DNA of 31,679 bases. Origin: Streptomyces sp. NRRL F-5122 (GTDB lineage: Bacteria > Actinomycetota > Actinomycetes > Streptomycetales > Streptomycetaceae). The stretch lies in NCBI RefSeq assembly GCF_001507435.1, contig NZ_LMWH01000272.1, positions 1-31,679 on the forward strand, read 5' to 3'. The number at the start of each line of letters is the position of its first letter. The stretch's first letter is position 1. The notes beneath the pieces are model-generated. The model was not told the origin of the DNA. It did not search any database and was given only the letters and a program-made list of their open reading frames with translations. Shown piece after piece: positions 1-31,679 of this stretch. The translations under genes and the position numbers were made by a program.

Positions 1-103
1 GGTCGGTGACGGCGGAAGCGGTACGTCCGCCGGGTCCACCGGAGCCGGGCTGGAGGGACGCGAACCGGTCGGTGACGGCGGAAGCGGTACGTCCGCCGGA
101 TCC
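1..103. repeat. Tandem 66-bp (22-codon) repeat in the linker of the T7SS-type protein
   Basis: Positions 1-37 and 67-103 are identical except for one base (G at 34 against A at 100), a period of 66 bp. Because 66 is a multiple of three the repeat stays in frame and encodes a repeated PADVPLPPSPT motif in the proline-rich linker. The left copy reaches the window edge, so more copies may lie outside. Confidence 0.85.
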
Positions 104-1578
104 GGCGTCGTGGGTTGAGCCGCGGTGGGTGTGTGCACCGGACCGGCCGGCGGCCTGGGACTTCCCTTGATGGGGATCTTGTCGGCGAGGCCGTCGACGG
201 CGCGGCCGAGGCCTGCCTTGCCCACCGGCCCCACGCCCAGCTTGGGAGCGGAGTTGGCGATCTCACCGGCCGCCACCTCGTTGGGGTCGCCGCCCTGGGC
301 CACACCCACGCCGATCTTGGTGCCGAGGGTGGCACCTTCCTCCACGAAGCCACCGACCTGGTCGGAGGCCCGCTTGCCTATGGTGTCGGCGGCGGCGGGT
401 GCTGTGGTGTCACCGAACCGGCCGCCCTTGCCCTCCTCCACCGTGGGGTTCCCGCGGCTCTTTCCTACCTTGCCGACGCCTCCCTTGAAGGCGACTCCGG
501 CCACGGCTCCGGCAGCAGCCCCGGCGAACACACCCGCAGCCGTGATCTGGTCGTGGTTGGCCGCCTTGGCAGCAGCTTCCAGCCCCGAGTTGGCCAGGAA
601 CTTGCCGGTGACTTCCGTAGCCGCCTTTCCTACGGGGTTGGCGAGGACACCACCGATGACCTTGCTGTTGGCGAGGGACTCGCCGATCTTGGTGATCGAG
701 CCGGTGCTCTTGGTGATGAAGCCGGAGTTCTTCACAGCGGCCACGGCGGCCGGCGCGATCGCCTCGGCGGCCTTGCCGCCGAGCTTCAGCAGGGAGCCGC
801 CCGGGATGATCCCGAGCAGGCCGACGACGAAGTCACCGGCTTTGAGACCGCCGGTCTGACTGGCGACGACTTGGTTGAAGACGAATAGCGCCCCGCCCAA
901 GAGTGCGCCCACCACCGGGAAGAACACCGCCACGACGGCGACGAGGGCGGCCAGCAGAATCTGGACGAACGGGAAGTCCTTGAAGAAGTCGGCGATCTTC
1001 TGGAAGATGTTGCGCTCCGGAATCGCCTCCTTGGCCGCCCGGTCCAGCACGTCGGCGCACTGCCGCTGCGCACTCTCCCGCATCGATCTGGCCTGTTCCG
1101 CCAGGCTCTTGGCCGCGCTCAGCTCGGCCTTGCCTGCGTCGATGGAGTCCTGCGTCGTGCGGACTTGCGACTTCTCCTCGTCCGTCGGGTTCGCACTCAG
1201 TTCCTTGGGCGCCTGGTTCGCCTGTGGTGCGGCCGCCCTTGCCTGGTCCACCGCCCGGTCGAAGGTGTCCTGGGCCTCACGCAGCCGCGGCATGTAGTCG
1301 CTGTATGCCTGAGCCGCGTCGTGGTAGGAAGTCATGGTCTTGGTCAGCTTGTCCGGGAGATCGTCGCCGATCTTCTCCTTCAGCTGGTCCATCGCCGCAC
1401 CACGGCCCTGCGAGATCGTGCCGTCCTTCTTCAGAACGTTCAGCGCCTTCTCCGCGGCATCACCGATGTCTCGGTACCGCTGCATCACGCCCTGGATGAG
1501 GTCAGGGTCGCCAGGTGTCGGGTCCGAGTCCATGCCGACGAGCTGGAAGTCCTCGGGACTGGCGTGCCGACGTGGCAT
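1..1578 (-). CDS. Putative type VII-secreted (WXG-like/polymorphic toxin type) protein, C-terminus beyond the window
   Basis: This frame stays open from an ATG at 1578 to the left edge (526 codons), so the protein is truncated by the window. The start is preceded by GGGGGA at good spacing. Residues 1-190 are charged and helical, with coiled-coil character (a run of Gln/Lys/Asp/Ala between about 30 and 185), as in the N-terminal secretion module of actinobacterial T7SS-exported polymorphic toxins. A hydrophobic segment covers about 204-232 (FVQILLAALVAVVAVFFPVV) and a weaker one 249-266. A Gly/Ala/Val-rich region follows, then a Pro/Ser/Thr linker with two copies of PADVPLPPSPT. In such proteins the toxin or enzyme domain lies after the linker, here off the left edge. 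It is divergent from the LysM membrane protein gene at 1722. The family assignment comes from overall architecture, not a catalytic motif, and is moderately sure; that it is a real gene is very likely. Confidence 0.8.
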   Translation of the reverse strand, partial: MPRRHASPEDFQLVGMDSDPTPGDPDLIQGVMQRYRDIGDAAEKALNVLKKDGTISQGRGAAMDQLKEKIGDDLPDKLTKTMTSYHDAAQAYSDYMPRLREAQDTFDRAVDQARAAAPQANQAPKELSANPTDEEKSQVRTTQDSIDAGKAELSAAKSLAEQARSMRESAQRQCADVLDRAAKEAIPERNIFQKIADFFKDFPFVQILLAALVAVVAVFFPVVGALLGGALFVFNQVVASQTGGLKAGDFVVGLLGIIPGGSLLKLGGKAAEAIAPAAVAAVKNSGFITKSTGSITKIGESLANSKVIGGVLANPVGKAATEVTGKFLANSGLEAAAKAANHDQITAAGVFAGAAAGAVAGVAFKGGVGKVGKSRGNPTVEEGKGGRFGDTTAPAAADTIGKRASDQVGGFVEEGATLGTKIGVGVAQGGDPNEVAAGEIANSAPKLGVGPVGKAGLGRAVDGLADKIPIKGSPRPPAGPVHTPTAAQPTTPDPADVPLPPSPTGSRPSSPAPVDPADVPLPPSPT

Positions 1579-1721
1579 TGGTATCCCCCGGTGCGGTGTC
1601 GTGAGACGTGATCGCCAGGTACACGGGGTCGGCCCTCCGGAGGGTTCAAACCGTTTTCGCTTCGAACGTTTTCAGCGGTCGGTTCCGTGTAGTCGGTGCA
1701 ACGGAATCCCGGAGGGCATGG

Positions 1722-3152
1722 GTGGACACGATGAGCAACGGCGCGGACCTCGGGTTCGAGCACAGACGGGCTAACACCACGGCACGCACGCTTCTGCACG
1801 CCCTGGCCGCGTTGCTGGCGGCGTGCCTCGTTGCGCTCGGGGCAGCCACGTCCGCGCACGCGGCGTCCGGCGACGGTCTGATCAAGGTGTTCGTGGTCCC
1901 GGACCTCGCACAGACGGGCGGACAGCCGGCCACCCTGCAATCGATCGCCGCCTCGACATTGGGCGACGCATCGCGCTCGGAAGAGATCTTCGACCTCAAC
2001 CGCGGTCTGGCACAGAAGGACGGCGCGGCGCTCAACGGCCCGGAGGACCAGCTGCATCCGGGCTGGATCCTGCGTCTTCCGCAGGACGCCTCGGGACCCG
2101 AGGTCCAACTGGCCCGTGACACCGGAACCCAGATCGCCTCTCCCCCGGGCCCCGGACAGCAGACGTCGCCGCCGGACACCGCTTCGACCACGAAGTTCAC
2201 CATTCCGCTGGCCGCGGCTGTGGCCGTGCTCGCAGCTATCCTGCTCGCTCTGATCACCGCCGGCATCGTGGCAAGACGCAGGGTGCGCAGGGCGTACGCC
2301 ACCTCACTGCGCGCCGTCCGCAAGGTGGGCGAGCCGATGCGGCGCAAGCGCCGGCTCATGCAGCGGCGGGCGGCGGGCCGACGGTTCGCCACCGACGCCG
2401 AATCGGTGCGGCGCGCCTACGCCACCCTGGACGACTTCGCTCCCACCCGGCAGCAGCCCGAACGGCCGGTGCACGCGCTGCGCGTCGACGACACGGGCGT
2501 GACCGTATGGCTTACGGCCTCCGACGCAGCCGACGCCCCGTGGACGAACATCGACAGCACGCGCTGGCGCCGCCCTGCCGCAGCCGGCGGTTGGCTGACC
2601 CGCGGCGAGACCACCGGCATGACGTCGCAGTCCTCGGTCACGACGGCCTGCCTCGTCCGGGCAGGAACGGACAGCGACGGTGAGCCCGTGTTCGTGGATC
2701 TCAGCCGACTGGACGGCGTCCTCAGCGTGAGCGGTGATCAAACCGTGGCCCGGGACGTCGTGCACAACCTGCTGGCGGAAATCGCACGCACCCGGCCGGA
2801 TACCCCGGTGACCGTGCTGCGCGGAGCCGACGGTGCCCCGGCGCTCACCGTACCCACGGGCCTGCGGGAGCTGCCCCGGGTGGAGACCCTTGCTGTCTCG
2901 GCGCCTGCCACAGGGCAGGGGACGGTACGCGCCGGAGCGTCGCGCCGGCCGGTGCAGGGCTTGGTCGTGGTCACCGGTGCACCCGGCGAGCGGGAGGCCG
3001 CGGAGCTGGCCGCCCTGTGCGGGCCGGGCGGCGCGGGCTGGACGGGGCTGGTCTGCGGCGAAGCGAGCGGCGCGCACTGGCGCTGGTACACCGACGCCAA
3101 CGGCCATGTCGACATCCCGGTGCTGGATGTGCAGCTCACCGTTCCCGCCTGA
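1722..3152 (+). CDS. LysM-domain membrane protein related to LysM-BTAD proteins but lacking the BTAD domain
   Basis: The GTG at 1722 is chosen because GGAGGG lies five bases upstream; ATG 1731 is the alternative. The product is 476 aa. Residues 24-47 form a hydrophobic signal/anchor segment ending in SAHA. Residues about 50-121 look like a LysM fold (LQSIAASTLGDASRSEEIFDLNRG, then LHPGWILRLP). A second membrane span covers about 160-187 and is followed by a very basic stretch (RRRVRR, RRKRRLMQRR), so the C-terminal 290 residues should be cytoplasmic. That region (VHALRVDDTGVTVWL, VFVDLSRLDGVLSVSG, GAHWRWYTDANGHVDI) resembles the middle domain of large Streptomyces LysM-transmembrane-BTAD proteins. 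The protein stops where their BTAD domain would begin, and a separate BTAD-containing regulator lies at 3773-6673. Its 3' end overlaps the convergent sigma factor gene by 17 bp. A sensing or anchoring role is inference. Confidence 0.85.
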   Translation: MDTMSNGADLGFEHRRANTTARTLLHALAALLAACLVALGAATSAHAASGDGLIKVFVVPDLAQTGGQPATLQSIAASTLGDASRSEEIFDLNRGLAQKDGAALNGPEDQLHPGWILRLPQDASGPEVQLARDTGTQIASPPGPGQQTSPPDTASTTKFTIPLAAAVAVLAAILLALITAGIVARRRVRRAYATSLRAVRKVGEPMRRKRRLMQRRAAGRRFATDAESVRRAYATLDDFAPTRQQPERPVHALRVDDTGVTVWLTASDAADAPWTNIDSTRWRRPAAAGGWLTRGETTGMTSQSSVTTACLVRAGTDSDGEPVFVDLSRLDGVLSVSGDQTVARDVVHNLLAEIARTRPDTPVTVLRGADGAPALTVPTGLRELPRVETLAVSAPATGQGTVRAGASRRPVQGLVVVTGAPGEREAAELAALCGPGGAGWTGLVCGEASGAHWRWYTDANGHVDIPVLDVQLTVPA

Positions 3153-3675
3153 GGCCGCGGCCGGCCTTGGCGCGCAGGGTGTTGAGGGCGTAGTGCTGGC
3201 GGGACTTGACGGTGCCGGCAGGTATGCCGAGGATACGTGCCGTCTCCTGCGCCGTCCGGCCGCACAGGTAGGTGTGCAGTAGGACCTCACGGTGCTCGTG
3301 GGACAGCTGTCGCAGCAGGTCGGTCGTCTCGACCGAGGCCAGCACGGCGCCGGCATGGTCAGGCAGAGGCAGGTCGCGGTCGTGGGCGCCGAGGGTCTCG
3401 TGGCGGGCGACGGCGCTGCGCATCCGGTCGACGACGAGATTACGGGTCACCTTGAGGAGCCAGCCCCGTACTGATCCCTCGGTACTGTAAAGGCGCTCCG
3501 CGTGCGACCAGGCACGGATGAGGGTTTCCTGAACGATGTCCTCCGCCATGTGGTGGTCGTTCAGCAGCTTGTCGGCGTAGGCGACCAATGCCTTCGCGTG
3601 GTCGGACATCAGGGTGTGCAGCAGTTGATTGCGGTGCGCGTCCGACGCGACGCCCGCGTCAGTGGTCGTGGTCAT
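3136..3675 (-). CDS. RNA polymerase ECF-type sigma factor
   Basis: A 179-aa sigma-70 family protein. Region 2 spans about residues 28-95, with the core-binding and -10 helices visible as AEDIVQETLIRAWSHAE and VRGWLLKVTRNLVVDRMRS. Region 4 spans about 115-170 and ends in the helix-turn-helix TAQETARILGIPAGTVKSR, which contacts the -35 element. The ATG at 3675 has AGGAA about eight bases upstream. No zinc-finger anti-sigma gene follows: downstream the gene overlaps the convergent LysM gene by 17 bp, and upstream, on the same strand, lies the SARP regulator after a 97-bp gap. It may therefore be controlled by its own promoter or by an unlinked partner. The family is certain; its regulon cannot be read from the sequence. 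Confidence 0.93.
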   Translation of the reverse strand: MTTTTDAGVASDAHRNQLLHTLMSDHAKALVAYADKLLNDHHMAEDIVQETLIRAWSHAERLYSTEGSVRGWLLKVTRNLVVDRMRSAVARHETLGAHDRDLPLPDHAGAVLASVETTDLLRQLSHEHREVLLHTYLCGRTAQETARILGIPAGTVKSRQHYALNTLRAKAGRGLRRER

Positions 3676-3772
3676 GTTCCAGTTCCTGAAGGGGAAGGCT
3701 CTACGCGGCTTCAGCTCCTGGTGGAGCGGAGCGGGGAGCGTAGGCAGGGTCCGCTTCCGGAACGCTGACGGT

Positions 3773-6673
3773 TTACTGACGTGGGGATGGATCAGGTAGG
3801 GCGATGTCCTTCAGCCGGTCGTGGACCTGCGGGGCGTCCGGGTGGCCGATGTCCTCGAGGATGCCGAGCGCTTCGCGCCACGCGTGCGCGGCCTGTGTGT
3901 GGTGTTGGGCTGCTCGGTGGGTGTCGCCGATGTGCACCAAGGTGTCGGCCTCCAGGTAGCGGTCGCGGATCGCCCGGTACAGCTCCAGCGCGTGCTCGTA
4001 GCAGTCGAGGGCCCGTTCGTGGTTGTGGAGGTGGTGGTGGGCATAGCCGAGGCTGTCCCATGCAGCGGCCTCACCGTTGCGGTCGCCGCTCGCCTGGTGG
4101 TCCGACAGTGCCCGCGCACACTCATTCAGGGCGTCCTCGTACTTGCCCATCAGGATGTATGTCCATCCGACCTCGTTGGCAATGTTCGCCTCGCCGCTGC
4201 GTCGTCCGGCCGCGCGGTACAGCGCGCTCGCATGCTCGTAGTGTTCGAGAGCTTGCTCATGCTGCTTGCGCCGGTTGGCCAGGAAGGCGAAATAGCGGCG
4301 GGTCCGGCCCTGCCCGGCTCGGTCGCCGATCTCACTGAACAGCTCCAAGGCGCGCGCGAGGTGCGCGTCGGCTTCCCCCCACAGCTCGAGGCGGCCATTG
4401 ACGAAGCCGAGCGCACGGTGCACATGTGCCTGACCACGAATGTCGCCCAGGCGTTGAGCCGCTCCCACGGCCGCTGTCTGGGCGCCGATTTGTTCCTGCC
4501 AGCGGCCGTTGCGGTCCAGGTACAGCTCCAGTGTCGCGGCCAGCTGCCAGCCGTGCTCGCCGGTTCCACGCCGGGCGTCCTGCTCGATCGCGGCGAGCAG
4601 GACGGAGCGGTTGGTCTCCAGCCATTCGGCGGCGGCCGTTTGGTCGGCCAGGCGCGGCACGGTCACCCCGGGCATGTGAGGCCGCAGGTCGATTCGCTCC
4701 CGGCGGGGCGCGAGGACGCTGTCCGCAGCGTGCGCGCCATGCAGGTAGTGGTCCAGCATGCGGCGCCGTGCTGTGGCCAGCTCGTGTGCCGTCTCCTGCG
4801 CCCGGGCCAATTCGGCGCCGTAGGCGCGGAGCAGTTCGTGACACCCGTAACGCCCGGGAAGGGGTTCGGTGATCAGGTGGGCCCGAACCAGTTCCGCCAG
4901 TAGTGCCTTGGTTTGACCGGCGCGCTGTCCGGCCAGGCTGGCGACGGCCGCGAGGGAGCAGTCGGGGCCCGGGTGCAGTGCGAGCAGGCGGAACACCCGG
5001 GCGGACGCGGGGGTGAGAAGTTGATATGACCATGAGAAGGCGCTGCGTGCGTCCGCGGCAGGGGCCTCACCGGAAAACGCGTCGAGGCTGTCCTCGTTCT
5101 CGTGCAGTTCGGCCGCGATGGACGCGAGCGGAAAGGTCGGGTTCACCACAGCGCGAGCGCTGACGACGGCCAGTGCGAGAGGCAGGTGTCCGCACGCGGC
5201 GATGATCTTCGCGACCGCGTCGGGTTCGGCCGCGATCCGTTCGGCGCCGAGCCTGCTGGATAGGAACTCGCGGGCGTCCGCGTCGCTGAGCACGCCCAGC
5301 GTAAGCGGGTACGCGCCCTCGCCGGCGACCAGCCCGTACAGCTGGTTACGGCTGGTGACGACCACCAGGCAACCGGGGGCACCGGGCAGCAAGGGGCGGA
5401 CATGCTCGGTGTCGCGAGCGTTGTCGAGGACGATCAGCACTCGCCGGCCGGCGACCAGGCTGCGATACAGCGCCGCCTGTGCATCCAGCCCCGCCGGAAT
5501 GCGCTGCGCGGGAACGCCGAATGCATCGAGGAAGGACCGTATCGCCTCGGCCGGGCTCATGACCGAGCCAGTGGGATGGAAACCGCGCAGATTGACGTAG
5601 AGCTGCCCATCGGGGAAACGGTCGGCAACCATGTGCGCCCAGTGGACCGCCAGCGTCGTCTTACCCACGCCCGCCATGCCGCCGAGCACCACGGTGGACA
5701 CTGGCCCTTCATGTGCGGGCAGCAGCCTGTCGACGTGGGCGAGTTCATGGCGCCGACCGGTGAAGGCAGGCAGGGCCACGGGCAGTTGGGCAGGCTTGAC
5801 CACGACGACAGGATTCAGTTCCACCTCCGCCGCGTCGGCCACCCCTCCCCCACTCTCGTCCGGACCGGTGGACTTCGCGCTCGCGACCTGCTTCGCAGTG
5901 GTCATGTCGTAGGCGCGGCCAAGGACACGTTGGTGAGCGGCCTGCAGTTCAGGGCCCGGCTGCACCCCCAGTTCGTCAGCGAGTCGAGTACGCACAGAAC
6001 GATGAACGTCCAGGGCTTCGGCCTGATGCCCGGTGGCTGCGAGCATCAGAATCAGCCTGGCCTGCAGCGCCTCGTCCAACGGATGCTGCGCGGCGGCCTG
6101 CCGGAGCGTCACCAGCACTCGCGCACCCAGGCCCGGCCCGGCTTCCAGGGCCAGTTCGGCTGCTCCCTTGACGGCAGCGAGATGTTCGCCATCCAGGGCG
6201 GTGAAGGCCGGGTGGGATCTCACCTCGGGCGCGATCCCGGAGGCCGCGGGCCCGCGCCACAGGGCCAGAGCCTGGATCAAGTACTCGGTGGCAGCAGCCG
6301 GATCCCGGTTCTGTGCCGCATGCTCCGCCTGCTGCCGCAGGGCCCGGAAGCGAAGCAGGTCAAGCCCGGCAGGCTCTACTTCCAGCCGGTAGCCGCCCGA
6401 GCCGCGCACCAGCCACCGTGACTCGCCCCTCGCCGGGAGATCGGGTTCGAGCAGTCGGCGCAGTGCGCCGATGTGCCGCTGAACCACGTTGACAGCCGTG
6501 TCCGGCGGGTTCTGTCCCCACAGGGCGTCGACGATCTCGTGCACGGCAACCGGGTGCCCCGCCTCGGTCAGCAGCAACGCGAGGAGGGCACGTTGCTTGG
6601 GCGGTCCCAGCACCAGTTCCGTGTCGCCGCGCCAGGCTCTGACCGGGCCGAGCACGGCGAAACGTATACACAC
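3773..6673 (-). CDS. SARP family regulator with BTAD, NB-ARC and TPR domains (AfsR-like)
   Basis: A 966-aa transcriptional activator close in length and layout to AfsR. Residues 1-98 are an OmpR-type winged helix (FAVLGPVRAW, PPKQRALLALLL, LWGQNPPDTAVNVVQRHIGA). Residues about 105-250 are the bacterial transcriptional activator domain, ending in LGVQPGPELQAAHQRVL. An NB-ARC ATPase follows, with Walker A GGMAGVGKTT near residue 330 and Walker B RVLIVLDNA. The C-terminal 270 residues contain about five TPR repeats, each ending in a motif such as ALELF, ALELY or ALGIL. The start is GTG 6673 with only a weak purine-rich stretch upstream. SARPs bind direct repeats upstream of secondary-metabolite genes, and the ATPase and TPR parts gate this by ligand or partner. 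No biosynthetic genes adjoin it here; the nearest candidate is the Nit1 operon 9 kb away, with transposon debris in between. Confidence 0.95.
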   Translation of the reverse strand: MCIRFAVLGPVRAWRGDTELVLGPPKQRALLALLLTEAGHPVAVHEIVDALWGQNPPDTAVNVVQRHIGALRRLLEPDLPARGESRWLVRGSGGYRLEVEPAGLDLLRFRALRQQAEHAAQNRDPAAATEYLIQALALWRGPAASGIAPEVRSHPAFTALDGEHLAAVKGAAELALEAGPGLGARVLVTLRQAAAQHPLDEALQARLILMLAATGHQAEALDVHRSVRTRLADELGVQPGPELQAAHQRVLGRAYDMTTAKQVASAKSTGPDESGGGVADAAEVELNPVVVVKPAQLPVALPAFTGRRHELAHVDRLLPAHEGPVSTVVLGGMAGVGKTTLAVHWAHMVADRFPDGQLYVNLRGFHPTGSVMSPAEAIRSFLDAFGVPAQRIPAGLDAQAALYRSLVAGRRVLIVLDNARDTEHVRPLLPGAPGCLVVVTSRNQLYGLVAGEGAYPLTLGVLSDADAREFLSSRLGAERIAAEPDAVAKIIAACGHLPLALAVVSARAVVNPTFPLASIAAELHENEDSLDAFSGEAPAADARSAFSWSYQLLTPASARVFRLLALHPGPDCSLAAVASLAGQRAGQTKALLAELVRAHLITEPLPGRYGCHELLRAYGAELARAQETAHELATARRRMLDHYLHGAHAADSVLAPRRERIDLRPHMPGVTVPRLADQTAAAEWLETNRSVLLAAIEQDARRGTGEHGWQLAATLELYLDRNGRWQEQIGAQTAAVGAAQRLGDIRGQAHVHRALGFVNGRLELWGEADAHLARALELFSEIGDRAGQGRTRRYFAFLANRRKQHEQALEHYEHASALYRAAGRRSGEANIANEVGWTYILMGKYEDALNECARALSDHQASGDRNGEAAAWDSLGYAHHHLHNHERALDCYEHALELYRAIRDRYLEADTLVHIGDTHRAAQHHTQAAHAWREALGILEDIGHPDAPQVHDRLKDIALPDPSPRQ

Positions 6674-7271
6674 AGGACTTACCGTACCAACTGTGACAAC
6701 ACATAGATCCGAAGCGCCCGCCTTGAAGGGGTTCGGCTACGGGCCAGCATAGAGTCCACGCGAACCTCGCAACGCAGGACCGCTCCACCACAGAGTACCG
6801 GCACGTGCCCGAGCTGACACGCACACGACCCCATCCTACGATAAGCCCTTTATTTGCAGTTTAAGCAGTATGCCTCTGCTGGTCTCGCCCGCCGGTATCT
6901 GACGGGCAGGTCTTCGGGATCAGTCACCGATAGCCGTAAAGTGAAGGCCGAACCCCGATCGAGGACAGATGCCGCGGCGACTCGGCCGGCATGGGCTTGC
7001 GCGAGGCCCCGGACGATAGCGAGGGCGCAGCCCGTTCAATGCAGCCATGCGGTTGCGGAACGCCTCCGCGCGCCAGAAGTGGACGAAGATCCGCGACAGA
7101 TACTGGGGGCGGACCCCGAGCCGAGGCCAGCGACGAGGACGGCGTCGAGCCCTGAAGAGCGTTCCCTGACGCCGAGCGAATGCGTTGTTAGTGCTCTGAC
7201 CGGGAAGGTTCGCCGGGTCGGCAGTTCCAGCGGTTGGATGTCCGGAGACGTCCGATCCGACCGTTGAGAGT
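6674..7271. other. Gene-free stretch upstream of the SARP gene
   Basis: About 600 bp with no convincing coding frame. The first 170 bp (about 6674-6850) are AT-richer than their surroundings and should hold the promoter of the SARP gene, but I cannot assign clear -35/-10 boxes. The remainder shows stop-interrupted frames of poor codon bias and is probably decayed DNA next to the IS630 fragment. Confidence 0.5.
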
Positions 7272-7510
7272 GTGGTGGCTGAGCCTGTCCGTGTGCGCAG
7301 CTGACCGACCAGGAGGGGCAGAAGCTGCAGCGGATCGTGCGCCGGGGCAGCACCAGTTCGGTGCGGTACCGGCGCGCGATGATGCTGCTGGCCTCGGTCG
7401 GCGGAAACCGGGTCCCGGTGATCGCGAAGGTGGTGCAGGCCGATGAGGACACCGGCCGCGACACGATCCATCGGTTCGACGAGATCGGTCTGGCCTGCCT
7501 GGACCCTAAT
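7272..7510 (+). pseudogene. IS630-type transposase, 5' fragment
   Basis: The plus strand encodes AEPVRVR, then after a frameshift LTDQEGQKLQRIVRRGST, VRYRRAMMLLASVGGNRVPV, QADEDTGRDTIHRFDEIG and LACLDP. These match the N-terminal helix-turn-helix part of a common Streptomyces IS630-family transposase. Similarity stops abruptly after LACLDP near 7510. The DDE catalytic core is missing, and the C-terminal part of what looks like the same family reappears in the same orientation at 8946. It is not functional. The family call rests on recalled family sequence and is fairly sure. Confidence 0.75.
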
Positions 7511-7944
7511 TCGTTGGTAGCGGCACCGGCGCGGCTTCTTGGAGCACTGCCGGACTGTTCGAGTACGGGACTGTGACGCCTTCCTGGACCCAGGTTGATT
7601 GAGGCCTTCACTGAGAGCGGCGCACGGTCCCAGTGCTCGAGGTGAATGGCGGTCGCGTGGACGAGGTGGACAACCTATACAAGTCTCGGCCTGCAAGGCC
7701 TCTAGGTAGAGCGGTGACGTCCGGCGTCTTCACGGCCGCCATCACCCGCGGCGCATTCACTCGTTGGAGTTGGTGGTGCGAGCCCGTTTCACGGTGACCT
7801 CTTACCAGTCCCGAGCCCTCGAGCTCTGGACAAGACCGAGGCCCGTGGGACGCGCTGGTGCCGCGAACGGCTTGTGAGATGTCGGACCGAAGAGTCCTGG
7901 AATTAGGGAGCCGCGTGGCCCGCTTGCGCTCGTGACCAGCGCAG
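7511..7944. other. Non-coding stretch between transposase fragments
   Basis: About 430 bp between the IS630 5' fragment and the IS110-type frame. I see no gene. The part nearest 7945 is probably the untranslated left end of the IS110-type element, but I could not define element termini, as expected for IS110 elements, which often lack inverted repeats. Confidence 0.45.
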
Positions 7945-8946
7945 ATGCCGGCGCCGAAGGGGAGAGGCAACTTGATCTACTGCGGGATTGACTGGGCTGA
8001 GAAGCATCACGACGTCGCCCTGATCGACGACACCGGGCAGCTGCTGGCCAAGCGCCGCATCACCGACGATATGGCTGGCTACCGGCTGCTGCTGGACCTG
8101 CTCGCCGAGCACGGCGACGCGAAGGACGCCCCGATCCCGATCGCCATCGAAACCAGTCGTGGCCTCTGCGGCAGGGCAATCGGAAGGTCTTCGCAATCAA
8201 TCCGATGGCCGCTGCCCGCTACCGCGACCGGCATGGCGTCTCCCGCAAGAAGTCCGACCCTGGCGACGCTCTGGTGCTGGCCAACATCCTGCGCACCGAC
8301 ATGCCTATGCACCGGCCGCTGCCGGCCGACACCGACCTTGCACGCGCCATTGCCGTCCTCGCACGCGCCCAGCAGGACGCGACCTGGAACCGGCAGCAGA
8401 TCGCCAACCAGCTACGCTCGCTGCTGCGCGAGTACTGCCCCGCCGCCCTGGACGCCTTCGCCGGATGGACCAACGGGCTGTGCCGTTCCGAAGCACGCGA
8501 ACTGCTCAAGCTCGCCCCCACCCCGAGCCAGGCCGCCCGGCTCACCCGCGCCCAGCTCCGGTCCACCCTCAAACGCGCTGGGCGCAGCCGCGGCATCGAA
8601 GCCGAGGCCGACCGGCTCCGCGAGGTCTTCCGGGGTGACTACGCGAGCCAGCCGCAGCTGGTCGAAGACGCGCTCGGCAAGCAGACCTTCGCCCTCCTCC
8701 GGCAGTTGGAAGCCGCCTGCCTTGCTGCTGACGAGCTCGCCGAGGCGGTCGAGGAGGCTTTTGTCCAACACCCGGACGCCAAAGTCATCTTGAGTTTCCC
8801 CGGTCTCGGGGTCCAGCTCGGCGCCCGGGTGCTAGCCGAGATCGGCGATGACCGCCAGCGGTTCGTCGACGCCCGTGGCATGAAGGCCTATGCAGGCTCT
8901 GCCTCCGTCACCCGCGCGTCCGGCAAGAAACACCACGTCGGACGTC
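7945..8946 (+). pseudogene. IS110-type transposase, frameshifted and 3'-truncated
   Basis: The first frame (from 7945, or an internal TTG at 7972) begins with LIYCGIDWAEKHHDVALIDD, the RuvC-like DEDD N-terminus of IS110 transposases. It continues to PIAIETSRGL near 8160, where a short deletion shifts the frame. The second frame then carries KVFAINPMAAARYRDRHGVS, KKSDPGDALVLANILRTD and the C-terminal transposase_20 region (ILSFPGLGVQLGARVLAEIG, RFVDARGMKAYAGSASVTRA). It breaks off after SGKKHHVGRR near 8946, where IS630 sequence begins, so the last roughly 90 residues and the catalytic Ser region are lost. The gene is inactive by both a frameshift and a truncation. Confidence 0.85.
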
Positions 8947-9256
8947 GAACGACCCGATCGAAGCCCACTTCGGACCGCTGCGGCAGTTCACCTTCGCCAA
9001 TTCTCACCACCCCAACCACAACGTCCAGGCCCGGGCCCTGCATGCCTACCTGCACTGGCGTAACGCCAACGCCCGCCACCCCGACGTCCTCGCGGCGCAG
9101 CGTCGCGAACGTGTCCGTATCCGAAGCGAGCAGGGCATCCGCTGGGGCGGACGTCCCTTGCCGTCGCAAGCTGAACGGTCTGACGAATGCATGCGGTCGC
9201 AGCCCGAAGGTGCAGCAGAGCACCGGACAGACGCATCACTCGCGCGTACGGCCTGA
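8946..9256 (+). pseudogene. IS630-type transposase, 3' fragment
   Basis: In the frame ending at TGA 9254-9256 the plus strand encodes NDPIEAHFGPLRQFTFANSH, then HPNHNVQARALHAYLHWRNA and HPDVLAAQRRERVRIRSEQG, ending in IRWGGRPLP and a short tail. This is the C-terminal end of the IS630-type transposase, including the last acidic residue of the DDE triad (PIEAHF). It has the same orientation and apparent family as the 5' fragment at 7272, so the pair reads as one element split by the IS110-type copy with loss of the middle. Its last 21 bases overlap the end of the convergent MarR gene. Confidence 0.75.
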
Positions 9257-9670
9257 CGCGGGCGAGGCGAGCATCGCTTTGAGGATGCGTTGCAGCTCGA
9301 CGCGGTCCTGGGGGGTAACCATCGCCAGCCTGCGGTCGTACTCCGCGGCGAGGGCTGCAAGTGCTAGATCGCGTGCTTGCGTGCCCTCAGCGGTCAGTAC
9401 GAGCCGATGACGCCGCAAGTCCGCCTCGTCGATCTCGCGGCGGACAAAGCGCTTGGCGACGAGGTTGCGAACGTAGACCGTCACGCTCGCCTTGGGCAGC
9501 AGCAGCGCAGTCGCGATCTCGGCCGGGTACGGCGATGCCTCCACCTCGGCCAGGACGAAAAACTCCTTCGTCTCCAACCCGAGCTCGGCCAGCTCCCGCG
9601 TGCAGGCATCCATCACGACGCCCAGCAGCCGCTGGTTCAGCGTCCACAGCTGCGCCCCGTCGACTGACAT
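9236..9670 (-). CDS. MarR family transcriptional regulator
   Basis: The ATG at 9670 has GGAGG six bases upstream; a longer frame to 9775 lacks a good ribosome binding site and would run through the intergenic operator. The product is 144 aa. It shows the dimerisation helix (LNQRLLGVVMDACTRELAEL), a winged helix at about 35-100 (YPAEIATALLLPKASVTVYV as recognition region) and a wing reading DEADLRRHRLVLTAEG, the MarR D-x-R-x-x-R signature. It is divergent from the hydrolase gene at 9778 across a 107-bp region with an inverted repeat, so it probably represses that gene and itself in response to a small ligand. The 3' end overlaps an IS630 remnant by 21 bp, so the C-terminal few residues may derive from the insertion. 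Confidence 0.9.
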   Translation of the reverse strand: MSVDGAQLWTLNQRLLGVVMDACTRELAELGLETKEFFVLAEVEASPYPAEIATALLLPKASVTVYVRNLVAKRFVRREIDEADLRRHRLVLTAEGTQARDLALAALAAEYDRRLAMVTPQDRVELQRILKAMLASPASGRTRE

Positions 9671-9715
9671 GCGAACCTCCATCCATGCGGTACAGTTTCG
9701 TATTAGTTCTAGATC

Positions 9716-9736
9716 GTACAAGATATCGTTTTGTAC
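9716..9736. promoter_or_regulatory. Probable MarR operator, inverted repeat GTACAA-N9-TTGTAC
   Basis: In the 107-bp gap between the divergent MarR and hydrolase genes there is a perfect 6-bp inverted repeat, GTACAA at 9716-9721 and TTGTAC at 9731-9736. A related half site (GTACAG) begins at 9690. The segment is AT-rich against its surroundings. Position and symmetry fit a MarR dimer site controlling both genes. Binding is inferred. Confidence 0.6.
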
Positions 9737-9777
9737 TGGACTCCTATGGAACAACGATCTCACGAAGGAAGCCACGC

Positions 9778-10692
9778 ATGCTTCAGCACCTCACGATCCC
9801 GCGCGGTCCCATCAACCTCGCCACAGACCTCCACCTGCCCGACAACGCCGACAGCAGCGCACCACTGCGCGCCGTGGTGCTCTCCACCCCGGGCAGCAGC
9901 GTCAAGGAGCAGATCGGCGCCAACTACGCCTCCCGTCTCGCCGCCCGCGGCATCGCGGCGCTCGTCCTCGACCCCGCCCATCAGGGCCAGAGCGAGGGCG
10001 AGCCCCGCGACCTCGAAGACCCCTACCGCCGAGGTGAGGACATCTCCTACGCCCTCGACGTGCTCACCACGACCCCCGGCATCGACCCGCAGCGCATCGG
10101 CGTCCTCGGCATCTGCGCCGGCGGGGGCTACGCCGTGCACACCGCCCGCACGGACCACCGCATCAAAGCGGTCGGCGCGGTCGTCCCCGTCAACATCGGC
10201 GCCGCGTTCCGCAGCTTCTCCCCCGACGGTCCGGCCGCAGCACTCGACGCCCTCGCGGACGCACGTACCGAAGAGGCCCGCTCCGGCGAGACGATCCGCG
10301 TAAACTGGCTGCCCGATACCGTTGAGGACGCCACGGCAGCGGGCCTGACCGACATCGACACCACTCAGGCCATCACCTACTACCGCACCGAGCGCGGCGG
10401 CAACGAACACTCCACGAACCGGCGCCTCCTGCGCAGCGACTCCCTCCTGCTGGGCTACGACGCGTTCCACTTGGCCGATCGGCTGATGACCCAACCACTC
10501 CAGGTCATCCTCGCCGGGCGCATCGGCAACACCGGCTCATACGACACCGGCATGCAGCTGTGGAAGCTGGCCCCCAACCCCGTCGACCTCATGGTGATCG
10601 ACGGCGCCGGCCACTACGAGATGTACGACGAACCCGAATACGTCGACGCTGCCGTCGAACGACTCACCAGCTTCTATGCGAACAACCTGTAA
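9778..10692 (+). CDS. Alpha/beta hydrolase of dienelactone-hydrolase type with Cys nucleophile
   Basis: The ATG at 9778 has AAGGAA about eight bases upstream; the frame is open further 5' but that part overlaps the MarR gene. The product is 304 aa and cytoplasmic, with no signal peptide. Core features are the oxyanion-region strand AVVLSTPGS, the strand ALVLDPAHQGQSEG, the nucleophile elbow GVLGICAGGGYA with Cys113 in place of the usual Ser, and the C-terminal catalytic His279 in DGAGHYEMYD. A Cys nucleophile is characteristic of dienelactone hydrolases and relatives. The substrate is unknown; related proteins are often annotated as YcjY-like or DLH-family. The MarR regulator next door suggests induction by an aromatic or lipophilic compound. 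Confidence 0.88.
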   Translation: MLQHLTIPRGPINLATDLHLPDNADSSAPLRAVVLSTPGSSVKEQIGANYASRLAARGIAALVLDPAHQGQSEGEPRDLEDPYRRGEDISYALDVLTTTPGIDPQRIGVLGICAGGGYAVHTARTDHRIKAVGAVVPVNIGAAFRSFSPDGPAAALDALADARTEEARSGETIRVNWLPDTVEDATAAGLTDIDTTQAITYYRTERGGNEHSTNRRLLRSDSLLLGYDAFHLADRLMTQPLQVILAGRIGNTGSYDTGMQLWKLAPNPVDLMVIDGAGHYEMYDEPEYVDAAVERLTSFYANNL

Positions 10693-11429
10693 CGCATCCG
10701 AACCGGCGAACCTATGCGGTCACAGCACTAGCGGCACGCTGGAGGCAGGTGGCTGAGGAAATGTCGGCAGCAAGGACGAGCTATTCAAGGTCGGGCACCG
10801 ACCAGGTCTCGCGACTACTGGCGAGTAGGTGTCGAACAGGGCCACAATTCGCCTGATGGCGGCAACCTTGGCTACTACATGGACTGCGCCGGCCCGGGTG
10901 AGGGCCCATGCAGGGCTCGCACCCAATGCCGCGGCAACGCACCGTTCCCCTGGCCGTACGCCGAGCCTCACGCGACGGTGCCCTCGTCCCCGCCCGACCT
11001 TCGGCGCTCACAACTGTCATCGCGCCGACTGGCCCGCAGCTCCCGCACCCGACGAGCGCGCAACCGCACGCATGGCCTCACTCCCTGACACCCGCCCGCA
11101 GCTTCCGCGGCGTGAAGGCGTCGACTGCGCACCGCAGTCCTTCGTGGCCGAGGGGGCACCGACGGACGGAGGCCATGTGCCGACGGGCCACAGCACTACA
11201 AACTGGATGCGTCGCCAGGCCTCGCCAGGCCTCCGAGGGCGGCAGCAGGATCCCTCGGCGACTCAATCGCTGCAGGTCAGGGGCGAAAAAGTCCGCGGGA
11301 TCCGCTGGAAGATCCGCGACCACATCCACGAAGTTCCTCAGCCTGGCCTGCAGCACCATCTGTCAGCGCCGACTGGTGAGTAAGTGTCAGCCGCAGTGAA
11401 TGTAGCCCCGGGTTGTAGGTGTTGGACGG
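10693..11429. other. Gene-free stretch after the hydrolase
   Basis: About 735 bp without a convincing gene. A short direct repeat (CGCCAGGCCT, at about 11213 and 11223) is visible. A minus-strand frame at 11078-11359 (93 aa, including DLPADPADFFAPDLQRLSRR) has moderate third-position GC but no ribosome binding site and no family I recognise. It could be a remnant of a lost gene. Confidence 0.45.
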
Positions 11430-11969
11430 TCAGTGGTCGGCCTTGCCCAGCACGCTGCGGCAGTGTGCCCAGGCCGGCTCGGACAACAGCGGCCGCCATC
11501 GAGTAAGGAGTTCGAGTAGGTTCGCCCCGTGGCGGATGCGGACATCGGGACTGATTGCGACGATGTCCAGTTCGTTAGCGGCGGTGAGCTCGGCGAAGTC
11601 CCGACGCGAATTGAGGCTTGGGTGCATCCACGTGCCGGTGAACCGGTCCACGAACGTGCCTCGGATATCGGTCAGCCCCCGGTAAGAGGACTTGCGGTCG
11701 CAGGAGGCGTAGAAGTACACGAGTGCTTCGGCCTCGACGCCGATCGCCTCGACCAGTTTCGCCCGATGCCCCAAATCCAGTAGCGCAACCGGGAAGCCGT
11801 CGGTCCCGTAGAACGCGTGACACAGCCCGGCTGACACCAGCTCCGAGCGAGCGCCCCACGAGGCGAGAAGGGCGCTGACTCGCTGCAAGTGCGCCAGCAA
11901 TGTTCCGCCGGGGTGCTCGATCCCTTCAGCTCCGGCCGCCCGCAAGATCGCTAATGCTTCAGCAGTCAT
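11430..11969 (-). CDS. DUF6817 domain-containing protein
   Basis: The chosen start, ATG 11969, has GAGG about six bases upstream; ATG 11984, 15 bases further out, lacks a ribosome binding site. The product is 179 aa and soluble. The region HPGGTLLAHLQRVSALLASW, followed by LVSAGLCHAFYGTDGFPVAL and VEAEALVYFYASCDR, matches the DUF6817 family, which recalls an HD-type metal hydrolase fold with widely spaced His residues (HPGGTLLAH, CHAFYGT). The biochemical function is not known. It stands alone, with more than 250 bp of empty sequence on each side. Confidence 0.85.
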   Translation of the reverse strand: MTAEALAILRAAGAEGIEHPGGTLLAHLQRVSALLASWGARSELVSAGLCHAFYGTDGFPVALLDLGHRAKLVEAIGVEAEALVYFYASCDRKSSYRGLTDIRGTFVDRFTGTWMHPSLNSRRDFAELTAANELDIVAISPDVRIRHGANLLELLTRWRPLLSEPAWAHCRSVLGKADH

Positions 11970-12231
11970 CTCAACCTCACTCATCCATACGGTCGCCGTC
12001 TGAGCTGAAACACCCATGATCGTAGGACGGAAAACCGCCGATCACGCCAAACCCGCAGCTACAACGCCTGGTACAGGCACATCCCCCTGTGCTCCGCCTG
12101 TAGGGCATCCCGTACGTGCGCTACAACGACGAGTCATTGTCAATTCCTGTGGATCAGATTTTCTGCTGCTGAGGCTGGATGCGGCTCGTGTCGTTTGCCG
12201 TAGCAGTAGATCCGGCGCAACAGGCGTGTAC

Positions 12232-12699
12232 TCAGAGGGTTTTCTCGAACCAGTGTCGGATGTAGGGGTTGGTGGTGTATGGCGCAATCTTGACGTAGCC
12301 GGAGGCGGCGTAGAGGCCCCGAGCCTCGATGAGTTCCTCCATGGTGTCCAGCCGTAGCCGCGTGTGGCCAAGCTTGCGGGCCTCGGTTTCGACGGCAGTC
12401 AGCAGGCTCCGGCCGATCCCTTGGCCGCGGAACGCAGGGCGCACGAACATGCGCTTGATCTCGCCGACGCCTGGGGACAGCGCCCGGATGCCAATGCAGC
12501 CCACCGGGCTACCGTTGACCCTCGCCAGAAGAAACAGCCCGCCGGGTGGGACCAGTCCCGTGTTGGCCGCCGGCGCCTCGGTCTGATCGTGCAGCAGCGG
12601 ACCACTCCAGCGTTGGAAGAGCTCCTGCTGATATTCCTCCAGCAGTTCCTGGCCGTCAGCCGCGTCGACCGGCTCGGCGTTGATAACGGTGTTGCTCAC
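12232..12699 (-). CDS. GNAT family N-acetyltransferase
   Basis: The GTG at 12699 is preferred because GAGGGA lies about six bases upstream; ATG 12717 and the frame start at 12753 are weaker. The product is 155 aa. Acetyl-CoA binding motif A is clear: IKRMFVRPAFRGQGIGRSLL, with the R/Q-x-x-G-x-G pattern in RGQGIG. Flanking strands are LFLLARVNGSPVGCIGIRAL, and motif B is RLRLDTMEELIEARGLYAAS. The layout matches small bacterial acetyltransferases of the PanZ/YncA/MnaT breadth, and the substrate cannot be predicted. The HAD gene lies 120 bp upstream on the same strand, so they may or may not be co-transcribed. Confidence 0.9.
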   Translation of the reverse strand: MSNTVINAEPVDAADGQELLEEYQQELFQRWSGPLLHDQTEAPAANTGLVPPGGLFLLARVNGSPVGCIGIRALSPGVGEIKRMFVRPAFRGQGIGRSLLTAVETEARKLGHTRLRLDTMEELIEARGLYAASGYVKIAPYTTNPYIRHWFEKTL

Positions 12700-12819
12700 C
12701 GGTTCCCTCTTTCGCATGAGTCGTTCTTCGTACTGTGGGCCCGCGTTCCGCACTGCATCCAGGAGGCTCCAGTCCTTGTGGCCGTCCGGTTGCTCAGTTG
12801 TGGAGGCCGCGAGAGCTGG

Positions 12820-13551
12820 TCAGGCGTTCGTGGGCGATAGGTGGTTGGGGAGGTCGGTGAGCTGTTCGATGCGGGGGACCGTCCCGTCTGCTGTCGGCGA
12901 TGGTCTACCGGTGACGAAGTCGATGCCTCGGTCCAGCCAGATGCCGGTGAGTCCGGCGAGGGCGGCTGCGTTCACGTCGCTTTCCAGCATGTCGCCCACG
13001 TTGATCGCCTGCGCGGGGTCCGTCCGCATCCGCTGGCAAGCCGAGGCATAGGCGGCGGGCTTGGCAGCACCGAGGTCGGTCGGGGTCAGGACGGCATCGA
13101 AGTATTCGAGGAGGCCGAAGCGGGCGAGCTTGGCGCGCTGCTGTTCAGGGTCCCCGTTGGTGAGAACGGCGAGACGCGGTCCGTGGGGAAGCTGTTTCAG
13201 GGTCTCCATGCAGGGCTGGACATCGGGATAGCACCGCCACGACTCCTCGAAGACGGTGAGGTAGTGCTCGGTGATCCAGGCGTCCAGAAGGCCGGGGCTT
13301 TCAGGAATCGGCTCGCCGAGCATCGGCAGGAAGGAACGGAGTCTGCGTCGGTGGTGCTCAGCGAAGGAGCATTGACCGGCCAGGTATTCCCGCATGTGGC
13401 GCGCCTCCAGCGTCCACCACAACGTCGCCAGCTCCTCCGGTGGAGCCGTCGCGTTCGGCGCGGCCTGAATGATCTGGCCGATCGTTTCCCAGACTGCGCT
13501 TCGGTGATCGACCAGGGTGCCGTCCAGATCGAAGAAGATCACATCTGTCAT
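12820..13551 (-). CDS. HAD family hydrolase (haloacid dehalogenase-like phosphatase)
   Basis: The 243-aa product starts at ATG 13551 with MTDVIFFDLDGTLVD; a longer GTG start at 13572 would add seven residues. All four HAD motifs are present: FFDLDGTLVD (nucleophile Asp and acid/base Asp), VLTNG (motif II), AAKPAAYASAC (motif III Lys) and VGDMLESDV (motif IV). A helical C1-type cap lies between motifs I and II (WWTLEARHMREYLAG). It most resembles YjjG/pyrimidine-nucleotidase-type or phosphoglycolate-phosphatase-type members, so phosphate-monoester hydrolysis is likely while the substrate is open. There is no clear ribosome binding site before 13551, but GATGAT lies six bases upstream, which suits a leaderless transcript. 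Confidence 0.92.
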   Translation of the reverse strand: MTDVIFFDLDGTLVDHRSAVWETIGQIIQAAPNATAPPEELATLWWTLEARHMREYLAGQCSFAEHHRRRLRSFLPMLGEPIPESPGLLDAWITEHYLTVFEESWRCYPDVQPCMETLKQLPHGPRLAVLTNGDPEQQRAKLARFGLLEYFDAVLTPTDLGAAKPAAYASACQRMRTDPAQAINVGDMLESDVNAAALAGLTGIWLDRGIDFVTGRPSPTADGTVPRIEQLTDLPNHLSPTNA

Positions 13552-13557
13552 GGGCTG

Positions 13558-13598
13558 ATCATCCCGTGGCACTTGGAGTAATTGTCAAGATCTGTCAA
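13558..13598 (-). promoter_or_regulatory. Possible promoter of the HAD gene with duplicated TTGACA
   Basis: On the minus strand TTGACA occurs at 13598-13593 and again at 13588-13583. A -10-like GATGAT occupies 13563-13558, six bases before the ATG at 13551. The spacer from the nearer TTGACA is 19 bases, which is long, and the -10 lacks its first T, so this is only plausible. The outer TTGACA lies close to the end of the IS256-type remnant. Confidence 0.4.
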
Positions 13599-13612
13599 TT
13601 AGTTGAGGTGGG

Positions 13613-14867
13613 TCACGCCGCGGAGGTGTCCTCCGGACGTTCGACGAGGTGACCGTTCTCGAAGCGGGCGCCGTTGCGGACCAGGGCGACGAGGTGGGGT
13701 GCGGTGATCGCGCGCCAGCTTTCCTGGGCGGACTCGACGAGCTTGAAAACCATCGCCAAGGCGGCGGCTGGGCTGCCCGCGCCGCGGGTGACCTTGGTGC
13801 GGAGTTTCACCGTGGAGAAGGTCGACTCGATGGGGGATTCGTAGTGCGCAGATGGACCCAGTGCTGGGCGGGAAAATCGTAGAACGCCAGCAGCTCCTCG
13901 GCGTCATCGGTGATCTTCTTCACCGCCTTGCGCCATTTCGCCTCGTAGGTCCTCGCGAATTCCGCGATCGCCTTCTCGGCGTGCGCGCGGTCCTCGGCGT
14001 TGTAGATCTCCTGCATCGCCTTCTTCGCGCCGGGCTGCGCGGATTTCGGCAACGCGTTCGAGACGTTGCGGGCCTTGTGGACCCAACACCTCTGATGCCG
14101 GGCGGCGGGAAGCACCTCAGCCAGGGCCTTCCAGAGTCCCATCGCGCCGTCGCTGACGACCAGCTCGGGGTCTGTCATGCCGCGTCGGCGGCAGTCCCGC
14201 AGCAGGTCGGCCCACGACTCGGTCGACTCGCGTAGGCCCTCTGCGATCGCGATCAGCTCCTTGGTGCCGTCCACGCGCACGCCCATGAGGACCAGGACGC
14301 AGGAGTGGGCTTGTCCGAGGCGGACCTTGGGGTGCACGCCGTCGGCCCACACGTAGACGTAGTCGCTGCCGGTCAGAGTCCGGTCCTGGAGCACGGCGTG
14401 ATCGGCCTGCCACTGCTTCGTCAGCCGCATGACCGTCGCCGACGACAGCCCCGCAGTCGAGCCCAGGCACACAGCGCGGGCATGAAGTCCCCGCTGGACA
14501 GGCCGCGGAGGTAGAGCAGGGGCAGCACTTCGCTGACCTTCGGGGACTTGCGACACCACGGAGCCAGAATCCTGGAGGAGAACCTCTTGCGCTCCCCGGT
14601 GACCTCGTCGACCCGCTTGTCGTTCACGCGCGGCGCGTGGACCTCGACGGGACCTACGGCCGTGGTCACCGTCCGTTCGCGGTGGTGGCCGTTGCGGACC
14701 ACCAGGCGCCGGCCTCGTTCGTCACGCTGGTCGGCGAGCTCGGCTATGTACTGGTTGACCTCGGCCTCCAGCGCGGCGGCCAGCATCCGGCGGGCGCCCT
14801 CCCGGACGATGTCGTCGATCAGGGAGCCGGTCTCGGTCGTTCCATCCGCATTAACTACCCTGAGCAC
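13613..14867 (-). pseudogene. IS256-type (mutator) transposase with two frame breaks
   Basis: Reading starts at GTG 14867 (VLRVVNADGTTETGSLIDDI). The N-terminal part includes LEAEVNQYIAELADQRDERG, RNGHHRERTVTTAVGPVEVH and VLPLLYLRGLSSGDFMPAL. Near 14475 a deletion shifts the frame. The catalytic core follows, with YVYVWADGVHPKVRLGQAHS, DPELVVSDGAMGLWKALAEV and HQRCWVHKARNVSNALPKSA, which contain the two Asp residues of the DDE triad. Near 13845, in a run of five C after CTACGAAT on the minus strand, extra bases shift the frame again. The last part, TVKLRTKVTRGAGSPAAALA to VERPEDTSAA, ends at 13613. All parts of a full-length transposase are present but it cannot be translated as one protein. 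Confidence 0.9.
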
Positions 14868-15039
14868 GGGCGTGCCTTCCTGACCCGCGTTCGCAGCACG
14901 GGCCTACTCGGAGATCAGAAGTCGATCACTCGGGAAGGTACGCCCGTTCGCGTCCAACCCGAGGCCGATCCACAGATCTTGAGCATTGCTCTACAACAAC
15001 GCCGGCTGGCAACTGCTGTCGCTGGAGCGGGCTTTGACG

Positions 15040-15352
15040 CCGGGCAGACGTGCCGACGCAGACTGGGCAGGTGGCACGAGGCAGGCGTGCTCGAGAACTG
15101 CATCGCGTGTTGCTCGACGAGCTACACGTAGCAGCCACTTTCGATTGGCCTTGCGCCTGCGTGAATGCCTCTCACATCCGCGCGAAAGGAGGGGCGAGAT
15201 CACTGAGTCGTCGCCGGTCGACTACGTGAAGAAGGGAAGTAAGCATCACCTGATCTGCGGCAAGAAGGGCACCTCGTCCAAGCTCACTGCTACTGCAGCC
15301 TACGTCAACGACGTCGTGCGGACCCTGGCCCTGGTCGACGGCACCTCCTCGT
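15040..15352 (+). pseudogene. IS5-type transposase remnant
   Basis: Three short plus-strand segments in different frames line up with the middle of an IS5-family transposase: RRLGRWHEAGVLE (about 15057-15096), LHRVLLDELHVAATFDWPCA with VNASHIRAKGG (about 15100-15196), and KKGSKHHLICGKKGTSSKLT with AYVNDVVRTLALVDG (about 15228-15343). The catalytic N-terminal and C-terminal parts are missing. The remnant ends within about ten bases of the stop codon of the glycosyltransferase, marking one border of the Nit1 operon. Confidence 0.75.
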
Positions 15353-15353
15353 C

Positions 15354-16445
15354 TCATTGCGAGGTCAAGGTGCGGTAGAAGTCGCAGTGGTTGCGGGCCG
15401 CCGTTTCCCAGGTGTGGCGGGCTGCGAGGTCGCGTCCGGCAGTCCGTCGAGCCGGGTCGTCGTCTGTGAGGGCGCGGCCGAGTTCGACGGCCAGGTCCTG
15501 GGGTGTGGTGGCGAAGCGCGCGGTGGCGCCGAAGACCTCGCGCAGGACGGGCAGGTCTCGCACGACCAGGGGCACACCTGCGGCGAGGGCTTCCATCGCC
15601 GCCAGGCCGAAGCCTTCCTTTAGGGACGGGAAGGCGAAGGCATCGGCAGCCGCCACAAGCGACGGCAGGTCGCTCTCGGCCACCTCACCCAGGACGACCG
15701 GCTCGACACCGAGTTCAGCCGCCCGTGTCTCCCAGCGGACGCGGTAGTCGCGGTAGTCGAAAAGGGTCTCTCCGCCCGCGATCACCAGCCGTACGTCCGG
15801 GTGGGCGGAGCGCAGGTACACGTACGCCTCCAGCAGGTCCAATGAGCCCTTGCGCGGCTCGATGCCGCCGACCGTGAGGACGTAACGGCCCAGGCGGGAG
15901 CGCCAGTTCGCCCGGTCGGCCGAATCCGTGCTGGCGAAACGGTCGAAGGAAACTCCGTTGGGTATGACTGCCGCGTCGATGCCCCAGCCGTCTGCCAGCT
16001 CCGTAGCAACGGCCGCCGACACGCAGATGTGCGCGTACGGTTCGACAATGGCCAGCTCGTGGCAGGCGGCCAGTTCAGGGGTGGTGAAGTGGTCGAGGTG
16101 GTGGACCGTGCGGATGCAGCGGCCACCGACCGCATTGGCGCTGATGCAGTCCTGGGCGTGAACAATGTCGTACCTCGCCGTGAAGGGCTCGAAGGCTTCG
16201 CCGAGGACGGCGATGGAGCGCCGGATGCGTTCGCCGACCGTCTCGCCGTCGGGGCCGTCTGGGAAGGGGACGATCCGCAGTCGTACTGCGGGATCGACCG
16301 GGCGGAAGAAGCCGGAGTCGCCCCCTCGTCCCAGCGTCCACACCGTGACGTCCTGCCCGGTCGCGGCGAGCGCCTCGGCGAGGGCGAGCGTGTGGACGAC
16401 GCCGCCACGCGGCTTGGTGGAGTAGCTGAGCAGGGCGATCTTCAC
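15354..16445 (-). CDS. MSMEG_0565 family glycosyltransferase (GT4 type)
   Basis: The GTG start at 16445 overlaps the stop of the upstream nitrilase-like gene (GTGA), so translation is coupled. The 363-aa product is a GT-B fold retaining transferase. The N-terminal nucleotide-fold loop is MKIALLSYSTKPRGGVVHTL, the linker/donor domain begins at VLTVGGIEPRKGSLDLLEAY, and the donor-binding E-x7-E motif is visible in PSLKEGFGLAAMEALAAGVP. This is the glycosyltransferase regularly found in Nit1 / MSMEG_0565-0572 clusters, and it is the last gene of the operon here. It presumably transfers a sugar to the pathway product; donor and acceptor are unknown. Its 3' end abuts an IS5-type remnant, and I see no obvious terminator before it. 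Confidence 0.93.
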   Translation of the reverse strand: MKIALLSYSTKPRGGVVHTLALAEALAATGQDVTVWTLGRGGDSGFFRPVDPAVRLRIVPFPDGPDGETVGERIRRSIAVLGEAFEPFTARYDIVHAQDCISANAVGGRCIRTVHHLDHFTTPELAACHELAIVEPYAHICVSAAVATELADGWGIDAAVIPNGVSFDRFASTDSADRANWRSRLGRYVLTVGGIEPRKGSLDLLEAYVYLRSAHPDVRLVIAGGETLFDYRDYRVRWETRAAELGVEPVVLGEVAESDLPSLVAAADAFAFPSLKEGFGLAAMEALAAGVPLVVRDLPVLREVFGATARFATTPQDLAVELGRALTDDDPARRTAGRDLAARHTWETAARNHCDFYRTLTSQ

Positions 16446-17278
16446 GTGCGGGCATCCCGGTAGGTGTCGGGGCGGCGTTCGTCGAGGTGGCGCAGGAGTC
16501 GTCGGGCCCGCTCGATCTCCTCGACGACGTCCACCTCTGCAACCGCGAGGCCGGCCTTGGACCAGGTGCGGGCGAGGATGTCACCGCCCGGGCCGACGAC
16601 CTTGGACTGGCCGAGGAAGCGCATGCCGCCGAGGGCGCCGGTCTGGTTGGAGGAGGCGAGGACCACCTGGTTCTCCGCGGCACGGGCCTGGTCGTAGAGG
16701 TCGAAGAGCCTGGACTGGCGATCTTGAGCCATGCGCGGGGCGCGGTTGGTGATGGACGTGGGCCAGGCAGAGAGGCATGCGAGGATCTCGGCGCCGTCCA
16801 GTGCCAAAGAACGGGCCGACTCGGGAAAGGTCTTGTCGTAGTCAATGAGCATGCCGATCCGGCCGACCGGGGTGTCGAAGGCGGCAAAGCGGTCGCCCGG
16901 GGAGTAGGCGGCGACTTCTCCGGCCGGGAGGTGGACCTTGCGGTGGCGGCCGAGGACGCCGTCGCCGCTGACGCACACGGCGGCGTTGTAGCGCTCGTCG
17001 CCGGCGTCCTCGCAGTAGCCGAAGCAGACCACTATCTCAGCAGCCAGACGGGCGACTTGCAGGATCAGCGGGTCGTCGGGTTTGAGGGCCGGGGGCAGAG
17101 CCGCGGGGTCGGGGTGACGCAGGTCGGCCACGTAGCCGCCGAGCGCGGCGTCGGGCAGGACCAGCAGTGCGGCGCCCGAGGTGCGTGCGTCCTTGATGAG
17201 TTTGGCGATACGGGCCAGGTCGAACTCCAGGTCGCGGCCGAAGTGGGCCGCCGCGGCCGCGATCCGGACGGTGGTCAT
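16442..17278 (-). CDS. Nitrilase-superfamily paralogue lacking the catalytic cysteine (probable pseudoenzyme)
   Basis: The ATG at 17278 overlaps the stop of the first nitrilase (ATGA). The product is 278 aa and clearly a tandem duplicate of its neighbour: the N-termini MTTVRIAAAAA and MTTLRVAAVAA, GDGVLGRHRKVH, and FDTPVGRIGMLIDYDKTFPE are shared with few changes. Carbon-nitrogen hydrolases use Glu-Lys-Cys. Here Lys114 (HRKVH) and a second Glu (Glu121) remain, but the position of the nucleophile is Asp146 (LIDYDK against ICYDK in the partner), and the first Glu is Asp43 (LPDAALGGY against LPEACLGGY). The frame is complete, with normal codon bias and coupled start and stop, so it is not a decaying pseudogene. 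It may form a mixed spiral or dimer with the active copy, bind substrate, or catalyse something else. Confidence 0.9.
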   Translation of the reverse strand: MTTVRIAAAAAHFGRDLEFDLARIAKLIKDARTSGAALLVLPDAALGGYVADLRHPDPAALPPALKPDDPLILQVARLAAEIVVCFGYCEDAGDERYNAAVCVSGDGVLGRHRKVHLPAGEVAAYSPGDRFAAFDTPVGRIGMLIDYDKTFPESARSLALDGAEILACLSAWPTSITNRAPRMAQDRQSRLFDLYDQARAAENQVVLASSNQTGALGGMRFLGQSKVVGPGGDILARTWSKAGLAVAEVDVVEEIERARRLLRHLDERRPDTYRDART

Positions 17279-18129
17279 GCGCTGACTGCTCCTGGTGACA
17301 GGTCGTAGGTATCGGGTCGCCGGTCGCGCAGGTGGCCCATCGACCGGCGGGCGGTCTCCAGCGCCTGCACGACGTCGATCTCGGCGACGGCGATACCGGC
17401 CGCGATACCGGTGTCGGCGAGGATCTCGCCGCCGGGGTCGACGACCTTGGCGCTGCCGACAAAGCGTAGCGAGCCAAAGGTGCCGGCCTGGTTGGCGGAC
17501 AGCCACACGATCTGGTTCTCCAGGGCGCGGGCCCGGTCGAACAGGTCGAAGCGTCGTTTCCAGCGGTCCTGTGCGAGATCGGCGACCGCGTTGGTGCGGG
17601 AGCCGGGCCAGGCAGAGACACAGACGCCGATCTGAGCGCCGTCCAGGGCCAGGGCGCGAGCGGACTCCGGGAACGCCTTGTCGTAGCAGATCATCATGCC
17701 GATCCGGCCGACGGGCGTGTCGAAGGCGTGGAAGCGATCGCCGGAGGAGTAGGACGCGTCTTCGCTCAGCGGCTGGTGGACCTTGCGGTGGTTGCCGAGG
17801 ACGCCGTCGCCGGTGACGCAGACGACGCTGTTGTAGCGGCGGCCCTCGCCGTCGGCTTCGCAGTATCCGGCCACGACCGTCATCTCCCCGGCGAGGGCGG
17901 CCAGTCGGCCGATCTCCGGGCCGTCCACGGCGAGCGCGGGCGGGCCGTCGTCGAGTTCGGTGTCGTTGTCGAGGCTGAGGAGGTAGCCGCCCAGGCATGC
18001 CTCCGGCAGGGCGAGCAGCGTTGCGCCCGCCTCTCGGGCTTCCTTGATCAGCTGTTCGGCGATCAGGAAGTCCTCCTCCAGGTCGCGGCTGAACTCGGCG
18101 GCCACGGCGGCCACGCGCAGGGTGGTCAT
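17275..18129 (-). CDS. Nit1-type nitrilase / carbon-nitrogen hydrolase (Sll0784 type)
   Basis: The ATG at 18129 overlaps the stop of the MSMEG_0567-type gene (ATGA); the frame is open further upstream but only within that gene. The product is 284 aa. The catalytic triad is complete: Glu43 in LLALPEACLGGY, Lys116 in LGNHRKVHQP and Cys148 in GMMICYDKAFPES, with the second structural Glu at 123. Nitrilases hydrolyse nitriles or amides through a thioester on Cys. In Nit1 clusters this gene is the defining member; the cluster enzyme in Pseudomonas (nit1C) is needed for cyanide assimilation, and the cyanobacterial Sll0784 group is its relative. The physiological substrate here is unknown. It is immediately followed by an inactivated-looking duplicate. 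Confidence 0.94.
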   Translation of the reverse strand: MTTLRVAAVAAEFSRDLEEDFLIAEQLIKEAREAGATLLALPEACLGGYLLSLDNDTELDDGPPALAVDGPEIGRLAALAGEMTVVAGYCEADGEGRRYNSVVCVTGDGVLGNHRKVHQPLSEDASYSSGDRFHAFDTPVGRIGMMICYDKAFPESARALALDGAQIGVCVSAWPGSRTNAVADLAQDRWKRRFDLFDRARALENQIVWLSANQAGTFGSLRFVGSAKVVDPGGEILADTGIAAGIAVAEIDVVQALETARRSMGHLRDRRPDTYDLSPGAVSA

Positions 18130-19559
18130 GCTGTTCCCATCCCGGTCACCGTCGAGGTGACCGCTTCGGTGATCTCTCCGTCGGGCCAGCGCAGGCCCAC
18201 GCCTGCTCCGGTGGTCAGTTCGCCGCAGACCGCACTGGTGGCGGGCCCGGCGGGCAGCGGCAGGGCGGATGGACTGTCGGCGGTGAGCATCGCGAAACCG
18301 GGAAAGCAAGTGAGCCAGTCGCCCACGCTCGCGTTGCTCGGACGGGGTGTGGTGGCCACGTCGAGGATCGCCTGGCAGTTGCTCGCCTCAGCGAGCATGC
18401 CGAGCGTCCCGGCGATCCCGGCCATCGACACGTCCTTCGCGGCGGCGGGCCGGGCGGCCGCCACCGCGGCGGTCATGGTGCGCAGTTCGTCCGAACGGCG
18501 ATGGCTGGTCGAGTCCCATTGGCGCCCCCGGTAGCCCGAGCGCCATCCCCCGCCGAGGTCGGCGGTCAGCCGTATGGCATGGCCGGGGCGTCCGCCACCG
18601 CCTGGCACCGGCCGGTCGGTGCGGCCGAGTGCTGTCGCCGAGAGGGCGGCGGGGACGCCGAGCTGGGTGTGCCCGCCGAGCACTGGCAAGCCGTACGCCG
18701 TCGCTGCCCGTGCGAGTCCGGCCAGGACCCGGGCGGCGTGTGCCGCGTCGCGGGCGCCAACGGCGTTCAGCAGACCGAGCGGTGCGGCTCCCATCGCCGC
18801 GAGGTCGTTGACGTTGACGAGGACCGCGCACCATCCCGCCCAGTCGGGGTCCCGCTCGACCATGGAGGGCACGATCGCGTCGCACGCCGCGATCATGTCG
18901 GTGCCGGGGACGGGAGCCCCGTCGTCACCGACAAAGCCCGGAGGAGGGTTCAGTGCGGTCAGGAGCGGCCCCAGAGGGGACTTCGTGGCTGCCACGAGTG
19001 CGGCAATACGGCCGATCGGCCAGCGCATCAGGACGTGCGGCGCGCCCGCGACCGTTGTGTTGCGCACCCGCTGCCAGCCCAGGCGCTGGAACAGAACCTC
19101 GCTGCGGGTCTGGACGGTCGCGTCGAACCGCAGCACGCCCTGCGTCTCTGCCCAGGCGCAGGCGGCCCGCACCAGCGCCGCGCCGATGCCGCGCGCGCCG
19201 CGGGCCTGGCGGGCGACGACGAGCCGCCCGCCCTGCCACCAGCCGAGGTCGGGGCCGTCATCGACCGGGCCAAGGCGCACTCCGCCCACCACGACTCCGT
19301 GCGGGTCCTTCGCGACCATGACCACGGTCCGCGGATCGCTGTCGCGACCATCCAGGTCGTGGTGCGCGAAGAGCCGCTGTTCGCGGACGAACGCGTCGCG
19401 GCGCAGCCTCCGGTAGGCGGTCACGTCCGCCGAGCTGCCCGCCTCCTCGATCCGGTAAGCGGTCTGCTGCCGGGCGAGCGTGCTGCGGTCGCCGAGCAGG
19501 GCCAGAATGTCCGGTGTACTGCCCACGGCCGGCCCGACGACAAAGCCGTCGAGGTTCAC
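18126..19559 (-). CDS. MSMEG_0567/Sll0787 family protein: GNAT domain fused to AIR-synthase-like domain
   Basis: A 477-aa two-domain protein. Residues about 30-175 form a GNAT-like acetyltransferase domain (VVGGVRLGPV, GGRLVVARQARGARGIGAAL, VLFQRLGWQRV), with the acetyl-CoA loop R-x-x-G-I-G in ARGARGIGAAL. Residues about 190-477 resemble the AIR synthase/PurM fold (GDDGAPVPGTDMIAACDAIV, VLVNVNDLAAMGAAPLGLLN, VLGGHTQLGVPAALSATALG), an ATP-binding scaffold. This fusion is specific to Nit1-type clusters. GTG 19559 starts four bases after the radical SAM stop and the gene ends overlapping the nitrilase start. The reaction is unknown; an ATP-dependent ligation or cyclisation plus acyl transfer is inferred from the folds only. 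Confidence 0.92.
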   Translation of the reverse strand: MNLDGFVVGPAVGSTPDILALLGDRSTLARQQTAYRIEEAGSSADVTAYRRLRRDAFVREQRLFAHHDLDGRDSDPRTVVMVAKDPHGVVVGGVRLGPVDDGPDLGWWQGGRLVVARQARGARGIGAALVRAACAWAETQGVLRFDATVQTRSEVLFQRLGWQRVRNTTVAGAPHVLMRWPIGRIAALVAATKSPLGPLLTALNPPPGFVGDDGAPVPGTDMIAACDAIVPSMVERDPDWAGWCAVLVNVNDLAAMGAAPLGLLNAVGARDAAHAARVLAGLARAATAYGLPVLGGHTQLGVPAALSATALGRTDRPVPGGGGRPGHAIRLTADLGGGWRSGYRGRQWDSTSHRRSDELRTMTAAVAAARPAAAKDVSMAGIAGTLGMLAEASNCQAILDVATTPRPSNASVGDWLTCFPGFAMLTADSPSALPLPAGPATSAVCGELTTGAGVGLRWPDGEITEAVTSTVTGMGTA

Positions 19560-19563
19560 GGCG

Positions 19564-20655
19564 TCACCCGCCCGCTGCCGGGAGCACGCTGCACGCCCCG
19601 CAGGCGGCGCAACCGGCCTTCTGATCGGCGCCGCTCATGCCGGCCGCCCGGAGCTTGGCGGCAACACCCTCGGTGACGTACCGCAGCAGATCCGCGCTGG
19701 GCGCCGTGATCCCATCGCGGGCGGCGAGCGTACCGCTCATCGGTCGGAAGGGGACCACGAAGGGGTAGATCCCGCGGTCTATCAACTTCCCCGCGCCCTC
19801 AACGAGTTCGTCAGGGTCCTCGCCCAGGCCCACGAGGAGGTAGGTGGAGACCCGGTTGGGGCCGAACACGCGTACCGCCTCGTCCCACGCGGCGTCGTAC
19901 TCGGTGAGCGCAACGGTCGACTTGCCGGGCATCCATCGCCTTCGCACCGCGTCGTCGAGGGATTCGACATGAATGCCGATGGCGGTGGCGCCGGCGTCGT
20001 GCAGGGCGCGGATCCAGGACAGGTCGCCGGGCGGTTCGCACTGCACCTGGATGGGCAGGTTCGGCACCGCCCTGAGGACCGCGCGGACCGACCTTACGAG
20101 GTTACGGGCGCCTCGGTCGGGGCCGGTGGTGGTGCCCGTGGTCATGACCATCTGCTTGACGCCGTCGAGTCGCACGGCGGCCTCGGCGACCTCGGCGAGC
20201 TGCGCGGGGGTCTTGGCCGCGACCGTGGCGCCGACGCGCAGGGACTCCTCGATGGTGCAGAAGCGGCAGCGGTCGGACTCGCCGTAGCGGATACAGGTCT
20301 GTACGACGGTGGTGGCGAGGACGTCCGAGCCGTGCAGGCGGGCGATCTGCTCGTAGCGGATGCCGTCGGCGGTGGTCAGATCGTAGAACGCAGGCCGCTG
20401 GACGGTCGTCAGGGTGATCCCGGTGTCCTCGTCACCGAGCCAGACTTTGCCGTCGCGTACGGAGTAGGGACTGCCGTGGTTGCGAGGGAGCGCCGCGTTG
20501 GCACCGTCGACGAGGACATGGCCGTCGTCGCTGGGCCCCGCGCCGTCGGGCCTGCGCACAGGTGCGTCCAACGCGACGCCGTGCAGGGCCAGTTCGGTGC
20601 GGGTCGTGATCCGCACATCCACCGCCGTAGTGCTGTTGCCGGTGCCAACGCTCAC
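19564..20655 (-). CDS. MSMEG_0568 family radical SAM protein
   Basis: GTG 20655 has GTAGGAG at good spacing and lies nine bases after the previous stop. The product is 363 aa. The cluster-binding motif is Cys121-x8-Cys130-x2-Cys133 (CIRYGESDRCRFC), wider than the classic CxxxCxxC. A second Cys set, Cys349-x2-Cys352-x2-Cys355, ends the protein (CAACGAC) and probably binds an auxiliary iron-sulfur cluster. Strands such as MVMTTGTTTGPDRGARN and PIQVQCEPPGDLSWI fit a biotin-synthase/lipoyl-synthase-like TIM barrel. Radical SAM enzymes reductively cleave S-adenosylmethionine to start radical chemistry. Within the Nit1 operon it is the likeliest committed-step enzyme, but its substrate is not known. 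Confidence 0.94.
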   Translation of the reverse strand: MSVGTGNSTTAVDVRITTRTELALHGVALDAPVRRPDGAGPSDDGHVLVDGANAALPRNHGSPYSVRDGKVWLGDEDTGITLTTVQRPAFYDLTTADGIRYEQIARLHGSDVLATTVVQTCIRYGESDRCRFCTIEESLRVGATVAAKTPAQLAEVAEAAVRLDGVKQMVMTTGTTTGPDRGARNLVRSVRAVLRAVPNLPIQVQCEPPGDLSWIRALHDAGATAIGIHVESLDDAVRRRWMPGKSTVALTEYDAAWDEAVRVFGPNRVSTYLLVGLGEDPDELVEGAGKLIDRGIYPFVVPFRPMSGTLAARDGITAPSADLLRYVTEGVAAKLRAAGMSGADQKAGCAACGACSVLPAAGG

Positions 20656-20664
20656 GTAGTGCTC

Positions 20665-21186
20665 CTACAGCTGGTAGGTGGAGTTGATGATGGCGCCCTT
20701 GCGCGCGTAGTGGATCAGTGCGTCCTGGACATCCAGGGGGTGGGTGGGGATGACTCCCTCGATGAGGTCCTCCTCACGTGCACCGTGCAGGGACAGGCCG
20801 AAGCGGCAGCAGTAGACCTTGCCGCCCTCGGCGATGAACGTCTTGAGCTGGTTGTTGATGTTGTGCTCGCCGGGGAACGCGGAGTTGCCGACGGTCGGGA
20901 AGCCGCGCGTGGCCAGGCAGTTGAGGGAGCCGGGACCGTAGAAGTAGATGGCGGTCTCGAAGCCCTTACGCAGAGCGCGGGTCGCCTGGAGGACGGCGAC
21001 GAAGGACACGGAGGACTCGTGGGCGATGCCGTGGACGAGGGTGAAGTAGGTCTCGCCGTTCTCCGCCTCATAGTCGGGGAAGACCTTGGTGGAGCCGTAG
21101 ATGCTGCTGCCCTCGGGGAGCGAGGGGTGAGGGATCTCGCTGAGGGACTTCTGCTCGACATCACTGAGTTGAGCGGTTTCGGACAC
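20665..21186 (-). CDS. MSMEG_0572/Sll0783 family nitrogen-starvation response protein
   Basis: GTG 21186 is preceded by AAGGAG seven bases upstream. The product is 173 aa and soluble. Recognisable family segments are HPSLPEGSSIYGSTKVFPDY, YFTLVHGIAHESSVSFVAVL, ATRALRKGFETAIYFYGPGS and KVYCCRFGLSLHGAREEDLI, with an adjacent Cys pair in the last. The alternation suggests a DsrE-like alpha/beta fold. In Synechocystis the homologue Sll0783 is strongly induced on nitrogen starvation. No catalytic role is established. It sits fourth in the operon, between the amidohydrolase (39 bp away) and the radical SAM gene (9 bp away). Confidence 0.93.
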   Translation of the reverse strand: MSETAQLSDVEQKSLSEIPHPSLPEGSSIYGSTKVFPDYEAENGETYFTLVHGIAHESSVSFVAVLQATRALRKGFETAIYFYGPGSLNCLATRGFPTVGNSAFPGEHNINNQLKTFIAEGGKVYCCRFGLSLHGAREEDLIEGVIPTHPLDVQDALIHYARKGAIINSTYQL

Positions 21187-21225
21187 GAAAATCTCCTTAT
21201 GCAGGGCAGTGGCTGGGGAGTCGGA

Positions 21226-22041
21226 TCAGTCGTAGAGCGCAGCGAAGGTGTCCCGGAAGACCAGGTGGCCGAGTTCACCGCCGCCGGTGGCTTCGGCGAG
21301 GCGGGCGTATTCGCCGGTGAAGTCTCCCCATGGCTGGTCGCTGGCGAAGAGCACCCGGTCGTGGCCGATGCCGCGGCGCTCGATCTCCTGGGCTAGCCAG
21401 CGGGACGTGAACCCGATGGCCCAGGAGAGGTCGGTGTAGACGCGCTTGCCTAGGCTTATCCAGTCGAAGAACCGGGAGCCGGCGAGCTTGATGTGTCCGC
21501 TCATCCCGCCGCCGAAGTGCACGAGATGAACCGGTACCTGGTCGGCGTACCAGTCGACGAGGTGGCCCACCTCGTCGATGTCGGAAGCGGCGCCGGGAGA
21601 GGTGTGAACGTGCACGACGAGGTTGTGGCGGGCGGCCGTGGCGAAGATGCGGTCCAGCTGTGGGCGGCAGGCGGGGTCTGTGGGGCGACCGCCCAGCAGG
21701 AAGCTCAGCTTGAGGGCCTTGACTCCGCTTTCCCCGGCCAGTGCGAGAGCCTGCGCAGTGCGCGGGGCGTCCTCCGGACGGGGAGACACCCACAGACCGG
21801 CACGGATCCGGTCGTCGCTCTGCGCGGCCTGGATCACCAACTCGTTGAAGGAGAAGGCGATCGCGGGATCAGGGACGCCGTAGTTGGGGATGACCAGGGC
21901 GCGTTCGGTGCCCTCCGCGTCCAGGTCGGCGATCAGTTGCTTGACCGTGGCTCGGGCGGTGGTGTCGGGGTTGACGGGCGGCCCACCGTAAAAGGGATAC
22001 GCGGGTAGGGCGCCGATGTGGCGGTGTGCGTCATAGACCAT
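21226..22041 (-). CDS. Amidohydrolase-2 family metal-dependent hydrolase (Nit1 cluster member)
   Basis: The ATG at 22041 has GAGGAG seven bases upstream, and the gene starts 12 bp after the flavoprotein stop. The product is 271 aa. The metal-binding His-x-His of the amidohydrolase superfamily is at residues 6-8 (YDAHRHIG). A further His ligand lies in NLVVHVHTSPGA, another candidate in VHLVHFGGG, and the C-terminal catalytic Asp in VLFASDQPWGDF. This is a TIM-barrel hydrolase or decarboxylase of the ACMSD/aminocarboxymuconate type. A member of this family is usual in MSMEG_0565-0572 clusters. It may remove a carboxyl or hydrolyse a C-N bond in the pathway intermediate; that is inference. Confidence 0.92.
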   Translation of the reverse strand: MVYDAHRHIGALPAYPFYGGPPVNPDTTARATVKQLIADLDAEGTERALVIPNYGVPDPAIAFSFNELVIQAAQSDDRIRAGLWVSPRPEDAPRTAQALALAGESGVKALKLSFLLGGRPTDPACRPQLDRIFATAARHNLVVHVHTSPGAASDIDEVGHLVDWYADQVPVHLVHFGGGMSGHIKLAGSRFFDWISLGKRVYTDLSWAIGFTSRWLAQEIERRGIGHDRVLFASDQPWGDFTGEYARLAEATGGGELGHLVFRDTFAALYD

Positions 22042-22053
22042 GCTTGTGTCTCC

Positions 22054-23379
22054 TCAGCCGATCGGGAAAGCGGAGACGAGCCCGGTCGGCGCACCCGTGA
22101 GGGCGCCGCACACATCTGCCAGCCGGCGAGAGGCGTCGATGTGGTCGGCGAGGAACTCGGCGTCCCGGCCCACTGCCTCGAATCGCCCCGAGCCCCACGA
22201 GTACTGCCAGGGCAGGCCCAGGAAGTGCAGACCCGGCGTGCTGGTAGCTCCGCGCCAGTGCATCGGGTAGCCACGGCCGTCGAAGACGGGTGCCTCGATC
22301 CATCGGTGGTCGCGGCGAAAGCCGGTTGCCCAGACGACAGAGGTGATGCCTGCGCTCCCCAGGTCCAGTTCGCGCTGCTGCTCGGCCGGCTCCCACACAG
22401 GGACGTAGCGGGGCTCGACGGGGGCATCGATCCCGTGCGCGGCGATATGCATGTCGATGGCGTCCTTGATGCCCTCGGCGACGGCATCGGCATGCTCGAG
22501 GTTCGCCCCGAGGTCGTCAGCGAACTCCAGTCCCCCTGCGCCGCTGATCCCGGCCAGCCGCCCGTACAGGCGCATGCCCTCGCGGGCGAAGGCACGCAGG
22601 TCGATGTCACGGCCACCGTCACGTCCGGTGACGTAGTGGTTGACCCGCATGCGCACGGCCTCGGCGTCGTCGAAGTCGTCGATGGACTTGGCGTAGTGGC
22701 CCATGTCGTGAAGCCACGCCACGCAGTCACGGCCGCGGTAGAAGCGGGCCACGCGGGGGGCGCTTCCGACGGCCAGGTGCACTCGGCGCCCGGCGAGATG
22801 AAGGTCCTCGGCGATCTGACAGCCGGACTGACCGGTGCCGACCACGAGGACGGCGCCGTCGGGAAGTTGGTCCGCGCTGCGGTAACGGGAGGAGTGGACC
22901 TGGGTGATGCCGTCGGGCAGTCGCTGGGCCATCAGGGGAATGGACGGCGTGTGGTACGGCCCGGTGGCGACGACCACTTGCTCTGCGGTGAAGTCTCCGG
23001 CAGTGGTGGAAAGGTCGAACACGCCGCTTGGAGAGCGCCGCAGCCGGGTGACCGTCACATCCTCCACCAGCGGCGGCCGGAAGAGAGTGGCATAGTCCTC
23101 CAGGTACCGGACGATCTCGTCGCGGACCATGAACCCGTCCGGGTCGTCGCCCTGATAGGGGTACCCGGGCAGTCTGCACTGCCAGTTGGGTGTCACCAGG
23201 CAGAAGGAGTCCCAGCGCCGCTCGCGCCACTCGTGCCCGACCCGGTTCGCCTCGACGACTACGTGCTCGACACCGCGCTCACGCAGGCAGTAGCTCATCG
23301 AGAGCCCCGCCTGACCGCCGCCGACCACCGCCACGGGATAGTGGGCGCCGGTCAGCCGTATCGCCTGAGTCGGGCTCAC
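22054..23379 (-). CDS. MSMEG_0569 family flavin-dependent oxidoreductase
   Basis: GTG 23379 overlaps the stop of the preceding small gene (GTGA). The product is 441 aa. Two dinucleotide-binding Rossmann motifs are clear: GGGQAG at residues 20-25 (FAD) and GTGQSG in GAVLVVGTGQSGCQIAEDLH (NADPH). The ATG motif VVWATGFRRD lies near the C-terminus, and FYRGRDCVAWLHDMGHYAKS is between. The layout is that of class B flavoprotein monooxygenases and related N-hydroxylating or Baeyer-Villiger enzymes. In Nit1 clusters it is constant; it probably oxygenates or oxidises an amine or side chain of the pathway intermediate. The substrate is unknown. Confidence 0.94.
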   Translation of the reverse strand: MSPTQAIRLTGAHYPVAVVGGGQAGLSMSYCLRERGVEHVVVEANRVGHEWRERRWDSFCLVTPNWQCRLPGYPYQGDDPDGFMVRDEIVRYLEDYATLFRPPLVEDVTVTRLRRSPSGVFDLSTTAGDFTAEQVVVATGPYHTPSIPLMAQRLPDGITQVHSSRYRSADQLPDGAVLVVGTGQSGCQIAEDLHLAGRRVHLAVGSAPRVARFYRGRDCVAWLHDMGHYAKSIDDFDDAEAVRMRVNHYVTGRDGGRDIDLRAFAREGMRLYGRLAGISGAGGLEFADDLGANLEHADAVAEGIKDAIDMHIAAHGIDAPVEPRYVPVWEPAEQQRELDLGSAGITSVVWATGFRRDHRWIEAPVFDGRGYPMHWRGATSTPGLHFLGLPWQYSWGSGRFEAVGRDAEFLADHIDASRRLADVCGALTGAPTGLVSAFPIG

Positions 23380-23681
23380 CGCGTGCTCCCGTCAGCGCCG
23401 GTCAGGGCCTCAACCGTGACCTTGGCATCGCCTTCGGCCGCGTAGGCGGCAGCGGTCTGCTCGATCTGTTCGATCTGCTCAGATGCACCGGTGCAGTAGA
23501 AGCCGAACTTCTCCCTCACCCGTTCACCGGCGATACCGAGTGCCGTACGGCTGCGCTCGACGAAATCCGCGAGAGGGTACTGACCGCCGGGAACGAAATA
23601 GTCCTCGACTACAGTAGAGGGGGAATAACAGCGCTGCGTCGCACCGTCGGGCCAGCGCACATGAAAATACATCTCGGGCAT
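23376..23681 (-). CDS. MSMEG_0570 family nitrogen-starvation response protein
   Basis: The first gene of the Nit1-type operon. The ATG at 23681 has GGAGG five bases upstream; an in-frame ATG at 23693 would add four residues but overlaps that site. The product is 101 aa, starting MPEMYFHVRWPDGATQRCYS, followed by VERSRTALGIAGERVREKFG. These are the diagnostic stretches of the MSMEG_0570 family, and a conserved Cys is followed by SPSTVV. The C-terminal tail (after EQIEQIEQTAAAYA) is variable. No catalytic role is established; the small size suggests a carrier, chaperone or regulatory subunit. Upstream 190 bp form the presumed promoter region of the whole operon. Confidence 0.92.
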   Translation of the reverse strand: MPEMYFHVRWPDGATQRCYSPSTVVEDYFVPGGQYPLADFVERSRTALGIAGERVREKFGFYCTGASEQIEQIEQTAAAYAAEGDAKVTVEALTGADGSTR

Positions 23682-24255
23682 GACATCCTCCATGCCGGGC
23701 GGTGAGGTCTCGACACTTCGCCGCTGTCCGTTGAGTCCAACTCCAACGCCCTGAGATTTCCGAGCGAAGTCGTCCGGATAAAAGAGGAGTTGCTGAATCC
23801 TCACGCCTGGACCGGCGCAGATTGACACGTTCTCGTTCTGGTTGGCCTCGAGCGGAAACAACCCCCTCCCCGCAAGGGGATGACTCAGTGAGGCGGATCA
23901 GCCTGGTCGGCGTGTCCGGTTCGGGAACTGAGCTGTCGGTCCGATACGGGGACGTCGCCGTGCGCCGTGGCGGAGGAATAACGGAACCTAGGTCAACCGC
24001 CGCTGTCGCCGGAGGAACGGCGCCTCCGTTGTCCGGGCCACAGGCCGTTGACGGACCGGACGGTGCGCGATCCTTTATGTACGGCGCACCGGCGTCCAGC
24101 GGGAAGGCAGACAGGACCCGGGCTTCAGTCCGGGCGGGACCCACCGCCGCAGGTTCCGGGGCAGGAACAAGCCGGCACCCCGCCTCCGCAGCGTGCACGA
24201 CGACACGGCCCTCCCCAGGAGGTGCTGGGGCGCCCAACGATGAGCCCGAGCCGCA
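23682..24255. other. Leader and promoter region of the Nit1-type operon plus gene-free DNA
   Basis: About 570 bp without a convincing gene. The part next to 23681 should contain the operon promoter; on the minus strand a TTTTAT segment lies near 23783, but no confident -35/-10 pair and no clear GlnR-type site are seen. Small hairpins are present, for example CGGAGG and CCTCCG at about 24009-24027, and CCCGGG with CCGGG near 24118-24134. Long open frames here have random composition. Confidence 0.45.
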
Positions 24256-24460
24256 CGCCGGCTGGGCAATTTCGTTTGGATCGGGCGGTCGTTGGTCCGG
24301 GCGCGCCGTTGGCTGACGCGCAGCGGGCGCGGATCGAGCCGTTACTCCCCGACCGGATACCGAAGCGGGGTGGTCGCCGGGGTTCTGAGGAAGGGGTTGC
24401 GGTTGGCTGGCGCCCAGCGGCGCTATTCCGGTACCGCCGGACGGAGAATTGCCAGGACGG
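24256..24460 (+). pseudogene. IS5-type transposase N-terminal fragment (DUF4096-like)
   Basis: The plus strand around 24307-24378 reads PLADAQRARIEPLLPDRIPK and then RGGR, the standard N-terminus of IS5-family transposases with a DUF4096 domain. After RGGR the frame degenerates; traces such as LFRYR near 24423 fit the same domain after a shift. The rest of the transposase is absent. Confidence 0.75.
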
Positions 24461-24662
24461 TGTCTTCCCCTGGGTATGCCACCGACTGTGGCCGCACTCT
24501 GATTGACCGCACGCTGTATCTGCCGGCGGCGCGGACCGATGACCGCGAGGGGTGCCGTCGGGCCGGCATCACCGACGGCGTGGGCCTCAAAACCAAAGTG
24601 GCGACCGCCAGGGCTATGGTCCGCCGGGCGATCGATAACAAGGCCCCGTATCCGGTTTGGGG
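24461..24662 (+). pseudogene. IS701-type transposase fragment
   Basis: The plus strand encodes GYATDCGRTLIDRTLYLPAA, followed by RTDDREGCRRAGITD, VGLKTKVATARAMVRRAIDN and KAPYPVWGD. This matches the central part of IS701-family transposases (typically G-LIDRELYLP, then TDD-R-RC-AAGI, and TK---A--M--RA). Only about 65 codons survive, with no start and no catalytic C-terminus. It directly joins an IS5-type fragment on one side and an opposite-strand fragment on the other. Confidence 0.75.
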
Positions 24663-24805
24663 TGACCGCGCAGGTAGAGCACGGTGGCCAGGACTCTGTC
24701 GGCGGTGGTCAGTTTGTCCTTGGCGCCTGCGCCGCGAGCACGGATGCGTTTGCCTCCTCGCTGGTGCAGTCGTTCTGCGGGAGTCCTCCCGGCCGCAGCG
24801 GCCAC
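24663..24805 (-). pseudogene. Transposase fragment with HTH_Tnp_4-like domain
   Basis: On the minus strand the frame reads AERLHQRGGKRIRARGAGAK and DKLTTADRVLATVLYLRGHP. The run LTTADRVLATVLYLR is typical of the N-terminal helix-turn-helix of DDE-superfamily transposases common in Streptomyces. The rest is missing: it stops at the IS701 fragment. The assignment is by recalled family sequence. Confidence 0.6.
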
Positions 24806-24832
24806 GCGACCCGACGCGGGTCAGCTTCACCC

Positions 24833-25771
24833 TCAGGGCAGCAGGACGACCTTGCCGAGGTTGGCACGGGCTTCGATGATCTCGTGCGCTCGTGCCGCTT
24901 CAGCCAGCGGAATTTGGGCGTGAACGACCGGTTGCAACTGCCCGGAAAGGGTTAGCTTCCACAGCTCCTTGCCGTGCTGGTCATAGAGCTCGCGCTGAGT
25001 GTTGGCAAACCTCGCCATGGTGAGACCGGTGATGGTTTTCGATCCTGCCAGGAGGTCGAAGGCGGGAACGGTGCCGCCTCCCGAGTTGAAGAAGACAAGT
25101 CGCCCGCCGGGTGCAAGGGCGGAGACGGCGCGTGGGAGTAGATCTCCGCCTACTCCATCCAGGACGACATCGACTGGCTCCCCCCAGTGCTCGCTGTCGT
25201 AGGTCACGATCTCGTCGGCGCCCAGACCGCGGAGGAATTCCGCCTTGGTGTGCGAGCTCACGGCCGCGACGACCCGTTCAATGCCCTGAAGCTTGGCCAG
25301 TTGAACCGCGAGATGCCCCACTCCACTCGCGGCGCCCGTGATGAGGACCGACTCGCTCACGAGGGGGCGGGCCGTGGCAAGGGCGGCGAGGGCGACGTGT
25401 CCGCTGCGCACGAGCGCGACGGCTTGGATGGCGCTCGCTCCGTCCGGTATGCGGCTCGCCATGAAGCCAGGGGCGATTGCCAGTTCACAATACGAGCCGC
25501 CACTGAAAGTGAGCGACGTAATGCGGTCGCCGACCTCGAAATCCGTCACGTCCGAGCCGAGTGCGATCACCGTTCCGGCGACCTCCCCTCCAAGGACTCC
25601 CGGTAGCGGCGTCCTGCCGTCTTCTCCGCGCACCTTGCGTACAGAGGGAAGGGTCACGCCGATGGCTTCCGTGCGGACCAGCAGTTCCCCCGAACCGGGC
25701 TTGGGGGCCTCGGCGTCTTCGACGCGGAGCACTTCCGGACCGCCGTACTCATAGAAACGAACCCGCTGCAT
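24833..25771 (-). CDS. Zinc-independent quinone oxidoreductase / NADP-dependent alcohol dehydrogenase-like (MDR family)
   Basis: The ATG at 25771 has GGAGG six bases upstream. The product is 312 aa, a medium-chain dehydrogenase/reductase. The GroES-like N-terminal domain contains YGGPEVLRVEDAEAP and GVLGGEVAGTVIALGSDVTD. The NADPH-binding motif is AASGVG at 147-152 in VLITGAASGVGHLAVQLA, followed by GADEIVTYDSE and the strand VDVVLDGVGGD. The Cys/His zinc ligands of alcohol dehydrogenases are absent, as in QOR/zeta-crystallin types. It probably reduces quinones or alpha,beta-unsaturated carbonyls with NADPH. It is divergent from a MarR gene across an 82-bp operator region, the usual arrangement for a redox- or xenobiotic-inducible reductase. 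Confidence 0.93.
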   Translation of the reverse strand: MQRVRFYEYGGPEVLRVEDAEAPKPGSGELLVRTEAIGVTLPSVRKVRGEDGRTPLPGVLGGEVAGTVIALGSDVTDFEVGDRITSLTFSGGSYCELAIAPGFMASRIPDGASAIQAVALVRSGHVALAALATARPLVSESVLITGAASGVGHLAVQLAKLQGIERVVAAVSSHTKAEFLRGLGADEIVTYDSEHWGEPVDVVLDGVGGDLLPRAVSALAPGGRLVFFNSGGGTVPAFDLLAGSKTITGLTMARFANTQRELYDQHGKELWKLTLSGQLQPVVHAQIPLAEAARAHEIIEARANLGKVVLLP

Positions 25772-25786
25772 GCACGCCTCCAGGTC

Positions 25787-25830
25787 ATTGGGAGCCCCAA
25801 CGATAGCGAGAGATCGTAGGGAGCCCCAAT
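25787..25830. promoter_or_regulatory. Divergent MarR operator-promoter region with two repeated sites
   Basis: Two copies of the same site lie 29 bp apart. TTGGGAGCCCCAA at 25788-25800 is a perfect TTGGG-N3-CCCAA inverted repeat; TAGGGAGCCCCAA at 25817-25829 has one mismatch. Between them ACGAT (25800-25804) and ATCGT (25813-25817) form another dyad. On the minus strand TTGGGG (25829-25824), an 18-base spacer and TATCGT (25805-25800) could be the reductase promoter. One site would then cover its -35 box and the other its transcription start. The same sites precede the MarR gene, which suggests joint repression. Confidence 0.65.
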
Positions 25831-25853
25831 GATTTCCTGGTTAGTCTGGCCCC

Positions 25854-26324
25854 ATGTCCGAGACCACCCGCGCTCCCGCCCGTATTCGCTCCCTCCCCAG
25901 CTGGCTCCTGGGCCGTGCCGCAGCCCGGGGACACCGGCTCGTCGCCGAAGCCCTCGCTCAGGTGGGCATGCGGATGATGCACCATGCCGTCCTGTCAGCC
26001 GTCGCCGAACTGGGACCCGTGTCGCAGGCCGACCTGGGCCGCAGTCTGAGCATCGATCCCAAGGACATGGTCGCGATCCTCAACGATCTCCAGAACGATG
26101 GCCTCGTGACCCGAGCGCCGGACGCCAAGGACCGTCGCAAGAACGCCATCGCCCTTTCGCCGAGCGGGAAACGTCGCCTGATTCAGACCGAGAGCCTGGG
26201 CCGTGAGGCGAACGATGAGCTGACCGCTGCTTTGACGCCTGCCGAGCGGACCCAGCTCATGGATCTCCTCGTGCGTATAGTCCAGCAGGAAGAGCCGTGC
26301 ACTGAAACCGGCCCGGGTGGCTAA
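25854..26324 (+). CDS. MarR family transcriptional regulator
   Basis: A 156-aa protein. The winged helix spans about 40-112: MRMMHHAVLSAVAELGPVSQ, ADLGRSLSIDPKDMVAILND and the wing GLVTRAPDAKDRRKNAIALS, which carries the MarR signature D-x-x-D-R-R. N- and C-terminal helices (GHRLVAEALAQVG, LTPAERTQLMDLLVRIVQQ) form the dimer interface. No ribosome binding site precedes ATG 25854, but TAGTCT at 25842-25847 ends six bases before it, so the mRNA may be leaderless. It is divergent from the quinone oxidoreductase and probably controls both genes through the repeated operator between them. The ligand is unknown. Confidence 0.92.
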   Translation: MSETTRAPARIRSLPSWLLGRAAARGHRLVAEALAQVGMRMMHHAVLSAVAELGPVSQADLGRSLSIDPKDMVAILNDLQNDGLVTRAPDAKDRRKNAIALSPSGKRRLIQTESLGREANDELTAALTPAERTQLMDLLVRIVQQEEPCTETGPGG

Positions 26325-26607
26325 TAGCAACTCGTCGCGCATGCCGGGAAGAGGAATAGGCGCAGGTCAAGGGGATGATGGAGATCAACTCGCAAGCGCC
26401 TTCTATGCGCTCGGTCGCTCGGAGCATGCCACAGTCGTGCCACAACGGGGAACAGCGGTACCGATCGGGCTTCGACCCAGGTCAGCGAGTTGCCAGGTCA
26501 GCCGCTATCCGCATACGGCGTCTTCCAAACTGGTGCTCTACAACACCGCCAGGCCCGCCACTCAAAGCCGTTCCACCCGTGCCGTAGTCTTCCCGCGGAG
26601 GGGTGCT

Positions 26608-26901
26608 ATGTCAGCGTGGATCATGTTGGGTGCCGGCTGCTTTTTCGTAGTCATGGGCGTGTTCACCTTGAGCGGCCGAGGGACTGCCGCGGCGTATGCG
26701 CGGTCGCCTTGGGCTGGTTGGGGTTGGATCGCGATGGGTGGCGGCTTCGTCTTGGACGGAGGACCCAAACTCCTCGGCTTCTCTTCCGGAGCGGCGGCGG
26801 CTCTTTCCGCCGTGGCTATGGGGCTGATCGTGCTTGGTGCGGTGCTTCAGGTCTGGCGCGGAGCGTTCGCTGGGGCTCGTAGTGCCGGCAACGGCAACTG
26901 A
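26608..26901 (+). CDS. Small hypothetical membrane protein
   Basis: The ATG at 26608 follows GGAGGGG at good spacing; a much longer frame to 26317 overlaps the end of the MarR gene and has poor composition, so it is not used. The product is 97 aa with three hydrophobic segments: residues about 4-22 (WIMLGAGCFFVVMGVFTL), 33-52 (GWGWIAMGGGFVLDGG) and 60-84 (AAALSAVAMGLIVLGAVLQV). A basic, Gly/Ala-rich C-terminus follows. No catalytic motif and no family I can name. It stands alone. Confidence 0.75.
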   Translation: MSAWIMLGAGCFFVVMGVFTLSGRGTAAAYARSPWAGWGWIAMGGGFVLDGGPKLLGFSSGAAAALSAVAMGLIVLGAVLQVWRGAFAGARSAGNGN

Positions 26902-26957
26902 CGTGGCATATCCGAGGCGCCGGGCCGTCTGTGGGCCCTGCACGGGTGCCCGAAGTC

Positions 26958-27045
26958 GACCAACAATGACAGAAGGCCACGCAATCTGAGCTGGTCAGAG
27001 CCGTGGGCTTCTTCCGTTCCGCTCGTCAGCGGAAGGGCCGATCAA
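26958..27045 (+). repeat. Dispersed imperfect repeat, copy A, with hairpin TTCCGCT-N4-AGCGGAA
   Basis: This segment resembles 31066-31154 over about 88 bp. The shared core is GAGCTGGTCAGAG, then CGTG, GCTTC and a hairpin with arms TTCCGCT (27017-27023) and AGCGGAA (27028-27034). In both copies the hairpin stem is kept while the four-base loop differs (CGTC here, GGAC there). Confidence 0.6.
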
Positions 27046-27096
27046 TGCCAGGGAAATCGGGTTCGCGAAACGGACGCCTCCTGCGACGCTGTGCGC

Positions 27097-27634
27097 ATGA
27101 CCGAGACGACCCCCTACGACGTCGACCGCGCCCGATTTTCCCGCCAAGCGCTGGCACGCTTGGTGCTCTGCGACCATGCCGTGGACGTCGCTGACAGCGC
27201 GAGTGGCCTGGTCGCGACCCGCCACGACCCTGACACCGGCTCCGGGGGCCGGGTGAGTCAAGCGCTCCAGCTCGTTGAACTCGCTGAACGCGGTGCTGCT
27301 CTCGGCTGTGATCTATGAGCGCGCACGGGGCACCTCTTAGGCGGATATCGCCCGTTACTTGGGAATCGATCCTTCGGAAGCTGAGGCGCGTTTCGTCGCC
27401 GACCTAACCCTCTGGGATACGGGGTTCGAGGTCCCTTACCGACTCGATGACACAGGGCGCAAACGCGTACCCCAGCTGCCCACGGCGGCCTATGACCCGG
27501 CCTGGGCCTGCACTCAGCTGGACCGCTGGGCCTATCTCCAGCGGCTGGGTATCGACGACAAGCATGCTGTGAGCTCCGGCCTCGTCATGGCCCCGCCGGA
27601 GGAAGAAGGATGTCCGGGAGCGGAAGAGGGCTGA
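27097..27634 (+). pseudogene. Decayed hypothetical gene (helix-turn-helix-like, Streptomyces-type) with insertion and internal stop
   Basis: The first frame starts at ATG 27097 (MTETTPYDVDRARFSRQALA) and reads through VSQALQLVELAER. Near 27290 one extra base shifts the reading. The continuing sense frame is VLLSAVIYERARGTS, an in-frame TAG at 27338-27340 where related proteins would be expected to have Trp, then ADIARYLGIDPSEAEARF, YRLDDTGRKRVPQLPTAAYD and the end at 27634. The join gives a sensible protein of about 178 aa whose middle (YERARGTS-ADIARYLGIDPSEA) looks like a helix-turn-helix. Codon bias is good in both halves, so decay is recent. The function is unknown. Confidence 0.75.
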
Positions 27635-27880
27635 ACGTGTCACCTCAGCCCTTGTCAAGACAGCGTGGGGCGGCTGACACCAGCGGCTGACACCAACAAG
27701 CATGAACAGCAGCGGACGGCGCCGGACCTCAGTGGACGACCGATCGAGGCGCAGGGGCCGTTGGCCGACGGTGACAGACCCTCGTGATCGACCTGATAAG
27801 GATGAGGCCGGTCCTCAAAGCCGACGTGGATCGTCACCAGTTGACGGACGACACTACGCCGACCACGCTAGGGTCCAGTC

Positions 27881-28141
27881 ATGTCCAACGATGCTCCCGA
27901 TCCCTACAAGGAAGTCATGACGCGAGAGTCCCTCGCTGCCATGATCTACAGCCTTTGCGACGACTTCCACCGACGAGGCGATGAGTGGGAGAACCGCACT
28001 GTAGAGGACTACCTGAGTGCGCTTGCCAGGTGCATCACGGACTTGCCTGGTTCGTACCGGCACCGCGGCGAAGAGATGCCGCCAGACGGCGACTGGACCT
28101 ACTTCGCACGGGCACTCAGCGCGGCCGTCGTCTACGAGTAG
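27881..28141 (+). CDS. DUF7660 family protein
   Basis: An 86-aa acidic soluble protein. VEDYLSALARCITDLPGSYR and DGDWTYFARALSAAVVYE match the small DUF7660 family, whose members end in W-x-x-F/L-A followed by a short VYE tail. The function is not known. No strong ribosome binding site is present; TAGGGT at 27869-27874 ends six bases before the ATG, as at three other genes in this half of the window, which suggests a leaderless mRNA. A strong hairpin at 28222-28260 lies 80 bp downstream. Confidence 0.85.
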   Translation: MSNDAPDPYKEVMTRESLAAMIYSLCDDFHRRGDEWENRTVEDYLSALARCITDLPGSYRHRGEEMPPDGDWTYFARALSAAVVYE

Positions 28142-28221
28142 CCGAGAGACCGTGCCCCTAACGTGCCCAATCGACCGGTAACTGAAGGGGAACCGCGGTG
28201 GTTGACGGACAGCACGCATGA

Positions 28222-28260
28222 GAACGGCCCCAGACCGATTTCTCTGGTTTGGGGCCGTTC
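28222..28260. terminator. Strong bidirectional hairpin terminator
   Basis: GAACGGCCCCAGACC at 28222-28236 pairs with GGTTTGGGGCCGTTC at 28246-28260, a 15-bp stem with one G-T pair and a nine-base loop. There is no T-run, as is normal in Streptomyces. It lies after the DUF7660 gene on the plus strand and directly after the tRNA-like sequence on the minus strand, so it can serve both. Confidence 0.85.
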
Positions 28261-28265
28261 ATCTG

Positions 28266-28353
28266 CGGAGGCGGTGGGATTTGAACCCACGGTGACATCG
28301 CTGCCACGACGGTTTCAAGATCGCGGACCTGTTTGACTCAGCCCACGCCGTCC
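28266..28353 (-). tRNA. Degenerate tRNA-Ser(UGA)-like gene
   Basis: The minus strand shows the 3' half of a class II tRNA: a T arm (GTGGG-TTCAAAT-CCCAC), a long variable arm (GTGGCA-GCGA-TGTCAC) and a 3' acceptor CGCCTCC followed by G. The anticodon loop CTTGAAA gives UGA, hence Ser. The 5' half is damaged. The acceptor strand reads GGACGGCG, one base too many to pair with CGCCTCC. The D loop lacks the usual GG, and the anticodon stem (GCGAT against CCGTC) does not pair, as if one A was lost and another base changed. It is probably a tRNA pseudogene, or a tRNA 3' end left as an attachment site by an integrative element. A strong terminator follows it. Confidence 0.55.
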
Positions 28354-28379
28354 TCGTGGTCGCCGACAGGCAGCGGCGA

Positions 28380-28898
28380 TCAGTCGAGCCACATGAGCAT
28401 GGCGTCATCCGCCGCCGCGGCAGCCTCGAAGAACTGCGTCAGGCCGTCGTACCAGTGACGCCCCCACTCAAGCGCTCCAGGCTCATCCCATCCGAGGGGA
28501 TACGCCCCAGCCAGGGGATACACATCAGCCTTGGTCAGGTCGGCCGGATTCACGCCGCTAACGAGCTGGTCATACGTGGTGGCACGCAGCGCCCGCGCTG
28601 CAAGACACACCCGCTCCGAGCGCAGGTACCTCGGCGGCCCGTAACCCCAGTCCTCACCCTCGGCAAACGGCTCCTCACCATGGATGACGTCCACCGAGAA
28701 GTCGGCACGCGTCAAGAGGAAGCCCAGCATGTCCCAGGTCTTGGACGTGCTGAAATGACGCGCTTCGGTCGGCGCCAGTTCTGACTCTTCCTCGGCGTCC
28801 TGGACCTCTTCGGCAAAATCCAGCGCCCAGGCAGGGTCCTGAATCGCCCGGTCGAGCTCAGCAGCCGTAACGCGTAGGTACTCACCGATCATGCTCAT
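28380..28898 (-). CDS. DUF1877 (YfbM-like) family protein
   Basis: A 172-aa soluble acidic protein. MSMIGEYLRVTAAELDRAIQ, the segment RHFSTSKTWDMLGFLLTRAD (with the family's strongly conserved K-W-x-x-L-x-x-L-L pattern), YGPPRYLRSERVCLAARAL and the C-terminal LTQFFEAAAAADDAMLMWLD match DUF1877, a family of unknown function that includes E. coli YfbM. It begins at ATG 28898; a second in-frame ATG is two codons in. No ribosome binding site is seen. TAGTCT ends six bases before the ATG, fitting a leaderless transcript. Confidence 0.9.
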   Translation of the reverse strand: MSMIGEYLRVTAAELDRAIQDPAWALDFAEEVQDAEEESELAPTEARHFSTSKTWDMLGFLLTRADFSVDVIHGEEPFAEGEDWGYGPPRYLRSERVCLAARALRATTYDQLVSGVNPADLTKADVYPLAGAYPLGWDEPGALEWGRHWYDGLTQFFEAAAAADDAMLMWLD

Positions 28899-29330
28899 GG
28901 CCGGAGACTAGACGAGCCTCTGACAGCGGTGGGCGGGCAGACCGTCTCAGTTTCCGTCTCATTCAGCCCCGTCCAGCAATGTTCATCTGAGCCGCCGTGC
29001 CGGTTCCAACCTGGTCGCGAGCCGCCTACGGACCCAGGTGAACGCCCCTGCACACACCCCACCACCCAACCACCACAGTTGGAAAACGTGCACCCCGGTC
29101 CGGGGAGCCGCGCGGGTCGTGCCGGCCGAACCAGCCGACGTCAGACTGAGCCACGATTGAGGCATACGGTCCAAGCCCTCGCGACGGACGTGAGTGTCTA
29201 ACTGCGTGACAACGCCGACGCACAGCGGCGAACAACCGCGGACGTCTGCGGACCATCGCAGCAGGTAAGAGAGGTAGCAGCACGAGGTCAAGCGCCCAGC
29301 AAGGTTCGTTCGGGACGAAGAAGTCGTGAG
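28899..29330. other. Gene-free stretch
   Basis: About 430 bp between the DUF1877 and DUF6928 genes. The left end holds the -10-like TAGTCT of the DUF1877 gene (28905-28910, minus strand). Otherwise I see nothing I can support; open frames here are short and have random codon bias. Confidence 0.45.
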
Positions 29331-30089
29331 CTAAAGGCCGTCGCGCTCGATCAGTGAGCCGTCACGGCTCAGTGAGTAGAAGCGCGGCGGATTCATGGCT
29401 TGCACGGCTCTGCGCAGCTCCGCTTCCTGCTCTGCGGGATCAGGCCCTTGTGAGTCGCGCACGTGGAATCCGTGCAGCATGATGGCGTCTGCATCGACGT
29501 CGTCGGGTTCGGGACGGCCTTCCTGGATGAACCCGCAGAGGGCCCGCAGTGCGTCTTCGCCCAGGTCCAGGGGGTGAAAGGGCAGGGCGTAAGGCTCGTC
29601 CTCCTCTCCGGGCCAGGAGACGATGTCAGCCGGGCGGTCTCCGGCCCAGTAGGGCAGTTCGAAGGGCAGCGGTTCACCGATGTTCTCGATGACGCCGCTG
29701 TCCGGCGACAAGCTCAAGGAACGGACGAGACGTCCGTCCTCCCACACAGCGAACGCGAGCCAGTCGACGACGCTGTGCATGGCGTGCAGGACAAGCCGTC
29801 GGCCAGCGCTTGCCGCCACGAGGTGTTCGGGGAGCTGGGAAGGGGCGTCGATCATCACCCTCTGATCACCGACGACCTCCACGCCCGGCCAGCTGGCCGC
29901 GTACGCCGTCCCTTTCGGGGGGTACACGCCGTCCCAGAGAGTCGAGCAATCGCACTCCCCGATCTCCCGGCCCGGGTAGAGCCGACGCATCATGGCGGCC
30001 GTCCGATCAAGGTCCGCCGCCCCTACTCGTCGCAACAATCCCGGCACATCGTCGTCGGCGTACACCAGCAGTCCCGTCTTGGCTCCCAA
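29331..30089 (-). CDS. DUF6928 family protein
   Basis: The start is taken as TTG 30089 because GGAGGGG lies directly upstream and because family members begin with (M)GAKTGLLVYADDDVPGLLRR. The longer frame to 30179 adds an unlikely Arg-rich N-terminus. The product is 252 aa and soluble. Other recognisable parts are CDCSTLWDGVYPPKGTAYAA, LHAMHSVVDWLAFAVWEDGR, VRSLSLSPDSGVIENIGEPL, PFELPYWAGD and PYALPFHPLDLGEDALRAL. The family is common in Streptomyces and of unknown function. The Cys-x-Cys near the N-terminal third is noticeable but not diagnostic. Confidence 0.88.
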   Translation of the reverse strand: MGAKTGLLVYADDDVPGLLRRVGAADLDRTAAMMRRLYPGREIGECDCSTLWDGVYPPKGTAYAASWPGVEVVGDQRVMIDAPSQLPEHLVAASAGRRLVLHAMHSVVDWLAFAVWEDGRLVRSLSLSPDSGVIENIGEPLPFELPYWAGDRPADIVSWPGEEDEPYALPFHPLDLGEDALRALCGFIQEGRPEPDDVDADAIMLHGFHVRDSQGPDPAEQEAELRRAVQAMNPPRFYSLSRDGSLIERDGL

Positions 30090-30684
30090 AGCCCCTCCCC
30101 AGAGTGTTGCCCTTGATGGCCGACGCACCATAACCGCACACACTGACACGCGCCCAAATCCGCGAGCGGGCAAGAGCACTGCCCGTCAGCGCGTAGACCG
30201 TTGGACGGGCCGAAGAGCTGTTGTCTGGGCCGTCCAAGGTTGCTCGACAGCGGCTAACAACGACCAATGACGCCCACTCAGGCGTAGGGGGCACCGCGCG
30301 GACCAGCGAGAACGCAGGTCGCCGAGTTCTCGGGCAAGACCCAGGGTAAGAAGACATCGAGGCCTCTGGTCTGACTGCAGTCTTTGACGGCAACACCAGT
30401 GCACCCTGCCGTACCAGGAAAGTCGATGCCGGGCACTGAGCAGGACGCTAGCGAGCCGCATGCCCGGCCCTTGAACCGCAGGAATGAGCTCCTAATGCGG
30501 TGGTCACGCACGAGCGCCCTCCCGGGCCGTCCTCGGGCCGTGGAAGGGCGCTCAACGATGACCAATGCCGACAACTGCCGACAGCTCAGCAGCAGTTCAG
30601 AGCATTGATCGATAAGGTGGCCGCAGGTCACGGCCGCCGATGATCAGTTGTGGCTGAACTGACTCCCAGTAGCCAGACTCCGGT
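30090..30684. other. Gene-free stretch
   Basis: About 600 bp without a convincing gene. Two related short stretches occur, GCTAACAACGACCAATG near 30250 and GCTCAACGATGACCAATG near 30550. A minus-strand frame across 30278-30631 has mixed composition and no ribosome binding site. It is probably decayed or regulatory DNA. Confidence 0.45.
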
Positions 30685-30963
30685 TCAGCTCTCCTCGCCC
30701 TCGACCATGCCGAAGGCGACGGGAAACGACTCCAGAAACTCGCGTCGTGCAGGATCTTGCTCCGCTTCGGCCGAGTCCGCGAGCACCTGCAAGAGTCGTT
30801 CGCGTTGGTCTGAGGGGAGTCGCTGCAGCACCCAGCCCACGCTCTCCATCATCTTCACCGCGGAGTCCGGATCCACTTCCTCGTCCCCGCAGCTGTCCAG
30901 CCACCAAACGATGTCAACGAGCAGGCCGGTGAGTGCCGGCACGAGCGGATCCATGTCAGTCAT
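30685..30963 (-). CDS. Small acidic hypothetical protein
   Basis: A 92-aa protein starting MTDMDPLVPALTGLLVDIVW. It is helical and acidic, with no membrane segment beyond a short amphipathic stretch. WVLQRLPSDQRERLLQVLAD and AEAEQDPARREFLESFPVAF follow. I recognise the type as a recurrent small Streptomyces protein, often near immunity-like or hypothetical genes, but no function is known. There is no ribosome binding site; on the minus strand TACGTT (30975-30970) ends six bases before ATG 30963, so translation may be leaderless. Confidence 0.8.
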   Translation of the reverse strand: MTDMDPLVPALTGLLVDIVWWLDSCGDEEVDPDSAVKMMESVGWVLQRLPSDQRERLLQVLADSAEAEQDPARREFLESFPVAFGMVEGEES

Positions 30964-31390
30964 CCGAGCAACGTAGCCGATCCCTACGACACGGCTTCCT
31001 TGCGGGCTCCCGGCCAGCCATCAGCGCCCCCGGCGGTCCCTGAGCCGTGCGAGGACGGCGATGCCGACCAACCAACGACAGGAGCCCACGGCATCCGAGC
31101 TGGTCAGAGTCGTGCGCTTCCTGTGTTCCGCTGGACAGCGGATGGAGCGATCAGCAGACCGGCATGTCAGGCCCACGGCGTGCCAGACGGCGGTGACGGC
31201 AACGACGGCGGACGGCAGCAGCGCTCGGCGGTCCGGCACCGGAGCGGCACGGGACGATCCGACCGCCCCACCACGGCGTGCCCGCATCTTCTAAGCGCTT
31301 GTCCCGTCCCCACGCCAGTGGCTAGTTCGTGGCACCGCCGCCCGCTGCACGGACATGCACTCACCAACACCTGTCTGGTCCAGGCTATGA
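30964..31390. other. Gene-free stretch containing repeat copy B
   Basis: About 425 bp. Apart from the promoter of the small acidic gene at its left and repeat copy B (31066-31154), I see no supported gene. A minus-strand frame at 31021-31287 covers the repeat but has poor codon bias. Confidence 0.45.
31066..31154 (+). repeat. Dispersed imperfect repeat, copy B, with hairpin TTCCGCT-N4-AGCGGA
   Basis: This is the partner of 26958-27045, in the same orientation 4.1 kb away. The hairpin arms are TTCCGCT at 31126-31132 and AGCGGA at 31137-31142. Several differences fall outside the stem or in the loop, so the stem appears conserved. Confidence 0.6.
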
Positions 31391-31425
31391 ATGGAGCCCG
31401 GATGCTGATGGCATCCGGGCTCCAT
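31391..31425. terminator. Perfect 15-bp hairpin terminator
   Basis: ATGGAGCCCGGATGC at 31391-31405 pairs perfectly with GCATCCGGGCTCCAT at 31411-31425 around a five-base loop. It lies ten bases after the stop of the 30-codon minus-strand ORF, so it is well placed to end that short transcript, and it can also work on the plus strand. Confidence 0.85.
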
Positions 31426-31434
31426 GTCGTCAGC

Positions 31435-31527
31435 TCAGACAGGAAGCAGCAACCCGGCTGCGGACCCTTCTGCGACCGCCGCGGCCACCATCAAGACGAC
31501 CTCAAATGACTTTCGCATTCTGCTCAT
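31435..31527 (-). CDS. Short ORF (30 aa) encoding a hydrophobic peptide, in front of a terminator
   Basis: The ATG at 31527 is preceded by GGGAGAG at good spacing. It encodes 30 residues starting MSRMRKSFEVVLMVAAAVAE and ending GLLLPV, then TGA at 31435. The basic start followed by a hydrophobic, Ala/Gly-rich remainder suggests a membrane-active or secreted peptide, or a leader peptide. A perfect hairpin follows ten bases downstream. It is not a known family to me. It lies 67 bp after the stop of a partial gene on the same strand and may be co-transcribed with it. Confidence 0.5.
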   Translation of the reverse strand: MSRMRKSFEVVLMVAAAVAEGSAAGLLLPV

Positions 31528-31594
31528 GGTGCTCTCCCTTCGTGAAGCGCGGACAGTTCCGTTACCTGACGTGATGGTGCCTAGTAGTGCTTGG

Positions 31595-31679
31595 TCAGGT
31601 CCGTATCGGTGTGGGTATGTCGCGGTGGCAGGTGGGGCAGGCGCCGGTCCAGAGGGCGAGGTGTGTTTGTAGCTCGCGG
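31595..31679 (-). CDS. 3' end of an unidentified gene entering from the right edge
   Basis: The last 28 codons of a minus-strand gene are visible, ending at TGA 31595-31597. They read ELQTHLALWTGACPTCHRDI and then PTPIRT, with a Cys-x-x-Cys pair that could bind zinc. Codon bias is typical for the region. The start and most of the protein lie outside the window, so the family cannot be named. Confidence 0.5.
   Translation of the reverse strand, partial: RELQTHLALWTGACPTCHRDIPTPIRT

What the first reader, a model, noticed from the sequence alone, without database searches (positions are those of the whole stretch)
16442..17278. Tandem nitrilase copy in a Nit1 operon has Asp instead of the catalytic Cys
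Seen directly: two adjacent, overlapping nitrilase-type genes. Copy one has Glu43, Lys116 and Cys148. Copy two has Asp43, Lys114 and Asp146, and keeps the second Glu (121). The codons are TGC against GAC, so at least two base changes separate them, which argues against a single sequencing error. The frame, length and start/stop overlaps are intact. Known: the superfamily needs Cys as nucleophile and forms dimers and spiral oligomers. Inference: copy two is a pseudoenzyme subunit, a substrate binder, or a repurposed catalyst.
Basis: partly seen in the sequence, partly recalled or inferred. Interest (0 to 1): 0.85.

Follow-up and report, generated by a model that had tools for sequence, protein, structure and literature searches.

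The report
Conserved nitrilase twin without catalytic cysteine
Many actinobacteria carry, in the same gene cluster as a normal nitrilase, a twin gene whose essential catalytic cysteine has been replaced by an aspartate and kept that way, which suggests that a classic enzyme pocket has been converted to a new, still unknown use.

Summary
On the minus strand, NITb (16442-17278, 278 aa) follows its 60%-identical paralogue NITa (17275-18129) with a 4-base overlap. NITa has E43/K116/E123/C148, NITb D43/K114/E121/D146. It is no error or decaying copy. The 237 listed (nearest) relatives all have Asp146 and Lys114; NITb is one clade (100/94); its dN/dS (0.19) is below NITa's (0.23). The former general-base site 43 varies (D, G, Q, H, N, one E), so nitrilase chemistry should be lost while Asp146-Lys114-Glu/Asp121 is frozen. 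Of 394 sampled class genomes 33 have NITb: directly before the glycosyltransferase gene in 31, directly after NITa in 10. One genome has NITb without NITa or TIGR04044. By gene order, M. smegmatis MSMEG_0566 ('aliphatic amidase', gpr cluster) should be NITb. Best reading: an ancient neofunctionalised, Cys-less nitrilase-fold protein with a rebuilt pocket still in use. An obligate subunit of NITa is less likely. Whether it binds or catalyses is unknown.

The parts
16442..17278 (-). NITb: nitrilase-fold protein, 278 aa, D43/K114/E121/D146 (codon 146 GAC at 16841-16843)
   Evidence: PF00795, 126.8 bits; AF2 pLDDT 89.2
17275..18129 (-). NITa: Cys-containing paralogue, 284 aa, E43/K116/E123/C148
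   Evidence: (PF00795, 149.6 bits)
15354..16445 (-). MSMEG_0565-family glycosyltransferase (TIGR04047), starts inside the stop codon of NITb
   Evidence: (459.5 bits, cut-off 259.85)
18126..19559 (-). GNAT (TIGR04045) fused to AIR-synthase-like domain (TIGR04050)
   Evidence: 99.8 bits, cut-off 68.45; 476 bits, cut-off 312.2
19564..20655 (-). MSMEG_0568-family radical SAM protein (TIGR04043)
   Evidence: 491.8 bits, cut-off 303.7
20665..21186 (-). MSMEG_0572/Sll0783-family protein (TIGR04044)
   Evidence: 252.8 bits, cut-off 109.85
21226..22041 (-). Amidohydro_2 protein (PF04909)
   Evidence: 60.8 bits, cut-off 26.4
22054..23379 (-). MSMEG_0569-family flavin-dependent oxidoreductase (TIGR04046)
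   Evidence: 647.2 bits, cut-off 498.35
23376..23681 (-). MSMEG_0570-family protein (TIGR04042); start codon at 23681 chosen by me from the profile match, the mechanical ORF starts at 23861
   Evidence: (132.4 bits, cut-off 79.85)

Best explanation
NITb is an ancient, neofunctionalised, Cys-less member of the nitrilase fold. After a duplication in the ancestry of these actinobacterial clusters, one copy (NITa) kept the Glu-Lys-Cys site. The other exchanged Cys for Asp and freed the Glu site, and its pocket was then fixed around Asp146, Lys114 and Glu/Asp121. It should be unable to form the thioester intermediate (inferred from the known mechanism of the superfamily). Its pocket is nevertheless in use: most likely it binds, and perhaps processes without a covalent thiol step, a charged nitrogen-bearing intermediate of the Nit1C/gpr pathway, different from the NITa substrate, close to the glycosyltransferase step. 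Shown: sequence, clade, constraint, gene order, fold prediction. Inferred: no nitrilase activity, pocket in use, ligand different from NITa, link to the glycosyltransferase.
Against: NITb almost always travels with NITa (32 of 33 class genomes), which a heteromer would also give. The stand-alone case is one genome; 3 of 4 other genomes of its family have no match at E<=1e-60, so it may be a relic that keeps 99 of 109 NITb-conserved columns. The glycosyltransferase is not found at one NITb cluster (L155) and is kept in NITb-less clusters, so that link is by position only. No coordinates were available, so pocket geometry was not measured. No ligand, substrate or activity is known.
Confidence: 0.5

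Rival explanations
1. NITb is a pseudoenzyme subunit that pairs with NITa (heterodimer or mixed spiral) and completes or tunes the NITa active site.
For: Near-constant co-occurrence: NITb with NITa in 32 of 33 class genomes. Overlapping genes in this window and direct neighbours in 89 of 113 NITb loci when the 80 loci closest to the window are added. Three of the seven positions that are fixed differently in the two copies (b188 Q/W, b191 L/R, b201 A/L) lie in helix 187-203 (chance about 0.006, a test chosen after seeing the positions), a helix that I recall as part of the dimer surface of this superfamily. One of them loosens where NITb is absent: W190 is kept in 48 of 49 NITa with NITb but 12 of 18 without. 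Six further columns that are at least 95% conserved in NITa with NITb fall below 60% in NITa without.
Against: NITa occurs without NITb in 16 of 49 class genomes. In the 18 NITb-less NITa rows R193 stays in 18 and L203 in 16. Of the 32 class genomes with both, the genes are not direct neighbours in 22. No NITa-NITb fusion among the 120 of 277 hits listed, while three NITa-flavoprotein fusions are there (P0290, P0309, P0312). A pure scaffold does not need an invariant Asp-Lys-carboxylate pocket.
Confidence: 0.25
2. NITb is an active enzyme with Asp146 as nucleophile or general base in place of Cys (acyl-Asp or water-activated hydration/hydrolysis, Lys114 and Glu121 assisting).
For: Conservation of Asp146 and Lys114, and a carboxylate at 121, in 237 of 237 listed relatives. 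Strong purifying selection.
Against: Position 43, the base of the superfamily (recalled), is G, Q, H or N in some members. None of the titles listed names a nitrilase-fold enzyme with Asp as nucleophile, and paper searches gave none.
Confidence: 0.2
3. NITb is a sensor or regulator of the pathway that reads a metabolite with the old pocket.
For: Conserved pocket without nitrilase residues. The M. smegmatis cluster is strongly nitrogen-regulated (PMC6039565, PMC4222082, passages read).
Against: No fusion to a signalling domain in the Pfam column of the 120 rows listed in each; the length limits of these searches would hide large fusions.
Confidence: 0.05

Closest known systems
M. smegmatis MSMEG_0566 (gpr cluster MSMEG_0565-0572; PMC6039565, PMC4222082, passages read)
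   Same: By position: next to the glycosyltransferase (0565), with the other carbon-nitrogen hydrolase gene (0571) far up the cluster, as in four of five f4 loci, whose NITb all have D146. The five f4 genomes carry the PE family, which I recall as mycobacterial. It would be a NITb.
   Different: Listed as 'Aliphatic amidase'; the passages I read do not mention its catalytic residues. I did not hold its sequence, so D146 there is a prediction.
Nit1C cluster (Podar et al. 2005, PMC1199592; Pseudomonas nitBCDEFGH, PMC11049912; passages read)
   Same: Radical SAM, GNAT, AIRS and flavin oxidoreductase genes, and TIGR04044/04042 families, present above cut-off.
   Different: Neither nitrilase is the Nit6803 type (22.7 and 32.6 bits of 502.6) and there are two copies, one without Cys; an Amidohydro_2 gene and a glycosyltransferase are added (a glycosyltransferase also occurs in Burkholderia and Rubrivivax, PMC1199592 passage).
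PH0642 amidase of Pyrococcus horikoshii (1j31, 6ypa)
   Different: Natural enzyme has Cys at the site (alignment); only the engineered C146A lacks it.
N-carbamoylputrescine amidase (TIGR03381; MtCPA 5h8i-l)
   Different: Far under the family cut-off of 410.25; no catalytic Cys or Glu.

Membership tests
Carbon-nitrogen hydrolase / nitrilase superfamily (fold) | PF00795 profile match and the superfamily fold | tested here: met
Carbon-nitrogen hydrolase / nitrilase superfamily (enzyme) | Glu-Lys-Cys catalytic triad | tested here: not met
   D43, K114, D146; Cys replaced in 237 of 237 listed relatives
Nit6803-type nitrilase (TIGR04048) of Nit1C | Score over the curated cut-off 502.6 | tested here: not met
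   22.7 bits for NITb, 32.6 for NITa
N-carbamoylputrescine amidase (TIGR03381) | Score over the curated cut-off 410.25 | tested here: not met
   114.9 bits
Nit1C / gpr gene cluster | Radical SAM, GNAT, AIRS, flavin oxidoreductase, TIGR04044 and nitrilase-fold genes together | tested here: met
   the nitrilase type differs from the classical one
Pseudoenzyme | Loss of catalytic residues in a conserved homologue | tested here: met
Pseudoenzyme | Absence of catalytic activity | not testable with these tools
   needs purified protein

The most novel reading that the evidence does not exclude
NITb is a new kind of enzyme on the nitrilase fold that works without a thiol, using an invariant Asp-Lys-carboxylate site, and catalyses a distinct step of the actinobacterial Nit1C/gpr pathway, perhaps preparing or holding the acceptor of the neighbouring glycosyltransferase.
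Probability: 0.2. Interest if true: 0.85.

Novelty: new variant of a known kind. Interest (0 to 1): 0.6.

Why it matters
The nitrilase superfamily is taken to depend on Cys. A widespread paralogue clade that has fixed Asp in its place, under stronger constraint than its Cys twin, is a natural case of a rebuilt active site. It also revises annotation: such genes are called amidases or nitrilases, probably including (by gene order) MSMEG_0566 of the M. smegmatis peroxide-resistance cluster, whose authors report being unable to identify the individual genes responsible. What Nit1C-type clusters do outside cyanide assimilation is unclear, and NITb gives a precise handle on it.

Tried and rejected
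Sequencing error, pseudogene, one-strain change: rejected. Loss of NITb in mycobacteria: my early label for the NITb-less clusters of f18 g47/g64 (used as 'myco') was wrong. Timing of the duplication: the careful tree puts the f18 g47/g64 NITa inside NITa (96/91), but the AU test does not reject a later duplication (p 0.67, and the constrained tree scored higher than the free quick tree); left open. Co-loss of NITb with the TIGR04046 flavoprotein: in the 14 f18 g47/g64 genomes none scores over the cut-off (five have weaker matches of 303-364 bits elsewhere), but G038, G230, G485 and G505 keep TIGR04046 beside their NITb-less NITa, so no strict link. The stretch between NITa and the glycosyltransferase was read in two f18 loci and holds a different FAD protein. 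GlnR-like box upstream of the operon: 9 loose matches against a mean of 4.2 in simple shuffles, not convincing. Fusions with NITb: none among the 120 of 277 hits listed; P0315 joins a radical SAM piece to NITa and may be a frame artefact. Pocket distances and a heteromer model: no coordinates and no multimer tool. Paper searches for a Cys-less nitrilase: searches gave no paper, two that look unrelated (listing only), nine of which I saw only the listing, none; only the held open-access library was searched. Searches were seen as listings, apart from the passages read.

Rows dropped: dN/dS used 76 of 81 loci (one NITa and one NITb each of 255-310 aa with EKEC/DKED, so L041 with H43 is out) and 2786 of 2850 pairs (dS 0.15-1.2 in both genes; pairs are not independent). 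The tree set took one NITa and one NITb per genus from the loci and left out rows under 250 aa (122 rows); the careful tree kept 61 of them. Searches list only the best 120 of 5176, 3979 and 277 hits;'s 119 new proteins 91 are Cys forms and 28 Asp146 forms.

Full report
What is there. On the minus strand lies a run of nine genes from 23681 to 15354 with families of the Nit1C/gpr cluster: TIGR04042, TIGR04046 flavin oxidoreductase, Amidohydro_2, TIGR04044, TIGR04043 radical SAM, a GNAT-AIRS fusion (TIGR04045/04050), NITa, NITb and the TIGR04047 glycosyltransferase. The last four genes overlap pairwise by 4 bases. NITa and NITb are 60% identical. NITa reads E43, K116, E123, C148; NITb reads D43, K114, E121, D146. 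Both match PF00795 well above its cut-off (149.6 and 126.8 bits against 23.2), but no NCBIfam family above its cut-off. In the window's own genome these two are the close pair; the four other matches to NITb are 32-33% identical.

Is it an accident? No. The 120 listed relatives and the 117 new ones listed (237 in all; the lists are capped at the best 120 of 5176 and 3979 hits, so they are the nearest ones) all have Asp at position 146 and Lys at 114. Position 121 is Glu in 200 and Asp in 37; position 43 is Asp in 232, His in 3, Asn in 1, Glu in 1. In the 122-row tree set, 51 of 51 NITb have Asp146 and 67 of 67 NITa have Cys; position 43 in NITb is Asp 43, Gly 7, Gln 1. Codons in 76 loci: GAC 75, GAT 1 against TGC 69, TGT 7. 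NITb evolves more slowly than NITa: dN/dS median 0.194 against 0.232, lower in 2091 of 2786 pairs (pairs are not independent). Mean identity is 0.70 against 0.65 over 49 common loci.

Distribution. A sample of 394 genomes of the class gave 49 with a family member at E<=1e-60. Reading the loci: 48 have NITa, 33 have NITb, 32 have both. The 16 without NITb have a single match each at E<=1e-30, a Cys form. One genome, G028, has NITb alone: its other nitrilase-fold match is 36% identical, it has no TIGR04044 match, and none of the cluster genes was found in the 17 kb around it. In a phylum-wide draw 9 of 396 genomes had a member at E<=1e-45, four of them already seen. One from another family (f114, G733) has both copies, its NITb with D146 and D121; the six members read from f82 and f61 are Cys forms.

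History. In the careful tree NITb is one clade (100/94) and the Cys copies another (99/82), with Cys-type relatives from f82/f61 as outgroup, so the exchange most simply happened once, after a duplication. Whether the NITb-less f18 lineages lost NITb or split off earlier is open: the tree says loss (96/91), the AU test does not reject the other order (p 0.67).

Gene order. In the 33 class genomes with NITb, the glycosyltransferase follows it directly in 31 (exceptions L121, the orphan, and L155), while NITa directly precedes it in 10. With the 80 loci, which were chosen for closeness to the window and are therefore biased to its arrangement, the numbers are 111 and 89 of 113. In four of the five f4 loci the order is TIGR04044, NITa, (TIGR04042) flavoprotein, radical SAM, GNAT/AIRS, NITb, glycosyltransferase (TIGR04042 was not detected in two), and all five f4 genomes carry the PE family (that PE is typical of mycobacteria is recalled, and the control rang in E. 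coli). In M. smegmatis msmeg_0571 is listed as 'Hydrolase, carbon-nitrogen family' (48.04), msmeg_0566 as 'Aliphatic amidase' (8.94) and msmeg_0565 as 'Putative glycosyl transferases group 1' (PMC4222082, passages), which fits this order. The gpr paper reports GlnR-dependent induction and peroxide resistance of the whole cluster and mentions the authors' inability to identify the individual genes responsible (PMC6039565, passages). So MSMEG_0566 is probably NITb; I did not hold its sequence.

Reading. The loss of Cys and the freedom at 43 speak against the usual chemistry (Glu-Lys-Cys triad, named in a PMC1199592 passage; roles recalled). The strict Asp146-Lys114-carboxylate121 set speaks against a mere scaffold. 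Separation from NITa in 22 of the 32 class genomes with both, the one orphan, NITa fusions to the flavoprotein but none seen with NITb, and the fixed place before the glycosyltransferase speak for a function of its own. I therefore favour a neofunctionalised pocket protein (0.5) over an obligate partner of NITa (0.25) and a true Asp-based enzyme (0.2). The steps 'pocket in use' and 'linked to the glycosyltransferase' are inference.

Known or new. The fold and cluster are known; a Cys-less, Asp-fixed nitrilase clade was not found in the searches made (open-access library only), and no NCBIfam model covers it above cut-off. It is a new variant of a known kind.

Noticed in passing
window 13807-14867, minus strand: A Mutator-family transposase (PF00872) in two overlapping reading frames, probably a frameshifted insertion-sequence relic, downstream of the glycosyltransferase gene.
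   Followed up: partly
L131 9367-11131 and L126 6470-8182: In two NITb-less f18 clusters an open frame of about 545 aa for an unrelated FAD protein (Trp_halogenase/FAD-like, tested for L131 only) stands between NITa and the glycosyltransferase, where TIGR04046 is missing.
   Followed up: partly
P0290, P0309, P0312 (database proteins): Fusions of NITa with the MSMEG_0569-type flavin oxidoreductase, a hint that these two work together.
   Followed up: partly
PMC6039565 discussion (passages): The paper proposes a selenoprotein by read-through from MSMEG_0571 to 0569. In the loci here NITa, TIGR04042 and the flavoprotein are separate genes, so read-through is not needed to explain a nitrilase-flavoprotein link. 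Not tested further.
   Followed up: no
L179 (G733) 7863-8657: A deep NITb branch with Asp at 121 as well; 37 of the 237 listed database relatives have D121.
   Followed up: partly
window 3773-6673, minus strand: Large regulator with BTAD, NB-ARC and TPR domains.
   Followed up: no
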